Source: an uncultured Actinomycetes bacterium (GTDB lineage Bacteria > Actinomycetota > Acidimicrobiia > Acidimicrobiales > RAAP-2). From it: 64,000 nucleotides of DNA. Location: assembly GCA_903893745.1 (NCBI GenBank), contig CAITNF010000006.1, positions 98,995 through 162,994 of the forward strand. The letters run 5' to 3'. Both the position numbers and the translations under genes were made by a program. Of this stretch, positions 1 to 64,000 are shown one piece after another (position 1 is the stretch's first letter; the number at the start of each line of letters is the position of its first letter). The notes beneath the pieces are model-generated. The model was given only the letters and a program-made list of their open reading frames with translations. It was not told the origin of the DNA and searched no databases.

Positions 1-586
1 TGCATTCCGAGATACGCCCATCGGCGCCCAGCATGATCGCCTCATCGTAACCAGCCTTCAAAGCTTCAACTTTGGCCAAACTGGAGTTCACGTAACCGCC
101 CACGGTCTTCGAGGCAGTCGGCATGGCGTTGGGACTGTGACGGGCCCACGAGGAGATCTTCATCTTCACGCCATTAGCCAAACCGTCGTCGCCCAGATAC
201 GCACCCCACGGCCAAGCAGCAATAGCTACGTTGACTGGTGATGAAAGTGGAGAAAGACCCATTTCACCGTAACCCAAGTAGACCAATGGTCGGATGTAGC
301 AACCGTCATGCAATTCATTGACGCGCACCACCTGGGCCGTGGCCTCACAGAGCTCGTCGAGCGTAAAGGGAACCTCAATCATCAAAATCTTGCAACTTCG
401 TAAGAGACGCTCCATGTGCTCGCGGAGTCGAAAAATTGTTACGCCCTTCGGCGTGGAGTAGGCCCGAATGCCTTCGAATGCTCCCGTGCCGTAGTGCAGC
501 GTGTGCGTGAGCACGTGAACATTCGCGGACTCCCAGTCAACGAGGTGACCATCCATCCAAATTTTTTTTGTCGGGGTAATCGGCAT
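1..586 (-). CDS. ilvE: Branched-chain amino acid aminotransferase, partial (C-terminus beyond window)
   Basis: This class IV PLP aminotransferase interconverts valine, leucine and isoleucine with their 2-oxo acids, the last step of branched-chain synthesis. About 195 residues are visible. They start MPITPTKKIWMDG and include HYGTGAFEGIRAY near residue 35, the region typical of class IV enzymes, and SKTVGGYVNSSLAK near residue 165, which should carry the PLP lysine. The ATG directly follows the leuB stop codon (TAAATG, no gap), so the two are probably translated together. The gene runs off the left edge on the minus strand. The family call is firm; the C-terminal third cannot be checked. Confidence 0.93.
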   Translation of the reverse strand, partial: MPITPTKKIWMDGHLVDWESANVHVLTHTLHYGTGAFEGIRAYSTPKGVTIFRLREHMERLLRSCKILMIEVPFTLDELCEATAQVVRVNELHDGCYIRPLVYLGYGEMGLSPLSSPVNVAIAAWPWGAYLGDDGLANGVKMKISSWARHSPNAMPTASKTVGGYVNSSLAKVEALKAGYDEAIMLGADGRISEC

Positions 587-1609
587 TTACAAACCCTCCA
601 GTAGCTCACTCAGAATTTTTGAAGTACTCGACTTCGAGGTATCACCCTTGAAGTCTGCCACCGCATGAAGAATCCGAGCGGCGGCGTCAATCTCGCCCAA
701 GTGTTCCAGCATCAACCCGGCCGACGAAATCGCCGCGAGGGGGTTAGCGAGGCCCTGGCCCGCAATGTCGTGAGCTGCTCCGTGCACGGGCTCAAAGAGT
801 GAGGCTCCAGTTCGAGCCGGATTTAGATTCGCACTGGCCGCAAAACCAATTCCTCCCGAAACCGCTCCGGCCAAGTCCGAAAGAATGTCGCCAAAGAGAT
901 TGTCGGTCACGATGACGCCGTAGCGCTGCGGGCTCTCGACAAAATAAATACATGCGGCGTCAACGTGGTTGTAGTCGACCGTGACGAGCGGGAACTCCTC
1001 GCCGACTTCGCGCACCACCCTCGCCCACAGATCACCCGAGTAGGTTAAGACGTTGGTCTTGTGCACCAGGGTTAGACGCGGATTGTCGAGTTCACTGGCT
1101 CGCGTAAAGGCGTAGCGCACGCAACGTTCAACACCAAATCGCGTATTCACTGAACCCTGGGTGGCAATTTCATCCTTGGTGCCGTAGCGCAATACGCCAC
1201 CTTCGCCCACGTACGGCCCTTCAGTGTTCTCGCGCACAATAGCGAAGTCACAGCCATCGGCCAACGAACCAGGCACGCCATGAAATGGTCGGTAATTAAT
1301 GTAGAGGTCTAATCCAAAACGCATCTTTAGGAGCAGTCCGCGCTCGAGCACCCCGCCCGGAATCCTGGTATCACCTATGGCGGGGCCAACGGCACCTAGA
1401 AGAATTGCGTCGAATCCGCGCAGATGATTCAGCGTTGCTTCATCGAGTACAAAACCGTCGCGTAAGTACCGCGCGGCGCCCAGATCAAAACTCTCCGTCT
1501 CCAGAGCAACACCGACGGCTTCAACCACTTGAAGGGCCGCCTCGGTGACTTCGGGGCCGATTCCGTCGCCGCCAATAACGGCAACCCGGTGGGTGCGCGC
1601 AGTACTCAT
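587..1609 (-). CDS. leuB: 3-isopropylmalate dehydrogenase
   Basis: This enzyme oxidises and decarboxylates 3-isopropylmalate to 2-oxoisocaproate with NAD+ in leucine synthesis. The 340-aa product has the N-terminal nucleotide motif [11 protein letters not shown], the substrate-region motif [14 protein letters not shown] near residue 125, the metal-binding stretch [10 protein letters not shown] near 240 and [14 protein letters not shown] near 275, all typical of isocitrate/isopropylmalate dehydrogenases. It is slightly shorter than E. coli LeuB and resembles the short actinobacterial form. The ATG is preceded on the minus strand by a strong GGAGG 6 nt upstream. ilvE follows immediately, making a leuB-ilvE operon divergent from greA-leuCD. 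Confidence 0.96.
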
Positions 1610-1693
1610 CTCGAGTCCTCCTTAGGGTCCCCAGTCTGGTCGCCCAGCGCTACACCTCGCAAAACCATCTAATCCGGCTTTTTCACTATTCGT

Positions 1694-1699
1694 TAGAAT
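1694..1699 (+). promoter_or_regulatory. -10 element for greA-leuCD
   Basis: TAGAAT lies 30 nt upstream of the greA ATG, leaving room for a leader of about 23 nt. I see no convincing -35 hexamer 16-18 nt further upstream, so this rests on the -10 match alone. Confidence 0.45.
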
Positions 1700-1728
1700 A
1701 AGTACTTCCTACCAGTTGAGGTATCGGC

Positions 1729-2205
1729 ATGGCCGACGAAATCCATCGAATAACCAAAGAAACACTCCAGAAGCTCAAAGATGAGTTCCGACATCTGACC
1801 ACGGTGGGCCGAACCGATATCGCTCGAGTGATTGAGGCTGCCCGGCTTCTTGGTGACCTTTCTGAAAATGGCGACTACCACGCCGCCAAAGACGACCAGG
1901 GAAAAATGGAAGCTCGGATTCGTCAAATAGATATCGTCATCCGCAATCATGAAATCGTCTCTCGCGATCAACACGCGAGTGTCGTGCAGCACGCGTCAAT
2001 TGTGAAAGTGGTCTACGAAGGTGACCACGATGATGACGCCCAGGAGTTCTTTATTGGTTCAATCGAAGAAAAGCCTGATGGTGTCCTCGTTGCTTCACCA
2101 ACCTCACCCTTAGGCTCAGCATTGTTAGAGCACTGTGTGGGCGACACTGTCACCTACGATGCTCCATCGGGGGCGCTGCAGGTAACGATTGTGGGACTTC
2201 GCTGA
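1729..2205 (+). CDS. greA: Transcription elongation factor GreA
   Basis: GreA enters the secondary channel of RNA polymerase and stimulates cleavage of backtracked transcripts. The 158-aa length is normal. The N-terminal coiled coil has the family tip motif [18 protein letters not shown] (about residues 42-59), including the Asp and Glu that act at the polymerase active site, followed by a C-terminal FKBP-like domain ending VTIVGLR. The weak SD GAGG lies shortly before the ATG. The stop codon is only 2 nt before the leuC GTG, so greA appears co-transcribed with leuC and leuD. That is an odd partner for a general transcription factor, so a second greA copy elsewhere in the genome is possible. 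Confidence 0.93.
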
Positions 2206-2207
2206 CC

Positions 2208-3614
2208 GTGAGTGCGCAGACCCTGTTCGAAAAGATCTGGGATCAACACGTGATTGCCTCACCGAGTGGTGAACCGACACTTCTCTACATTGATTTGCAC
2301 TTGGTGCACGAAGTAACGAGTCCACAAGCATTCGACGGACTTCGACTAAGCAATCGCTCGGTGCGCCGACCCGACCGTACGCTCGCCACCGCCGACCACA
2401 ACGTTCCCACTGACCCCCTGTCCACTCCGGTCAACGATCCCATCTCTCGGCGTCAACTGGAAGCCCTCGATGAGAACTGCGAAGAGTTCGGTATCACCCT
2501 CTTCCCACGCGGTCACGAAAACCAAGGCATTGTGCACGTCATTGGACCCGAGCTCGGGGTCACCCAACCCGGCATGACCATTGTCTGTGGTGACTCACAC
2601 ACGTCCACCCACGGCGCGTTCGCAGCACTGGCCTTTGGTATTGGCACGAGTGAGGTTGAGCACGTGCTCGCCACCCAGTCACTCCCCCAACAACGACCAA
2701 AGACTATGGCCGTGACAATCGTGGGGGAAGCTCCACCGGGCGTAACCGCCAAAGATTTGGTGCTCGCGATTGTCGCCACGCTCGGTACTGGCGGAGGAGC
2801 TGGCTACGTCATTGAGTATCGCGGCGACGCCATTACCAACCTTTCCATGGAAGGTCGCATGACCATCTGCAATATGAGCATCGAGGCTGGAGCCCGTGCC
2901 GGACTCGTCGCAGTTGATGAGACCACGATTGACTACCTGCGCGGACGACCCGGCGTACCTTCTGGTGCGGCCTTTGAAGAACGAGCCCAGCACTGGCGCA
3001 CCTACCTCAGCGACTCGGGGGCGATTTTCGACCGAGAGGTCACTATTGACGCTGCGGCCCTGACCCCCTCGTTGACTTGGGGGACGAATCCTGCCCAAGT
3101 AGTGGCACTGGACGGCGTTATACCTTCACCTGACGACTTTGATGACGTCGACCAGCGAGGGGTCACCGAGCGAGCCCTCGCCTACATGGGACTTACCCCC
3201 GGCCTATCCGTGCGATCAATTCCCGTCGACGTCGTCTTCATTGGCTCATGCACGAACTCACGAATTGAAGACCTGCGCGCCGCTGCACAGGTTGCCCGTG
3301 GCAACCACGTCGCCGCCAGTGTGCGCGCTCTAGTGGTGCCCGGCTCACATCGAGTCAAGCGTCAGGCGGAAGAAGAGGGACTCGACAAAATCTTTCTCGC
3401 GGCGGGCTTTGAGTGGCGCGAGCCGGGATGTTCAATGTGCCTCGGCATGAATCCCGATCAACTCTTACCTGGTCAACGATGTGCGTCAACGTCAAACCGC
3501 AACTTCGAAGGTCGCCAAGGTCGCGGTGGGCGTACTCACCTGGTTTCGCCGACCGTCGCAGCCGCTACCGCCATCATGGGTCGATTCGCTTCGCCTAACG
3601 ACGTGCTGTCATGA
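2208..3614 (+). CDS. leuC: 3-isopropylmalate dehydratase large subunit
   Basis: LeuC is the iron-sulfur subunit of isopropylmalate isomerase, which converts 2- to 3-isopropylmalate. The 468-aa product begins at GTG ([14 protein letters not shown]), the usual LeuC N-terminus. It carries the aconitase signatures [12 protein letters not shown] near residue 125, [11 protein letters not shown] near 347 and [15 protein letters not shown] near 405; the three cysteines expected to bind the [4Fe-4S] cluster are in the last two. It starts 2 nt after greA and overlaps leuD by 4 nt (ATGA), so greA, leuC and leuD probably form one transcription unit. Confidence 0.97.
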
Positions 3615-4237
3615 AGCCCGTTCGCCTCCTTGAAGGAACCGCCGTTCCGCTCGAACGCTCCGACGTCGATACCGATCAAATAATCCCTTCGGACTGGTTG
3701 AAACGAGTCGAACGAACTGGCTTTGGGCGCGGACTCTTTAGCGAATGGCGAGACGATCAAGAGTTTGTACTCAATCGTCCCGAGTACTTTGGTGCCACGA
3801 TGTTGGTGGCCGGCCCGCGTTTTGGCACCGGGTCGTCACGAGAACACGCCGTGTGGGCCCTTATGGATTACGGCTTCACGGCGATTATCGCTCCTTCGTT
3901 TGGCGATATTTTTCGCAACAATGCCTCCAAGCAGGGATTGGTGATCGTCGAGCTGGGCATTACTGATGTTGAGTCGTTGTGGACGTTAGTGAAAGCGGAT
4001 CCTTCGCTGCTCGTCGTAGTGGATGTTGAGCGTCTATGCGTCGAAGTTCCCTCCGCTGGTTGGGAGAGAACCTTTACTCTCGATTCCATGACCCGCGAGC
4101 GACTCTTGAACGGCTGGGATGACATCAGTCTGACCCTTCTTCGAGAAGACGAAATCTCCTCGTACGAAGCGACGAGTGATGCCCCGACTCTTCAGGGCCT
4201 CTTCGACCAGGACGGACACGTAGTTCTCCCGCATTAG
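3611..4237 (+). CDS. leuD: 3-isopropylmalate dehydratase small subunit
   Basis: LeuD is the swivel subunit that completes the LeuCD isomerase. The 208-aa product has the expected order: [20 protein letters not shown] at the N-terminus, [17 protein letters not shown] near residue 70 and [15 protein letters not shown] near 95. Length is normal for the bacterial LeuD. The ATG overlaps the leuC stop (ATGA), which suggests coupled translation and equal amounts of both subunits. The last 20 residues are poorly conserved, as is usual. Confidence 0.97.
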
Positions 4238-4300
4238 GCCATTATCGACACCACCCACGATTTCGCCCTACGCTCAATCCAGTAATCCTATGGAGGCGTT

Positions 4301-5677
4301 ATGAGCGAGTACCCCTATTTGAATGAAGTCCCGGCGCACCGGACGTTGCCACCCATGGGCCTGGACCGACAAGAAATTCTTGATGCACTGTCGATGATGT
4401 CGTCGAAGGAGAACAAGGCGTGGGAGTCGGGTCAGTGTTCGGGCACCATGTACTGCGGCGACCACTCACACTACGAGTTCTTGAATGAGGCGTTTGGCTA
4501 CTTTTCCTACGTGAATACATTGCAGCGCGATATGTGTCCGAGCGCAACAAAATTTGAGTCGGAAATCATCGCCATGACGCTTGATCTCTTAGGTGCCCAC
4601 CACATTGTGCACACCACTCCGGTCGGACTTATTACGTCGGGAGGTTCGGGTTCCATTGCGCACGCGGTACTCGCCTATCGCGAAGCACACCGCGGAAGCG
4701 GTCGACCAAACATGATTAAACCAGAGACGGCGCATCCAGCTTTTTCGAAAGCCGGATACCTTTTTGGGGTCGAAATGCGCATCGCGCCCATTAACCCGCT
4801 GACAACGCAGGTTGACCTTGATTGGGTGACAAACAATATTGACGACAACACGGTGGCACTAATTGGTTCGGCGACCAACTACGGCTACGGGACAATTGAT
4901 CCGATTACTGAACTCGGTCAAATCGCTCTCGAGCGTGGTATTGGTCTTCACGTTGATGGCTGCCTAGGGGGCTTCATTCTGCCCTTCGGTCGTGAACTCG
5001 GCTACGACATAGCCCCCTTCGACTTCTCGGTACCCGGCGTGACTACCATTTCGGCTGACACCCACAAGTACGGCTACTCCCTCAAGGGAACGAGCGTGCT
5101 CTGCTTCGCAGACCAGTCGCTGCGAAATGGCCAGTACTTCTACCAAACTGAGTGGACCGGTGGTAAGTACTGCTCGCCCGGTATGGACGGGTCACGTTCG
5201 GGCGGACTCATTGCCGCGACCTGGGCCGCGATGGTCAGCGTGGGCCGTGAGGGCTATCTTCGCTATGCCGACCAGATCTTCTCCACGTCGCTAGCAATGC
5301 AAGATGCAGTGCGTAGTCACCCCTCGCTTCGCATCATTGGAAAGCCCAGCTTCCTCTTCTCATTTACCTCCGATGAATTTGATATCTACCACATCAACGA
5401 TTTCTTGCGCACGAAGGGTTGGCGACTTAACGGTCAGCAGTACCCCAACGCGGTCCACATGGCCGTGACTCGCCCTCAGACCCAACCTGGTGTGGTGCAG
5501 CGTTGGGTTGATGACCTGGCTGAAGCCGTTTCCTACGCGAAAGAACATCGCAACGAGTCGCCGACTTCCAGTGCAATCTACGGAGGCGTCGCTGGTGGTA
5601 TGACCAATGAAGCCGACGAGTTCATTCGCGCCATGATGTCCGACATGATGGACCAACAGATGGCAATCCGTGACTAA
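4301..5677 (+). CDS. PLP-dependent group II decarboxylase family, sphingosine-1-phosphate-lyase-like
   Basis: The 458-aa protein belongs to the pyridoxal-phosphate group II decarboxylase superfamily and looks closest to the sphingosine-1-phosphate lyase branch. Motifs seen are SGQCSGTMYCGDHSHYEF (residues ~46-63), the cofactor region ITSGGSGSIAHAVLAYRE (~110-127), HVDGCLGGFILPF (~220-232) with the Asp that pairs with the PLP ring nitrogen, and SADTHKYGYSLKGTSVLCF (~250-268), whose lysine in THKYGY should bind PLP. Known lyases of this branch split phosphorylated long-chain bases, but some relatives decarboxylate amino acids, so the substrate is open. The SD TGGAGG is 5 nt before the ATG. An FGGY kinase begins 2 nt after the stop, so both act in one unit. 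Confidence 0.75.
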   Translation: MSEYPYLNEVPAHRTLPPMGLDRQEILDALSMMSSKENKAWESGQCSGTMYCGDHSHYEFLNEAFGYFSYVNTLQRDMCPSATKFESEIIAMTLDLLGAHHIVHTTPVGLITSGGSGSIAHAVLAYREAHRGSGRPNMIKPETAHPAFSKAGYLFGVEMRIAPINPLTTQVDLDWVTNNIDDNTVALIGSATNYGYGTIDPITELGQIALERGIGLHVDGCLGGFILPFGRELGYDIAPFDFSVPGVTTISADTHKYGYSLKGTSVLCFADQSLRNGQYFYQTEWTGGKYCSPGMDGSRSGGLIAATWAAMVSVGREGYLRYADQIFSTSLAMQDAVRSHPSLRIIGKPSFLFSFTSDEFDIYHINDFLRTKGWRLNGQQYPNAVHMAVTRPQTQPGVVQRWVDDLAEAVSYAKEHRNESPTSSAIYGGVAGGMTNEADEFIRAMMSDMMDQQMAIRD

Positions 5678-5679
5678 GC

Positions 5680-7230
5680 ATGTCGTCTGATCTCTGCCTC
5701 TGCATCGACCTGGGAACTGGTGGATTAAAGGTTGGTCTGGTCTCGCTTGATGGTGAAGTTCTCACCTATGAGCTGCACCCCGTCGCGACCGAGTTTGGCC
5801 CCGATGGAAGAGCCGTGCAAGACGCCGCTGCATGGTGGGCCCTGATAACGCAGTCCACTCAGCGACTGGTGACGCACGAAGGCGTCACGCGTGATGCCGT
5901 CAAGGCCGTGGCCGTGACCGGCCAGTACGCCTCGACCGTCCCCGTCGACGCTAACGGTGAACCCACCGGCCCCTGTCTCACCTGGCTCGATACGCGTGGC
6001 GCCGCCCACAGTCGCCAGGCCATTGGTGGATGGGCCCAGGGCTACAGCGCTCGCAAGGTTTTGCAGTTCATTCGCAAAACCGGTGGTGCTCCTTCCACCA
6101 CCGGTGCCGACCCAATCGGTCAGATTCTTTATCTTCGCAACGAGGAACCGGATCTCGTCGAGCGCACCAGTTGGTTTATGGAACCGGTGGATTATCTCAC
6201 CATGCGCTTTAGCGGCGTCGCTTCGGCCACGCACGCTTCGCGAACTGTCATGTGGATGACCGATAACCGGCACCTCGACCGATTTAGTTACGACGAGTCG
6301 TTGCTCGGTATTGTCGGACTCGACGCGCAAAAATTACCGCCGCTCGTGCCCTTTGGTTCGATTGTGGGAACCATCACTTCAAACGTGGCAGCGACGCTCG
6401 GACTATCGCCCGACACCGTAGTTGTTACTGGCGTCCCTGATTTGCACGCGGCCGCGCTCGGCTCGGGTGCTACCAACATGTACGACACGCACCTTGCACT
6501 TTCCACTTCTTCGTGGATCAGTTGTCCTGTACCCCAGAAGAAGACTGACGTCGCCCACTCCATTGCCGCCGTGCCCGGCCTGACCAATGACTCCTACGTC
6601 ATTGTCAATAACCAAGAGACCGGGGCCAAAGCACTCGAGTGGCTGCGAAGTGTTGTAGCCGGCTCGGGTTCAACCATGAACTACACGAACCTCGCGGCGC
6701 TCGCGGCAACGTCACCGGTTGGCGCGAACGGTGTCTCGTTCACACCGTGGCTCGCGGGCGAGCGGTCACCGGCCGATGATCGACTCGTGCGAGCTGGATT
6801 TCAAAATCTTTCGATCACCTCGTCGACGGCCGATCTAGCCCGAGCGGTCTTCGAGGGCGTCGCCCTCAACAGTGCCTGGCTCTTTGACTACGTCGAGAAG
6901 TTTGCCGGTCGACGCCTCAACCCGATTCGTCTTTTGGGTGGCGGAGCTCAGTCGCCACTGTGGTGTCAGATTTATGCCGACGTCCTCGACCGCCAAATAG
7001 AGCAAGTCCGACAACCAATGGTCGCGCAGTTGCGTGGCGTCGCCCATCTCGCAGCAATCGCGCGGGGGCAGTACGGCGTACGAGACGTCAGTGCCCGCAC
7101 ACGTAGCGGGTCGATTTACGAGCCAGATTCGAGTGCGAGTGAACGTTACCAACTCTTGCGAACCGCGCTGAAGGGTCACTACAAAGCTGAACGCCGTTGG
7201 TCGCGAGGAATTGGGAAAACACTTCGCTAA
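5680..7230 (+). CDS. FGGY-family carbohydrate kinase (xylulokinase-like)
   Basis: This 516-aa protein is an ATP-dependent kinase of the FGGY sugar/polyol family. The N-terminal phosphate loop is CIDLGTGGLKVGLVSLDG, the acidic substrate region contains TWLDTRGAAHS near residue 107, the ATP-side motif is TGVPDLHAAALGSGA near 250, and the C-terminal adenosine motif is LLGGGAQSPLWCQIYADVL near 417. Sequence alone does not tell xylulose, glycerol, ribulose or another polyol apart. It starts 2 nt after the PLP lyase-like gene, so its substrate may be linked to that enzyme's product or precursor. The convergent neighbour is the SWEET-like transporter, a further hint of a sugar or polyol context. Confidence 0.85.
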   Translation: MSSDLCLCIDLGTGGLKVGLVSLDGEVLTYELHPVATEFGPDGRAVQDAAAWWALITQSTQRLVTHEGVTRDAVKAVAVTGQYASTVPVDANGEPTGPCLTWLDTRGAAHSRQAIGGWAQGYSARKVLQFIRKTGGAPSTTGADPIGQILYLRNEEPDLVERTSWFMEPVDYLTMRFSGVASATHASRTVMWMTDNRHLDRFSYDESLLGIVGLDAQKLPPLVPFGSIVGTITSNVAATLGLSPDTVVVTGVPDLHAAALGSGATNMYDTHLALSTSSWISCPVPQKKTDVAHSIAAVPGLTNDSYVIVNNQETGAKALEWLRSVVAGSGSTMNYTNLAALAATSPVGANGVSFTPWLAGERSPADDRLVRAGFQNLSITSSTADLARAVFEGVALNSAWLFDYVEKFAGRRLNPIRLLGGGAQSPLWCQIYADVLDRQIEQVRQPMVAQLRGVAHLAAIARGQYGVRDVSARTRSGSIYEPDSSASERYQLLRTALKGHYKAERRWSRGIGKTLR

Positions 7231-7271
7231 TGGGCGAGCGTGATTAGCGAACGTCGCACTGGGTTCACGCG

Positions 7272-7895
7272 TCAGGCGACAAATACTTCCTTGGCCACCA
7301 TGTCTCGCTGGGCCTGAAGGTGTCGCCATCGAGCGAGCAGCGCGATGGTTAGGTTGGCGAGACCCCCCACTACCGTGACTTCGAGAGCCGCCCAAAGATG
7401 CGTATCGACGTAGTAATAAATGACCCATAAAACGCTGGCTACCGTGCCCATGAGCCACGTAACGGTCGATACGCCGTTCGCGTGTCGTTGACGAATGAGT
7501 TTGATGGTCTGCGGACCTCGCGTAACGGCCATGACGATCCCAGTTCCGTAGACGCCCGCCGACCAATCCGCGAATATGGTCGGTGCCACGCAACAAAGTG
7601 CGAAGAAGACAAATGCGTACAGGGAAGTCCGCCAGTTGCGTAGCGGTGAAAGTCGAACGACAATGGGAATCTGTAGGGGCAGTGCGAGCAGACTTCCCAT
7701 AATGACCACCCACGACCTGGCAACGACCCCATAGATAATCCAAAAACAGGCCATGTAGGCGAAGAGAATCCACGTAGCGAGCGAGACGCCTTCAATACCG
7801 AGTTGCGCCACGCGGCGCAACTGAATGTAGGTACTTGCGACGCCCAGGGCGACAGCAATCCACCCGAGCATCTCCGCTATCGGATGGAATAACAC
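7272..7895 (-). CDS. SWEET-like transporter with two PQ-loop repeats (predicted 3+1+3 helices)
   Basis: The 207-aa membrane protein contains two PQ-loop/MtN3 triple-helix bundles. Helices by eye: 1 at residues ~8-27, 2 at ~40-60, 3 at ~62-80, 4 at ~90-108, 5 at ~114-134, 6 at ~143-160 and 7 at ~167-188. Repeat 1 has STYIQLRRV followed by GVSLATW; repeat 2 has TRGPQTIKLIRQRHANGVST, with a true PQ and the matching VSTVTW. Helix 4 would be the inversion linker, giving the layout of eukaryotic SWEET sugar carriers; typical bacterial SemiSWEETs have one bundle of about 90 aa. Start is GTG with no SD but a -10-like hexamer 7 nt upstream. Sugar transport is inference. Confidence 0.75.
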   Translation of the reverse strand: MLFHPIAEMLGWIAVALGVASTYIQLRRVAQLGIEGVSLATWILFAYMACFWIIYGVVARSWVVIMGSLLALPLQIPIVVRLSPLRNWRTSLYAFVFFALCCVAPTIFADWSAGVYGTGIVMAVTRGPQTIKLIRQRHANGVSTVTWLMGTVASVLWVIYYYVDTHLWAALEVTVVGGLANLTIALLARWRHLQAQRDMVAKEVFVA

Positions 7896-7902
7896 AATTG
7901 CG

Positions 7903-7908
7903 AGGTTA
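7903..7908 (-). promoter_or_regulatory. -10 element, leaderless promoter for the SWEET-like gene
   Basis: TAACCT on the minus strand ends 7 nt before the GTG start and lies in the 25-nt gap after the leuA stop. Transcription would begin at or within a base or two of the start codon. Confidence 0.4.
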
Positions 7909-7920
7909 CTGGCGTAATGC

Positions 7921-9597
7921 TTAGCGGCGGCGGTTAGCCGCAGAAATTACGGCCTCGAGCGAAGCGTCCAGGATTGAGGAGCTCATTCCTACTCCCCACC
8001 ACGTGGTGCCGTCATCACCCTCAGCTTCGACGTACGCCACCGCAGAGGCCTCAGAACCAGCAGTGAGCGCGTGCTCGTGATAGTCACGGACCTTGAAGTT
8101 AATGTCCATCTCGTCTCGTAACCCGGCCATCAGTGCATCTATCGGTCCGTTGCCCTCACCCTTCACCGTGACGTGCTCACCATCGACGATGAGCTGCGCA
8201 AAAATACGCGTACTCCGATTATCAGCAGCTACCTCACTGGACAACAGCTGAATTGTCGCGTTGTCTGGTTGATAGGTCGTGGTAAAGACGTCCCAAATCT
8301 GCGCAGGCGAAATTTCGGTCCCCGACGCCTCGGTGAGCTCTTGTACCTGCTTCGAGAATTCAACTTGCATAGAGCGCGGTAGGTCGAGGCCGTGCTCGGT
8401 GCTGAGTAGGTAGGCCACGCCTCCCTTGCCCGACTGCGAATTGACTCGAATGATTGCTTCGTAGGTTCGTCCCGTGTGCTTGGGATCAATGGGCAAGTAC
8501 GGCACTTCCCAGACGTCGTACTCGTCGCCAATGGCCGTCATTCCCTTTTTGATGGCGTCTTGATGCGACCCCGAAAAGGCGGTGTAGACGAGTTCGCCTA
8601 CGTAAGGGTGACGAGGATGAATGGGGAGGCGATTCGCGTACTCCGCGGTGTGGCGAACCCGGTCGATATCGCGCACGTCGAGTTGCGGATCAACACCCTG
8701 ACTAAATAGGTTGAGGGCCAGATTAACCACGTCAACGTTACCGGTGCGTTCTCCGTTGCCAAAGAGGGTGCCTTCCACCCGATCCGCTCCCGCCAACACG
8801 CCGAGCTCGGACGCGGCAACCGCCGTGCCACGGTCATTGTGAGGGTGCAGAGACAGAACAATCGAGTCACGTCGGTCAACGTGGCGCAGAAAATATTCAA
8901 TTGCGTCAGCGTAGAGATTTGGCGTGTACATTTCGACAGTTGCGGGGAGATTCAAGATTAGAGGACGTTGCGGTGTCGGATCAATTACGTCGATTACGGC
9001 ATTGCAGATTTCGAGGGCGTAGTCCAGTTCGGTCCCCGTGAAACTTTCGGGCGAGTACTCGTAAAGGAACTCGGTCTCTGGTGAGGTGGTCTCGAGTGAC
9101 TTGCATAACTTCGCGGCGTCGAGCGCAATCTGGGTAATCCCGGCTTTATCCAGACCAAAGACCACGCGGCGCTGCAAGATGGAAGTGGAATTGTAAAAAT
9201 GGACAATCGCACGGTGCACACCGTGCAAGGACTCGTATGTGCGACGCACGAGGTCTTCTCGGCACTGTGTCAAAACTTGAATCGTGACGTCGTTGGGAAT
9301 CAGATTCTTTTCGATAATTTGCCGGACAAAGTCGAAGTCGGGCTGGGACGCCGAAGGGAAGCCAACTTCAATCTCCTTGAAACCCATTTCGAGCAACTGA
9401 GCAAACATTGCCGACTTACGCTCGGGGTCCATTGGGTCAATCAGCGCCTGATTTCCATCGCGAAGGTCAACACTGCACCACCGTGGGGCCTTAGTAAGGC
9501 GCCGGTCGGGCCACGTTCGATCCGGGAGGTCGACGGGTACGAAGGGTCGATATTTGTGAAAGGCCATGGGGCTTGGCTGCTGAGGATTCGTTGCCAC
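7921..9597 (-). CDS. leuA: 2-isopropylmalate synthase
   Basis: LeuA condenses acetyl-CoA and 2-oxoisovalerate, the committed step of leucine synthesis. The 558-aa product is the actinobacterial/yeast-type enzyme: N-terminal KYRPFVPVDLPDRTWPDRR, then CSVDLRDGNQALIDPM near residue 42 with the metal-binding Asp, the catalytic barrel with HPHNDRGTAVAASELG near 250 and FGNGERTGNVDVVNLAL near 280, and a C-terminal regulatory domain from about residue 430. The GTG start at 9597 has AAGGAAGG 7 nt upstream; an internal ATG ten codons in is possible but lacks an SD. The leader holds a terminator-like hairpin. Confidence 0.96.
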   Translation of the reverse strand: MATNPQQPSPMAFHKYRPFVPVDLPDRTWPDRRLTKAPRWCSVDLRDGNQALIDPMDPERKSAMFAQLLEMGFKEIEVGFPSASQPDFDFVRQIIEKNLIPNDVTIQVLTQCREDLVRRTYESLHGVHRAIVHFYNSTSILQRRVVFGLDKAGITQIALDAAKLCKSLETTSPETEFLYEYSPESFTGTELDYALEICNAVIDVIDPTPQRPLILNLPATVEMYTPNLYADAIEYFLRHVDRRDSIVLSLHPHNDRGTAVAASELGVLAGADRVEGTLFGNGERTGNVDVVNLALNLFSQGVDPQLDVRDIDRVRHTAEYANRLPIHPRHPYVGELVYTAFSGSHQDAIKKGMTAIGDEYDVWEVPYLPIDPKHTGRTYEAIIRVNSQSGKGGVAYLLSTEHGLDLPRSMQVEFSKQVQELTEASGTEISPAQIWDVFTTTYQPDNATIQLLSSEVAADNRSTRIFAQLIVDGEHVTVKGEGNGPIDALMAGLRDEMDINFKVRDYHEHALTAGSEASAVAYVEAEGDDGTTWWGVGMSSSILDASLEAVISAANRRR

Positions 9598-9632
9598 CGT
9601 TCTGCCTTCCTTTGAGCTTTTCCACCGACGTT

Positions 9633-9650
9633 AAAACCCACAAAAGTGGG
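9633..9650 (-). terminator. Terminator-like hairpin in the leuA leader (possible attenuator)
   Basis: On the minus strand CCCAC-TTTT-GTGGG is followed directly by TTTT, an intrinsic terminator shape, about 36 nt upstream of the leuA start. A second hairpin lies just upstream at 9671-9684 (GCTCG-GAAA-CGAGC, a GNRA tetraloop). Because the genes on each side diverge here, this hairpin does not end any upstream gene, so a role in leuA attenuation is plausible. I found no leader peptide with a run of leucine codons. Confidence 0.5.
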
Positions 9651-9759
9651 GCTACGGCAATTAATGAACGGCTCGTTTCCGAGCTTGCTCAACGGTCTAA
9701 AGACCTGCCACCCAAACATTCTACCGCCCACCACCGAAATGTCCATAGTGGAAGGGCAG

Positions 9760-9765
9760 TAGTCT
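9760..9765 (+). promoter_or_regulatory. -10 element, leaderless promoter for the small membrane protein
   Basis: TAGTCT ends 7 nt before the GTG at 9773, the spacing seen at other presumed leaderless starts in this window. Confidence 0.4.
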
Positions 9766-9772
9766 GACCCAC

Positions 9773-9946
9773 GTGGGAATGGCTAAAGCACTCGTGAAAC
9801 TCCTCGGCGTGGTCGTCGTGGGAGCGGTCATCGCGGCGGTGGTCTACGTCGTAAAACGCCCATCGGCAAAAGAGTCCTCTGGGCCCCTTTCGTACGATCA
9901 GTGGCCCGACGTGCCACGCAATCCCGACGCATCAACCCCGCACTAA
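9773..9946 (+). CDS. Small single-pass membrane protein, hypothetical
   Basis: This short reading frame encodes 57 aa from GTG 9773, or 55 aa from ATG 9779. A hydrophobic segment [18 protein letters not shown] (residues ~10-27) is followed by a basic KR and a hydrophilic tail ending [17 protein letters not shown]. Actinomycetes have many short membrane proteins with one N-terminal helix and a Trp-Pro-containing tail, such as the DLW-39 family; the resemblance is in layout only. There is no SD, but a -10-like TAGTCT sits 7 nt before the GTG. The aldo/keto reductase begins 23 nt downstream, so both may share a transcript. Function unknown. Confidence 0.55.
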
Positions 9947-9969
9947 CAACAGTAGGAAGAAGGATTGTC

Positions 9970-10950
9970 ATGGCTGAAATGGAATACCGACGATTGGGCC
10001 GTTCCGGCCTACAGGTCAGCGTGTTGTCATTTGGTAGTTGGGTAACGTTTGCTAACAAGGACCAAATTGAGACCGCCAATAAGGCCGCAGAATGTCTTCA
10101 AGCCGCGCGCGACGCGGGTGTCAACTTCTTTGACAACGCCGAAGGGTACGCCGCGGGCGAGTCCGAGCGCGTCATGGGCGCCGCCATTCGCGAGCTGGGC
10201 TGGAAGCGACATGAGTACATTGTTTCAACCAAACTCTTTTGGGGCCTGCACGACAATGTGAACATGAAGAACACGCTGAACCGCAAGTATCTCAGCCAGG
10301 CAATCGATGGCTCACTCGAGCGGTTCGGACTCGACTTCGTCGACCTCGTCTTTTGTCACCGACCTGACGCCAAGACGCCCATTGAAGAGACCGTGTGGGC
10401 GATGAGCGACATGATCACGCAGGGAAAGGCCCTCTACTGGGGAACCTCTGAGTGGAGCGCCGACGAAATTCGAGCGGCCTACGACATCGCCGATCGCCAC
10501 AACCTCCACAAGCCTCTTATGGAACAACCTCAGTACAACATCTTGTGGCGCGACCGCGTCGAGAAGGAGTACCACCGACTCTACGAAGACATTGGACTGG
10601 GCACCACTATTTGGTCTCCCTTGTCGTCGGGTCTCTTGACGGGCAAGTACCTCAATGGTGTCCCAGACGGTTCGCGCGCATCACTGCCCGGTTACGAATG
10701 GCTCCGCGGGATGTTGACCGACGAAGGTCGCAACAAGAAGGTCGCTGACTTGAAGGTCATCGCTGACGAGCTGGGGATCTCCTTGACGCAGCTCTCACTC
10801 GCTTGGTGCGTGAAGAATCCGAATGTCTCGACCGTCATCACGGGTGCCTCGTCGGCTGATCAGGTACGAGAGAACATGACGTCGCTCGACGCCGTGCCAC
10901 TTCTCACCAAAGAAATAATGGACCGAATTGACGTGATTAGCTTCTTTTAA
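9970..10950 (+). CDS. Aldo/keto reductase, AKR6 (potassium-channel beta-subunit-like) family
   Basis: The 326-aa product is an NADPH-dependent reductase of carbonyl compounds. It starts [20 protein letters not shown], contains [15 protein letters not shown] near residue 50 with the catalytic Asp and Tyr, STKLFWG near 86 with the catalytic Lys, [10 protein letters not shown] near 120 with the His, and the cofactor-site motif [13 protein letters not shown] near 216. These features and the C-terminal [14 protein letters not shown] match the Kv-beta-like group. The ATG at 9970 has GGAAGAAGGA close upstream; an in-frame extension to 9901 has no SD and runs through the small membrane gene. Physiological substrate unknown. 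Confidence 0.9.
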
Positions 10951-10960
10951 GCATGGTGCA

Positions 10961-11079
10961 GCGAAACGAATGCTTCGTGTTCGCTCCCCTCACTTCAGAC
11001 CGTTGGCCAGATAGCGGGGGCACCCTGACGTGCAACCCGCTGCACGCTTGAGGTGCTGGCGACCGCAACCTCAGTTGCT
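10961..11079. terminator. Hairpin cluster between convergent aldo/keto reductase and serA
   Basis: Three inverted repeats lie in the 128-nt convergent gap: 10961-10984 (GCGAAACGAA, loop TGC, TTCGTGTTCGC with one bulge), 11029-11046 (CGTGCA, loop ACCCGC, TGCACG) and about 11066-11079 (GCAAC, loop CTCA, GTTGC). None has a clear T tract on either strand, which is common for actinomycete terminators. Joint bidirectional termination is the likely role. Confidence 0.45.
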
Positions 11080-12653
11080 TATCGCAACGAAATCAAGTGA
11101 ATGCCCTGAATTCCCTGCATCTCACGCAGTCGATCGATGACGTCGCCCGGCGTTGGTGACGTGGTCGACAGCACCATTAATGCTGTCTTGGACTCCGCGT
11201 CAGGGCCCACCGCCATTGATGAGATCGAGACTTCGGCTTCACCGAGCGCGACACCCACGCGCCCGATCATGCCGGGGCGATCGTCATTGCGCACGACGAG
11301 CATTGACGCTGCTGGTGGAATTTCCACCGAATGGCCGTCCACACTGACAATCCGTGTTTCGAGCCGGTAGCCAATCGTCATTAAAGTTCCCGAAACTTCG
11401 TGACCACCCGAACGTACCGTGATCAGGTTCACGTACTCCGGTGACTCCACCGCAGAAAGCTCGCCCCACGTGAGTTTGTGATCGGTCGCTAACTGTGGGG
11501 CATTCACGAACGAAACACTGTCGTGTCCCGTCGAACTAAGGAGTCCTTTTAGCGCGCAGAGGGTCAAGATTTTAGTTCCCGCCCCGGCGAGTTCTCCCTG
11601 GAACAGCACCTCCAAGTCCGCCGGCTTGCCGTCAAGGAGTCCCCCGATAAATCGTCCAAGAATTTCGGCCAGACCCATAAAGGGTCGTACGACATTCGAT
11701 ACCTCACCGGCCGCGACGTTCACCGCAAAGGGCACGAAGTCGCCAGCCAAAGCCAACTGCACTTGCTCCGCGATGGTCATACCGGCTTTGTCTTGCGCTT
11801 CGGCGGTCGACGCACCCAGGTGGGGAGCGACTACTACCGAGGGAAGTTCAAAGAGGGGCGACTCGGTGGTCGGTTCTTTCTCGAAAACGTCAAGTGCGGC
11901 ACCCTGCACGTGGCCACTGCGAATCGCTTCGGCGAGGTCAGCCTCATTGACGATGCCACCTCGCGCCACGTTCACGATACGAACACCTTTTTTGGTCCTC
12001 TTCAATGATTCGGCATTGAGCAGGTTGGTGGTCTCTTTGTTCTTGGGCAAGTGAATCGTGATGAAATCGCTTTGCGCCAAAAGTGAATCGAGGTCCATGA
12101 GCTCTACACCCATGTGACGTGCTCGCTCATCAGAAATAAAGGGGTCGTACGCTATAAGGCGCATTCCAAAGGCCATCGCCCGTTGCGCCACCAGTGCACC
12201 GATTTTTCCAAGTCCCACGACGCCGAGGGTCTTGCCGTGCAGCTCGACACCCTCCCACTTTGATCGTTCCCACTTGCCGTTTTTGAGCGCGCTGTGAGCT
12301 TGGGGGACATTGCGGGCCTGCGCGAGTAAGAGCGCCATGGTCTGTTCGGCGGCCGAAAGAATATTCGACTGTGGCGCATTGACCACCATCACACCCAGCT
12401 CCGTGGCCCGATTGACGTCGACGTTGTCGAGCCCAATGCCCGCTCGACCCACCACAACCAGATCTTTCGCCGCCTCGAGGGTTGCGCTATCGACCTGGGT
12501 AGAGGAACGAATAATGAGCGCGTGGGCGCCCTTTATCGCTTCGAGTAGTTCGGCGGCCGAGAGACCCAATCGCACGTCGACTTCGTGGCCGGCGTTCCGA
12601 AGTTCTTGAAGTCCAGCTTCAGCAATTTCTTCCGTGACTAATACTCGAGACAC
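11079..12653 (-). CDS. serA: D-3-phosphoglycerate dehydrogenase
   Basis: SerA oxidises 3-phosphoglycerate to 3-phosphohydroxypyruvate, the entry to serine synthesis. The 524-aa length is the long actinobacterial form. Visible are the NAD-binding motif GVVGLGKIGALVAQRAMAFG near residue 145, the catalytic Arg in NVARGGIVNEADL near 232, and Glu/His in FEKEP and PHLGASTAEAQ near 260-283. An intervening domain (~310-445) precedes a C-terminal ACT domain starting VRNDDRPGMIGRVG, the usual serine feedback site. The GTG start has AAAGG 7 nt upstream. It lies 50 nt downstream of a class I aminotransferase on the same strand and near serC, which performs the next step. Confidence 0.96.
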   Translation of the reverse strand: MSRVLVTEEIAEAGLQELRNAGHEVDVRLGLSAAELLEAIKGAHALIIRSSTQVDSATLEAAKDLVVVGRAGIGLDNVDVNRATELGVMVVNAPQSNILSAAEQTMALLLAQARNVPQAHSALKNGKWERSKWEGVELHGKTLGVVGLGKIGALVAQRAMAFGMRLIAYDPFISDERARHMGVELMDLDSLLAQSDFITIHLPKNKETTNLLNAESLKRTKKGVRIVNVARGGIVNEADLAEAIRSGHVQGAALDVFEKEPTTESPLFELPSVVVAPHLGASTAEAQDKAGMTIAEQVQLALAGDFVPFAVNVAAGEVSNVVRPFMGLAEILGRFIGGLLDGKPADLEVLFQGELAGAGTKILTLCALKGLLSSTGHDSVSFVNAPQLATDHKLTWGELSAVESPEYVNLITVRSGGHEVSGTLMTIGYRLETRIVSVDGHSVEIPPAASMLVVRNDDRPGMIGRVGVALGEAEVSISSMAVGPDAESKTALMVLSTTSPTPGDVIDRLREMQGIQGIHLISLR

Positions 12654-12703
12654 CGTTTTACCTTTCGTTGGTTCTTCACAGGCTAGGGGGAAGTAAGGCT
12701 TGG

Positions 12704-13903
12704 TCAGCCCGCGGCGACAAACGCGGCGAAACGTTCGAGCCCCTCGACGAGGTCATTATCGCCCAGGGCGTAACTCAGTCGAAAGAATCCGGGCGTCCCA
12801 AATGCTTCACCTGGTACAACGGCAATTTTGATCATCTCGAGAAGATTGGCCGCCAACTCTGCCGAAGTTGTCGCGGTACGTCCGCCCAGCGAACGTCCGA
12901 GAAGCCCCTCCACGTTGGGATAGCAGTAGAAGGCGCCTTCGGGTTCGACACAGTTGACACCCGGTATTTTATTTAACATCGAAGTCATCAGTTGTCGACG
13001 TCGATCGAATGCCACCCGCATTGTTTCAACGGCGCTCAGGTCACCGGTTAACGCCGCCACTGCGGCACGCTGCGAAATATTCGAAATGTTTGACGTGGTC
13101 TGACTCTGATAGTTAACCGCGGCGTTCATAACGTCCGGGGCGCCCAGCATCCAGCCAATTCGCCATCCAGTCATGGCGTAGGTCTTCGCGACACCATTGA
13201 CGACGACCCAACGATCACCTAGTTCGGGGGCGACAACCGGCATTGAGACGTTTTTGGCGTCACCGTAGACAAGGTGCTCGTAAATCTCGTCACAAAGTAC
13301 CCAGATGTCGTGCTCGGCGGCCCAGCGACCAATGGCGGCTACGTCGTCGGGGCGCACCACCGCGCCCGTAGGGTTTGAGGGCGAGACGAATACCAGCAAT
13401 TTCGTTTTATCCGTTCGAGCCTGCTCAAGGTCGTCGACCGTCACGCGAAAGCCGTTCGCCTCGCTGGTCGGTACTGGTACGGCTCGAGCCCCCGTGAGGT
13501 AGACCGCTTCGGGATACGTGGTCCAGTACGGCGCGGGAATGAGCACTTCATCACCGGGGTTCAGCAGCGTCATAAACGCGGTCGCCACGGCGTGCTTGCC
13601 GCCATTGGTCACCAGCACCTGGCCTGGAGTTACCGCCAAGCCCGTATCACGCAGCGTTTTAGCGACAATGGCGTCGCGCAATTCGGGCAGACCTGCGGTG
13701 GGGGTGTACTTGTGGTTACTGACCTGGTAGCAGGCCTGCACGGCGGCTTCGACAATGTGATCAGGGGTTGGAAAGTCTGGTTCGCCCGCTCCGTAGCCAA
13801 TAACGGGCTCACCGGCGGCCTTGAGCGCCTTCGCTTTGGCGTCCACAGCCAAGGTGGCGCTGGGCGCTAGACCCGCTAGAAGGTTGCTCACTCTCGCCGA
13901 CAT
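12704..13903 (-). CDS. Class I aminotransferase (aspartate aminotransferase type)
   Basis: This PLP enzyme of fold type I probably transfers amino groups between aspartate (or another amino acid) and 2-oxoglutarate. The 399-aa product starts [20 protein letters not shown], where ATG 13903 has GGAG 6 nt upstream; a longer in-frame start at 14017 would run through serC. Motifs are [14 protein letters not shown] near residue 37, [17 protein letters not shown] near 165 and [16 protein letters not shown] near 230 with the PLP lysine, and [18 protein letters not shown] at the C-terminus. It diverges from serC across 37 nt. Aspartate/prephenate specificity cannot be told from sequence. Confidence 0.88.
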
Positions 13904-13926
13904 GCTTCGCTCCGTTTCACTTTCCG

Positions 13927-13932
13927 TAGAAT
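13927..13932 (+). promoter_or_regulatory. -10 element, probable leaderless promoter for serC
   Basis: TAGAAT ends 8 nt before the serC ATG inside a 37-nt divergent gap, so the transcript should start at or next to the ATG. No SD is present. The divergent aminotransferase has an SD and must use a promoter overlapping serC. Confidence 0.5.
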
Positions 13933-13940
13933 TGAAGTCT

Positions 13941-15062
13941 ATGAGTTCCCCAGACACCCTCCGCATACCTGCCGACCTTTTACCGCGCGACGGACGCTTC
14001 GGCGCCGGACCATCCAAAGTGCGCGCGGAGCAGATGGCGGCACTCGCCGGCGACGCGTCGACCTACATGGGTACCTCCCACCGCCAGGCGACCGTACGAA
14101 ACAAGGTCGGCGAAGTTCGAGACGGTCTCACGTCGCTGTTCACGCTGCCCGACGGCTACGAAGTGCTGCTCGGCAATGGTGGCACTACGTGCTTTTGGGA
14201 CGCCGCGACGTTCCACCTCGTAAGCGAACACAGTCAGCACCTCAGCTTCGGAGAGTTCTCGTCGAAGTTTGCGAGCTGCGTCAAAGACGCTCCCCACCTC
14301 AGCGACCCCGACGTCATTAAGAGTGACGTTGGTACGCACCCCTACGCGACGGCCGACTCCTCGGTTGACCTCTACGCGTTGACCCATAACGAAACCTCCA
14401 CTGGTGTCATGATGCCGATTACGCGACCCGAGGGGGCCCAAGGACTCGTCGCCGTTGACGCCACCTCAGCCGCTGGTGGCCTGATGGTTGACCCCAGCCA
14501 GTTCGACGTGTACTACTTCGCCCCCCAGAAGTCCTTCGCGTCCGACGGCGGCCTCTGGATTGCCATCTGCTCACCCGCCGCTATTCAGCGAATTGAAACG
14601 CTGGCGAGTTCGGGACGGTGGACGCCCGCATTCTTCGATTTGAAGATTGCCCTCGATAACTCTCGTCTCAATCAGACCTACAACACCCCCGCGCTTGCCA
14701 CCATTCACTTGTTGGCATCGCAGATCAAGTGGATGAACGACCAAGGGGGCTTAAGTTTCTCTGCGGGGCGCTCACGAACTTCAGCGGAAACGCTCTACAC
14801 CTGGGCCGAAGCTTCGGACTTTGCCACGCCATTCGTGCAAAACCCCGCTCAGCGCAGCAACGTCATCGGGACCATTGACTTTCGTGACGATGTGGACGCC
14901 ACGTTGATTGCGAAGATACTTCGAGCCAATGGTGTGGTCGACACCGAACCCTACCGAAAGCTGGGTCGAAACCAACTCCGAATTGCCATGTTTCCGAGCA
15001 TCGACCCCGAAGACGTGGCTTCGCTCTGCGCCAGCATCAACTGGATTGTGGGCAATCTCTAA
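13941..15062 (+). CDS. serC: Phosphoserine aminotransferase, actinobacterial type
   Basis: SerC converts 3-phosphohydroxypyruvate and glutamate to phosphoserine and 2-oxoglutarate, the step after SerA. The 373-aa product has [14 protein letters not shown] near residue 18, [15 protein letters not shown] near 80, the cofactor region [13 protein letters not shown] near 170, and [15 protein letters not shown] near 190 with the PLP lysine. This matches the Mycobacterium-type SerC rather than the E. coli type. ATG 13941 ([10 protein letters not shown]) is chosen because a TAGAAT hexamer lies 8 nt upstream; longer in-frame starts would overlap the divergent aminotransferase. serB is not in the window. 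Confidence 0.94.
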
Positions 15063-15071
15063 GTAGCAGTT

Positions 15072-15104
15072 GGTAGGTCCTGACTCAACGAGTCTGAACC
15101 TACC
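15072..15104. terminator. Bidirectional hairpin between convergent serC and ilvC
   Basis: A near-perfect inverted repeat: GGTAGGT, 3-nt bulge, GACTC, loop AAC, GAGTC, 3-nt bulge, ACCTACC, so 12 paired bases. It fills the 49-nt gap between two converging stop codons. A perfect 12-bp palindrome, CTAGTCGACTAG at 15104-15115, abuts it and includes the ilvC stop. There is no T tract on either strand. The most likely role is bidirectional termination. Confidence 0.65.
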
Positions 15105-15111
15105 TAGTCGA

Positions 15112-16146
15112 CTAGTCGGTGTCGCCACCGGACGTTTCGGACACCTTTTGCTTACCCGCTGATACGAACGGCATCATTTCACGAAGCTTCTTGCCAATGT
15201 CTTCAATGGGGTGCTTCTTGCCGGCGTCGCGTAACTCGCGATAGCGCGGACGGCCAATCTCGTTTTCCTTGACCCATTCAGCGGCAAAAGTACCGTCTTG
15301 GATTTCGGTCAGCACCTTCTTCATCTCGGCTTTCACCGCGTCAGTAATGATGCGCGGACCGCGAGTGAGGTCACCGTACTCGGCCGTGTCCGAAATGCTA
15401 AATCGCATTCCGGTAATGCCTTCTTCATACATCAAGTCCACGATGAGCTTTAATTCATGCAGACACTCAAAATACGCGCTCTCGGGCTGGTATCCAGCTT
15501 CCACCAGGGTCTCGTACCCCGCGCGTACGAGCGCGCTCACGCCGCCACAGAGCACCGCCTGCTCGCCAAACAGGTCCGTCTCCGTCTCTTCGGTGAAGGT
15601 CGTTTCCAGCACGCCAGCTCGGGTGGCCCCCAGTCCGTCGGCGTAGGCCAAGGCGATGTCGTGCGCGTGACCCGTGGCGTCGTGGTGCACGGCAATTAGT
15701 GCCGGCACTCCTCCACCTTGCTCGAAGGTTCGACGAACCAGGTGTCCGGGTCCCTTGGGCGCCACCATCGCGACGTCAACATCAGCGGGGGGATTAATCA
15801 GGTTGAATCGAATGTTGAAGCCGTGCGAGAACAAGAGGCACTTGCCCGCTGTGAGGTTCGGCGCGACATCCTCGTCGTAGACCCGCTTCTGGTCGGTGTC
15901 GGGCACCGACATCATGATGATGTCGCCTTCAGCGGAAGCCTGCGCGATCGACATGACCCGAAGACCCGCCTCTTCGGCCTTGTGCACTGACGAAGACTCC
16001 GCTCGGAGTCCCACGATCACGTCGTAACCACTGTCGCGCAAGTTCAGCGCGTGCGCGTGTCCCTGGGAGCCGTAGCCGAGAATGGCAATCTTCTTACCCT
16101 TCAGAATTTCGGGGTTCGCATCTTTTTGGTAGTACAACTTGGTCAT
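15112..16146 (-). CDS. ilvC: Ketol-acid reductoisomerase
   Basis: IlvC isomerises and reduces acetolactate or acetohydroxybutyrate with NADPH, step two of branched-chain synthesis. The 344-aa product is the short class I form: [22 protein letters not shown] near residue 20 is the Rossmann motif, followed by SHGFNIRF near 108 and [20 protein letters not shown] near 130, then the knotted C-terminal domain with [11 protein letters not shown] near 192 and the metal-binding [17 protein letters not shown] near 225. It lies 42 nt downstream of ilvN on the same strand, consistent with an ilvBNC operon ending at the serC/ilvC hairpin. Confidence 0.97.
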
Positions 16147-16188
16147 CGTTCAGCTCATTCTCTCTGGTAGTCGCAGCAGTTACAGATT

Positions 16189-16731
16189 CTACTTTGGTGC
16201 GGGCTCGCCAAGTCTAGGTAGCGCCACCCGACCAGTTCGATGAATTTCCACACCACTAAAGGTTTCGAGCGACCGCTCTAACTCGTCGCAGGCTCTTGGC
16301 GTGCCGGCCAACATTACGGTCACGGCGCCCGGATCGACATCAACTATGGCGGCGCCGGCATTAGCCAAAAGGTCAAGTAGCGGCGTGCGATTGGCGGTAT
16401 CGGTGACAATGGTCGCCAGTAATAATTCCCGTTCTACCGCGTCGCTGGGAGCCAGGTCAGTAATTGCTACTACGTTGACGAGCTTGTCGAGCTGGCCCAC
16501 AATCTGTTCGAGCGGCGCTGATTCAGCGTCCACCACAATCGTGACGCGTGAAAAGCGAGCGTGGCCTTCAGATGGAGCTACCGCCAGTGAATAGATGTTG
16601 AAGCCACGACGAGCAAAAAGTCCAGCGATACGCGCCAATACTCCCGCTTTGTTTTCCACCAGTACCGAGAGTATGTGGTGGCGAACAGGCGAGTGACTCG
16701 TGGTGCCAAGAAAAGGTTCCGGGCTCATCAC
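16189..16731 (-). CDS. ilvN: Acetolactate synthase small (regulatory) subunit
   Basis: IlvN activates the catalytic subunit and confers valine feedback. The 180-aa product has an N-terminal ACT domain (HHILSVLVENKAGVLARIAG, then RRGFNIYSLAVAPSEG) and a C-terminal domain with ERELLLATIV. The start is GTG 16731, which overlaps the ilvB stop by 4 nt (GTGA), or the next codon ATG; both give almost the same protein. A slightly longer N-terminal extension than in E. coli IlvH is normal for actinomycetes. Translation is probably coupled to ilvB. Confidence 0.95.
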   Translation of the reverse strand: MMSPEPFLGTTSHSPVRHHILSVLVENKAGVLARIAGLFARRGFNIYSLAVAPSEGHARFSRVTIVVDAESAPLEQIVGQLDKLVNVVAITDLAPSDAVERELLLATIVTDTANRTPLLDLLANAGAAIVDVDPGAVTVMLAGTPRACDELERSLETFSGVEIHRTGRVALPRLGEPAPK

Positions 16732-18440
16732 GCACCTGCCCGCTGTGATGGGTGCACCATCAAATCATCGTTGCTGGCACCCGCCGCCACCATCGGGAAG
16801 ACCTTCTCGGTGGCGTCGGTGCGAAAGTCAATCACGACTGGAACGTCGTTAATGGTGTTCGCTTCATCAATGACGTCATGCATCTCTTTCAAATTGGTAG
16901 CCCGCAGTCCCACGCAGCCCATTGCTTCGGCCCACTTCACGTAGTCGGGTAGATCAGCCGAGAGATAGACCTCGCTATAGCGCTCCTCGTAGAACATCTC
17001 TTGCCACTGGCGCACCATGCCGAGATAGGCGTTATTCAAAATAGCCACCTTGATCGGAATTCCCTCGGCGCGCGCGGTCACGAGTTCTTGGGCCGTCATC
17101 TGGAAGCAGCCATCACCATCAATACACCAGACAGTACGGTCGGGACGTCCAACCTTGGCGCCAATGGCGGCCGGTACCCCAAAGCCCATGGTGCCCGCGC
17201 CACCCGAGTTAATCCACGTGCCGGGCTCTTCAAAGGGCCAAAACTGTGCGGCCCACATTTGATGTTGACCAACGCCCGAGGTCACGATGGAACCGGGCTC
17301 AGCTTTTTTGGCAATCGCTTCGATTACGTGCTGGGGCCGTAGCGGCCCGTCAGTCGTTGGTTCGTCATAGACCAGTGGATACTGGGCTTGCCAGTGGCGC
17401 AGCTGTTGCCACCAAGGATCGAGCGACTTTGGTGCCGCGCCAGCGGCGTCCAACGCCTGCAGTGCGTTACCGATGTTGCTCTGTAGCGCCACGTCGACTC
17501 GGCGAATCTTATTGAATTCCGCTCGGTCGATATCCACGTGTATAACTTTTGCCCCCGCGGCAAAACTCGACGTCTTACCCGTCACTCGGTCGTCGAAACG
17601 AGCGCCGAGCGAAATAAGTAGGTCTGACTTCTGAATCGCCATAACTGCGGCGTAGACACCGTGCATACCCGGCATGCCCAGGTGCAACTCGTGGGAATCG
17701 GGAAATGCTCCGCGAGCCATCAACGTGGTCACCACGGGCATTCGAGTGCGCTCGGCAAAGGCAATTAGCTCTTTGGCGGCATTGGACTTCAGCGTTCCTC
17801 CTCCCACGTAGAGCACTGGTCGCTCCGACTGACCAATGAGCGCTACCGCGCGGGCCAGCGCGTCCTCGTCGAGGGGTACTTCGGGTCGATAGCCCGGCAA
17901 GTCGTACTCGTCAACGCTGGCGGGGTACCACCAATCCATCATTGACTGCGCCACGTCTTTGGGCACGTCAATTAACACTGGACCAGGTCGGCCCGTCGTG
18001 GCGAGGTGGAATGCGGCAGCCACGACCCGCGGAATCTCTTGCGCCGACTGAATCAGAAAGTTGTGCTTCGTGATGCCCATGGTGATACCCGTGATGTCAC
18101 ACTCTTGAAAGGCGTCGGTGCCAATCATGCCGGTAGCGACCTGACCCGTGATGACGACCAGCGGGGTCGAGTCCATATGGGCGTTCGCGATTGGCGTGAC
18201 GATATTGGTGGCGCCCGGACCACTGGTCACGATGGCGACCCCAGGACGGCCCGTCGCCAGCGAGTAGCCCTCGGCCATATGGCCAGCGCCTTGCTCGTGG
18301 CGAACCAGAATGTGGCGAATAGTCGAATCAATCAGTGGGTCGTAGACCGGCAGAATTGCTCCACCGGGCAGCCCAAAGACGGTATCGACCCCCTGCTGCT
18401 CCAGACTCTTAATAAGTGCTGCGGCTCCACTGAGTTGCAC
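16728..18440 (-). CDS. ilvB: Acetolactate synthase large (catalytic) subunit
   Basis: IlvB is the thiamine-diphosphate enzyme that makes 2-acetolactate or 2-aceto-2-hydroxybutyrate from pyruvate. The 570-aa product shows VFGLPGGAILPVYD near residue 20, the catalytic Glu region RHEQGAGHMAEGYSLATG near 47, the FAD-region motifs through LISLGARFDDRVTG near 276, and the ThDP/Mg motif WCIDGDGCFQMTAQEL near 430. The GTG start has AAAGGA 5 nt upstream. It is preceded by a leader carrying a Val-rich peptide and an intrinsic terminator, so expression probably responds to charged tRNA-Val. ilvD lies upstream on the same strand. Confidence 0.97.
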   Translation of the reverse strand: MQLSGAAALIKSLEQQGVDTVFGLPGGAILPVYDPLIDSTIRHILVRHEQGAGHMAEGYSLATGRPGVAIVTSGPGATNIVTPIANAHMDSTPLVVITGQVATGMIGTDAFQECDITGITMGITKHNFLIQSAQEIPRVVAAAFHLATTGRPGPVLIDVPKDVAQSMMDWWYPASVDEYDLPGYRPEVPLDEDALARAVALIGQSERPVLYVGGGTLKSNAAKELIAFAERTRMPVVTTLMARGAFPDSHELHLGMPGMHGVYAAVMAIQKSDLLISLGARFDDRVTGKTSSFAAGAKVIHVDIDRAEFNKIRRVDVALQSNIGNALQALDAAGAAPKSLDPWWQQLRHWQAQYPLVYDEPTTDGPLRPQHVIEAIAKKAEPGSIVTSGVGQHQMWAAQFWPFEEPGTWINSGGAGTMGFGVPAAIGAKVGRPDRTVWCIDGDGCFQMTAQELVTARAEGIPIKVAILNNAYLGMVRQWQEMFYEERYSEVYLSADLPDYVKWAEAMGCVGLRATNLKEMHDVIDEANTINDVPVVIDFRTDATEKVFPMVAAGASNDDLMVHPSQRAGA

Positions 18441-18472
18441 GATCTTCCTTTGTTCACTTTGTTCCAGTATGC

Positions 18473-18500
18473 AAAAAGGCCTCCCGTTTCTGGGAGGCCT
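18473..18500 (-). terminator. Attenuator terminator in the ilvB leader
   Basis: On the minus strand AGGCCTCCC-AGAAAC-GGGAGGCCT is followed by TTTT: a 9-bp perfect GC-rich stem with a T run, 33 nt before the ilvB start. An upstream hairpin abuts it at 18501-18528 (CCGGT-A-GTC ... GAC-ACCGG). The minus-strand segment GGCGCCGG (18525-18532) can also pair imperfectly with CCGGAGGCC (18496-18504), which would break the terminator. This is the layout of ribosome-mediated attenuation. Confidence 0.85.
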
Positions 18501-18521
18501 CCGGTGTCGATGTACGCGTGA

Positions 18522-18575
18522 CTACCGGCGCCAAGCGCCTACTACTACCACCAGATTGTTTCCAGGGAACGTCAC
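18522..18575 (-). CDS. ilvB leader peptide (17 aa, Val-rich)
   Basis: The short frame reads MTFPGNNLVVVVGAWRR and stops with TAG. It has one Leu and four consecutive Val codons, the composition of branched-chain leader peptides such as that of the Corynebacterium ilvBNC operon. The GTG start at 18575 has only a weak SD; an in-frame GTG at 18593 would give 23 aa. The stop codon lies inside the 5' arm of the hairpin at 18501-18528, so ribosome position should decide which structures form. Stalling at Val codons would favour read-through into ilvB. Confidence 0.7.
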   Translation of the reverse strand: MTFPGNNLVVVVGAWRR

Positions 18576-18617
18576 ATCACCATCTTTACACACCCTCAGT
18601 CTCGACACAAGACCGAA

Positions 18618-20297
18618 CTAACGAGATGTCACCGCACCGGTTTCGGCTCCCTGAACGAGCCTCGCGAACTTCTCGAGTACGCCGGTGGTGTAGCGGGGGG
18701 TGAAGGGCTTCACGTGCTTGGCCCGCTCGGCCAGAACCGCCGGATCGACATTCAGATTTATAGAGTTCGTGGCCACGTCAATTTGGATCTCATCACCGTC
18801 CTCCACGAGCCCAATGGGCCCCCCATCGAGTGCTTCGGGCGCCACGTGACCCACGCAAAAGCCGTGCGTGCCGCCACTGAAGCGACCATCAGTCACGAGC
18901 GCGCAGTCCCCGCCTCGACCAACTCCCTTCATCGCCCCCGTCACCGCCAACATCTCGCGCATACCGGGTCCGCCCTTGGGTCCTTCGTAACGAATGACGA
19001 CCACGGTCTGGGGCTGGATCTCACCGGCCAGAATTGCCGTCATCGCCCCGTCTTCTCCGTCAAAGACGCGAGCAGTCCCCGTGAACTGCAAATTATCAAT
19101 ACCGGCAACCTTTACTACGGCGCCCTTGGGCGCAAGTGTGCCGGTGAGAATCGCAATGCCGCCTCGAAGATTGATGGGGTGTGCGAGATCGTGCACCACT
19201 TGACCATCGGGCTTTTTCGCACCATAGGCCGCAAGATTTTCCGCCATTGTTTTCCCACTGACCGTTACGACATCGCCGTGCAGCAAGTCATGCTCGAGCA
19301 GGTGCTGCATGACGACGGGGACTCCCCCGATGTCGTCGAGATCACTCATGTGATACTTACCGTGTGGTTTGGTATCAGCAATATGCGGCACTCGCGCAGC
19401 AATTTTGTTGAAGTCGTCGAGCTCGAGAGGGACTCGGGCCTCGTGGGCAATCGCCAAAAGGTGTAGCACGGCGTTAGTCGAGCCGCCCAAGGCGTTCACG
19501 ACTGCAATCGCGTTTTCGAAGGCCTTCTTCGTCAAAATCTTTCGGGCGGTGATGTTGAGATCGAGCAAGTTAAGAACCGCCAGACCCGAGTCGTACGCGA
19601 ACTGGTCGCGCCGGTCGTCAATTGAAGGCGCCGAGGCACTGCCTAGTAGTGAGAGGCCCAACGCTTCGCCCACACTCGCCATGGTGTTGGCCGTAAACAT
19701 TCCGGCGCAACTTCCCTCGCCCGGACAGGCAGCACACTCAATGGCCTTTAGCTCTTCATCAGATATCGCCCCAACGGCGTTGGCCCCCACCGCTTCAAAC
19801 ACCGACGTGATATCGAGCGCCACCCCGTTGAGGTGGCCCGGCATAATGGTGCCACCGTAGAGAAAGACACTGGGAACGTCGAGTCGTGCCGCGGCCATCA
19901 TCATGCCCGGCAGAGACTTGTCACAGCCCGCGAACGTCACCATGGCGTCAAATCGTTCCGCGTGCATCACCGTTTCTACCGAGTCGGCAATTACTTCACG
20001 AGAGACCAGTGACGCGTGCATTCCTTCGTGACCCATGGAGATTCCGTCAGAGACCGCGATGGTAACGAACTCGAACGGCACGCCCCCAGCGTCGCGCACC
20101 GCAACCTTGGCTCGCTTGGCCAACCGCGCGAGAGGCAGGTTGCAAGGCGTGACTTCATTCCAACTCGACGCCACGCCAATTTGGGGCTTAACCATGTCCG
20201 CGTCGGTCATACCCATGGCTCGCAACATGGCCCGGGCGGGCGCTCGACCATTACCGAGCGTGACGTCAGAACTGATGGGAGTGGGGTGCGAAGTCAT
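18618..20297 (-). CDS. ilvD: Dihydroxy-acid dehydratase
   Basis: IlvD dehydrates the dihydroxy acids made by IlvC to 2-oxo acids, the third branched-chain step. The 559-aa product has the cluster-binding motifs [16 protein letters not shown] near residue 120 and [19 protein letters not shown] near 190, plus [20 protein letters not shown] near 470 with the catalytic Ser and Thr region. The ATG lacks an SD but follows a TAGACT hexamer by 6 nt. The gap to ilvB holds the attenuator, so ilvD messages may extend into ilvBNC under its control. gatB ends 67 nt upstream. Confidence 0.96.
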
Positions 20298-20303
20298 AGT
20301 CGA

Positions 20304-20309
20304 AGTCTA
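20304..20309 (-). promoter_or_regulatory. -10 element, probable leaderless promoter for ilvD
   Basis: TAGACT on the minus strand ends exactly 6 nt before the ilvD ATG, and no SD is present. The -35 region is not recognisable. Confidence 0.5.
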
Positions 20310-20364
20310 CGAAACCTGGCGGACCAACCGAGATTCAATGGGGCCCTCGGGTACTGCTTACTTC

Positions 20365-21792
20365 CTAGCGTCGCTTCTGTAACTCGGCAATCACGGCTTT
20401 ACCGTTGGCTTGGCCCTTGGTCAACTTCATCACTAGGCCAATAAAGAACTGGGCTAACTTCTCGTCACCCTCGCAATAGCGAGCCCACTCATCACCGTGT
20501 TGGGCAATGAGCTCACCGATTGTCGCGCCCAGTGAGTCACTCGAAAGCTGTTCAAATCCCATCGCCGCGGCAATAGCGCGAGGCTCACCACCCGCGGCGA
20601 GTAACTCGCCGAGCACGGCCTTAGCTTGAGTCGCTGAAAGTTCGCCAGCCTCTTCCATCCGCAACGTCGTGGTGAACGCGTCGCTCGTGAGGTTGGCGAT
20701 TCCACCGAGTCCACCAGCGAGTTCGTTCGCGGCTCTCGCCACCGCGAGGTTCGGGTCAACTTTTTCGTCAATTGCCGTCATAACTAATCGATCAAGACTG
20801 AGGTCAATCACAACTTCAATGGCGTCCAATTGTGCGTCGGTCGGGCTACTAAATCGTCCAACGAGTTCACGTCGTCGCTGGGCGGGCATTGGTCCCATCG
20901 CCTCACGGACCCGGTCCTGCCAGACCTGATCTGGATCGAGGTCAACGAGATCAGGTTCGCGGAAGTACCGGTAGTCCTCGGCCTCTTCCTTGGTGCGCAT
21001 TGTGGAAGTGGTTTCAGTATTTTCATCCCAGTGTCGAGTCTCTTGACGAATCACTCCACCGTCTTCAATGACTTCAATCTGACGAAGCGCTTCGTAGTCG
21101 ATGGCGCGTTGGAGACTACGCAGCGAGTTCAGGTTCTTGATTTCGCAGCGTGTCCCGAAGGGCTTACCTGGTTTGCGCACCGAGACGTTCGCGTCGATTC
21201 GCATGGAGCCTTCCTCCATGCGTCCATCAGAGGCCCCGGTGGCGATGAGGATGCCACGGAGTTCACTGGCGTACGCGCGCGCTTGGGCGGAGTTTCGAAT
21301 GTCGGGGCCGGACACAATTTCCACGAGTGGCACGCCCGAACGGTTGTAGTCAACGAGCGAGCGATCGGCTCCGTGGATTCGACCACTGCCACCGAGGTGA
21401 GTCGACTTTCCGGTGTCCTCTTCCATGTGCGCACGCTCGACCGAGATTCGTGATCCATCGGGTAAGTCGAGGTAGCCATTCGAGTTAATCGGCAGGTCGT
21501 ACTGACTAATTTGAAAGTCCTTAGGCATGTCTGGATAGAAGTAGTTCTTGCGATGGAAGGTTGAAGGGGCAATGGTGCAGTGCAGTGCAATCCCAATCGC
21601 CATGGCAAACTCAATTGCCCGTTCATTGAGGACTGGCAGAGACCCGGGAAGGCCCAGACAGACGGGGCAGACGTTGGTATTGGGCTGTGATCCAAAGGAG
21701 TTGGCGCAGCCACAGAACATCTTGGTATTCGTTTTGAGCTCGGTGTGGACCTCAAGGCCCACCACCATCTCCCAGTCACCCGGCAACGTCAT
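20365..21792 (-). CDS. gatB: Aspartyl/glutamyl-tRNA amidotransferase subunit B
   Basis: GatB binds misacylated Asp-tRNA(Asn) or Glu-tRNA(Gln) and phosphorylates the acyl group before amidation. The 475-aa product has WEMVVGLEVHTELKTNTKMF at the N-terminus, the Zn-site cysteines in CGCAN and CPVCLGLPG, HRKNYFYPDMPKDFQISQYD near residue 82, MEEGSMRIDANVSVR near 195, and the C-terminal helical and YqeY-like tail ending AVIAELQKR. The ATG overlaps the gatA stop by 4 nt. The presence of GatCAB implies that at least one of Gln-tRNA or Asn-tRNA is made indirectly. Confidence 0.97.
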   Translation of the reverse strand: MTLPGDWEMVVGLEVHTELKTNTKMFCGCANSFGSQPNTNVCPVCLGLPGSLPVLNERAIEFAMAIGIALHCTIAPSTFHRKNYFYPDMPKDFQISQYDLPINSNGYLDLPDGSRISVERAHMEEDTGKSTHLGGSGRIHGADRSLVDYNRSGVPLVEIVSGPDIRNSAQARAYASELRGILIATGASDGRMEEGSMRIDANVSVRKPGKPFGTRCEIKNLNSLRSLQRAIDYEALRQIEVIEDGGVIRQETRHWDENTETTSTMRTKEEAEDYRYFREPDLVDLDPDQVWQDRVREAMGPMPAQRRRELVGRFSSPTDAQLDAIEVVIDLSLDRLVMTAIDEKVDPNLAVARAANELAGGLGGIANLTSDAFTTTLRMEEAGELSATQAKAVLGELLAAGGEPRAIAAAMGFEQLSSDSLGATIGELIAQHGDEWARYCEGDEKLAQFFIGLVMKLTKGQANGKAVIAELQKRR

Positions 21793-23213
21793 GAGCGACC
21801 ATCTCCAACTTCGAGTACCCGAGCGGCGGCCAGGAGCATGGCCTCACTGCGACCCGGACCAAGTAACTGCACGCCAATGGGCAGTCCGGCTTCACCCGTT
21901 CCAAACGGTACCGAGACTGCGGGGTCTCCCGCCAAATTCGTCGGGATTGTAAACACGTCGTTCAAGTACATCGCCATCGGATCATTCGTCTTTGATCCAA
22001 ACGTAAAGGCCACGCCCGGCGTCGTTGCTCCAATGAGCAGGTCGGCCTCGAGATAGGCGCTACGGAATGCCTCAATCATTCGAGTGCGCACCTTCAAGGC
22101 CTGGCCGTAGTACGCATCAAAGTATCCAGCCGACAGTGCGTAGGTGCCGAGCATTATGCGTCGCTTGACCTCAGCACCAAAACCCATAGTGCGTGTGGCC
22201 TCATTCATCGCCGCCACATCATCGGCGTCAACGCGCAGTCCGTAGCGAACCCCGTCGTAGCGGGCCAAATTACTGGAGGCCTCTGCCGGAGCAATTAGGT
22301 AGTACGCGCTCAGTCCAAGGTGCAGCTCGGGAATTGAAAGTTCCACAATGGTGGCTCCACCATCGCGCAACACGTCAACCGCCCGATGTACTGACGCCAC
22401 TACCTCTTCGTCAGCCCCCTCGATCAGTTCGCGTACCAAACCCACCCGCTTGCCGGCGACTCCGTCATTCAGGTGGGCCATCAGCGATGGTGCTGGCTCA
22501 GGGAGTGAAGTCGAGTCCATGGGGTCGTGACCAGCAATCACTTCGAGCACCAGTGCCGCATCAGTCACGGTTTTAGTAAGAGGGCCAATCTGGTCGAGTG
22601 AACTCGCAAAGGCAATCAACCCGTATCGCGACACCAGCCCGTAGGTTGGCTTGACTCCCACCAACCCGCAGAGTGCGGCGGGCTGACGAATTGATCCCCC
22701 CGTATCACTACCGAGGGCGATTGACGTCATCCCGGCGGCGACCGCGGCGGCCGAACCGCCCGATGAACCACCAGGTACTCGAGAAGGATCAAGAGGATTC
22801 CGGGTCGGACCGTAGGCCGAGTTCTCGGTTGATGAACCCATGGCGAACTCGTCGAGATTGGTCTTGCCAACTGGCACCGCACCGGCCGCGACCAGGCGCT
22901 CAATCACCGTGGCGTTATAGGGCGGTCGCCATCCTTCGAGAATTCGTGACGAACACGTAGTGGGAACTCCCGTTTGACAGAGATTGTCCTTAATCGCAAT
23001 GGGCACGCCGGCGAGCGGGCCGGCGTTCGACCCGCTGGCCACCACGTGATCGACTTGCTTCGCCATCGCGCGCGCACCATCTTCATCAACGTGTAGAAAA
23101 ACGTTTAGTTCTTCGTTACGAGAGCGAATGACCTCGAGGGAAACTTCGAGCTCAGCGACCGCTGAACTCTCACCGCTCTGCACGCGTTGGGCAATAGCAA
23201 CTGCCGTGGTCAC
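21789..23213 (-). CDS. gatA: Aspartyl/glutamyl-tRNA amidotransferase subunit A
   Basis: GatA is the amidase-signature subunit that releases ammonia from glutamine or asparagine. The 474-aa product contains GVPIAIKDNLCQTGVPT near residue 70 (catalytic Lys), GSSTENSAYGPTRNP near 128, and PGGSSGGSAAAVAAGM near 147 followed by LGSDTGGSIRQPAALCG near 167 (cis-Ser and nucleophile Ser). It starts 4 nt inside gatC and ends 4 nt inside gatB, so the three subunits are translationally coupled in the order gatC-gatA-gatB. Confidence 0.97.
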   Translation of the reverse strand: MTTAVAIAQRVQSGESSAVAELEVSLEVIRSRNEELNVFLHVDEDGARAMAKQVDHVVASGSNAGPLAGVPIAIKDNLCQTGVPTTCSSRILEGWRPPYNATVIERLVAAGAVPVGKTNLDEFAMGSSTENSAYGPTRNPLDPSRVPGGSSGGSAAAVAAGMTSIALGSDTGGSIRQPAALCGLVGVKPTYGLVSRYGLIAFASSLDQIGPLTKTVTDAALVLEVIAGHDPMDSTSLPEPAPSLMAHLNDGVAGKRVGLVRELIEGADEEVVASVHRAVDVLRDGGATIVELSIPELHLGLSAYYLIAPAEASSNLARYDGVRYGLRVDADDVAAMNEATRTMGFGAEVKRRIMLGTYALSAGYFDAYYGQALKVRTRMIEAFRSAYLEADLLIGATTPGVAFTFGSKTNDPMAMYLNDVFTIPTNLAGDPAVSVPFGTGEAGLPIGVQLLGPGRSEAMLLAAARVLEVGDGRS

Positions 23214-23512
23214 GGTGCTTCACCCATGATTCGAGGAACCGCGAAGCGACCATCTTCGACGTCCGGCGCCATCGCCATCACCGCTTGGTGATCCAGACTT
23301 GGCCGCACGACGTCCGCACGCACCACGTTGATCAGGCCGAACGGGTGAGCTGTGGGAACAACCCCTTCAAGATTAAGCGATTGCATGTCGGTGGCGTGCT
23401 CGAGTACCGCACCGAGTTGTTCCGTAAAGAGATCGAGCTCTTCATTGGTGAGTTTTAAGCGAGCGAGACGGGCGACGTGCGCGACCTCATCACGACTTAG
23501 TGGTGAACTCAT
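23210..23512 (-). CDS. gatC: Aspartyl/glutamyl-tRNA amidotransferase subunit C
   Basis: GatC is the small belt subunit that stabilises GatA and GatB. The 100-aa product has the family N-terminus SRDEVAHVARLARLKLTNEE and a C-terminal RADVVRPSL segment. Length is normal. The ATG overlaps the stop of the upstream alpha/beta hydrolase by 4 nt and its own stop overlaps gatA by 4 nt, so a four-gene operon with the hydrolase is likely. Confidence 0.94.
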   Translation of the reverse strand: MSSPLSRDEVAHVARLARLKLTNEELDLFTEQLGAVLEHATDMQSLNLEGVVPTAHPFGLINVVRADVVRPSLDHQAVMAMAPDVEDGRFAVPRIMGEAP

Positions 23513-24261
23513 CCGACGGCGAGTTTCTGTAAGAACGTAACCGTCTGTGCTTCGACTAATTCTTGGTCGTTGTCCATGGTGGCCACGTGGTACGAGTTGT
23601 CGAGCCAGATCCGCTCAATTGGACCCTGTACGAGTTGCACCAAGTCGTCACCATTATCGGAAGTCACGACGTGATCTTCTCGACTCGACAGCAGTAGTGA
23701 CGGTGCACTAATCGAGGAAAGGTTCTCGTGCACCACCGCAATACCGTCGAAGAGACTCTTCGCGCAGGCCAAGGGTGTTGCCTCGTAGGAGGCCTCCACC
23801 GCACCTTCCTTCTTGATGTCGGAGCCAATGGACTCAATGGTCTCGAGTCCCGCATCGAGTAACTGCTGCAGGCCATCAAGCATTTCGTTGACCGGCGGCT
23901 TCACGAGTGGATTGATGAAAACACAAGCGGCAACTTCACGTTGCTCGGCGACCAAGGCCGTGAGTCCCCCACCCATCGACAGACCAACTACCGCAACCGT
24001 AGGGCAGCGCGTGGCTAATTCGTCATAGGCCGCCAACGCAGCGCCCGACCAATCGGCCCAGTTCGTACTCATCATGTCGGCGAGGGTCGTGCCATGTCCG
24101 GGTAGGCGTGGCAGCGCCACACTGAATCCAGCCTGAGCGAGACGTTCAGCGAGTGAACGCATTGACGCGGGATTACCGGTAAAACCGTGCAGCACGAGCA
24201 CGCCAACGGGGCCGCCCGAGGCGGAGTAGGGCTCACAGCCGGGCATAATTTCGAGGGTCAT
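23509..24261 (-). CDS. Alpha/beta hydrolase (carboxylesterase/monoglyceride lipase type)
   Basis: The 250-aa product resembles the Est30-type carboxylesterases. GVLVLHGFTGNPASMR near residue 20 supplies the oxyanion hole, VGLSMGGG near 88 carries the nucleophile Ser, and SREDHVV near 192 and NSYHVATMD near 224 supply Asp and His. The start at ATG 24261 (MTLEIMPGCEPYSASG) is preferred: TAGGAT lies 8 nt upstream and there is no SD. The in-frame extension to 24633 encodes low-complexity Arg/Gly-rich residues and overlaps the upstream MFS gene, so it is not real. The gene leads the gatCAB operon. Substrate unknown. Confidence 0.85.
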   Translation of the reverse strand: MTLEIMPGCEPYSASGGPVGVLVLHGFTGNPASMRSLAERLAQAGFSVALPRLPGHGTTLADMMSTNWADWSGAALAAYDELATRCPTVAVVGLSMGGGLTALVAEQREVAACVFINPLVKPPVNEMLDGLQQLLDAGLETIESIGSDIKKEGAVEASYEATPLACAKSLFDGIAVVHENLSSISAPSLLLSSREDHVVTSDNGDDLVQLVQGPIERIWLDNSYHVATMDNDQELVEAQTVTFLQKLAVG

Positions 24262-24269
24262 ACTGACCA

Positions 24270-24275
24270 ATCCTA
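24270..24275 (-). promoter_or_regulatory. -10 element, probable leaderless promoter for hydrolase-gatCAB
   Basis: TAGGAT on the minus strand ends 8 nt before the ATG of the hydrolase gene, in the 23-nt gap after the MFS stop codon. Confidence 0.45.
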
Positions 24276-24284
24276 CTGACTGGC

Positions 24285-25889
24285 TTACGGGCGTTGTACC
24301 GGCGAGTCGGGCTTGACGTCCGAGAGAAAGGCGGCGGACGCCAGTGCGAGTAGGCCCACCGCCGCCCCAATCATGAAGGGCAGGTGGAAAGTGGCCAGTA
24401 GCGCTGGCCCGGGCCGTGCGTGCTCGAGCCCTCGACGACGTACGAGCGCCTGCTGGACGGTTTCGAGTACTTGAATCCCCGCGACTTCGCCTACCTGCAT
24501 GGCCAGCATCAGCGCGGCCGACATCACACCAAATTCTGATCTGGAAACTTCGTTCGCCATTACCGAGCTTGATGAGGGCATGGCGACCCCCATTCCCAGG
24601 CCCGACAGTGCGAGGGCGCACGCGATAACCCATGCGCCAGTCGACGGAGTGAGAACGGCAAATAGTGCGAGCGAACTTGCCAAGAACGCTGCTCCCGCAA
24701 AGGCACTTATTCGTTCACCAATTCGAATGGCGACGTAACCAGCGATGGGTGAACAGAGCGCAAAGGTGATCGGTCGCGCAATTGACAGGCCCCCGACCTG
24801 GGGAATGGAGTAGCCGTAACCCTGTTCCATTAGCAGCGGAAAGAGGAAGAAGGCTCCGAAGTAGGAAAAATTCGCACACGCTCGCAAAACCATGGGCATC
24901 ACAAAATTTCTACGGCGGAAATAATGAGGTGGAATCAGTGGGTTTTCAGTATGTCGAATTCGATAAATAAAAACCCACAACAAACTGACCGTCACAAACA
25001 GCGCGAAAAAACTCCAGGGGCTGGTCCAGCCGACCAGCGGTCCAATTGAGAGTCCGAGCATGAGCGCGGTTACCGAAAGCGAGATGGCCCAACTGCCAAC
25101 CCAGTCCATTTTCTTAAACTCTTCACGAGCGCGACTCTTGCGCAGCGCCTCGTCGTCAAGCCGTTCGCGATGACGTGGTAACACGATCGACACCACGACG
25201 AGGGCAATACCGAGAAGTATCAATTGAAACCAGAAAAGAGCTCGCCAACCAAATATGGCGATAATTGGAGAGCCCAGTGAAACTCCAATTACCGGTCCCC
25301 CCGCCCCCACGAGCGACCACCAGCCCATGGCCTTCACTCGTTCTTCGGGAGCGAACACCAGATTGATGAGCGCCCCCGACGCGGTACCCGTCGCGGCCCC
25401 TTGAATTCCGTCGAGGGTTCGCGCGAATAAGAGCATCCCGATGTTCATTGCGAGCGCGGTCAAAATTGCCGAAATCATTGCTCCGGCCAGACCAAATAAG
25501 TAGAGCCGCCGATGGCCAAAGATGTCGCCGGTCTTTCCTAAAATTGGTGCCGCAAGTCCGTACGCGAGCAGTGGTCCCACCATGGTCCAGGTCAAGACTG
25601 TCAACGACGTATGAAACTCTCCGGCCACCGTGGGAAGCGCGACCACGAATACGGTGAAGGTGAAGTTAAGAGCAAAGAGGCCCGCGAGCAGCGTCCATAA
25701 CACCCACCATGGATAACGTGATGATTCAGTAGCGCGCGACTGAACCCGCTGACGAACGAGAAAGAACCAGTTCAGGTCGCTACTCGCTTCAGATCCCAGG
25801 GTGCCAAATGCCGCACTCGCGGGATCCGTGCGGGGGTTCAGCAGTCCGTCGGGATCCTCCCGGTCAACTTGTTTGAACTCATCGCTCAT
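24285..25889 (-). CDS. MFS transporter, DHA2-like drug exporter
   Basis: The 534-aa protein is a proton-coupled efflux carrier with about 14 hydrophobic helices after a hydrophilic N-terminal tail of ~65 residues. The motif A equivalent is LGKTGDIFGHRRLYLFGL near residue 127, and motif C is suggested by GWWSLVGAGGPVIGVSLG near 195. Helix number and these motifs place it near the DHA2 family (EmrB/QacA-like). The start ATG MSDEFKQVDRED has no obvious SD. It lies 23 nt upstream of the hydrolase-gatCAB unit. Substrates cannot be told from sequence. Confidence 0.85.
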   Translation of the reverse strand: MSDEFKQVDREDPDGLLNPRTDPASAAFGTLGSEASSDLNWFFLVRQRVQSRATESSRYPWWVLWTLLAGLFALNFTFTVFVVALPTVAGEFHTSLTVLTWTMVGPLLAYGLAAPILGKTGDIFGHRRLYLFGLAGAMISAILTALAMNIGMLLFARTLDGIQGAATGTASGALINLVFAPEERVKAMGWWSLVGAGGPVIGVSLGSPIIAIFGWRALFWFQLILLGIALVVVSIVLPRHRERLDDEALRKSRAREEFKKMDWVGSWAISLSVTALMLGLSIGPLVGWTSPWSFFALFVTVSLLWVFIYRIRHTENPLIPPHYFRRRNFVMPMVLRACANFSYFGAFFLFPLLMEQGYGYSIPQVGGLSIARPITFALCSPIAGYVAIRIGERISAFAGAAFLASSLALFAVLTPSTGAWVIACALALSGLGMGVAMPSSSSVMANEVSRSEFGVMSAALMLAMQVGEVAGIQVLETVQQALVRRRGLEHARPGPALLATFHLPFMIGAAVGLLALASAAFLSDVKPDSPVQRP

Positions 25890-25913
25890 CGCGAAACGGG
25901 ATCGCTGTCGGAA

Positions 25914-25935
25914 ACTCGAGACTTCGACATCGAGT
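25914..25935. repeat. Inverted repeat upstream of the MFS gene
   Basis: ACTCGA and TCGAGT arms of 6 bp are separated by 10 nt, 25 nt upstream of the MFS start codon. Position and symmetry suit a repressor operator, though no regulator gene is adjacent. The remaining gap up to 26004 also has the palindrome TACGATCGTA at 25979-25988. Confidence 0.3.
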
Positions 25936-26004
25936 ACGACCCCTTTCTTACCGAATTCTGGCTACTAGAACTTTGTTTCTACGATCGTACAGACTCGTAA
26001 TCAA

Positions 26005-26301
26005 TTAACTTTCATTACGACGCCAAAACGAAGGTGGTCGCGCGTGGGCATGGTAGTGATCAGGGATATTTCGCATGTGGTCATCAACACGCCACTCGCC
26101 AGGTCCCAACTCGCTATCAGCAACTGCTCGGAGTGCCTCGAGCAGCGCGTGCTTAATTTCTGGTGGTGGTATCGCGTCGTGTTGCCGCCATACAACCATT
26201 GGCACCAAGCAGATTTCGCAGTCGGCAATCCAACACAGTTCGTCATCGAAATACCTCGTCGTGATGACCGCCGCCGCACAGAGGGGGCAGCCACCGCTCA
26301 T
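26005..26301 (-). CDS. Small cysteine-rich (zinc-ribbon-like) conserved hypothetical protein
   Basis: The 98-aa product starts MSGGCPLCAAAV and has a CPLC pair followed about 24 residues later by DCEICLVPMVVW, so four cysteines in a CxxC...CxxC layout expected to bind zinc. The C-terminal half contains MRNIPDHYHAHARPPSFW, rich in His. I believe similar proteins occur in other actinobacteria but cannot name a characterised member. ATG 26301 overlaps the stop of the PASTA pseudokinase gene by 4 nt (ATGA), giving coupled translation; a longer in-frame start at 26379 lies inside that gene and is less likely. Function unknown. Confidence 0.75.
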   Translation of the reverse strand: MSGGCPLCAAAVITTRYFDDELCWIADCEICLVPMVVWRQHDAIPPPEIKHALLEALRAVADSELGPGEWRVDDHMRNIPDHYHAHARPPSFWRRNES

Positions 26302-28298
26302 TTCACAGTGATAAGGACGTAGGAGTGCCACTTCACGACGGTTCCGGCCAGTGGTGACTGGGCCGTCGCGGTCGTCCATCGGGTGCTGTTCGAGTTTGGC
26401 CCCGTCGTATTGAAGTACAACTGTGCAGCGGCCATCGCAGCGTAGACCTGCGCGCGGGTAAGTCCAACAATGTTCGGTACCGCCCGCAGCCCCTCGCCCG
26501 GAGGCGTGGACGTAGTCGTAGTGGGCCCCGATTTGGTCGTGGTCGTCGTTGTTCCCGATGGCGCAGTCGTAGTGGTTCCTCCGCCACTCACTGGACCCAA
26601 GCTCAGAGCCAAAATCAAAGTCGAACCCGATGGAATCGACTTAGGGGCAATGGCACCTCCGACCAGAACTTTGGCAATTCGACCAATGGGCACCGTCGCA
26701 CTATGGATTGAGGCTGACGACGGGCACTGTGCGGAAAGTCCAACTTTGAGAATCCGAGCGGTGGCGCTCACACAGTCTTCACCAATCAATTTAGCGGGCA
26801 CGGTAATGAGCTTTGGTCCCGACGACACGGTTACGTCAATCACCGTCCCCGGCTTTACCGACACGTCGGCGGCCGGGACCTGCGAGACGATCAGACCCTG
26901 GGGCACCGTTGACGAATTCGTTCGCGCGTTAACCGAGACGCTCAGCCCATCACTATTCAACTGAGTAACCGCTTCTTGATACGTCAGATTCAGCAGCGAA
27001 GGAGTCTTGATTGTTGACGATGCTCGACCGACCACGGCGTAAGCACCGGCGCCAATCGCGACGATGAGAATCAGTACGGCGACGATTCGCAAGATTGACT
27101 TACTCATTCCCGGTGGGCGAACGAATGCGGTCTCCTCGTTCGACCGACTACCGGTACGCAGAGGCGCGGGTGCGGCTAAACCGCGACGTTGTTCAAATCG
27201 GATGGAATCATCAATTGGTTGGCTGGTACCAATTCTCTTGACTGGCCGCTCATCTGCACCACGTACTTGGTCTGGTGAAGGGGCCCGAAAGCCAAACGTG
27301 GGTCGCGGCGTCGGAGCGGGGATAAAGGGCTCTTCGAAATCATCATCGAAGTCATCCGCTTCAGGGCTCTGGACGTAAAACTCCTCGTCAGATTCGAGGA
27401 ACGTCGCTTCGTAGGTTTCGACAAATGGTTCGACAAACGGTTCGTCAACGAACTGAGCGCCGTAGCCGACGCGCAGTGTCAAAGGAGCACTATCGGGCGC
27501 TACCGCATCGAGACGTCCAGAGAGTTGTTCGGCGTCAAGTCGAAGTCGAGCGTCAGGTACCGCCGCTTGCGCCAACAACATGTCTAACGTTCCCAACTCT
27601 GGTCGAACCGGCAACGGCATCGAAATTCGCGCGCGAAGTGAATCTTGCGGTGTCGCCATGAGAAATGGGACTGTTCCGGTAGCCGCTTCGAACAAAATGA
27701 GTGCGAGGGCGTATACGTCAGACGAAGGACTTGGCGGATCGCCAACCGCTTGCTCGGGACTTAAATACCGAACTTGATCGAACGTTCGCTCTTCGTCGTA
27801 CACTCCACCCAGTCCCGACAGTGCCACATCGGAAACTCGGACGCGGCCCTCGTCATCAAAAAGCAGGCTGCTTGGTGACAGCGCTCCGTGGACAAAATCA
27901 TTGGTGTGCAAGTAGGAGAGCACACTGCCCACGTCGCGACCGAGACGTGCGACGTCATCGAGGTCGAGACGCTGGCCCGACGCCAGTGCAGTCTGCAATG
28001 ACCCTCCGGTCAAGTACTCGGTCACCATGAAGATATGACCCGACTCTTGGCCACCGTCGTACACGCGCTCGAGGTGAGGGTGACTCAGTGTCGCGACCCG
28101 AACAATGTGGTTTCGAAACGCTCGGCGAACGCCTTCACTCGCCGCGAGTTGCGCGAGCAGTACCTTGATCACCACGACTCGCTGGAGAGAAAGATCCTCG
28201 GCGGCGTACACTTCGGCAACGTGACCAACGCCAAGCAGTTCGATGATCCGATAGCGACCAACGAGGGTGTGACCAGGGGTAAACGTAGCTGCGGGCAT
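26298..28298 (-). CDS. PASTA-domain Ser/Thr protein kinase homologue, predicted pseudokinase
   Basis: The 666-aa protein has a kinase-like domain (~16-265), an acidic cytoplasmic linker, a TM helix (ILRIVAVLILIVAIGAGAYA, ~415-435) and three PASTA repeats, the last after a Thr-rich stretch. It keeps the ATP-site Lys (VVVIKVLL, K45) and the activation-segment YLSPEQA. The catalytic loop reads HGALSPSSLL at 137-146 where active kinases have HRDLKPxN: Asp, Lys and Asn are all changed. DFG is DVA at 157, and the alpha-C Glu position is His64. PknB-like kinases sense cell-wall fragments through PASTA; this one probably acts as a scaffold or sensor without phosphotransfer. ATG 28298 has AGGGG 5 nt upstream. 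Confidence 0.88.
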   Translation of the reverse strand: MPAATFTPGHTLVGRYRIIELLGVGHVAEVYAAEDLSLQRVVVIKVLLAQLAASEGVRRAFRNHIVRVATLSHPHLERVYDGGQESGHIFMVTEYLTGGSLQTALASGQRLDLDDVARLGRDVGSVLSYLHTNDFVHGALSPSSLLFDDEGRVRVSDVALSGLGGVYDEERTFDQVRYLSPEQAVGDPPSPSSDVYALALILFEAATGTVPFLMATPQDSLRARISMPLPVRPELGTLDMLLAQAAVPDARLRLDAEQLSGRLDAVAPDSAPLTLRVGYGAQFVDEPFVEPFVETYEATFLESDEEFYVQSPEADDFDDDFEEPFIPAPTPRPTFGFRAPSPDQVRGADERPVKRIGTSQPIDDSIRFEQRRGLAAPAPLRTGSRSNEETAFVRPPGMSKSILRIVAVLILIVAIGAGAYAVVGRASSTIKTPSLLNLTYQEAVTQLNSDGLSVSVNARTNSSTVPQGLIVSQVPAADVSVKPGTVIDVTVSSGPKLITVPAKLIGEDCVSATARILKVGLSAQCPSSASIHSATVPIGRIAKVLVGGAIAPKSIPSGSTLILALSLGPVSGGGTTTTAPSGTTTTTTKSGPTTTTSTPPGEGLRAVPNIVGLTRAQVYAAMAAAQLYFNTTGPNSNSTRWTTATAQSPLAGTVVKWHSYVLITVK

Positions 28299-28312
28299 AA
28301 TCGCCCCTAACC

Positions 28313-31416
<3,104 letters not shown>

Positions 31417-31443
31417 CCCTCTAGTCTGCCAGTCAGACGAGGT

Positions 31444-32610
31444 CTACGACTCAGTACGTAAGCGTTCAACCACGTTCGCCAAGGTGGTTACGAGGAAGTC
31501 CACGTCCTGCTCCGTCGTTTCAGCCCCCATCGAGAGTCGCAGCGAGCCACTGGCTCGCTCCCGTGGCAGCCCCATTGCCGCCAGTACGTGACTGGGCTCG
31601 GCGGCCCCGCTCGAACAACTCGCCGCCGCCGAAGCACAGATTCCCTCTTGATCGAGCAAGAACAACAACTCATCGCTGGCGAGATTCTCAAACGTCACGT
31701 GCACCGTGCCACTTAGTCGGCGAGCGGCGAGCGCCGTGACCGTACAACCGGGTAACGATGACAGGTTTCCAATGATGCGCTCTTGAAAATTCTGTACTCG
31801 TTCATTCACCTGCGTGAGTTCCCGCGCAGTGCACCGGACAGCGGCGGCCAATCCTACGGCCGCGGCAACGTCTACCGTGCCGCCACGACGTCCGCGCTCC
31901 TGACCTCCACCGGGCACGACGGCATCGAGCTGCACGTCGCCGCGCACGATGAGTGCGCCGCTATTGACTGGACCACCAAGTTTGTGCGAACAGATCGAAA
32001 CCATGTCAAACGCGGACGTCACCATCGGCAGATACAGCCAAGGTGACGCGGCCACGGCATCGGTGTGCAAAACCGTTCCACCCGGAATTACGTAGTTCAC
32101 AATTGAACTAATGCCATCGAGAGGTTGACAGACACCCGTTTCGTTATTCGCGGTCATCACGCTGACAATTGCGGCATCGGGTCGTAGAGCATCGCGCAGC
32201 GAGTCGAGGTCGACCACCCCATCGGCGTCGACCTCGACGAAGTGAACTGCAACGTCATCGTGGATTTGCGCCAGCATTTGGGCCGCGTCCAGCACCGCGT
32301 GATGCTCGATTCTCGACGTCACGATGGAAGTGCTGTCGTTATGGCGACGATGGTGGCCAACGACTCCAGCTATCGCAAGGTGGCACGACTCAGTACCTCC
32401 GGCGGTGAAGATAACTTCACCCGGCTCGGCGCCAACAAATTGCGCTACCTCATCGCGAGCCTCTTCGATGGCGCGACGCGCTTCACGGGCGGCTCGGTGA
32501 CTTCCCGAGGGATTACCGACCACTCCATGTTGCCAAGGCTCCATTGCCTCGACTACTTCGTCGCGCCGTGGCGCCGACGCAGCGTGATCGAAGTAGTACT
32601 GGCTACTCAC
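31444..32610 (-). CDS. Cysteine desulfurase (IscS/NifS-like)
   Basis: This PLP enzyme removes sulfur from cysteine as a protein-bound persulfide for tRNA thiolation or Fe-S assembly. The 388-aa product has YFDHAASAPRRDEVVEAM at the N-terminus, FTAGGTESCHLAI near residue 70, the PLP lysine in ICSHKLGGPVNSG near 200, GGGQERGRRGGTVDVAA near 230 and the persulfide loop ASAAASCSSGAAEPSHVL near 325. Its position directly upstream of mnmA (27-nt gap) suggests service to tRNA 2-thiolation. The ATG overlaps the aldehyde dehydrogenase stop by 4 nt. Confidence 0.94.
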   Translation of the reverse strand: MSSQYYFDHAASAPRRDEVVEAMEPWQHGVVGNPSGSHRAAREARRAIEEARDEVAQFVGAEPGEVIFTAGGTESCHLAIAGVVGHHRRHNDSTSIVTSRIEHHAVLDAAQMLAQIHDDVAVHFVEVDADGVVDLDSLRDALRPDAAIVSVMTANNETGVCQPLDGISSIVNYVIPGGTVLHTDAVAASPWLYLPMVTSAFDMVSICSHKLGGPVNSGALIVRGDVQLDAVVPGGGQERGRRGGTVDVAAAVGLAAAVRCTARELTQVNERVQNFQERIIGNLSSLPGCTVTALAARRLSGTVHVTFENLASDELLFLLDQEGICASAAASCSSGAAEPSHVLAAMGLPRERASGSLRLSMGAETTEQDVDFLVTTLANVVERLRTES

Positions 32611-33971
32611 GCCACAAAATATGACTTGGCATTCGTGAACTCACGCATGCCGTAGACCGAGAGCTCTCGGCCATACCCCGAAGCCTTGGTACCGCCAAAA
32701 GGCAGTTCAGGCATCGAGGCAACAACCGCGTTCGCAAAGACCATCCCCGCGTCGATACCGGCAATGGCGGCGTCAATTTCGACGGGGTCCGTCGCCCAAA
32801 TTGATCCGCCGAGTCCCCACGGCGTGTCATTCGCAACTCGAATAGCTTCGTCCATGTTGTCAACGACGTACACCACCGCTACCGGACCAAAGAGTTCCTC
32901 ACAACCGGCCGGTGAGTCGCTCGGCACGTCGGTCAGCACTGTGGCGGGATAGTAGTAACCCTTCCCCCCAGTAGGAGCGCCCCCGGTGTGGGCAGTAGCG
33001 CCCGCGGCAACGGACTTGGCGACCTGCTCCGTTATCTGATCAAACTGCGCCTTGTTGGCGAGTGGTCCCAGTGCCGTGGCTGGATCCATTGGGTCGCCTA
33101 CTTGCACAGCGGCCATGGCCTCCACGAAGCGTGGGACGAACTCATCGGCGACGTCGCGAAGCACGATAAAGCGCTTCGAATTAATGCAGGCTTGACCATT
33201 ATTTTGCACTCGCGCGTTTACCGCCATGGGCACGGTCTTATCAAGATCAGCCGACGCCCCCACGATAAACGCGTCAGAGCCACCGAGTTCCAGCACGCTC
33301 TTCTTAAGATTTCGCCCAGCGGCCGATCCCACTGCACGACCCGCACCTTCCGAGCCCGTCAGGGTTACGCCAGCAATACGGGGATCACCAATTACCTCCT
33401 CGGCAACCTGGTGACCTATAAAGAGATTCGTCACTGCACCCTTGGGGAATCCGGCTCGCTCAAAAAGGTTGGTTACGTACAGTGCCGATCCAGGAACGTT
33501 CGAGGAATGCTTGAGCAACGTGACGTTGCCCGCCATCAAACTGGGCGCCGCAAATCGAATGAACTGCCAGAAAGGGAAATTCCACGGCATGACGGCGAAG
33601 ATTGGGCCAATCGGTTCGTAACGCACGCCACTTCGTGAGCCACTCGTTTGAATCACTTCGGGAGCCAGAATCTTCTCCGCGTGCTCGGCGTAGTAGCGCA
33701 TCGTGAACGCACACTTGGCCGCTTCGCCCTTGGCCGAGGCAAACGTCTTGCCCATTTCGCTCGTCATCAGTTCAGCCGCAACCGGTATTTCGCTCTCGAG
33801 CAATTCGGCGGCTCGAATCATCAGAAGCGCTCGCTCGGCCATTGGCGTAGTGCTCCACGTTTTAAAGGTGGCTGCGGCCTGCGCAATAGCTGCTTCGACC
33901 TCATCGGACGTGTGGCCCTGGTATTCGGCAATGACTTCTTCGGTGGCGGGGTTAATTGCGGTAAATGACAT
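32607..33971 (-). CDS. NAD(P)-dependent aldehyde dehydrogenase, succinate-semialdehyde dehydrogenase type
   Basis: The 454-aa product is an ALDH-superfamily enzyme close to the short GabD1-type succinate-semialdehyde dehydrogenases. MPWNFPFWQFIRFAAPSLMA near residue 128 shapes the cofactor site, TGSEGAGRAVGSAAG near 205 is the dinucleotide region, the general-base Glu lies in VLELGGSDAFIV near 228, and the catalytic Cys in NNGQACINSKRF near 262. The substrate is inferred only from family resemblance. It begins 4 nt after the stop of an MFS gene and overlaps the cysteine desulfurase by 4 nt. Confidence 0.87.
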   Translation of the reverse strand: MSFTAINPATEEVIAEYQGHTSDEVEAAIAQAAATFKTWSTTPMAERALLMIRAAELLESEIPVAAELMTSEMGKTFASAKGEAAKCAFTMRYYAEHAEKILAPEVIQTSGSRSGVRYEPIGPIFAVMPWNFPFWQFIRFAAPSLMAGNVTLLKHSSNVPGSALYVTNLFERAGFPKGAVTNLFIGHQVAEEVIGDPRIAGVTLTGSEGAGRAVGSAAGRNLKKSVLELGGSDAFIVGASADLDKTVPMAVNARVQNNGQACINSKRFIVLRDVADEFVPRFVEAMAAVQVGDPMDPATALGPLANKAQFDQITEQVAKSVAAGATAHTGGAPTGGKGYYYPATVLTDVPSDSPAGCEELFGPVAVVYVVDNMDEAIRVANDTPWGLGGSIWATDPVEIDAAIAGIDAGMVFANAVVASMPELPFGGTKASGYGRELSVYGMREFTNAKSYFVA

Positions 33972-33975
33972 GGGA

Positions 33976-35226
33976 CTAGTCTGCCACGAAATTGGTGACC
34001 TGAACCGGCGTTGATTGAATTTCAGCCCAGTAGGTGGACGAAAACATACTGACCGTAATCATGACGAGCAGCAGCAAGGCGGCGCTCACTTCGGTAATAG
34101 TTCGTACTCCCCAAATTTTGGCCAAAGTGGTTTGGATAACCGCACCGAGCGGGTACCCCAATGAAAGGGAAAGTGTGTAGAGCGAAAGAATTCTGGAACG
34201 TTCGTTAGCCGGAGCGTGCAGCTGCACCGAGGCGTTGAGTCCAGTCAGAATACCGAGGTATGCACCACCGAGCACCGTGAGGGCCAGGACTGCGACGACC
34301 AAGTTTGGCGCCACCCCGTAGACAATGGCGGCCACGGCGCCCATTACAACTGAGAGTCGCAAGACCAGAATTCTCGAGGTTCGCCGCGCGAGGGCCGGGA
34401 GCGTGAGCGCTCCAGTTACGGCGCCAACGCCTTGGGCCGTCACGAGCCACGAAGTGCCAACCTTTCCCGCGTGCAGTACGTCAATTGCCATGGCGGGGAC
34501 CAGCGTTATGAACGGACTTAGCAAGAGCGCAACCGTACCAATCCCGAGAATCGGATAGCGGCACCCTTTCACCGACCAAGCAACTCGTGCGCCGACTTTC
34601 AGTTCTGACCAGATGCGAATTTGAGTGGTCTTGGGCGGACGTGGCGCACTCCTAACAAACGCAAACGTCACCACTACAAATAGAAACGAGGCGGCATTTG
34701 CGGCAAAGCAGATACCGGGTGAACCCACCGCCAATGCCACACCGGCACAGAGAGGGCCAATTATGCGACCCAAATTGAACTGGGCCGAGGAGAGCGCGAC
34801 GGCGCTCAGCACTTCTTCGCGCGTGACCAAATCAGGCAAAAGTGACTGCCATGCCGCCCACGATGCAAAACTTGCAAATCCTTCAATCAACGCGAGGTAG
34901 CACGCCAAACTTGGTGTGAGGTGATGACTGAGCTCAGCTACCGCTAGAGAACTTGCGGTGAGCGCCATCACGATGTTGTTGAATTGGATCCAACGCTGGC
35001 GATTCCATCGATCGGCGATCACCCCACCAATCGGTGCACCAAACAGGCTCGGAGCCCACGCGGCCACGGTGAGTAGTCCGAGCCATCGTGCATCATGCGT
35101 AGTTTGGGTCAAAAAAACGCCGAGGGCGACAGTCTGCATCCAGGTGCCAGTCGAGGAGACAAAGGATGAAGTGAGTGCGAGGGCAAAACTCCGATGGCGA
35201 AGTGGGGCAAATGAGGTGAATGCCAT
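33976..35226 (-). CDS. MFS transporter, DHA3-like exporter
   Basis: The 416-aa protein has about 12 helices and resembles the DHA3/enterobactin-exporter-like group. Features include the N-terminal RHRSFALALTSSFVSSTGTW, the motif A equivalent GGVIADRWNRQRWIQ near residue 67, and SLLPDLVTREEVLSAVALSS near 128, which is very typical of this group. It may head the operon running through aldehyde dehydrogenase, cysteine desulfurase, mnmA, ligA, the pseudokinase and the zinc-ribbon protein. Substrate unknown. Confidence 0.85.
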   Translation of the reverse strand: MAFTSFAPLRHRSFALALTSSFVSSTGTWMQTVALGVFLTQTTHDARWLGLLTVAAWAPSLFGAPIGGVIADRWNRQRWIQFNNIVMALTASSLAVAELSHHLTPSLACYLALIEGFASFASWAAWQSLLPDLVTREEVLSAVALSSAQFNLGRIIGPLCAGVALAVGSPGICFAANAASFLFVVVTFAFVRSAPRPPKTTQIRIWSELKVGARVAWSVKGCRYPILGIGTVALLLSPFITLVPAMAIDVLHAGKVGTSWLVTAQGVGAVTGALTLPALARRTSRILVLRLSVVMGAVAAIVYGVAPNLVVAVLALTVLGGAYLGILTGLNASVQLHAPANERSRILSLYTLSLSLGYPLGAVIQTTLAKIWGVRTITEVSAALLLLVMITVSMFSSTYWAEIQSTPVQVTNFVAD

Positions 35227-35277
35227 GATCCCGGACCGGGCAGTTAGTTCACGCCCACCACGAGCGACACCAACTGC

Positions 35278-35388
35278 TTACTGGTCACGCCTCTTTCGTC
35301 GAGGTCGTAGCGCGAACCACCACACCGACACGATGGTAACGAGTGCGCCGACGACACCGATTTTTGACTTTAGGCCTTTGCCCCTCAT
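35278..35388 (-). CDS. Possible small membrane protein, hypothetical
   Basis: This frame encodes 36 aa from ATG 35388 (40 aa from ATG 35400). It has a basic start (MRGKGLKSK), one hydrophobic helix (IGVVGALVTIVSVWWFAL, ~10-27) and a strongly basic tail RPRRKRRDQ, an orderly N-in topology for a one-helix protein. GGTGGA lies 5 nt before ATG 35388. It sits 51 nt upstream of the MFS gene on the same strand. Support is coding plausibility only. Confidence 0.45.
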   Translation of the reverse strand: MRGKGLKSKIGVVGALVTIVSVWWFALRPRRKRRDQ

Positions 35389-35400
35389 GTTTTCCACCAT

Positions 35401-35630
35401 TTCCTTATCGTACCGTGCAAAACACGGAGGTCCCCGAAACTTCTGATGGTCATGTCAGAGGCTAAAACTGGACCCGACTGAGGAACTCCAAGTCGAGACT
35501 GACGCAATTTGTCAGTCAACCGCTCGCCAAGTGGCCTCGTAACACGTCAATGTTAACGGCGATAGCGCTCATCTTCACAACCCAGATCACGTCGTCGTGG
35601 CGACGTTACTTCCAAATTGATCCGGGTCAA
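35401..35630. other. Intergenic region without recognised gene
   Basis: About 230 nt between the ileS stop and the small membrane ORF, both on the minus strand. I see no tRNA, no strong terminator and no conserved ORF. Promoter signals for the MFS operon are expected here, but I could not pick a convincing -35/-10 pair. Confidence 0.5.
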
Positions 35631-38600
35631 CTAAATACGAGAAACCCACGCTCGGGCTTCGCGTTCATCATCGAGTTCCAACAGCGTTCCATCGCCGAGT
35701 CCCTCACCGACCACTACCTCACTCGCCAAAACCTCGTTAGCCAGCAAGCTAAATCCATCTTGGAGATCGTCGATTCCCGAGACGTGCAAAACAATGCGGT
35801 CCGACACGTCAAAACCAGAGAGCTTTCGCAGATCTTGGATCTGACGCACCACGTCTCGAAGGTAACCACGACGGCGTAACTCGTCGTTGAGGGTGAGATC
35901 AAGCGCAATCACCTCACCACCTTCACGCGACACCGCGAAACCACCTTGACTCTTTACCCTCAACTCCACGTCGTCACCGCTAAGGTCAAATTTTCCAGTC
36001 GAAAGGGTCAGCGTAATTGCCCCACCCGCCTCTAATGTGGCGGCCGCTTCGACAGAATCTAGAGCGGCGAGGGCGGGTTTTAGCTCCTTCACCGCTTCAC
36101 CAAGCCGTGGGCCAACCGTCCGAAAATTTGGTACGAGTTCAAAGCTCAGTACGTCAGCTAACTCTGAGCCGTACTCCAACACGTCCACGTTCAATTCGTC
36201 TTCGACAACCCCCGCAGGTGGAGCCGGTGAACCCAGTGGCAAGAAGACGAGTGCTCGAGCGAGGGGCTGGCGTACTTTAATTCCCGCTTCCGCGCGGGCA
36301 GCTCGGCCCAGCGACGTAAGTCGACGAGCGACTTCCATAGAGTTCTCCAACTCTTCGTCACGAGTGTTTGGCATCGAGAGGGGCCAGTTGGTCAAGTGAA
36401 CCGAATCACTGGGCTCAACCTCAAAGAGGTCGTGGAAGAGACGTTCGGCCACGAACGGGCAGAACGGTGCGAGCAGCAACGTAATTCGCTGTAACACGTC
36501 GAGCAACGTGGCTTGGGCCGCGAGTGAGTCCGAGCGTGGCGCCGTTGGGTCGGTTCGCCAAAAACGGCGGCGGCTCCGACGTACGTACCAGTTCGAGACG
36601 TCATCAATCAACTTGGCGAGTGCATCGGTGCCACTGAGAGGTTCGTAGCCGTCAAGCGATGCGGTGACCAAGGTGGTTACGTGATCGAGCCGTGACAAAA
36701 TCCATCGGTCAATGGCAGCCCGCTGCGTCGGCGGTGGAATCTCCGGATCGTTGGGATCAAAGTGATTGAGAGATGCGTACGTACTAAAGAAGCTGAACGT
36801 ATTCCATAGCGTGGCTAAGGTCTCGCGCAGTGAGGCGTCAATGGCGTTCAAACCGGCGCGTGTTGAGGTCCAAGGTGAACCTTGGGAAAACATCCACCAG
36901 CGCAACGGATCGGCTCCACGAGTGTTCAACACTTCCCAAGGGTCGATGACGTTACCGACTGATTTACTCATCTTGCGACCGTTTTCGTCGACAATATGAC
37001 CCAAACAAAGAACGTGCTCGTAGGGCTTCGTGCCAAAGACCAACGTGTTAACCGCCAACAGTGAATAGAACCAGCCTCGAGTTTGATCAATCGCTTCGGC
37101 CACGAGTTGCGCCGGGAACTGCATTGCTTCTCGGGAACCAAGAACGTGGGGAAAGCCCACCTGTGCCGCCGGCATCGCTCCAGAATCAAACCAGGCGTCA
37201 ATTACTGGTTCCACTCGGCGCGCGGGCTCGCGGCACGTGCGACAGCTAATGATGATCTCATCAATGTTGGGTCGGTGGGGATCTAAACCCGTAAGGTCAC
37301 GTCCCGCCAACTCACCAAGTTCCTTGATCGAACCCACGCAGGTGAAATGATCACTCTCACAGCGCCAGATGGGCATCGGCGTTCCCCAGAATCGGTCACG
37401 CGAGAGTGCCCAGTCGACGTTATTTTGCAGCCACTCGCCCATGCGGCCCTCACGAATGTGCGCAGGGTGCCAGTCAACAGTGGCATTCTCACTAATTAGT
37501 TGCTCTTTGAACTGACTCGTAGCGATGTACCAACTCGGCTTTCCCCAATAGATCAGCACCGTCGAGCAACGCCAGCAATGAGGTAACGAGTGGGTGTAGT
37601 CAAATCGACGTAGCAACAGTGAACGTCGCTCTAATTCATTGTTGATCGTTGGATTGGCCGCGCGGACTCCTTGTCCTTCTAACCAACTCACCTCGGACGT
37701 GAAGCAGCCGTCGGGTCCCACCGGATTAACAGTTGGCAAGCCGTACTGCCGGGCAATTTGGCGGTCAATCTCTCCAAAGGCTGGGGATTGATGCACGAGC
37801 CCGGTACCGTCTTCGGTAGTCACGTAATCGGCCATGACGATGTAACAGGCGTCGACTCCGTCGGGCAGCGGCACGTCGTTGAAGGGGCGCTCGTAGTGAA
37901 CGCCCGCCAAGCTGCTTCCCGCCATGGTGGCGGTCACCACTGCGTCGTCGCCAAAGACCGCTTCAACGAGAGGCTCAGCCACCAACATGCCGTCAACAAC
38001 CGCGTACGTCACGTCGGGATTCACAGCCACCGCAACGTTGGACAACAGTGTCCACGGCGTAGTCGTCCACACCGCAAGGTGCGTCGCACCATTTAAACCA
38101 CCATGTGCCGCGGCGTCAGTGATACGAAGTCGCACGTAACAGCTTTCGTCGACTTCGTCGGTGTACACCCCCGGTTGGCCCAGTTCGTGGCTCGACAGCG
38201 CCGTACCGCATCGGGGACAGTACGGAACGACTTTCAAATCTTCATAGAGCAAACCCCGATCAAAGAGTTGCTGAAGTTGCCACCACACGGACTCGACGTA
38301 CGCGGGATGGAACGTGTAGTACGCGTGCTCCATGTCCGTCCAGTAGCCAATCCGTTCAGTGAGGCGCTCAAATTCGCTCACGTACGTAAGGACTGATTCC
38401 TTGCACAGCCGCGTGAACTCCTCAATGCCGACCTGATTCACAATGGCCTGTTTGCCCGAGATGCCTAGTTGCTTTTCAACCTGCACTTCTACTGGCAGCC
38501 CGTGGGTATCCCAACCAGCACGGCGAGCCACATAACGCCCTTGCATTGTTTGATAGCGACAGAAGAGATCCTTATAGACCCGTGCCCAGACGTGGTGCAA

Positions 38601-38765
38601 GCCGGGCATCCCGTTGGCGGTGGGAGGTCCCTCATAGAAGACCCAGGGTTCGGCACCTTCTCGCAGGCGCATCGAGCGAGCAAAGACGTCGTGACTCTTC
38701 CAGCGAGCGAGTTCGGCCTCTTCAATGGCCACAAAATCAAGTTCGGCGCTGACGGGGCGGAACAC
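35631..38765 (-). CDS. ileS: Isoleucyl-tRNA synthetase, eukaryotic-like (type 2)
   Basis: IleRS charges tRNA-Ile. The 1044-aa product contains the HIGH equivalent PPTANGMPGLHHVWARVYKD near residue 47, RRAGWDTHGLPVEVQVEKQ near 80, the editing (CP1) domain around 200-400 with TTPWTL, and NGRKMSKSVGNVIDPWEVL near 610. These match the longer eukaryotic/archaeal-like IleRS found in many actinobacteria rather than the E. coli form, a class generally linked to natural mupirocin tolerance. The GTG start has AGGAG 4 nt upstream. No T-box fits in the 72-nt divergent gap. Confidence 0.96.
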   Translation of the reverse strand: MFRPVSAELDFVAIEEAELARWKSHDVFARSMRLREGAEPWVFYEGPPTANGMPGLHHVWARVYKDLFCRYQTMQGRYVARRAGWDTHGLPVEVQVEKQLGISGKQAIVNQVGIEEFTRLCKESVLTYVSEFERLTERIGYWTDMEHAYYTFHPAYVESVWWQLQQLFDRGLLYEDLKVVPYCPRCGTALSSHELGQPGVYTDEVDESCYVRLRITDAAAHGGLNGATHLAVWTTTPWTLLSNVAVAVNPDVTYAVVDGMLVAEPLVEAVFGDDAVVTATMAGSSLAGVHYERPFNDVPLPDGVDACYIVMADYVTTEDGTGLVHQSPAFGEIDRQIARQYGLPTVNPVGPDGCFTSEVSWLEGQGVRAANPTINNELERRSLLLRRFDYTHSLPHCWRCSTVLIYWGKPSWYIATSQFKEQLISENATVDWHPAHIREGRMGEWLQNNVDWALSRDRFWGTPMPIWRCESDHFTCVGSIKELGELAGRDLTGLDPHRPNIDEIIISCRTCREPARRVEPVIDAWFDSGAMPAAQVGFPHVLGSREAMQFPAQLVAEAIDQTRGWFYSLLAVNTLVFGTKPYEHVLCLGHIVDENGRKMSKSVGNVIDPWEVLNTRGADPLRWWMFSQGSPWTSTRAGLNAIDASLRETLATLWNTFSFFSTYASLNHFDPNDPEIPPPTQRAAIDRWILSRLDHVTTLVTASLDGYEPLSGTDALAKLIDDVSNWYVRRSRRRFWRTDPTAPRSDSLAAQATLLDVLQRITLLLAPFCPFVAERLFHDLFEVEPSDSVHLTNWPLSMPNTRDEELENSMEVARRLTSLGRAARAEAGIKVRQPLARALVFLPLGSPAPPAGVVEDELNVDVLEYGSELADVLSFELVPNFRTVGPRLGEAVKELKPALAALDSVEAAATLEAGGAITLTLSTGKFDLSGDDVELRVKSQGGFAVSREGGEVIALDLTLNDELRRRGYLRDVVRQIQDLRKLSGFDVSDRIVLHVSGIDDLQDGFSLLANEVLASEVVVGEGLGDGTLLELDDEREARAWVSRI

Positions 38766-38825
38766 GGTTCTCCTTCAATGAGTCCCCCAATCGTAGTGAA
38801 CGAGACGGATCACACGAGTCGCTCC

Positions 38826-38831
38826 TACGCT
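38826..38831 (+). promoter_or_regulatory. -10 element, probable leaderless promoter for the GNAT gene
   Basis: TACGCT ends exactly 6 nt before the ATG at 38838 and no SD is present. Confidence 0.4.
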
Positions 38832-38837
38832 GGCCCC

Positions 38838-39308
38838 ATGGCAGTGACCATTTCCCTCGAATCTGTCACGTCACGTGACGCACAGACCGTTCTTGATGCC
38901 GCCGTCGTCGAACTCAACAGACGGTACGGCGGCTCTGACGATGGCCCCAAGCTGCTCCCCAGCGAGTTGGAGCCACCTCGAGGACTGTTTCTCGTGGCCC
39001 GACTCGACCAAGAACTGGTTGGCGGTGTCGGACTTCGCTCCATTGGTCCTGCCGACGAGCTGATTGGTGAGGTCAAGCGACTTTGGGTCCGTGACGACTT
39101 TCGCCGGCTCGGCATCGCGTCGTCGCTCATGAGTTCACTCGAGCAGCACGCCAAGATTATTGGCTACCTACAACTCTTTCTCGAGACCGGCTGGGCGCAG
39201 CCCGAAGCGCAGGCTTTCTATCCGAAGCACCTTTGGCAGCCGGTAGAAGAGTTCCCTTTCGGCGCCCACAGCCACGAAGGGGCATTTCGCTTCACGAAAG
39301 TTTTGTAA
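38838..39308 (+). CDS. GNAT-family N-acetyltransferase
   Basis: The 156-aa product is a single GNAT domain expected to transfer an acetyl group from acetyl-CoA. The central strand LFLVARLDQELVGGVGLR is followed by the acetyl-CoA-binding motif KRLWVRDDFRRLGIASSLM near residue 96 (the R/Q-x-x-G-x-G/A region is RRLGIA). ATG 38838 is chosen because TACGCT lies 6 nt upstream; the longer in-frame ORF runs back into ileS antisense. Its 3' end overlaps the convergent HAD gene by 17 nt. Substrate unknown. Confidence 0.85.
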   Translation: MAVTISLESVTSRDAQTVLDAAVVELNRRYGGSDDGPKLLPSELEPPRGLFLVARLDQELVGGVGLRSIGPADELIGEVKRLWVRDDFRRLGIASSLMSSLEQHAKIIGYLQLFLETGWAQPEAQAFYPKHLWQPVEEFPFGAHSHEGAFRFTKVL

Positions 39309-39984
39309 TTTCGAAGCGCTCATCGAGCCACGACGGCTCGAGATCTTCCAGCGAAACGAGCACGAGGTCAGCAATCACAAAAGCTGGTTCATTTCGATCT
39401 TCAGCGGTGGGAACGGCGACCACCATCATTCGTCCAGCCTTGGCGGCGAGAACCCCCGCGGCGGAGTCTTCGAAAACAAGACATTGATTCGCGGTGACAT
39501 CGAGTGCCGCGGCGGCGCTCAAAAAAACGCCTGGATGGGGTTTACCAAAAGCCTCGAACTCGGCGGAGTGCACCGAAGAAAAATAGTGACGCAATTTGAA
39601 GTGCGACAAACACCGCTCAATTAAGGCGAGCGGCGTGGAACTAGCCAACGCGAGCGGTCCACGTTCGCCAGTCAACTCGATCGCGTTGATCGCACCGGGT
39701 AGGAGTTGGCCCTTCGCTTCGACGAGGTCACCAACTCGTCGAAGAAGTTGGCCAACAACCTCAGATTGACTCGGTCCGGACCACGGTGACTGGCGGTACC
39801 AGTAGTCCACTACTTCGGCGACGAACATTCCTTTGGTCGACCGATCGCCCTGCGTGGCGATGGGGACACCGAGCGCTCCCAAAATCTCTAATTCAGCTTC
39901 GTGCCAGAGGATCTCTGAGTCAATCAGCAGTCCGTCCATGTCAAAGAGCGTCGCTCGAACCATCGCGCTCGTTGCTCTACTCAC
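39292..39984 (-). CDS. HAD-superfamily hydrolase (beta-phosphoglucomutase-like)
   Basis: The product (230 aa from GTG 39984, 223 aa from ATG 39963) is a HAD phosphatase or phosphomutase. Motif I is LFDMDGLLIDSE with the nucleophile Asp, motif II is LALASSTPLALIERC near residue 125, motif III Lys is in FGKPHPGVFLSAA near 158, and motif IV is VFEDSAAGVLAAKAG near 180. A helical cap lies between motifs I and II. GTG 39984 has TACCGT 7 nt upstream, fitting a leaderless start, but ATG 39963 matches the usual family N-terminus better. It diverges from a tandem GNAT gene. Confidence 0.87.
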   Translation of the reverse strand: MSRATSAMVRATLFDMDGLLIDSEILWHEAELEILGALGVPIATQGDRSTKGMFVAEVVDYWYRQSPWSGPSQSEVVGQLLRRVGDLVEAKGQLLPGAINAIELTGERGPLALASSTPLALIERCLSHFKLRHYFSSVHSAEFEAFGKPHPGVFLSAAAALDVTANQCLVFEDSAAGVLAAKAGRMMVVAVPTAEDRNEPAFVIADLVLVSLEDLEPSWLDERFEITKLS

Positions 39985-39990
39985 GGTAAC

Positions 39991-39997
39991 TACGGTA
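39991..39997. promoter_or_regulatory. Overlapping bidirectional -10 elements (HAD gene / tandem GNAT gene)
   Basis: The 7-mer TACGGTA reads as TACGGT on the plus strand, 6 nt before GTG 40003, and as TACCGT on the minus strand, 7 nt before GTG 39984. Only 18 nt separate the two start codons, so both would use almost the same DNA and produce leaderless mRNAs. Confidence 0.45.
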
Positions 39998-40002
39998 GTG
40001 GA

Positions 40003-40926
40003 GTGGTTATCATCCGCCAGCTGGAACGGGCCGATATTGCGGAAGTGACGCAACGATCGAGTGCACAGTTGGTTCGTGACGCAGAACGAAACCCGATGGT
40101 TTCACCACGATTCGATTCTGAGACTCTCGCCGCGGCGTTCGCTTCGTCCCTGGCCAGCACCTGGGTGGCCCTCGTTGGTGAGCACATTGCTGGTCATCTC
40201 TATGGAGCAGTACTCGACGACCCCGCTCAGGGCACTGGTGCCTGGGTGGGACCAGACGGGGCGTCATTCGACGACGTCACGATATTGCGCGAGCTGTACC
40301 TCGTTGCCAGTCAAGCGTGGACGGAGGCCGGTGCGCTGGCGCACTTCGTGTGGGTTCTCAATGAGGCGTCAGCCCTGGCTGCCTGGCAGTCACTGGGATT
40401 TCAACCGGTACACCAACGCGGGGTTTTGCAACTGACGGCAGCGACCCCACTTGCTATGCCCGATGGTTACCGACTTCGCCGCGCCACGAGCGACGATCTC
40501 GACGCCGCGATTCGTCTGACCGCGCTTATCGATCAGGCTCAAGCCGGCACGATGAGCGGACCAGTTTCGTTGGGGGCAGATGACCTCGCCGACGTCGTAG
40601 CCGATTCACTCAACGACCCCGACAATCTCTACTTCGTCGTTGACGCTGGCAGTGAAACGGTTGGTCAATGCGTGCTCTTTGACTTAGCGCAGCGTCGTGG
40701 TTCCTTTGCGCACACGATGCACCTCAGCGCGGTCTCGGTCGACGAGGCGCATCAGGGCCGAGGTGTCGCTACGGGAATGCTCCACGCAGTATTGGATAAA
40801 GCGCGTCGCGGAGGTGCGCAGTTCATAGAGACGAACTGGCACGTCTCAAATACCCGAGCAAGTCGCTACTGGTTGTCGTTCGGTTTCACGCCCACCTACG
40901 TACGCCTACAGCGAACGTCCTCTTAG
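40003..40926 (+). CDS. Tandem GNAT-domain acetyltransferase
   Basis: The 307-aa product appears to hold two GNAT-like domains. The N-terminal one (~1-145) has a RQLERADIAEV start and WQSLGFQPVHQRGVLQL, but no clear acetyl-CoA loop, so it may be inactive. The C-terminal one (~150-307) starts YRLRRATSDDLDAAIRLT and has a full motif A, VSVDEAHQGRGVATGMLHAV near residue 246, and a typical SRYWLSFGFTPTYVRL end. GTG 40003 follows TACGGT by 6 nt. It overlaps the convergent peroxidase gene by 4 nt. Substrate unknown; mycothiol synthase is also a tandem GNAT but I see no specific match. Confidence 0.82.
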   Translation: MVIIRQLERADIAEVTQRSSAQLVRDAERNPMVSPRFDSETLAAAFASSLASTWVALVGEHIAGHLYGAVLDDPAQGTGAWVGPDGASFDDVTILRELYLVASQAWTEAGALAHFVWVLNEASALAAWQSLGFQPVHQRGVLQLTAATPLAMPDGYRLRRATSDDLDAAIRLTALIDQAQAGTMSGPVSLGADDLADVVADSLNDPDNLYFVVDAGSETVGQCVLFDLAQRRGSFAHTMHLSAVSVDEAHQGRGVATGMLHAVLDKARRGGAQFIETNWHVSNTRASRYWLSFGFTPTYVRLQRTSS

Positions 40927-41405
40927 CTGAGCGTGGCCTCGATGGCTGCAGTCAGAATTGGATCGCTGGGTTCGATGGTCGGCGCAAACCGTTGCACCGA
41001 ACCATCACCAGACACGAGAAACTTTTCGAAGTTCCAGCGAATATCACCCGTGTGACCTTCTGCGTCAACTGATTCGCTCAGTTCAGCGAACAACGGGTGA
41101 CGACCCTCACCGTTGACTTCAATTTTTTCAAACAACGGAAACGTCACGCCGTACGTAGTCGAACAGAACGTCTGAATCTCCTCGGCGGTCCCGGGTTCTT
41201 GAGCTAGGAACTGATTACAGGGGAAACCGACAACGCTAAAGCCCTGCGCCTCGTAGTGACGCTGCAGTGCTTCGAGTCCTTCGTACTGAGGTGTGAGACC
41301 GCATTGGGATGCGACGTTCACCACCAAAAGGCTACGTCGCTGCAGGAATCCAAGTGAGCTGGCTTCACCGGCGAGAGTAGTAAGTGGAATATCGTAAATA
41401 GTCAT
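40923..41405 (-). CDS. Glutathione-peroxidase-family thiol peroxidase
   Basis: The 160-aa product reduces hydroperoxides. Family motifs are LVVNVASQCGLTPQYEGLE near residue 27 with a Cys (not selenocysteine) at the peroxidatic site, VGFPCNQFLAQEPGT near 60 with the second Cys, and IRWNFEKFLVSGDG near 120 with the active-site Trp and Asn. Such Cys enzymes usually take electrons from thioredoxin. The ATG has no strong SD. It diverges from the quinone oxidoreductase across 52 nt. Confidence 0.93.
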   Translation of the reverse strand: MTIYDIPLTTLAGEASSLGFLQRRSLLVVNVASQCGLTPQYEGLEALQRHYEAQGFSVVGFPCNQFLAQEPGTAEEIQTFCSTTYGVTFPLFEKIEVNGEGRHPLFAELSESVDAEGHTGDIRWNFEKFLVSGDGSVQRFAPTIEPSDPILTAAIEATLS

Positions 41406-41445
41406 AGAGAGAGGATACCGCGAGGGAGTTTGGCCTCCCTCGCCC

Positions 41446-41451
41446 TAGGAT
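41446..41451 (+). promoter_or_regulatory. -10 element, probable leaderless promoter for the quinone oxidoreductase
   Basis: TAGGAT ends exactly 6 nt before GTG 41458; no SD is present. Confidence 0.5.
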
Positions 41452-41457
41452 TCTCCC

Positions 41458-42405
41458 GTGCTGACCGTGTACATCAAAGATGGCGAACTCGCCCTCGAAG
41501 AACGCCCCACACCCAAACCAGGGCCTCACGACGTGGTCATCACCACACACGCGGCAGGCCTTAACGCCGCTGATTTACTACAGCGAAGTGGTCTCTACCC
41601 CGTTCCATCTGGTTGGCCCCAGGACGTGCCGGGCCTCGAAATTGCGGGAGTAGTGAGCGCCGTGGGCGACGAAGTACGCGAACCACTACTCGGGCGACGA
41701 ATCTGCGCAATCGTTGGTGGTGGGGGTCAGTCATCACACTGCGTCGTGCCCGCCGAGCATCTCCTTCAAATCCCCGACCAGGTCACGTGGCCTGAAGCGG
41801 GTGGATTCGCCGAAGCGTTCACCACCGCGTTTGATGCTCTCGTCACCCAGGGGCAAATGCGGTCCGGACAACGAGTCCTTATTTCGGGTGCCGCCGGTGG
41901 AGTTGGCGTCGCCGCTGTCCAGCTGGCTGCGGCGTGGGGCACTCACGTGACCGCAGTAACAAGGACCCATGAACACCACGCTGAACTTCGTGCACTGGGC
42001 GCCAACGAGACAGTAACGCTGGACGACGTTGCTGACTTGGCTCCCGTCGACGTTGTTCTTGAACTCATTGGTGCCGCACACCTCGAACTTGTCCAAACGG
42101 TCCTTAACCCTTTCGCCCGAGTCGTCGTTATAGGAGTTGGCAGCGGAGCCCGATCCAACATCAATCTGCTCAACTTCATGCAACGACGAGCCACAATTAC
42201 TGGCTCAACACTGCGAGCTCGCTCACGAGAAGAGAAGGCGACCATTGCTGCGCTAATGAACGCCCAAGTACTACCTCTTTGGCTTGATGGCACTCTGCGA
42301 GTTCCCGTCGCGCGGACGTTCGATTTGCACGACGTTGGCGCGGCCTACGACTACTTCGCGACGCCGGGAAAGTTCGGCAAAGTGGTGTTGAGTCTAAATC
42401 AGTAG
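41458..42405 (+). CDS. NAD(P)H:quinone oxidoreductase, zinc-independent MDR family
   Basis: The 315-aa product is a medium-chain reductase of the QOR type. It has the N-terminal GroES-like domain with THAAGLNAADLLQRSGLYP near residue 30 and GLEIAGVVSAVGDEV near 57, and a Rossmann domain with VLISGAAGGVGVAAVQLA near 140. The catalytic zinc ligands of alcohol dehydrogenases are missing. The end, FGKVVLSLNQ, is typical. GTG 41458 follows TAGGAT by 6 nt. The DUF5522 gene starts 21 nt downstream with its own -10-like hexamer. Confidence 0.9.
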   Translation: MLTVYIKDGELALEERPTPKPGPHDVVITTHAAGLNAADLLQRSGLYPVPSGWPQDVPGLEIAGVVSAVGDEVREPLLGRRICAIVGGGGQSSHCVVPAEHLLQIPDQVTWPEAGGFAEAFTTAFDALVTQGQMRSGQRVLISGAAGGVGVAAVQLAAAWGTHVTAVTRTHEHHAELRALGANETVTLDDVADLAPVDVVLELIGAAHLELVQTVLNPFARVVVIGVGSGARSNINLLNFMQRRATITGSTLRARSREEKATIAALMNAQVLPLWLDGTLRVPVARTFDLHDVGAAYDYFATPGKFGKVVLSLNQ

Positions 42406-42413
42406 AGCAACAT

Positions 42414-42419
42414 TAGATT
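42414..42419 (+). promoter_or_regulatory. -10 element, probable leaderless promoter for the DUF5522 gene
   Basis: TAGATT ends exactly 6 nt before GTG 42426, within the 20-nt gap after the quinone oxidoreductase stop. Confidence 0.45.
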
Positions 42420-42425
42420 GGCAAG

Positions 42426-42638
42426 GTGAGTGCACCACTTCCCCACCCTTCACGTTGCTCGCCCAATCGTGCAGACTTTCTGACCATTATTCAAGCGCAC
42501 GAAGAAGCGGTATCGTCGGGGCAACCTACCTACCGCGACCCGGCCACCGACTTCATTGTTTTAACGTACGCCACTCACCTTGAGCGAGGATCCTGTTGTG
42601 GCAGCGGGTGTCGCCACTGCCCCTTTATTGAGAGTTAG
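42426..42638 (+). CDS. DUF5522-type small cysteine-rich protein
   Basis: The 70-aa protein has YATHLERGSCCGSGCRHCPF near its C-terminus, the CCGSGCRHCP signature I associate with DUF5522 proteins; four cysteines and one histidine are candidates for metal binding. The N-terminal half holds HEEAVSSGQPTYRDPATDFI. Function unknown. The GTG start is leaderless by appearance. Its stop overlaps the convergent MFS gene by 4 nt. Confidence 0.8.
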   Translation: MSAPLPHPSRCSPNRADFLTIIQAHEEAVSSGQPTYRDPATDFIVLTYATHLERGSCCGSGCRHCPFIES

Positions 42639-44149
42639 TGCGCGCCCGAAGGAACTTCGTCATGCTGGCCAAGGTGATGACGATCGATGTTGGCCATGAA
42701 GAAGAAATTCACTGCGGCGATAATTAACATGAGCGAGCCAAATCGAAACGCCATGTCGTAACCGTGCACGAAAGCCAAATTGTGGAGCGTGAGTTTGCTC
42801 AGTCCAGCCTTCGACAGACTTGCTGACGCGAGGTAGGCCGTTGCACTTGACACCACGATGGTGTTTTGAATGGCCGTTCCAAATGATCCACCCAGCTGCT
42901 GGGAAGTTGACAGAACTGCCGAAGCTGCTCCCGTGTCACGTTTTTCCACGTTAAACAGTGCGGTTGAGGCGAGCGAGACGAACGTCATACCTAGACCCAG
43001 ACTCGTCACAATCATTGCCGGCATGACGTGAGCCGCGTATGAACTCGTTGGATTAATGAAGGAGAGGAACAGCAGTCCTAAGGCTGACATGGTGCAGCCC
43101 AAGGTCGCAATGGGACGGGGACCAACCTTAGGTAGAAGCTGGCTCGCCATCCCGGCTGAAAAAATCACGCCAAGTGAGAATGGCAAGAAAAGGAGGCCTG
43201 ACTTCACTGCCGAATATCGATGAATATCTTGGAAGTAGAACGTCATGAAGAGAAACATGCCGTAGATACCAAGTCCGGCGAGAATCTGGGTCAGAAACGA
43301 GCCACCACGAATTCGGTCGGTGAGTAATCGAAGTGGGAGGAGCGGCTGGTCCTTACGACTCTCAATAATGAAGAAAATTCCCAGCAGGGCGAAACCCAAT
43401 GCCATGTACGGCCACGCTGATGATGAACCCCAGCCATCAGTGGAAGCCTGCGCGACCCCGTAAACCACGCTCACCATGCCCGCGGTCGCGCTGAGCGCTC
43501 CGGGCACGTCGTAGTGCGGATGTCCCTCAACTTTCGACTCACGAACATCGGGAATTGCCAGCACAAAAGCGATGATCGCCATTGGAGTATTTACGAATAG
43601 GCACCAACGCCAGGAGAAGTATTGGGTCAAGAGACCACCAGCAATCAAACCGATGGCGGCACCAACACCCGACAGCGCGCCGTACACACCGAAAGCTTTG
43701 GCCCGCTCCTTCGAATCGGTAAACGTCACAGAGATTAACGAAAGGGCTGCGGGTGCCAGTAGCGCACCGAATACTCCCTGCAACGCGCGGGCCCCAAAGA
43801 GCATCTGTTGGTTCTGTGCGAAACCTCCAAGCAACGAGGCGGCGGCGAAACCTACGAGCCCAATCAAAAACGCTTTCTTACGACCCATGTAGTCACCAAT
43901 TCGCCCTCCCAGCAGTAAGAAGCCACCGAAGGTGAGCGTGTAAGCCGTGACTGCCCACTGATAGTTCTTCGGCGAGATTGCGAGTCCACCGAGCGCCGCC
44001 GGAAGTGCCGCGTGAGGCAGTGCAATGTTGACGATAGAGGCGTCGAGCACGACCATCAGCTGAGCGATAGCAATTACGAAGAGAGCGCGCCACCGCTTCG
44101 GATCTGGCGTATCAGCGTGGACCACGTTGTTAATGGACATATCAGACAT
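42635..44149 (-). CDS. MFS transporter, DHA2 (EmrB/QacA) drug-resistance type
   Basis: The 504-aa product has about 14 helices. It shows the family start FVIAIAQLMVVLDASIVNIA near residue 26 (motif D1), GGRIGDYMGRKKAFLIGLVG near 85 (motif A), RALQGVFGALLAPAALSLI near 125, and YGALSGVGAAIGLIAGGLL near 157 (motif C, typical of antiporters). ATG 44149 (MSDMSINN) has an AGAGA stretch 5 nt upstream; an in-frame extension to 44188 has none. It ends tail to tail with the DUF5522 gene. Export of drugs or metabolites is inferred from family. Confidence 0.88.
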   Translation of the reverse strand: MSDMSINNVVHADTPDPKRWRALFVIAIAQLMVVLDASIVNIALPHAALPAALGGLAISPKNYQWAVTAYTLTFGGFLLLGGRIGDYMGRKKAFLIGLVGFAAASLLGGFAQNQQMLFGARALQGVFGALLAPAALSLISVTFTDSKERAKAFGVYGALSGVGAAIGLIAGGLLTQYFSWRWCLFVNTPMAIIAFVLAIPDVRESKVEGHPHYDVPGALSATAGMVSVVYGVAQASTDGWGSSSAWPYMALGFALLGIFFIIESRKDQPLLPLRLLTDRIRGGSFLTQILAGLGIYGMFLFMTFYFQDIHRYSAVKSGLLFLPFSLGVIFSAGMASQLLPKVGPRPIATLGCTMSALGLLFLSFINPTSSYAAHVMPAMIVTSLGLGMTFVSLASTALFNVEKRDTGAASAVLSTSQQLGGSFGTAIQNTIVVSSATAYLASASLSKAGLSKLTLHNLAFVHGYDMAFRFGSLMLIIAAVNFFFMANIDRHHLGQHDEVPSGAH

Positions 44150-44230
44150 AAAATCTCTTTTCGGTTCACTAAATTCTAAAGGCTGCAACGGGTGAACGTG
44201 ACCAATCCCTCTGCCGTGAAAAGATTTCGT

Positions 44231-45349
44231 CTACAGAAAAGTCTTCAGCAACGTCAAAGGTAAACCAAGGGCTTCGGCAACCGGGCCGTAGGTAATCTGA
44301 CCGTTCGCCACGTTGACGCCTTCCGCCAACGCGGGGTCAGCCGAGACGGCCGCTCGCCATCCGTCGCGCACCAGCTCCATGACGTAGGGCAAAGTCGCAT
44401 TACTTAACGCTGCCGTGGATGTGCTGGGCACTGCCCCGGGCATGTTGGCCACACAGTAGAAGACACAGCCGTTCACTTCAAAAATTGGATCCGAGTGCGT
44501 CGTTGGACGCGTGGCTTCAAAACAACCGCCTTGATCCACGGATATATCGACCAGAACTGACCCGGGCCGCATTCGAGCGACTAAGTCATTGCTGACAAGC
44601 TTCGGAGCTTTCGCACCAACAACCAACACTGCACCAATCACAATGTCCGCGGACATACAGGCCTCTTCGAGAGCCAGCGCGGTTGACGCCAGCGTCTGCA
44701 CTCGACCATCGAAATGATGGTCGACCTGTCGAAGACGGTCAAGATTCCGGTCCAAGATGGTGACGTTGGCGTTTAGTCCCGCAGCCAACGTTGCCGCCGC
44801 AAGTCCGGCTACTCCCGCTCCAATCACCGTGACGTGGGCCGGCAGGACTCCAGGTACGCCACTGATCAGCGCGCCGCGTCCGCCACCCGATCGCATCAAG
44901 TGATGCGCGCCCATCAATGGAGCCATTCGACCTGCTACCTCACTCATTGGCGTGAGCAGAGGCAGTGAGTTATCACTCATTCGCACGGTCTCGTAGGCAA
45001 TGGCTACGTTGTTCGCGGCCACGAGAGCATCGGTGCACTCGCGCGATGCCGCTAAATGGAGGTAGGTAAAAAGAACTTGATTTTCCCTCGCAGCGAGTCT
45101 TGGAAACTCGGTCGCGATGGGCTCTTTGACCTTCAGAATCATGTCGCTCTGAGCCCACACGTCGTCGACCTTGGGTACGATTTGTGCACCGTTCGATTGA
45201 AAATCTGCGTCGGTAATTGACGATCCGACACCCGCGCCGCCCTCGATCAGCACCTTGTGGCCAGCCCCAACCAGCTCGCGCACGCCCGCTGGCGTCAAGG
45301 CCACTCGATGTTCATCCGTCTTAATTTCTTTTGGAACTCCGATGATCAT
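44231..45349 (-). CDS. ald: Alanine dehydrogenase
   Basis: Ald interconverts L-alanine and pyruvate plus ammonium with NAD+. The 372-aa product has the N-terminal GVPKEIKTDEHRVALTPAGV with the substrate-binding Arg and nearby Lys, LFTYLHLAASRECTDALV near residue 90 with the catalytic His, the NAD-binding VTVIGAGVAGLAAATLAAG near 170, and the conserved VANMPGAVPSTSTAALSNAT near 300. AAGGA lies 10 nt before the ATG. It follows an APC permease by 33 nt and probably shares its transcript; a divergent Lrp regulator and aminotransferase suggest alanine turnover in amine catabolism. Confidence 0.96.
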   Translation of the reverse strand: MIIGVPKEIKTDEHRVALTPAGVRELVGAGHKVLIEGGAGVGSSITDADFQSNGAQIVPKVDDVWAQSDMILKVKEPIATEFPRLAARENQVLFTYLHLAASRECTDALVAANNVAIAYETVRMSDNSLPLLTPMSEVAGRMAPLMGAHHLMRSGGGRGALISGVPGVLPAHVTVIGAGVAGLAAATLAAGLNANVTILDRNLDRLRQVDHHFDGRVQTLASTALALEEACMSADIVIGAVLVVGAKAPKLVSNDLVARMRPGSVLVDISVDQGGCFEATRPTTHSDPIFEVNGCVFYCVANMPGAVPSTSTAALSNATLPYVMELVRDGWRAAVSADPALAEGVNVANGQITYGPVAEALGLPLTLLKTFL

Positions 45350-45382
45350 GATGGATCATCCTTTCTGTTAATCAAAGAGTAG

Positions 45383-46870
45383 TTATTCAATCGTGTCGTA
45401 TGACACGAGTGGTTGGCTGAAGAAGTTCGTCTTATGGCGCGTAGCCAGCCAGGCCGCTAACAACATGGGCAGTCCGAGAAAGAGCGCCCAGAGATCTGGG
45501 TACGCCGACGATCCTCCGGTTGAAAGGACTTCGTAACAAACGAATAACAGCGCCAATCCTCCGATAAAGGGCAGATACACCATCGTCAAGTTTGCCCAAA
45601 GTCCCTGCCCAATCGTCTTTCGAAATGCCCACGCACACGCTAATCCAGTGATGCCGTAGTAAAACGCCACTAGTACGCCGATATTACTGACGAGATTATT
45701 GAAGACATCGCTACTCGAAGTCGAAAATGTGGTCAACAGAATTCCAAAGAGGGAGAGAAACGAGAGAATTGCCGTACCCACAGCAGGTGTTTTATAGCGT
45801 TCGTGAATTGACGCGAACAACTTGGGAAAGACGCCATCGCGCGCCATTGAAAGAGTGATACGAGCGGCCGGGAGCAACGTGGTCTGTGTAGTAGCCACGG
45901 TTGATGATAAAACTGCAAAAATCATGACGTAACTAGCCCACGAACCAGCGAACTGCTGACCAAAGTAGAAGAGCACTTCGGTACCTTGGGCCGCAACCGC
46001 CGCCGGACCCAGCAACATCTGGGCAGCGACAAAATTTAAGACGAAGACAAACAGCAGCAGCCACATTGAGATGATTCCGGCTCGACCTGGCACTCGACGC
46101 GAATCTTTCGATTCCTCATTGAGATTAAGTGCGGTATCCCAACCCCAGAAAAAGAACACGCCGAGGGCCAGCCCACTCGCGGCAGCAGTCCAACCGTGAA
46201 TTTGCAGTGGGTTGAGCCACGAAAAAGAAAAACCCATTGAGTGACGCGGGTGCATCAAAACCACTTTGACAATGCCGCCAATAGAAAACACGACGACGCA
46301 GACATACTCGATCACTACCATGACCCACTGCACGTTTGTTGTCCAGCGAATGCCGTAAATACAGATTACGGTGACAAAAGCTAGCCACAGTGCCGCAACA
46401 ATTGCTATGTCCTTCGTGTTGGTCACCGCCGACAGACTCACAAGATTGAACGCTGAATGAAGAAATTGCAACGTGTAGCCACCCGCGAGCAGCGGAGCGG
46501 TGGTGCAAAATAGGACTGACGTCGCAATCTGGACCCAGCCGTTGAACCAACCCACCGTGGGATGGACCACTTGGCTGAGCCACGAATAGCTCGCCCCGCA
46601 ACTGGGATTACGCCGATTCAGATGAAAGTATGAAATGGCAATAAAGAGGACGGGGATAAAAGAAAGAACCAGCACCGAAGGACTGGAGAGCCCGATGCCG
46701 CCAATCACGAAGACCGCTGACAGTGTTGAGGCCGACGAGTAAGCCGGAGCCACCGACGAGACAGCTACTGCGGTCGCGTCAAAAAGGTTCAACTCATCGT
46801 GCCGCAGCTGTTGAGTCTCTTCGGCGTCAGGAACTGGCACGCCGAATGGCCCGAGGACGTCCTCATTCAT
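45383..46870 (-). CDS. APC-superfamily amino acid/amine permease
   Basis: The 495-aa protein has about 12-14 hydrophobic helices after a 25-residue hydrophilic start. The first helix region AVAVSSVAPAYSSASTLSAV and the second SYFHLNRRNPSCGASYSWL match APC transporters; the conserved GASY(S/T)W motif is clear. GVFFFWGWDTALNLNEESKD near residue 235 is the usual helix 6 to 7 segment. It lies upstream of ald and is divergent from an Lrp/AsnC regulator with aminotransferase and amine oxidoreductase genes, so uptake of an amino acid or polyamine that is then transaminated is likely. Confidence 0.88.
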   Translation of the reverse strand: MNEDVLGPFGVPVPDAEETQQLRHDELNLFDATAVAVSSVAPAYSSASTLSAVFVIGGIGLSSPSVLVLSFIPVLFIAISYFHLNRRNPSCGASYSWLSQVVHPTVGWFNGWVQIATSVLFCTTAPLLAGGYTLQFLHSAFNLVSLSAVTNTKDIAIVAALWLAFVTVICIYGIRWTTNVQWVMVVIEYVCVVVFSIGGIVKVVLMHPRHSMGFSFSWLNPLQIHGWTAAASGLALGVFFFWGWDTALNLNEESKDSRRVPGRAGIISMWLLLFVFVLNFVAAQMLLGPAAVAAQGTEVLFYFGQQFAGSWASYVMIFAVLSSTVATTQTTLLPAARITLSMARDGVFPKLFASIHERYKTPAVGTAILSFLSLFGILLTTFSTSSSDVFNNLVSNIGVLVAFYYGITGLACAWAFRKTIGQGLWANLTMVYLPFIGGLALLFVCYEVLSTGGSSAYPDLWALFLGLPMLLAAWLATRHKTNFFSQPLVSYDTIE

Positions 46871-47057
46871 CTGGTATTTCGCTTCTCTTGATCATTCGGT
46901 ACTTTTCGTAGTGCCTACTCAACTTACGCTTCATTCGGGGGGCGACATGCCCCATTGGCCGGTAATCGTCAGAGCCCGAACCCAAAAGCCCTTGACATAG
47001 TTACGGCTCCAAAATCGTTTATGGGGTGAGTGAGCGCAGTAACTACTCAGTACGCGT

Positions 47058-47086
47058 TTGACACCACCTACCCTGGGCCGTAATTT
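47058..47086 (+). promoter_or_regulatory. Sigma-70-like promoter, TTGACA-17-TAATTT
   Basis: A perfect TTGACA at 47058-47063 is followed after 17 nt by TAATTT at 47081-47086. It is the best -35/-10 pair seen in the window. It points toward the Lrp regulator gene, giving a leader of about 190 nt. Confidence 0.5.
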
Positions 47087-47148
47087 CCCGCAAACAACAG
47101 GCGCCCCTAGGGCTGCGAGACCACTTTTGCCAAGCTAAAAGGACTTTT

Positions 47149-47163
47149 CCAACCTTTAGTTGG
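47149..47163. promoter_or_regulatory. Inverted repeat, possible Lrp-type operator
   Basis: CCAAC-CTTTA-GTTGG is a perfect 15-bp inverted repeat with an AT-rich centre, 120 nt before the Lrp-family gene. Size and composition resemble Lrp/AsnC sites, but the assignment is inference. Confidence 0.35.
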
Positions 47164-47227
47164 TTAATTTACCCGTAAAGAGTACCAAAAATCCCATATA
47201 GCGACGATATCCGTCAGTATTTACCCC

Positions 47228-47233
47228 TATACT
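47228..47233 (+). promoter_or_regulatory. -10 element upstream of the Lrp regulator gene
   Basis: TATACT lies 50 nt before ATG 47284 and would start a leader of about 43 nt that includes the SD AGGAG. No matching -35 was seen. Confidence 0.4.
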
Positions 47234-47283
47234 GTCCCTATCCGCAGTCGGTGACCTCACGGTCGTTCGACCAGGAGCAACCA

Positions 47284-47805
47284 ATGCCAGGAACCAAGCC
47301 CACACGCAAGAACCTAAAGAACGGCGAGCGAGCAAACCTCGAACTTGTCTCGGCACCTTCCTTAATCGACGCGGTGGACCGACAAATAATTGAGTTGCTG
47401 CAGCGTGATGGGCGTCGCCCGTATGGTGCGATTGCCGAACAGGTTGGACTCTCAGAGGCAGCCGTGCGCCGCCGCGTGCAGCGACTACGTGACGCCGGCG
47501 TGATGCAAATTGTTGCCATCACCGACCCGTTGCAGCTCGGTTATGGACGAGAGGCTCTAATAGGAATTCGCGTGCACGGCGACGTTCGCCTCGTCGCCGA
47601 CAAAATCGCGGCCATTGATGAAGCGAACTACGTGGTTATGACTGCCGGAAGCTTTGACATCATCGCCGAAATCATCGCGGTCGACGACGACGCGTTGGTT
47701 CATCTACTTAACGACTCAATTCGGAGTATTCCAGGAGTCACCGAAGTTGAAACATTTCTGTATTTGAAGCTTTCAAAGCAGACCTATGCATGGGGGACGA
47801 AGTGA
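47284..47805 (+). CDS. Lrp/AsnC-family transcriptional regulator
   Basis: The 173-aa protein has an N-terminal winged helix (VDRQIIELLQRDGRRPYGAI, then VGLSEAAVRRRVQRLRDAGV) and a C-terminal RAM effector domain (LIGIRVHGDVRLVADKIAAI and VVMTAGSFDIIAEIIAVDDD). A basic tail of ~30 residues precedes the HTH. ATG 47284 has AGGAG 6 nt upstream; GTG 47251 is possible but lacks an SD. It sits between the permease-ald pair and the aminotransferase-oxidoreductase pair, which it probably controls in response to an amino acid. The stop overlaps the aminotransferase start. Confidence 0.92.
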   Translation: MPGTKPTRKNLKNGERANLELVSAPSLIDAVDRQIIELLQRDGRRPYGAIAEQVGLSEAAVRRRVQRLRDAGVMQIVAITDPLQLGYGREALIGIRVHGDVRLVADKIAAIDEANYVVMTAGSFDIIAEIIAVDDDALVHLLNDSIRSIPGVTEVETFLYLKLSKQTYAWGTK

Positions 47806-49223
47806 CGATTCACGAAATAATTAGCGACGGAATGGCCGTTGGGGATACTGAACACGAAAGCCATAATTACTCGGAGCGAGCTCGCCGAAACCTTTGGCTC
47901 CAGTTCTCGAGAATGGGCGCTTACTCCGAGCACAACGAAGTGCCAGTTATCGTTCGCGGTGAAGGCACGAAGGTCTTCGACGCGAATGGCACTTCATACT
48001 TCGACGGGCTGTCGGGTCTGTTTACCAACTCACTCGGTCACGGCCGGGCCGACATTGCCGCGGTCGCGGCAACGCAAATGACCGAGCTCGCGTTCTTTCC
48101 CCTCTGGACGTACGCCCACCCTCGAGCCGTTGAGTTGGCCGAAAAACTGGCCCAGCTCGCTCCAGGCGACCTCAATCGAGTCTTCTTCACGAACAGTGGG
48201 GGCGAAGCGGTGGAGAGCGCGTGGAAGTTGGCTCGTCAGTACCACAAACTTCGCGGCGATACCGATCGATACAAAGTCATTAGCCGCGACATTGCCTACC
48301 ACGGCACCACACTTGGCGCGCTGTCGATCACGTCAGTTGAGGCGTACCGACGACCGTTCGAACCGTTAGTACCTGGTGCGGTGAAGGTGCCGACTATTAA
48401 CTTCTATCGGGCCAAGGAACACGGTGACGACCTGGCTGCCTTTGGCCAATGGTCTGCTCACCAGATCGAAGAAGCAATCCTGCGCGAAGGCCCCGAAACT
48501 GTCGCGGCAGTCTTCCTCGAACCTGTACAAAATGCGGGTGGATGCTTCACTCCTCCACCGGGCTACTGGAAAGCAGTTCGAGAAATCTGTGATCGTTACG
48601 GTGTAATCCTCGTTTCCGACGAAGTGATCTGCGCCTTTGGCCGACTCGGCACTTGGTTCGGAGCAGAAAAGTTTGACTACCAGCCCGACATCATTACTTG
48701 CGCCAAAGGAATTACTGCCGGCTATGCGCCGCTCGGGGCAATGATTGTTTCAGATCGACTGGCCGAACCGTTTCAACACGAGGACACGTCATTTCTTCAC
48801 GGCTTTACCTGGGCGGGCCATCCGGTCGCGTGCGCAGTTTCTCTCAAAGTGCTGGACATTATCGAACAAGAGAAGGTGCTCGAAAACGTCCTTTCCCACG
48901 AGGCACATTTTCGCCAATCACTGCAGGATCTGCGCGATATTCCAATTGTCGGTGACGTTCGAGGAAGCGGTTACTTCTGGGGAATCGAGCTGGTCAAAAA
49001 TCAAGAGACCAAAGAGTCGTGGGACAGTGAGGCTGCCGAAAGGTTGCTTAGGGGTTTTGTCTCACCCGAACTCTTTCGCCGTGGGCTGATTTGTCGCGCT
49101 GACGATCGCGGTGATCCGGTAATCCAGTTAGCTCCACCGCTGATTTCTACACGCGCCGAGATTGACTGGATCGTTGGGACACTACGCGAGGTCTTCACGG
49201 AAGCGGCAAAGAAGCACGTGTAA
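47802..49223 (+). CDS. Class III (omega) aminotransferase, probably pyruvate-dependent
   Basis: The 473-aa PLP enzyme belongs to the beta-alanine/putrescine:pyruvate aminotransferase group. It shows YFDGLSGLFTNSLGHGRADI near residue 67, FTNSGGEAVESAWKLARQYH near 130, AYHGTTLGALSITS near 165, the cofactor Asp in GVILVSDEVICAFGRLGTW near 270 and the PLP lysine in ITCAKGITAGYAPLGA near 300. GTG 47802 overlaps the regulator stop by 4 nt with GGGGGA just before it; ATG 47790 is the alternative. With ald nearby, alanine formed from pyruvate could be recycled. Amine donor unknown. Confidence 0.88.
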   Translation: MTIHEIISDGMAVGDTEHESHNYSERARRNLWLQFSRMGAYSEHNEVPVIVRGEGTKVFDANGTSYFDGLSGLFTNSLGHGRADIAAVAATQMTELAFFPLWTYAHPRAVELAEKLAQLAPGDLNRVFFTNSGGEAVESAWKLARQYHKLRGDTDRYKVISRDIAYHGTTLGALSITSVEAYRRPFEPLVPGAVKVPTINFYRAKEHGDDLAAFGQWSAHQIEEAILREGPETVAAVFLEPVQNAGGCFTPPPGYWKAVREICDRYGVILVSDEVICAFGRLGTWFGAEKFDYQPDIITCAKGITAGYAPLGAMIVSDRLAEPFQHEDTSFLHGFTWAGHPVACAVSLKVLDIIEQEKVLENVLSHEAHFRQSLQDLRDIPIVGDVRGSGYFWGIELVKNQETKESWDSEAAERLLRGFVSPELFRRGLICRADDRGDPVIQLAPPLISTRAEIDWIVGTLREVFTEAAKKHV

Positions 49224-50608
49224 TGCATCCGCCAGATTCGCTGTGGTGGTCATCAATAAACGAGCCAACTTGGCGGCCGTCACTCCAACGCCATCTTGAT
49301 GTTGACGTGGCAATAGTTGGTGGAGGTTTCACTGGACTGTGGACGGCCCGCGAGCTCGTCCGGCGCGACCCCCTTTTGCGAATTGTCGTACTCGAGCAAT
49401 CACTCTGTGGTTTCGGGGCGTCCGGGCGAAATGGTGGATGGGCTTCCGCCTTCTTTCCGGTGAGCGACTCATTGATGATTCGAAATTTTGGTCTCGATGC
49501 AGTCCACCAGCTGCACACCACGTTGCAGAACTCGGTAGCGGCACTCGGCGAAGCCGCGGCTGGCGATGGAATCGCCGCGGATTTCCACCAAGGCGGCACC
49601 CTCACCTTCGCTCGAAGTGAGCTGCAAGCGCAGCGACTCAAGTCGTTCGTGACTAGTACTCGGACCCACGAGTTTCATGAAGGTGACTTGGTTTGGCTCG
49701 ACCCGGGCGCTGCGCGAGAGCGCGCGAACGTGGCCGACTCCCACGGAGCTACTTACTCACCCCACTGCGCTCGCCTTCAACCCGCCCACCTCGTGCGAGG
49801 GTTGGCCGACGCCTGTGAACGTCAAGGTATCTCGATATTCGAAGGAACCACCGTGCAGCGTCTGGTTCCAGCGAAGGGTAATCACCCGGCTGAAGTCATC
49901 ACCGCCGGAGGATCCGTACATGCCAAGTATGTGGTGCGAGCCACCGAAGGCTTCACGCCAACCCTGCCTGGGCTGCGACGTAAGGTGGCGCCGATCTATT
50001 CGTTGATGGTCGCTACCGAACCTCTGACCGACGAGTTTTGGCAAGAAGCGGGCCTATCAAACTTCGAAACCTTTACCGATGATCGCCACCTCATTGTGTA
50101 CGGCCAGCGAACGGCCGATAACCGCATTGCTTTTGGTGGCCGCGGTGCGCCGTATCACTTCGGATCCACCGTCGAGGAACGATTCGATCAAAATCCCAAG
50201 GTTTTTAGAGTGCTGGAAGCGACTCTTCGAGACTTCTTCCCGTCAATGCACGGTGCGATAACCCACCAATGGGGAGGCCCACTGGCAATGCCTCGAGATC
50301 AAATGCCGTCGGTCATCGTTGATCACGAATCCGGATTAGCGCATGCCGGTGGTTACACCGGAGATGGGGTGGTTCTTAGTTACGTCAGTGCGAATGCTCT
50401 GGCGGACCTCATCACGTCACCGCAACGAACTACCGCGTACACCCAACTGCCATTTGTTGGTCACCTGGGTCGAAAGTGGGAGTTCGAGCCATGGCGCTGG
50501 CTGGGAATAAACGCTGGATTAGGGCTTGCCACTTGGGCCGATCATCACGAATCTCGTCGCGGCGTCACCAGTAGAGCGAGCCATCTCCTCGACCGACTTC
50601 TGCAGTAA
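49223..50608 (+). CDS. FAD-dependent amine/amino-acid oxidoreductase (DAO family, PuuB-like)
   Basis: The 461-aa product has an N-terminal FAD motif VDVAIVGGGFTGLWTARELV near residue 28, GFGASGRNGGWASAFFP near 66 as in gamma-glutamylputrescine oxidase and related enzymes, and the C-terminal FAD motif HAGGYTGDGVVLSYVSANAL near 377. It starts with 1-nt overlap of the aminotransferase stop (TAATG). Oxidation of an amine or N-alkyl amino acid upstream of transamination is plausible. The lack of PuuA/PuuD-like genes here leaves the putrescine pathway unproven. Confidence 0.87.
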   Translation: MHPPDSLWWSSINEPTWRPSLQRHLDVDVAIVGGGFTGLWTARELVRRDPLLRIVVLEQSLCGFGASGRNGGWASAFFPVSDSLMIRNFGLDAVHQLHTTLQNSVAALGEAAAGDGIAADFHQGGTLTFARSELQAQRLKSFVTSTRTHEFHEGDLVWLDPGAARERANVADSHGATYSPHCARLQPAHLVRGLADACERQGISIFEGTTVQRLVPAKGNHPAEVITAGGSVHAKYVVRATEGFTPTLPGLRRKVAPIYSLMVATEPLTDEFWQEAGLSNFETFTDDRHLIVYGQRTADNRIAFGGRGAPYHFGSTVEERFDQNPKVFRVLEATLRDFFPSMHGAITHQWGGPLAMPRDQMPSVIVDHESGLAHAGGYTGDGVVLSYVSANALADLITSPQRTTAYTQLPFVGHLGRKWEFEPWRWLGINAGLGLATWADHHESRRGVTSRASHLLDRLLQ

Positions 50609-50617
50609 TCTTCGCCG

Positions 50618-51262
50618 CTAGCGCAGAATGTTGACGGCTCTGGCCGCCACTACCGCAATGGTGACGAGCGATACGATCGACTCCGAAACGAACAGGGCCT
50701 TGGCTCGTGCGCTTAGAGGCATCGCGTCGGCCGGTGCGAAACTCGTACCATTGGCAAACGACGTATAGAGATAGTCGACAAAGCGCGGACGCCAGTCCAG
50801 CGGCGCCAAGGTTGGATTTTCCATCTGAGGAAACTGGAGGTCCGGAAAGGTCGTCGTGCCCCCGGCCCGCTGATGGGGGCCACCTCGATCAATCTCCCAG
50901 AGCCAGAGACCGTAGACAATGACGTTGGTCAGCCAGACGGCTACTGCTGCGTAGATGAGATTTCGGCCTTGCGAAACATTGGCGTTAAGTAGATGATGAA
51001 CCAATAGCGCCATCGAAGCCACATTGGCGACGGTGATGATCGCAATCAAACCAATGGTTGTCTGGCGAATCCAAGGAGCGTCATTCGGGTGACGATGTTT
51101 GCGCGCCGAGAGCGGTAGCAGGGGCAGGGCGATGAGGATTGGGAGAATCCAGCGGGGGCCCACTTCGAGCCGATTGGGCAGAATTAAATACAGACCCACG
51201 CAGACGAGTAGGGCCAGCGACGCGGGCCAGCGCGGCTCGGGTTGTACTTGTTGTCCGTCCAC
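50618..51262 (-). CDS. Multi-pass membrane protein with pore-loop-like segment, unknown function
   Basis: The 214-aa protein has four N-terminal hydrophobic helices (~13-30, 38-52, 68-90, 103-124), a soluble loop, then YLYTSFANGTSFAPADAMPL near residue 166 followed by a last helix SIVSLVTIAVVAARAVNIL. The loop plus helix resembles the re-entrant filter segment of two-helix ion channels, but lacks the TVGYGD potassium filter. GTG 51262 lies 3 nt after the stop of the upstream secreted-protein gene. I recognise the general type from actinobacteria but not a named function. Confidence 0.7.
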   Translation of the reverse strand: MDGQQVQPEPRWPASLALLVCVGLYLILPNRLEVGPRWILPILIALPLLPLSARKHRHPNDAPWIRQTTIGLIAIITVANVASMALLVHHLLNANVSQGRNLIYAAVAVWLTNVIVYGLWLWEIDRGGPHQRAGGTTTFPDLQFPQMENPTLAPLDWRPRFVDYLYTSFANGTSFAPADAMPLSARAKALFVSESIVSLVTIAVVAARAVNILR

Positions 51263-51265
51263 GAG

Positions 51266-52072
51266 TTAACTCAGACTCACGTGCGGCAGCGATACTGAGC
51301 CCTTGGGCGAGAGCAGCCCACCGAGACTCGTCGAGCCAAACAACTGCTTAAGAAACGCGGAATTTACCGGCTTCACCACACTCTTCGGCGGCGCCACGAT
51401 ATGGGCCGGACCATTGTACGAAAGCACCGTGGCGCTGATTGAGGCAGTCGAAGTTTTTGAGGTCACCGCAAAGCTCGACGCAGTGAGTTCACCTTGACTA
51501 CCGAGCGTAATGCTGAAATCGACGGTCGCCTTAGTAGGCAGCGTCACCGGAAGGCCCGACGGAGCAGTGATGGTAACGGCATCGCGATGATAGGTATACG
51601 TCGTCGATTGACCACTTGTCGAAACGTGCGTTTGAGAAAATCCACTAATTAAGGAGATGTCGGGTCGGGTCAATTCGAGGGCTAGCCCAAACAAGGTGGG
51701 TTGCGCCGCGGCAATACTCAACCATGGCGCACCGATCAGGGACGAAAGGTTTGGTGAGCCGGCATAAAGATGGCGATGAACCAGGCGAACGTCAATGCGG
51801 GTGGAAGAAAAAAAGAAGGGAATAAGAATGTTCGCCTCAACATTCCTAGTCAAAAAATTGATATTCACCAAGGCCGACACGTCGTAGGTCTGTCCAGTCG
51901 AAATGACAACTCGCAGAAGTGCCGAGTGAGGGGGGTAACCGTTCAGCGCCAACGGGTCCTTACCGCTAGACGAGGGATTCGCGTCGGTGGCCGCCACAAC
52001 AACTCCGGTGACTGTCGCACCAAGTGCCGCGAACACCAACGCGAACGCTGCCATCCGACGAGACCGTGCCAT
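51266..52072 (-). CDS. Exported or membrane-anchored protein, unknown function
   Basis: The 268-aa product starts MARSRRMAAFALVFAALGAT, a basic start and hydrophobic helix (~7-27) typical of a signal or anchor. There is no lipobox Cys. The body is rich in Ser, Thr and beta-strand-like stretches, with repeated short valine segments (~55-260), so a beta-rich fold resembling mycobacterial LppX/LprG is conceivable but unproven. ATG 52072 has AAGGTGGA 4 nt upstream; the longer ORF start at 52111 lacks an SD. It lies 44 nt after the threonine dehydratase gene and 3 nt before the membrane gene, as an operon. Confidence 0.7.
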   Translation of the reverse strand: MARSRRMAAFALVFAALGATVTGVVVAATDANPSSSGKDPLALNGYPPHSALLRVVISTGQTYDVSALVNINFLTRNVEANILIPFFFSSTRIDVRLVHRHLYAGSPNLSSLIGAPWLSIAAAQPTLFGLALELTRPDISLISGFSQTHVSTSGQSTTYTYHRDAVTITAPSGLPVTLPTKATVDFSITLGSQGELTASSFAVTSKTSTASISATVLSYNGPAHIVAPPKSVVKPVNSAFLKQLFGSTSLGGLLSPKGSVSLPHVSLS

Positions 52073-52116
52073 ATAGTCCACCTTACCGTCGAGCCGGTAA
52101 CGAAAAGCCATCGACC

Positions 52117-53091
52117 TCAGTCCAGGGGGGTTTGGAGCAGTTCCATGAAGAGGTCCATGGCGATGTTGCGACCAGAGACTACAAAGCCAATCTGAGACGT
52201 CTCGTCAGCGACCAACTTATGAATAATTGCGGCGTAGGGTGTGGCCGCCGACCCCTCCAAGATAAGTCCGTTGGACTCCGCGGCCTCGCGCACCGCATGT
52301 CGAATCGCGGTCTCGGGAACCAGCACCATCGAAATCTCGTTTTCAGCAATTAAGTCATTAGTCAGTGCACCAATGTCCCCACCACCAGCGAGTCCATCGG
52401 CGATGGTTGGCAGATGCTTCACGTCGCTCATTGCAGTGCCGCGCAGCACGTGGTACATCGCTGCACTGGCTTCGGGCTGCACTCCCGTGATGCGAATTGC
52501 TGGCCGCCCCAATAGTTCCCTAGCCATCAAGGCCCCCGAAATTAATCCACCGCCTCCGGTCGGTACTACCACGTGCTCCAGCGACGGTGATTGTTCAAAC
52601 ATTTCGAGAAAGACCGTTGACTGACCCGCAATAACATTGGTGTCATTGAAGGCGGAAATAAAACGTAGCGACCGCTGATCCGCGAGTGATTTGGCGTGCT
52701 CTTGAGCTTCATCGTACGAGGAGCCCACCTGCACGAGCTCAATGTCATATTGGCGAAGTTTCTTAACCTTCGCCAGCGAAGCATTAAGCGGCACGACCAC
52801 CGTTGCGTGCACGTCAAGCAGCGACGAGGCGTGGGCAATCCCGAGCCCATGATTGCCAGCTGATGCAGTGATGACGGCCCCATCGGGACTCTCTTGTCGG
52901 GCGGCGTACACGGCGGCGAGAGCGCCCCGAACCTTAAATGACCCGGTCGTCTGAAAGTTTTCCATTTTTGCTGCGACCGATCGGCCACGCAGCGACATGG
53001 TGATGGTCGCAGTTGGCACTAAATAGTCAGCGATGACCCGTTGAGCCGCTTCAATTTGCTCGGTGGTCGGTGGTAAAACTTCTCGAATCAT
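52117..53091 (-). CDS. Threonine/serine dehydratase, PLP-dependent, without ACT domain
   Basis: The 324-aa fold type II enzyme should deaminate threonine to 2-oxobutyrate or serine to pyruvate. It has KMENFQTTGSFKVRGALAAV near residue 48 with the PLP lysine, ITASAGNHGLGIAHASSLL near 78, the phosphate-binding VVPTGGGGLISGALMARELL near 180, and EGSAATPYAAI near 284. Length and the lack of a C-terminal regulatory domain fit the catabolic type (TdcB), though supply of 2-oxobutyrate for isoleucine is also possible. ATG 53091 has GGAGG 6 nt upstream. Confidence 0.9.
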   Translation of the reverse strand: MIREVLPPTTEQIEAAQRVIADYLVPTATITMSLRGRSVAAKMENFQTTGSFKVRGALAAVYAARQESPDGAVITASAGNHGLGIAHASSLLDVHATVVVPLNASLAKVKKLRQYDIELVQVGSSYDEAQEHAKSLADQRSLRFISAFNDTNVIAGQSTVFLEMFEQSPSLEHVVVPTGGGGLISGALMARELLGRPAIRITGVQPEASAAMYHVLRGTAMSDVKHLPTIADGLAGGGDIGALTNDLIAENEISMVLVPETAIRHAVREAAESNGLILEGSAATPYAAIIHKLVADETSQIGFVVSGRNIAMDLFMELLQTPLD

Positions 53092-53107
53092 TACTTCCTC
53101 CAATCAA

Positions 53108-53135
53108 ATTCTAGCCACATCACTTTTTGATTCAA
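53108..53135 (-). promoter_or_regulatory. Promoter for the threonine dehydratase operon
   Basis: On the minus strand TTGAAT (53135-53130) is followed after 16 nt by TAGAAT (53113-53108), about 17 nt before the start codon region and just ahead of the SD GGAGG. Confidence 0.5.
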
Positions 53136-53147
53136 CACTGGCGAAAG

Positions 53148-53153
53148 TAGAGT
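53148..53153 (+). promoter_or_regulatory. -10 element, probable leaderless promoter for the CadD-like gene
   Basis: TAGAGT ends exactly 6 nt before GTG 53160; no SD is present. Confidence 0.45.
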
Positions 53154-53159
53154 CAACTG

Positions 53160-53732
53160 GTGCATTCAATTCTCAATGTGGTGGTGGTGGCCATCGTCGC
53201 ATATCTCGGCACAATGCTGGACAATTTCATCGCGTTTGCGGCCCAACTTCTGGTTACGGAGCCAGTTCACCATCGAAAAGTTAGTTGGGCCCAACTGACC
53301 GGTTTCGTAACTCTCTTGTTACTCGCGGGTGGAGTTGGATCAATTCTTGCGCCGATTCCCACTCGCTGGATCGGGCTGTTGTGCTTCGGCCCTTGGGCTT
53401 TAGGGGTGCACGCCTGGCGTCAACGTAACGCTCCAGTGAAAAAGCAGTTTCGACGGGGCGCAACATCAACATTCATACTGACGTTGGCGCTCGGCGGCGA
53501 CAACATTGCCGTTTGGGTTCCGCTCCTGCGCGCCGCTGGAGTATGGCATGGGGTTCTCACCGTCATGGTGTTCCTCGTTCTCGAGATTCCGTTTATCAAG
53601 GGCGCACAATCAATCGCCCAGCGCCCTCGAGCGCTGGAGTGGGGGCGTCACTACGGACCCCAAATTATTCCTTATGTTTATTGTGGCTTAGGTCTGCTCA
53701 TCCTCATCGAGTGTCGAACCTTAGCTTTCTAG
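53160..53732 (+). CDS. CadD-family cadmium-resistance-type transporter
   Basis: The 190-aa membrane protein has about five to six helices. AIVAYLGTMLDNFIAFAAQL near residue 10 and LALGGDNIAVWVPLLRAAGV near 107 match the two DN motifs of the CadD/LysE-like family, where Asp residues lie in the membrane. Family members are linked to cadmium resistance or cation export; the actual substrate is unknown. The GTG start has no SD, only a TAGAGT hexamer 6 nt upstream. It diverges from the threonine dehydratase operon. Confidence 0.82.
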   Translation: MHSILNVVVVAIVAYLGTMLDNFIAFAAQLLVTEPVHHRKVSWAQLTGFVTLLLLAGGVGSILAPIPTRWIGLLCFGPWALGVHAWRQRNAPVKKQFRRGATSTFILTLALGGDNIAVWVPLLRAAGVWHGVLTVMVFLVLEIPFIKGAQSIAQRPRALEWGRHYGPQIIPYVYCGLGLLILIECRTLAF

Positions 53733-53753
53733 TAGTCACCAGAGAATCGCCAC

Positions 53754-53759
53754 TAAGTT
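53754..53759 (+). promoter_or_regulatory. -10 element, probable leaderless promoter for the MFS gene
   Basis: TAAGTT ends exactly 6 nt before GTG 53766 in the 33-nt gap after the CadD-like gene. Confidence 0.4.
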
Positions 53760-53765
53760 GCTGAT

Positions 53766-54932
53766 GTGACCCGCTCAATACCCGAACAGACTTTGAGGCG
53801 ACTCACCATAATTGTGGCGATTCAGTGGATGGGCGCCACACTTGGACTCCCCCTGCTGCCACTTTTTCTTGAGCACCGAGGGGGCACGCCGAGCATCATT
53901 GGCTTCATCATGTCGGCCTTCTTCGTTGCCGGGGTGGCAACGCAGTTCGCGCTGGGCCACCTCGCGGATCGATTTGGTCGAAAAAAAATCCTTATCGGGA
54001 GTTTGATCGCGTACGGACTCGCGAGCATGACCTTCCTCCTTCCCGTTTCGGCCTCTTGGTTCGCTCTCACTCGAGTCATTCAAGGTGCCGCGGCCGGAGC
54101 CATTGAAGTGGTGTCGATCTCAGCCGTGGCGGCACTCTTCGCCGAAGCTGAGCGAGGGCGGGCCATTGCTCGAATTCTCGCGGCGCAACTTTTAGGATTT
54201 GCCATCGGCCCGGTGGTGGGCGTCGTGGCTTCGGTCAACAGTCTTGGTTGGGCATTCTTTGTCACTGGTGTAATTAGCTTGCTGGCGGCAGTGCAGACTG
54301 TCCGCACCGACCTTGGTGAATTGAGCTACGACCCTTCACCATTACCTCGAATTCAGTGGAATAATCATTTTGTTGGCGCTCTGATTGCCGGAGCAGCACT
54401 TGGTTTGATGATTGGAGTCCAAGAGACATCGTGGACCTTACTCATGCACCGTCACCATGCGAGTACCCTCCAGATACGGCTGAGTTGGACCGTCTTTTGT
54501 CTCCCGTGGGTTGCCCTAAGTCGAGCTGGTGGCTGGTTAGCCGACCACTTCAACCGACGACTGGTGGGGGTACTGGGACTCGTCAATGGGTCGGTGTTCC
54601 TCGCGATTTATCCCCACATCCATAACAACAACATCCTGCTCTTTACTGGATCGCTTGAATCAATCGGCGCATCACTGTCGATGCCCTCAATTGCCTCACT
54701 GCTCACTCAGGGCTCTGACGACCGAGAGCTGAGTAGACGTCAAGGGCTTTACGCGACCGCGAACACGGCTTCGCTCGCGGTGGCGGCGGGTATTTCGGGA
54801 ATTCTTTTCACGATTAACCCAGCTCTGCCCTTCACGTCGATCGCAATCATCTCGATGATTTTTGCGCTCTCAACATTGTGGTGGTGGCGTCACGAACCCG
54901 AAAGTCTCGCCCTAACGCGTCAATCGCACTAG
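53766..54932 (+). CDS. MFS transporter, DHA1-like exporter
   Basis: The 388-aa product has about 12 helices. WMGATLGLPLLPLFLEHRGG near residue 19 is the first-helix region, GHLADRFGRKKILIGSLIAY near 60 is a textbook motif A, RVIQGAAAGAIEVVSISAVA near 107 is the motif B region, and AAQLLGFAIGPVVGVVASVN near 144 is the motif C equivalent. These mark a drug-antiporter-type exporter. Start is GTG with no SD. It may be expressed independently of the CadD-like gene. Substrate unknown. Confidence 0.86.
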   Translation: MTRSIPEQTLRRLTIIVAIQWMGATLGLPLLPLFLEHRGGTPSIIGFIMSAFFVAGVATQFALGHLADRFGRKKILIGSLIAYGLASMTFLLPVSASWFALTRVIQGAAAGAIEVVSISAVAALFAEAERGRAIARILAAQLLGFAIGPVVGVVASVNSLGWAFFVTGVISLLAAVQTVRTDLGELSYDPSPLPRIQWNNHFVGALIAGAALGLMIGVQETSWTLLMHRHHASTLQIRLSWTVFCLPWVALSRAGGWLADHFNRRLVGVLGLVNGSVFLAIYPHIHNNNILLFTGSLESIGASLSMPSIASLLTQGSDDRELSRRQGLYATANTASLAVAAGISGILFTINPALPFTSIAIISMIFALSTLWWWRHEPESLALTRQSH

Positions 54933-54973
54933 CTACTAGCGGAACATTGCTCCGGCTTCGAACTACCTAGTAA

Positions 54974-56845
54974 CTAGACCGTCCAGATCTGATCCCACCG
55001 AGCGGAGCCCCCATCGGGGTTTAAAGTCCGTGTCACTCCATCGCCCGCTGTGGCATACAGCCAGTTCTGTACATTATTTCGCGCAGCGAACGCGGTCAGC
55101 AGGTGCGTGAGAAAGAGGTAATTGACATTTTTCGCGAATTGGCTGTTGACGGTTTGCCAGTTGGCAATACTCGACGCTGAACCTCGTGGTAACGAAAGTG
55201 CGGCGGCCATTGACTGTTCAATCGTCCGATCAGCCTGGTGAGCAAAGTTAACCTCACCAGGAATAATTGTGCCCGCCGGTAGTGACGTAAGACTGAGTCC
55301 AACGGGGAACGGGTCCGTGGCCGATACCGAGTCCCACCATACGTAGTTCAAACCTTGATCGACTCCACCAAACTGATTCCACTGCGCGGAGTCATAGGAA
55401 CCCTGGATAACGTTCGCAATCAGGGTTCCTTGCTGCACCGGTCGAGGTGTCACTGTGATACCCACTGCAGCCAACTGCTGCTGGATAAAACCGAATGCTT
55501 GAGTTGCAGCGTTGGACCCGGCGACAATATCCATAACAAAGGCCACCGACGTGACATTATTTTTCGATTTATACGCATTGACGAGCGACTTGGCTTGGTT
55601 GGGATTGTAATTTGGGTAATTGGGATTCTTGTAATACGGCGAGTTCGTGCGGTAAATACCGTCCGCAACCGTACCGACACCGGCACCGGTGGTTTTTAAG
55701 AACTGGGTTCGATTAATGGCGAAAGCACATGCCTGACGAATTGTTTCGTCACTCAGTACGCCACTTCGACCGGGCTCCCACTGGAGAGTTGAAGGATTCA
55801 CCGAACCCGACTGAGCACTCAGTACCGCCTGCTGGAGTCCTTTAGGTATTGGCTTTCCCGCCGCCACGTAGCTCTCCGCCAATTGACCCCAAACACCGAA
55901 CTGATTCAAGGTGCCACTGTTGTTCAAGATGATGCAATTGACCGACGGCTCGCGCGGGTCTTTGGCGTCAGTGCGGTACTTAATGTTCTTAATCGACTTC
56001 AGCGCACCGATACTCGCATTGTTTTGCGTCACGATCATGTCCACGCTGCCCGACTGCAGCGCTTGATTACGCGCCGCGTCATCAACGATGGTCACGAAGG
56101 TGAGGCTCTTAAGGTACGGGAGTTTGCGGCCGTGCGAGTCCTTGCGCCAGTAGTGAGGATTTGCGGTCATCACCGTGGGGTTTCCTGGAGTCCAACTCAC
56201 AATCTTGAATGGCCCCGTGCCGATTGGCAGACCTTTGTAGCCACTAACTAGCGTCTTTGGGGCGGCCATAAAAGTAATCTGCTGCTCGGCAAGATTAACG
56301 TCGAAACTAGAGAACGGAATAACCATGTTGTAGGCAACCGTGTACGGTCCCGTCGCCACAACTGACTTGATGATTGGCAAAATTGCGGGCCCGACCGGAC
56401 TGCCTGGCGACTGCGTCGCCTTGTAGTTCGCTACCACCGCAGCCGCGTTGAACGCAGTGCCGTCAGTGAATTTCACTCCTTTGCGTAACGTTACCGTCCA
56501 GACGGTGTAGTTACTATTAGGTGTTGCTTTCAGTCCTAACATTGGCAACACTGTCTTGCCATCACTCGACATCTGGAAGAGCGGGTCGTAAACGGCGTTG
56601 GCGCGACTAAATGCCGACGCGTCCATTGAGGCCTGTGAACCATTGAAGTTCGAAACTGAAAGCACGTCCGACAAGACGCCAACTTTCAGGTGCCCACCAA
56701 TTCTTGGTGTCCCGGAATTGACACCAGTGGCAGCGCTGGCCATGTCGGCGAGCAGGCCATCACCGATTCCCCCGGCGACGACGACTCCACCCAGTGTGGC
56801 AGCGGTGTGCGTTAGAAACGATCGACGATCAAGATTTGCAGACAT
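54974..56845 (-). CDS. Tat-exported ABC substrate-binding protein, family 5 (peptide/nickel type)
   Basis: The 623-aa product begins with a Tat signal (NLDRRSFLTHTAATLGG, then a hydrophobic stretch to about residue 40), so it is exported folded. The body matches family 5 solute-binding proteins: FSRANAVYDPLFQMSSDGKT near residue 80, VTLRKGVKFTDGTAFNAAAV near 118, GTGPFKIVSWTPGNP near 212, and RQACAFAINRTQFL near 370. Such proteins bind peptides, opines or nickel complexes. No permease or ATPase genes are adjacent, so it is an orphan here. The SD AGGA lies 5 nt before the ATG. Confidence 0.9.
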   Translation of the reverse strand: MSANLDRRSFLTHTAATLGGVVVAGGIGDGLLADMASAATGVNSGTPRIGGHLKVGVLSDVLSVSNFNGSQASMDASAFSRANAVYDPLFQMSSDGKTVLPMLGLKATPNSNYTVWTVTLRKGVKFTDGTAFNAAAVVANYKATQSPGSPVGPAILPIIKSVVATGPYTVAYNMVIPFSSFDVNLAEQQITFMAAPKTLVSGYKGLPIGTGPFKIVSWTPGNPTVMTANPHYWRKDSHGRKLPYLKSLTFVTIVDDAARNQALQSGSVDMIVTQNNASIGALKSIKNIKYRTDAKDPREPSVNCIILNNSGTLNQFGVWGQLAESYVAAGKPIPKGLQQAVLSAQSGSVNPSTLQWEPGRSGVLSDETIRQACAFAINRTQFLKTTGAGVGTVADGIYRTNSPYYKNPNYPNYNPNQAKSLVNAYKSKNNVTSVAFVMDIVAGSNAATQAFGFIQQQLAAVGITVTPRPVQQGTLIANVIQGSYDSAQWNQFGGVDQGLNYVWWDSVSATDPFPVGLSLTSLPAGTIIPGEVNFAHQADRTIEQSMAAALSLPRGSASSIANWQTVNSQFAKNVNYLFLTHLLTAFAARNNVQNWLYATAGDGVTRTLNPDGGSARWDQIWTV

Positions 56846-57012
56846 TAAGTCCTACTTTCCCCCCGAGAACCGACACGATGTCAGTGCCTCTTTCGGGCAA
56901 CTTAGCAAGAAAATGCCTCTGGCGGAAGTCGCACCGTGAGAAATTTGAAGGTTCGAGAATTCGGCCCAGTCCCCGTAAGGATCGCCAAATGCCTTAGTTT
57001 CCTATTCCCCGC

Positions 57013-57297
57013 TCAATATCCAGTGTCATCGGAAGATTCGCCTTCGGTGACTACGGTGGTGGAATTCGGGGTCTTCGCTCCATCGTCAGAAAATCGCACG
57101 GTTGAGCTAGTGGGCTGACTAGCCAGGCCCGACGAAACAGTGCTGGTGGCGACGCTCTTGCTGGGCGTTGCGCTGGAGACCGCTGCGTGCCTTGGGACGA
57201 CACTCGCTACACCTGCTCCGGTCAAGAGGACCGCCGCAAGGATTCCGGAGGAGATCTTTGCGCTTTTGACTAACTTACGCTTTGTGGTTCGATACAT
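57013..57297 (-). CDS. Small exported or membrane-anchored Ser/Thr-rich protein, hypothetical
   Basis: The 94-aa product has a basic N-terminus (MYRTTKRKLVKSAK), a hydrophobic segment ISSGILAAVLLTGAGVASVV (~15-34) typical of a signal or anchor, and a Ser/Thr/Val-rich tail ending GESSDDTGY. The SD GAAGGG lies 6 nt before the ATG. It diverges from the NCS1 permease. No family recognised. Confidence 0.6.
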   Translation of the reverse strand: MYRTTKRKLVKSAKISSGILAAVLLTGAGVASVVPRHAAVSSATPSKSVATSTVSSGLASQPTSSTVRFSDDGAKTPNSTTVVTEGESSDDTGY

Positions 57298-57515
57298 TAT
57301 TTTCCCTTCAACGTGTCTTCAGAACTACCAGATACTCAGCATTGCCAGTCCAGATGAGACTCTCGTTGGCTGGGAGTAAGAAGTGTCTAAATGCTCATGC
57401 TTTCTGCGAAAGTTGACCGTTGCAAGTCATTCCCTTCCCATCGGTAAAACTGACGTCAAAACAAAGCGCCCAATGGTGCTCGAGCTGTAGAGCAGTAACG
57501 GAAGGAATGTAGCCA
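57298..57515. other. Divergent gap before the NCS1 permease
   Basis: The 218 nt hold a perfect CTTTC-TGC-GAAAG inverted repeat and the palindrome GCTCGAGC shortly before the SD of the permease gene. No riboswitch or RNA gene was recognised. Confidence 0.4.
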
Positions 57516-59036
57516 GTGTCTCTAGAAGAATCCCTTGTGGACTTGAATGCGGAACGCCCGTTCAAGATCGAGCAGCGTGGTATTGACTACGTACCCGAAT
57601 CTGCACGTTGGGCGACGCCACGAGGCATTGCGGGGATGTGGGCCGGGTCGGCAATCAACGTTGAGTACTTCATCTACGGTGCGCTCCTCATGGGCTTTGG
57701 CTTCAGCTTCGCTACCGCGCTCAGCATCATTGTCATCGGAAATCTTTCATTCCTTCTACTCGGCGTAGCTTCACTTCAAGGTCCCGAAACTGGCACCACC
57801 GCATTCAACATCAATCGAGCAGCATTCGGCACACGGGGTTCTCGACTGCTCAGTTTCTTCAACTGGATCACCATGCTGGGATTTGAGACAGAGGGGCTCA
57901 TCCTCATCGTGGGAGCAGGTGTCGTTATCTGTCAACTCGCCGGCACCAGTGTTGGCACACCTTTGAAAGTTGTATTCATTGTGGTGGCGACCGCCCTGCA
58001 GGCAGTGATGCCATACTTCGGCCACGCCACCATGGTCAAGGTCCTCCGATTACTTATTCTGCCTTTCACCTTTATTTTTGTCGTCTTAACGTTCTTCATC
58101 GGCGCACACGCCCACCCCTCGAGCCTTCCCGTGTTGGTGCATGGATGGGAGCCCTATTCGGCCGGCCTGGCATTCACCATTGCCTTGTCGGGACTTGGCT
58201 GGGCCGAGTGTGGCAATGACTATTCACGATATCTGCCACGCGACTCCAAGAAACTTTCAATTGTTGGTTGGATTTTTCTTGCCACCGCACTCCCAGAAAT
58301 CATCGTTATGGTGCTCGGTGCTTTGTCCTTTAGTTTTCTCGGCACTGCCACAACATGGAATAGTGCCAATCCCTTTGAATCGCTCTATCACCAGCCAGGT
58401 CTCCCCAGCTGGTTTGTGCTTATTTTCTTGCTCTTCGCAATTGCGCAACTCTTTGGTGTCAACTCTCTAGACCTTTATTCCTCTGGGGTCTCACTGCAAT
58501 CAATGGGTCTGCGCCTGAAGCGATATCAGGCGGTGTGCCTCGATAGCGTGCTCGCTTGCCTCCTGACAATATGGGCCACCTTGGGATCCACCTTTTCACT
58601 CTTTATGAAGGACTTTGTTGGCGTCATCATCGTCTGGATTGCGCCTTGGTTCGGCGTCTATATCACCGATTGGCTACTGCGCCGCCGGCGATACCACGCC
58701 GCTGAACTTCAGCGAACCGATCAATCGAATATCTATTGGTCGAGTGCCGGTTTTGGCTGGAGCGCCCTGTTCGCTTTTGGCGCGGGTCTGCTCCTCGCCA
58801 CTACCGCGTATTCGAAGGCCCCGCCACCGGTTAACTTTCCTCTGCACTGGATGACGCCTCTCTCCAATCACTTTGGCAGCTTCTATTGCAATGGGAGCGC
58901 CGCTGCCAACTGTGGGGCGCCGGGTTGGTTTGGTGGAGCAGATTTCTCGGTCTTTTTGGGCATCTTCTCTGCCTCACTCATCTACTACGTCATCGAGAGC
59001 ATTACGGGGCGCGTGCGTCGCCAACCGGCCCAATAA
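57516..59036 (+). CDS. NCS1-family purine/cytosine permease
   Basis: The 506-aa protein has 12 predicted helices and the NCS1 signatures: SARWATPRGIAGMWAGSAIN near residue 24, GPETGTTAFNINRAAFG near 90 and ALSGLGWAECGNDYSRYLPR near 230 (the conserved NDYSRY motif). NCS1 carriers take up nucleobases or related compounds with protons or sodium. A cytosine deaminase gene begins 50 nt downstream and upp is next, which makes cytosine the likely substrate. GTG 57516 has GGAAGGA upstream. Confidence 0.92.
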   Translation: MSLEESLVDLNAERPFKIEQRGIDYVPESARWATPRGIAGMWAGSAINVEYFIYGALLMGFGFSFATALSIIVIGNLSFLLLGVASLQGPETGTTAFNINRAAFGTRGSRLLSFFNWITMLGFETEGLILIVGAGVVICQLAGTSVGTPLKVVFIVVATALQAVMPYFGHATMVKVLRLLILPFTFIFVVLTFFIGAHAHPSSLPVLVHGWEPYSAGLAFTIALSGLGWAECGNDYSRYLPRDSKKLSIVGWIFLATALPEIIVMVLGALSFSFLGTATTWNSANPFESLYHQPGLPSWFVLIFLLFAIAQLFGVNSLDLYSSGVSLQSMGLRLKRYQAVCLDSVLACLLTIWATLGSTFSLFMKDFVGVIIVWIAPWFGVYITDWLLRRRRYHAAELQRTDQSNIYWSSAGFGWSALFAFGAGLLLATTAYSKAPPPVNFPLHWMTPLSNHFGSFYCNGSAAANCGAPGWFGGADFSVFLGIFSASLIYYVIESITGRVRRQPAQ

Positions 59037-59086
59037 AGCCAGCTGGAAATCAGCAAATACTGGCCCTGGTAGGTAAGACTGGCGCC

Positions 59087-59557
59087 ATGACGCAATCAAA
59101 ATCTCCGCTGAGCCGAGAGCTCGCTCAACGCATGTTGGCGACTGCCTACGAGGAGGCCGTCACCGGTCGTAACGAGGGGGGTATCCCCATTGGTGGTGCG
59201 CTCTTTACACGCGAAGGCGTGTTACTCGGTTCGGGCCACAATCGCCGAGTTCAAGAGGATGACGCTTCGGTGCACGCCGAAACTGACGCCTTTCGAAAAG
59301 CAGGGCGGCGGCGTGACTACCCGGACTGCGTCATGGTAACTACCTTGTCGCCCTGCTGGTACTGCTCAGGTCTCGTGCGACAATTCAATATTGGAGCGGT
59401 AGTAATCGGTGAAGCGACAAACTTCCACGGTGGCCACGACTGGCTAGCGGAACTTGGCGTCGAAATTATTATCCTCGATGATCCAGACTGTACTGAGTTG
59501 TTGGGATCTTTCATTCATCAGCATCCCGAACTCTGGCACGAAGATATTGGACTCTGA
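59087..59557 (+). CDS. Cytosine deaminase, yeast (Fcy1)-like zinc deaminase
   Basis: The 156-aa enzyme of the cytidine-deaminase fold should convert cytosine to uracil and ammonia. Zinc motifs are ASVHAETDAFRKAG near residue 64 (His ligand and catalytic Glu) and TTLSPCWYCSGLV near 84 (PCxxC). The C-terminal half, with IGAVVIGEATNFHGGHDWL, then ELGVEIIILDDPDC and ELWHEDIGL at the end, closely resembles fungal cytosine deaminase, unlike the unrelated E. coli CodA. ATG 59087 lacks an SD. Neighbours are a nucleobase permease and upp, so the three genes cover cytosine to UMP. Confidence 0.85.
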   Translation: MTQSKSPLSRELAQRMLATAYEEAVTGRNEGGIPIGGALFTREGVLLGSGHNRRVQEDDASVHAETDAFRKAGRRRDYPDCVMVTTLSPCWYCSGLVRQFNIGAVVIGEATNFHGGHDWLAELGVEIIILDDPDCTELLGSFIHQHPELWHEDIGL

Positions 59558-59558
59558 T

Positions 59559-60194
59559 TTAGTGAACGGGTGGGCCGAATAGTCGGTCGCCAGCGTCACC
59601 AAGTCCTGGCGTGATGTAGCCCACATCAGTAAGTTCTGCATCTAACGCCGCCGCCACGATGGTCACCTCGGGATGACGCGAGAGAACAAAATCAACCCCA
59701 GGTTGCGCGGCAATCAAGCAAAGGACCGTCACGTCAGTCGCTCCACGGGCGCTCAGCATGTCGAGTACGCACACCAGTGAACCACCGGTCGCCAGCATGG
59801 GGTCACAGAGAACGACGTGAGCGCCATCAAGCGAATCCGGAAGGCCGTCGAGGTAGACAGCAGGTTGCAGGGTTGCTTCATTGCGACGCAAACCCACGAG
59901 ACAGACTCGGTGATGAGGCAGTACCTCTTGCACAGCGGGGCTCATCCCGAGGCCCGCGCGAAGAATCGGGACGATTACGTACTCCGTGTCAATGCGCACT
60001 GACGGTGCGCCCTTCACGACCGGAGTGTCCACCGTGGTCGCGGTCAAGGGTGTGGTGCGGAATGCTTCATAGGCGACAAATCGAGAAATCTCTCCCGCGA
60101 GGCGTAAGAAATCTGCGTTGGAGGTCGATTGGTCGCGAAGTTGTCGCACTTTGTCAGCCACAATGGGGTGATTAATCACCTGTAAGGAATCCAC
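59559..60194 (-). CDS. upp: Uracil phosphoribosyltransferase
   Basis: Upp makes UMP from uracil and PRPP. The 211-aa product has the family N-terminus LQVINHPIVADKVRQLRDQS, VPILRAGLGMSPAVQEVLP near residue 75, the PRPP-binding loop LCDPMLATGGSLVCVLDML near 127, and the uracil-binding C-terminal GYITPGLGDAGDRLFG. It ends 1 nt from the convergent cytosine deaminase gene. GTG 60194 follows TAAGGT by 6 nt, so the start may be leaderless; the same bases could also act as a weak SD. Confidence 0.96.
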   Translation of the reverse strand: MDSLQVINHPIVADKVRQLRDQSTSNADFLRLAGEISRFVAYEAFRTTPLTATTVDTPVVKGAPSVRIDTEYVIVPILRAGLGMSPAVQEVLPHHRVCLVGLRRNEATLQPAVYLDGLPDSLDGAHVVLCDPMLATGGSLVCVLDMLSARGATDVTVLCLIAAQPGVDFVLSRHPEVTIVAAALDAELTDVGYITPGLGDAGDRLFGPPVH

Positions 60195-60200
60195 GGGGTC

Positions 60201-60206
60201 ACCTTA
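60201..60206 (-). promoter_or_regulatory. -10 element, possible leaderless promoter for upp
   Basis: TAAGGT on the minus strand ends exactly 6 nt before GTG 60194. Confidence 0.4.
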
Positions 60207-60267
60207 CGACCTTGGCCCACCACCGCGCAGCGTATTGTTGTCGGGGCCAATTAGCGAAGGGCGCTAG

Positions 60268-60273
60268 TACGAT
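60268..60273 (+). promoter_or_regulatory. -10 element, probable leaderless promoter for the ABC exporter operon
   Basis: TACGAT ends exactly 6 nt before GTG 60280; no SD is present. Confidence 0.45.
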
Positions 60274-60279
60274 TGACAA

Positions 60280-62112
60280 GTGCCTGTACCCCTGCGAAGT
60301 AAAGCAACCACGCAGAATTTCTCGAATCCGTTGGGGGGCGTTCGCTCCTCGTACGAGGGTCCTCGAGTCGAAATTTCTCGTGACCGCACGCTTTCGTGGT
60401 GGCGAAGAATCCTCCCGGTCATTGCTTCACACCGTTTTACTTTTGGTACCGCAATCGGCCTCTCTTTCGTCAGTCTGGTCTTTCAAACACTGATCCCCAA
60501 TCTTCTCAATGGAGCCATCACCAACGTGCTGGTTCGACATTCCGCGGCGCTGCACGTCAGCGTGATTGAAATCCTTCTCGTGGGGTTGGCGGCCGGGATA
60601 ACGGGAATAATTTCGCGACAGTACGTTTTTCAAACGGCCTACAACGTCGAGGCTGATTTGCGAACGTTAATCTACGAACACTTGACGTGGCTCTCGTTCA
60701 GTTTTTATGACCGAGTGCAGTCCGGTCAGCTCATTAGCCGGGCGAATAGCGATATACGCAGTGTGCAGATGTACGCAACATTTGCCCCTTTGATTGTCGT
60801 GCAGTGTTTTATCGGAGTAATCGCCTTTGGTTTTATGCTGTCCATAAATCTGGTCTTGGCGCTTATTGCCATGACGGTAATGCCAATTCTCTACGTAGTG
60901 GGCATCAAGATGCGGCGGGTGATGTTCCCCATCTCGTGGATTACCCAGGCTCGACTCGCCGACGTTGCCACCATTGTCGACGAGAACATCAATGGCGTTC
61001 GAGTTATTAAGTCGTTCGCTCAAGAAGAAGCTGAAATTAATCGGCTGGCTGACGCCGCCGAACGAGTGGCGTGGGCCTACATCAAGGATGCTCAGATTCG
61101 AGGTCAGTGGTCGCCCTGGGTGCAGAACCTGCCCCAGCTAGGACTTGCCCTGGTGCTGACTTTTGGGGGCCTCATGGTCATTCACGGCCATTTAGGGGTC
61201 GGCGCAATTCTGGCTTTCAACGCCTATCTCCTGATGCTCCAGGCGCCCTTCATGATGCTGGGCCAACTCGTCATGATGGGCCAACGCGCCAAAGCCAGCG
61301 CCGAACGAATCTTTGAAGTCCTCGATGAGAAGAGCGAAATTCAAGAACGTCCCGGTGCGTTTGATCTCGATCATGTCAAGGGTGAACTCGATTTCAAGAA
61401 CGTGAATTTCGCTTACAGCAATGGCGCCGAGATTTTGAAAGATTTCACGGCGCACATCGAGCCCGGTGAAACCGTGGCACTCGTTGGCCGAACGGGTTCG
61501 GGCAAATCAACAGTGGCCCGACTCGTCACTCGATTTTACGATGTCAGCGACGGGGCTATCGAGATTGATGGCCATAATCTGCGTGACCTAACGCTGACGT
61601 CACTACGCAGCAATGTGGGGGTTGTACTCGATGAGCCTTTTCTATTCTCTATCTCAATACGTGACAACATCGCCTACGGTCAACCCGAAGCCAGTATGGA
61701 AGCAGTCATGGCCGCAGCGGTGGCCGCCAATGCCCACGAATTCATCGCGCAACTGCCCGAGGGTTACGACACCGTCGTCGGCGAACGGGGCTACACACTT
61801 TCGGGCGGCCAACGACAGCGAATTGCCATTGCGCGCACTCTCTTGGTGAACCCTCCAATTTTAATTTTGGACGACGCCACCAGCGCCATTGACGTGCACG
61901 TGGAGGCGGAGATTTACCGAGCCCTTCGCAGCCTCCTGAAAAATCGAACGACCATCGTGATCGCTCATCGAATTTCGACCATTGCCCTCGCCAGTCGCGT
62001 CTTACTCTTGGAAGATGGACGCGTAGTGGCCAACGGGACACACGAACAACTGTTAGCCACCACGCCGCTGTACTCCCAAGTCCTCGCCCAGACCACCTCG
62101 GCGGAACAGTAA
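60280..62112 (+). CDS. ABC exporter half-transporter (type IV/ABCB-like), degenerate Walker B
   Basis: The 610-aa protein fuses a six-helix TM domain (~50-345) to an ATPase domain (~370-610). Walker A is VGRTGSGKST near residue 403 and the signature is intact (LSGGQRQRIAIAR near 506). Two catalytic positions differ from consensus: the Q-loop reads GVVLDEPFLF instead of a Gln-containing VxQ(D/E)PF, and Walker B ends LILDDATSAID with Asp in place of catalytic Glu. The H-loop His is present (IVIAHRIST). The next gene encodes the partner. GTG start without SD. Confidence 0.9.
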   Translation: MPVPLRSKATTQNFSNPLGGVRSSYEGPRVEISRDRTLSWWRRILPVIASHRFTFGTAIGLSFVSLVFQTLIPNLLNGAITNVLVRHSAALHVSVIEILLVGLAAGITGIISRQYVFQTAYNVEADLRTLIYEHLTWLSFSFYDRVQSGQLISRANSDIRSVQMYATFAPLIVVQCFIGVIAFGFMLSINLVLALIAMTVMPILYVVGIKMRRVMFPISWITQARLADVATIVDENINGVRVIKSFAQEEAEINRLADAAERVAWAYIKDAQIRGQWSPWVQNLPQLGLALVLTFGGLMVIHGHLGVGAILAFNAYLLMLQAPFMMLGQLVMMGQRAKASAERIFEVLDEKSEIQERPGAFDLDHVKGELDFKNVNFAYSNGAEILKDFTAHIEPGETVALVGRTGSGKSTVARLVTRFYDVSDGAIEIDGHNLRDLTLTSLRSNVGVVLDEPFLFSISIRDNIAYGQPEASMEAVMAAAVAANAHEFIAQLPEGYDTVVGERGYTLSGGQRQRIAIARTLLVNPPILILDDATSAIDVHVEAEIYRALRSLLKNRTTIVIAHRISTIALASRVLLLEDGRVVANGTHEQLLATTPLYSQVLAQTTSAEQ

Positions 62113-64000
62113 TGGCCTGGGGCGGCGGATGGGGCGGCGGGCATCAACAGGGTGCCGCAATGTTTGGTGGCTCCTCGCCGAGTGGTCTACCGTTTGGCGG
62201 AATTCCGAGCGAACTCATGGAGGAGGCCACCAAGCTGCTGGCTAGCGAACCAACGCACGTGCCATCGCAGCGTACGTTCAGTCAGCAACCCAACCCGTCA
62301 GAACTCCAGGTACTGACTCTTACTCAACTATTGAAGAAGTATCCACAGTGGGTGCTGAGCGGTACTGCGCTCGTTCTGGTTATAAGTCTGATCTTGCAAG
62401 CCGGTCCCAAGCTCACCGAATACGCCATTAACAACGGGATGATTCCGGGGCATCATTCAATCAGCGTCGTAATTTCGTGCGGCGTTTTGTATCTTTTGCT
62501 CGGACTAGCCGCGACGTTCATGCAGCGCCTGCAAGTCGACGTCACGGGTAAGTTGGCCGCTCGCGTGATGAATGATCTGCGAATTCGAGTATTCACCCAC
62601 TTACAACGCCTCAGCCTCAACTTCTTCACTGAGGAGAAGGCCGGCGTGTTAATGAGTCGGATGACCAGCGATATAGAGAATCTCCAGCAACTCGTTCAAG
62701 ACGGCGTAAGTCAGTTCGCGATCCAGGGCCTCACCATGATTATCATCACGATCATCTTGTTCACCACGAATGTGGTGCTCGCCGCGTGGACCGTTCTTTT
62801 GGTAGTGCCACTACTCTTCATCTTTTCAATTTGGTTTCATCGAGCGTCGGAGCGTGGCTATCTCTTGAGCCGGGACCGCATCGCGAACGTTTTGGCAGAT
62901 CTTTCGGAGTCGCTCTACGGGATCCGCGTGGTCACCGCCAATAATCGCCAGCGCCGCAACATTCTCAATCACCGCCATGTCGTGGGTGCGTATCGAGACG
63001 CGAATCTTTACACCGGCCGGGTCAACGCTATCTACGGCCCCGCCACCATCATGATTGGGATTCTGGGACAAGGGCTCTTGCTGGGCATCGGCGGTCATAT
63101 GGTCCTCGCGCACCAACTCTCGATTGGTGCACTCGTCGCCTTCTTCTTATTTTTGAATCGGTTCTTTCAGCCAATTCAACTTCTAGTCCAGCAGTACAAC
63201 TTGCTCCAGCAGGGCCGCTCTTCGATAATCCGGCTCCGTGAACTGCTCCAGGTCGCGCCTAACGTGGATGAGCAACACGACGCCACCACGCTGCCCGTCA
63301 TTGAAGGGCGCATCAACTTTGAGCACGTCAGCTTTGGTTACGACCCGACGAACCTCATCTTGCACGACGTCAATCTGACCATCGCTCCGGGTGAATCGGT
63401 GGCCTTTGTCGGGCCAACCGGGGCGGGAAAGTCCACGATGGCCAAACTGGCGAACCGTTTCTACGACCCCACCCAAGGACGTGTGCTCGTCGACGGTATT
63501 GATATTAAAACCGTCACGCTTCGTTCACTGCGCTCGCAGTTGGGAGTGGTACCCCAAGAGCCATTCCTCTTCGCCGGATCCCTTCGATCGAACCTCAGTT
63601 TCGGACGGGTTGGGGTCACCAGCGAAGAGATTGAACAGGCAGTCGACGTGGTGGGGCTGGGAGAGTTCGTGGCTCGGCTTCCCGAGGGGCTCGACACCAT
63701 TGTGCACGAGCGGGGCCAAACGTTGTCGGCGGGTGAGCGCCAACTGCTCGCCCTCGCTCGAGCATTCTTGGCTCGACCGCGAATTCTGATTTTGGATGAG
63801 GCGACGTCGTCGCTGGACCTGCACAGCGAGAAAATCATTGAGCGTGCCCTCGACCGTCTTTTGGAAGGTCGATCCGCGATTCTGATTGCTCACCGGTTAA
63901 CTACGGCCCAACGCGCCGACCGTATCGTCGTCATCGACCAAGGCATGATTATTGAGCAGGGATCTCCCGCTGAACTGCTCGCCAGTGGTGGCGCGTACGC
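62112..64000 (+). CDS. ABC exporter half-transporter, second subunit, partial (runs off window)
   Basis: About 629 residues are visible. An N-terminal Gly/Trp-rich stretch (MAWGGGWGGGHQQG) and ~70-residue hydrophilic tail precede the TM domain (~77-385). The ATPase has Walker A VGPTGAGKST, a normal Q-loop GVVPQEPFLFAG, Walker B ILILDEATSSLD with catalytic Glu, and H-loop LIAHRLTT, but the signature is altered to LSAGERQLLALAR. It starts with a 1-nt overlap of the previous gene (TAATG). The subunits complement each other: one consensus and one degenerate ATP site. Transported substrate unknown. Confidence 0.92.
   Translation, partial: MAWGGGWGGGHQQGAAMFGGSSPSGLPFGGIPSELMEEATKLLASEPTHVPSQRTFSQQPNPSELQVLTLTQLLKKYPQWVLSGTALVLVISLILQAGPKLTEYAINNGMIPGHHSISVVISCGVLYLLLGLAATFMQRLQVDVTGKLAARVMNDLRIRVFTHLQRLSLNFFTEEKAGVLMSRMTSDIENLQQLVQDGVSQFAIQGLTMIIITIILFTTNVVLAAWTVLLVVPLLFIFSIWFHRASERGYLLSRDRIANVLADLSESLYGIRVVTANNRQRRNILNHRHVVGAYRDANLYTGRVNAIYGPATIMIGILGQGLLLGIGGHMVLAHQLSIGALVAFFLFLNRFFQPIQLLVQQYNLLQQGRSSIIRLRELLQVAPNVDEQHDATTLPVIEGRINFEHVSFGYDPTNLILHDVNLTIAPGESVAFVGPTGAGKSTMAKLANRFYDPTQGRVLVDGIDIKTVTLRSLRSQLGVVPQEPFLFAGSLRSNLSFGRVGVTSEEIEQAVDVVGLGEFVARLPEGLDTIVHERGQTLSAGERQLLALARAFLARPRILILDEATSSLDLHSEKIIERALDRLLEGRSAILIAHRLTTAQRADRIVVIDQGMIIEQGSPAELLASGGAY

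Follow-up and report, generated by a model that had tools for sequence, protein, structure and literature searches.

The window analyzed here, a stretch of 64,000 nucleotides from an uncultured actinobacterium, carries on its minus strand a gene, P0001 (26298..28298), whose open frame runs from an ATG at 28298 to a stop codon that ends at 26298, encoding 666 amino acids with no internal stop. Directly upstream on the same strand lies ligA (28313..30358), an NAD-dependent DNA ligase gene by Pfam, the stop codon of which ends at 28313, 14 bases from the P0001 ATG; this linkage is also present in orthologues. The ligA linkage, the parallel losses of catalysis and the new linker motif lay beyond the reach of an earlier, sequence-only reading of the DNA.

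Pfam places Pkinase at residues 16-220 (88.5 bits, cut-off 31.7) and PASTA in two stretches (70.5 bits); against the NCBIfam PknB/Stk1 equivalog (NF033483) the protein scores 230 bits, below the cut-off of 450. The parts of the protein, all encoded on the minus strand, begin with a kinase-fold domain (residues 9-275; 27474..28274), assigned by AlphaFold2 and fold search, and continue through a linker to a transmembrane helix (residues 402-423; 27030..27095) that is followed by extracellular PASTA repeats. The helix had been described as intact, and a hydropathy peak at residues 405-423 bears this out. Three PASTA repeats had also been proposed. The first (residues 431-493; 26820..27008; Pfam 52.4 bits) and third (residues 604-666; 26301..26489; 28.9 bits) are significant alone; the middle one (residues 494-568; 26595..26819) is not recognized by Pfam and is better termed PASTA-like, being recovered by profile-profile alignment to repeat 1 (probability 94-96%). 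It contains Cys509 and Cys525, both present in 54/54 rows, and a spacer rich in Thr and Pro by sequence (residues 569-603; 26490..26594) separates it from the third. PASTA was present in all 22 orthologue rows scanned.

An orthologue was found in 57 of 61 congeneric genomes, the genus being one of mostly uncultured actinobacteria in the Acidimicrobiales. Among the other four, three have no ligA match at all and the fourth has a ligA that runs off its contig, so the missing orthologues look like assembly gaps and true absence of the gene is disfavored; every genome of the genus in which the locus is assembled carries it. No internal stops occur among the orthologue matches listed.

Kinase fold and active site

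The AlphaFold2 model has a mean pLDDT of 92.5 over residues 1-290, and the closest solved structures among the matches listed are PknA and PknB, with Z scores of 30-32 (VIA-align: PknA 4ow8, Z 32.4, rmsd 2.0, 263 residues aligned; PknB 2fum, Z 30.9, rmsd 1.7, 250 aligned). Structures of MviN are absent among the best 50 fold matches listed, which has no bearing either way on the relationships considered here.

Residues were assigned by alignment to Mycobacterium tuberculosis PknB, which upholds the residues named in the sequence-only reading at positions 45, 64, 139, 141, 144 and 157. The beta-3 (ATP-site) lysine, K45 (28164..28166), is kept; it is Lys in 45/53 congeners, one being unreadable here, and His, Gln or Arg in 7 of the 52 readable genomes. 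The alpha-C glutamate, PknB E59, is replaced by H64 (28107..28109), with Glu in 4/53 congeners and one unreadable. The catalytic loop, HRDxKPxN in canonical kinases, is HGALSPSS (residues 137-144; 27867..27890), in which A139, S141 and S144 replace the catalytic Asp, the Lys and the Asn, respectively. Finally, DFG is DVA (residues 157-159; 27822..27830), a change for which the earlier emphasis needs correcting: Phe and Gly are indeed lost, with A159 in place of Gly, but the DFG Asp itself is retained as D157. None of HRDxKPxN, DFG and the alpha-C Glu is therefore intact. Across the congeners D157 is found in 52/53 and Gly159 in 5/53, position 139 drifts among S, A, E, D, G, N, T and R, with Asp in just 6/53 and never together with Asn144, and position 144 is Lys in 40/53, P0001 itself having Ser.

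A broader view comes from 60 positions that reach at least 95% conservation across 91 active orthologues (E64, D139 and N144 being among the criteria that defined this set) and were compared with 55 rows of the dead clade. There R138 is kept in none of the 55, D139 in 6, K141 in 1, N144 in 1 and G159 in 6, and the P+1 Gly-Thr is nearly gone (G174 0/55, T175 5/55). The activation loop is about four residues shorter, at 19 residues in 50/55 dead-clade rows versus 23 in 77/91 active orthologues. Residues of the glycine loop are largely kept (G23 51/55, G25 49/55). Judged from these residues, the kinase domain of P0001 most likely no longer transfers phosphate. Nucleotide binding or a weak, odd catalysis is possible, given that most species retain K45 and D157 and that 6/53 have an Asp at 139.

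Distribution of the losses and selection

The canonical catalytic loop occurs in 0/53 congeneric genomes with a readable loop, which rules out a sequencing error or a single mutant; the case in which orthologues keep HRD and DFG and this protein alone is mutated, raised earlier as a ground for rejecting a dead kinase, does not apply within the genus. The second PASTA kinase of the genus, PknB of the division operon, is canonical in 22/22, and the search for an active PASTA kinase that had been suggested for this genome finds an active-looking one in it. In other families, the orthologues behind ligA are canonical in 64/74 read. These canonical orthologues date the loss rather than refute it, and because most are canonical, an active kinase died in the family of P0001 and, independently, elsewhere. 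The only sister-genus genome seen in the same family (L042) also encodes a dead form.

In a tree from which the catalytic columns were excluded, the dead clade forms one group with support of 99/94. A topology that joins the window's clade (clade A) to a parallel dead clade (clade B: L186, L193, L216 and L229), as expected from transfer or one loss, is rejected with p-AU 9e-5. The groups were picked once a quick preliminary tree was in hand, and the bootstrap had yet to converge, which makes the rejection strong without being formal. L108/L246 and L217 also appear to be separate dead lineages, on poorly resolved branches.

The dead kinase region evolves under purifying selection, with dN/dS of 0.03-0.24. 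Its dN/dS is below that of the extracellular region in 75/75 computable pairs, out of 79 pairs that share sequences, and below that of the linker in 71/75, in agreement with the earlier view that the gene is not a decaying pseudogene. Compared with PknB from the same cells, the dead domain diverges faster (mean identity 60% versus 79%, 190 pairs).

N-lobe dimer residues and linker motif

Besides what has been lost, the dead clade is marked by what has been kept. R15, L38 and D81 of P0001 align to PknB R10, L33 and D76, residues of the N-lobe dimer interface, to which V95 belongs as well. The clade carries equivalents of all four: R15 is kept in 55/55 rows, L38 in 53/55, D81 in 55/55 and the fourth dimer position, L96, in 47/55. 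The PknB mutants L33D and D76A correspond, going by their titles, to structure entries 3ori and 3orm, and PknB and PknD are described, in the excerpt of PMC3601408 drawn on here, as activated allosterically through N-lobe dimerization. Leu38 occurs in 0/4 members of clade B, so the kinase fold alone does not force its retention. Since active orthologues conserve the same dimer residues, their retention in the dead clade may be inherited and serve homodimers only. That P0001 is an N-lobe dimer partner of PknB is a possible but somewhat doubtful prediction.

The clade has also gained a feature, a motif in the linker (PRPTFGFRAPSPDQVRG, residues 331-347; 27258..27308, minus strand) with the genus consensus PRxSIGFRxPSPDQIVG. 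The pattern RxSIGFRxPS is found in 41/46 dead-clade rows, in 1/91 active orthologues, a chance match, and in 0/19 PknB sequences; conservation is 0.74 within the motif against 0.14 before and 0.31 after it. Position 334 is Ser in 49/54 rows and Thr in 3/54, and Phe337 and Pro340 are invariant. AlphaFold2 places a strand at residues 335-337, the motif having a pLDDT of 61-63 and most of the linker 38-55; residues 321-330, directly before the motif, score equally high (67), and the model docks the motif with low confidence. In the fold search one SAD-kinase row reaches model residue 349, a match too weak to place the motif. A degenerate DNA pattern for the motif matches this gene and one other site in the genome, where the reading frame is apparently a chance one. 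Trp82 is W in 90% of active orthologues and G in 39/39 main-clade rows; an origin of the motif in loss of Trp82, coupled to the linker Phe, was rejected, as basal members, in which Trp82 is kept, already bear versions of the motif. Docking of a partner protein through the motif is a tentative but reasonable prediction, and it can hold together with pairing to PknB.

Candidate roles and relation to known systems

P0001 is very probably a conserved, functional pseudokinase receptor. Its dead-but-selected state is well supported; the partner proposed for it is putative. We lean, with reserve, toward a non-catalytic PASTA receptor that dimerizes, perhaps with PknB, and docks through the new motif. 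By sequence, an active PASTA kinase behind ligA lost its catalytic and P+1 residues and about four residues of the activation loop in this family; the dead domain is held by purifying selection, with the N-lobe dimer residues and PASTA repeats kept and the linker motif fixed beside it. The repeats may still read the state of the cell wall, the domain may use its N-lobe to form homodimers or to pair with the active PknB of the same cell and thereby set PknB activity, and the motif may dock either back onto the kinase domain of the same protein or onto a partner. These parts would make up a putative non-catalytic relay from cell wall to division kinase.

FHA domains prefer phosphothreonine, and this preference bears on a rather unlikely alternative, a phospho-scaffold in which the dead receptor's linker is a PknB substrate and FhaA or FhaB docks there once it is phosphorylated, throttling peptidoglycan synthesis, the linker standing in for the pseudokinase tail of mycobacterial MviN. 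The motif mostly carries Ser, and its invariant Phe337 and Pro340 resemble a docking peptide more than a simple phosphosite; still, Ser334 is a frequent candidate acceptor, the PknB operon encodes FhaA_N-FHA and FHA proteins, and the genome has two Pkinase matches in all. MviN itself provides a precedent in the excerpts of PMC12599244 and PMC3601408, and the genome's MurJ, at 595 residues, is too short for the C-terminal pseudokinase that the former places at MviN residues 710-942. It is quite improbable that the protein is a decoy or buffer, its PASTA ectodomain and that of PknB competing for lipid II or muropeptides while its dead domain sequesters PknB in silent pairs: PASTA repeats and N-lobe pairing residues are present in both proteins, but a pure ligand sink needs neither a new linker motif nor a kinase region more constrained than the extracellular one in every computable pair.

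Some other enzymatic role, in which nucleotide binds in the absence of a normal metal site and supports non-canonical chemistry or a weak phosphotransfer, is distinctly improbable. Retention of D157 and, in most species, K45 and the glycine loop would fit it, as would Lys144 in 40/53, and the pseudokinases SelO and SidJ have other chemistries according to the excerpt of PMC12599244; against it stand the substitutions of K45 in 7/52 genomes, Ser144 in P0001 itself and the near loss of the P+1 Gly-Thr. Slow decay of an unneeded gene, to which the drift at position 139 and the faster change relative to PknB might point, is highly improbable given the purifying selection, the lack of internal stops among the orthologue matches listed, the gene's presence wherever the locus is assembled, the PASTA repeats in 22/22 rows and a newly fixed motif. 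An extension of the receptor reading, unlikely as a whole, holds that in Acidimicrobiales ligA-linked PASTA kinases were turned several times, independently, into receptor pseudokinases and allosteric PknB partners. Two lineages would have converged on one rewiring of the active site, with Ser or Thr for the catalytic Lys, Lys for the metal-binding Asn (S/T-P-x-K) and the DFG Asp kept, and a Lys144-Asp157 salt bridge could replace Mg and lock an active-like shape without ATP, so as to yield a constitutive N-lobe partner, to which the linker motif would add a docking site in the window's clade. With Ser144 in P0001 the bridge can be part of the explanation at most, and with Leu38 lost in clade B the pairing part would apply to the window's clade.

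PASTA kinases, membrane receptors that sense fragments of the cell wall and phosphorylate proteins, couple the state of the wall to growth and division. Of the only two Hanks-type kinases that Pkinase matches reveal in this small genome, one has, by its residues, lost activity while the receptor was kept; the active orthologues, parallel losses and new motif provide a comparison set for a receptor kinase without catalysis. In a tree-of-life survey of pseudokinases published in 2019, Kwon et al. reportedly listed bacterial PknB-like pseudokinase groups, possibly one named after an HGA motif, and the clade of P0001 may therefore have been catalogued earlier. Among the open-licence PMC papers that searches listed, none is recognized as a description of this gene, and in the excerpt of a 2025 review (PMC12599244) none of the bacterial pseudokinase families is described as having PASTA domains.

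In that excerpt, the MviN pseudokinase domain (ActPs3) is, like P0001, actinobacterial and membrane-bound, and works with PknB in mycobacterial cell-wall control. Unlike P0001, it is fused to a peptidoglycan-synthesis protein and lacks PASTA; its motifs (VALT / Lsidhpsr / Y--, Table 1) are all three lost and its activation loop is deleted, a change shared in kind with the deletion of about four residues here, whereas P0001 keeps K45 and D157 and has no MurJ domain. The DYD, ActPs1 and ActPs2 families are likewise actinobacterial, with no PASTA described for them in the same excerpt. DYD proteins have a beta-3 Arg and a DYD motif where P0001 has K45 and DVA; ActPs2 has Arg for the beta-3 Lys, Asn for the HRD Asp and a deleted DFG, against K45, A139 and D157; and ActPs1, with all three catalytic residues substituted, often carries a PQQ domain and lacks the G helix, whereas P0001 keeps K45 and D157, has no PQQ and has a helix at 217-226 after a long helix at 191-207. 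EssB/YukC, also a transmembrane pseudokinase, has a structural, non-catalytic role there as part of type VII secretion, with no PASTA in the portion excerpted. P0001 satisfies the general description of a pseudokinase, a kinase fold without catalytic residues conserved across species, and with PknB/Stk1-type PASTA kinases it shares that fold, one transmembrane helix, PASTA repeats and the N-lobe dimer residues; it differs from them in lacking the catalytic Asp, Lys and Asn, the DFG Gly and the P+1 Gly-Thr, and in being encoded behind ligA rather than in the division operon. If the extended reading of repeated conversion into allosteric PknB partners holds, these proteins would be a bacterial counterpart of the HER3-type receptor pseudokinases, evolved repeatedly.

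A kinase dead by sequence, with a receptor layout

Judged by its sequence, P0001, the PASTA pseudokinase of the window, is a catalytically dead protein under selection, with a membrane receptor layout, pairing residues and a new motif. Its gene is an open frame of 666 aa (window 26298-28298, minus strand) whose ATG at 28298 sits 14 bases past the ligA stop codon. A kinase-fold domain (residues 16-220; Pfam Pkinase, 88.5 bits) is joined by a linker to a single TM helix (hydropathy peak at residues 405-423), and the extracellular part is composed of three PASTA units, with repeats 1 and 3 each significant by themselves and the middle unit PASTA-like through profile comparison only. Two cysteines of this middle unit (window 26595-26819), Cys509 and Cys525, are present in 54/54 aligned orthologues and possibly form a disulphide outside the membrane; a Thr-rich spacer directly precedes the last repeat. 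The NCBIfam PASTA-kinase model scores 230 bits, under its cut-off of 450. An AlphaFold2 model of residues 1-290 has a mean pLDDT of 92.5, and among solved structures PknA and PknB come closest to the kinase-domain model (Z 30 to 32). Overlapping the gene's end by 82 bases in another frame is a small frame (window 26005-26379, minus strand) in which CPLC and HYHAHARP stretches recall HIT-like proteins; a Pfam search at 1e-3 returned no match for it.

The residue losses claimed by the sequence-only reading were confirmed by alignment to M. tuberculosis PknB (numbering is that of P0001 unless PknB is named). The ATP-site lysine is retained as K45, the alpha-C glutamate is replaced by H64, HRDxKPxN has become HGALSPSS, and DFG has become DVA, its aspartate (D157) itself being retained. 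Across the rows of the dead clade the P+1 Gly-Thr pair (174, 175) is gone (G 0/55, T 5/55), and the activation loop (159-177) has 19 residues in 50/55 rows versus 23 in 77/91 active orthologues.

An orthologue is found in 57/61 genus genomes; the other four are without an assembled locus, three having no ligA match and one a ligA running off its contig. All orthologues except that of G041 were fetched (56/57), and the catalytic loop is readable in 53, with G022, G025 and G038 cut by contig ends. Where canonical denotes that K45, E64, D139, N144 and D157 are all present, the proposed survey for conserved catalytic loss found 0/53 congeneric loops canonical. Position 139 is Ser in 14, Ala in 13, Glu in 12, Asp in 6, Gly in 5 and another residue in 3, and every one of the six Asp139 loci (L024, L080, L081, L083-L085) is without Asn144. 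K141 has become Ser in 47/53 loops, position 144 is Lys in 40/53 and Asn in 0/53, and D157 is retained in 52/53; K45 is retained in 45/53 loci and E64 in 4/53, one row being unreadable at both. Two loss routes are apparent: the main clade retains K45 and has lost E64, and the basal members (L043, L045, L089, L092) retain E64 with Arg or His at position 45. The sole genome seen from a sister genus of the same family (L042) is likewise dead. Within the dead clade, relatives that carry names are MAGs; their labels read Acidimicrobiales, Acidimicrobiaceae (from palsa and fen), Actinomycetes, Actinobacteria bacterium 21-64-8, uncultured actinobacterium and, in one case, Acidobacteria. No cultured strain of the clade was seen among the 80 loci kept, and the ligA-linked kinases of IMCC26256 and IMCC26207 are canonical.

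The same reading had argued against a decaying pseudogene, and selection rules against one: kinase-region dN/dS is 0.03-0.24 in the 75 computable of 79 pairs that are 80-99.5% identical in this region (NG86 counts; 54 pseudokinase coding sequences). It is lower than in the extracellular region in 75/75 pairs and than in the linker in 71/75, although the pairs share sequences and are thus not independent. Counting against strong constraint, the dead domain has a mean identity of 60% versus 79% for PknB across 20 genomes (190 pairs), and PknB is better conserved in 187/190. The 91 active orthologues have 60 positions conserved at ≥95%. At 31 of these the residue persists in ≥90% of the 55 dead-clade rows, which include near-copies, and at 17 in under half. 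Among the 17 are positions 138, 139, 141 and 144 of the catalytic loop, 158 and 159 of DFG, 174 and 175 of the P+1 loop, and 54, 57, 64 and 65 of the alpha-C region.

Repeated loss in a ligA-linked kinase

An order-wide survey examined 95/148 genomes drawn from among the matches listed, so that better-scoring matches are favored and the counts should not be taken as rates. Of the 95 loci, 74 follow ligA in the same orientation, in 39 families (including f14 and f38), 64 of them canonical (among them L057, L061 and L266) and 10 degenerate, the latter from f1 (the window's family, four genomes), f7, f51 and f26. The 21 loci without ligA in the fetched stretch, several of which are PknB-operon kinases by motifs, comprise 20 canonical and one degenerate (L227).

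In a tree of 59 rows from which the catalytic columns were left out, and whose bootstrap had not settled, the two PknB-operon rows separate (100/100) and the window's dead clade, A, is a single group (99/94). A parallel dead clade, B (L186, an Ilumatobacteraceae MAG, with L193, L216 and L229; L197 falls within), forms another group (98/92), nested in a larger one (100/100) that also contains L201, canonical at the five residues. Joining A and B as one clade costs 72.6 log-likelihood units (p-AU 9.2e-5). With that grouping rejected, the tree argues for at least two deaths of an active ligA-linked PASTA kinase, and its appearance suggests that there were more. The active site was rewired alike in both clades, with Ser/Thr replacing K141 and Lys replacing N144, in 4/4 members of B and, for the genus, in 48/53 and 40/53 loops, respectively; P0001 itself has Ser144. 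In the active orthologues, for which Asn144 but not K141 was a selection criterion, position 141 is Lys in 88/91.

Other motif variants were observed. A degenerate ligA-linked kinase of f51 (L108, L246) has HSGIAPSN or HGGIAPSN with DFAL, retains K45 and E64, and lies on a long separate branch. A group without ligA in the fetched stretch (L192, L196, L198, L199, L227) has HGDIRPSN and DLGT, the HRD Arg having become Gly, with Asp and Asn retained and the alpha-C Glu lost.

PknB, pairing residues and the linker motif

A search had been proposed for an active PASTA kinase, and the genome to which the window belongs (1.66 Mb; completeness 96.4%) does encode an active-looking one: its two Pkinase matches are the P0001 gene and a PASTA kinase on contig C1. 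The order there is FhaA_N-FHA, FHA, PP2C phosphatase, PbpA-like transpeptidase, PASTA kinase and CrgA, taken here as the actinobacterial division operon. PknB of the genus is fully canonical (K-E-D-K-N-D-G) in 22/22 genomes from which it was fetched. Elsewhere on C1, the MurJ/MviN frame (L273) is 595 aa, without room for the mycobacterial MviN pseudokinase domain. In the PknB operon (L098, 4309-8923) the PP2C phosphatase and PbpA-like frames overlap, and neither RodA nor a second kinase is encoded between them; mycobacterial operons have rodA and pknA at that place.

Dead-clade rows retain R15 (55/55), L38 (53/55), D81 (55/55) and, less so, L96 (47/55), which align to PknB R10, L33, D76 and V95; R10 and V95 are presumably part of the same interface as L33 and D76. 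The latter two are the residues mutated in PknB entries 3ori and 3orm, by their titles. In clade B, position 38 is Leu in 0/4: three members carry Ala, Ser and Thr, and L186 shows a gap, which may stem from the alignment. R15 and D81 are each kept in 3/4, so that the fold does not force Leu38. According to a review, PknB and PknD are allosterically activated by N-lobe dimerisation (PMC3601408).

The linker of the P0001 clade carries a motif, PRxSIGFRxPSPDQIVG, with a mean top-residue share of 0.74 versus 0.73 for the kinase region, set in variable sequence (0.14 before, 0.31 after, gaps counted against). Phe337 and Pro340 are found in 54/54, Gly336 in 52/54 and Ser334 in 49/54 (plus Thr in 3). 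A regular expression finds the motif in 41/46 non-redundant clade members, sister genus included (missed: L012, L031, L043, L084, L090), in 1/91 active orthologues, where inspection showed a chance match, and in 0/19 PknB and 0/7 rows around clade B. In a model of residues 1-400, the blocks spanning 321-350 have pLDDT of 67, 61 and 63 versus 38-55 for other linker blocks, with a strand (335-337) and a helix (342-347), a hint at most that the motif region may dock onto the kinase domain.

Possible roles and known systems

The PASTA repeats would sense wall material, the dead domain would pair with itself or with PknB, and the linker motif would dock. That the dead ligA-linked proteins are repeatedly evolved receptor pseudokinases, rewired at Lys144-Asp157 and acting as allosteric PknB partners, is distinctly unlikely, its weight reduced because clade B is without Leu38 and P0001 without Lys144. 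A phospho-scaffold resembling MviN, for which the genome's MurJ frame of merely 595 aa and its FHA proteins speak, is a somewhat unlikely role; a decoy is quite improbable, and it is very improbable that a domain with these catalytic losses is an unusual enzyme.

A 2025 review covers seven bacterial pseudokinase families (PMC12599244); in the sections consulted no pseudokinase family with PASTA domains is described, and "PASTA" appears once, inside a reference title. Comparison with the reviewed families suggests that the P0001 gene works like a receptor pseudokinase. Set against the PASTA kinases, P0001 is, as far as sequence can tell, a descendant of one that fails the family's catalytic definition.
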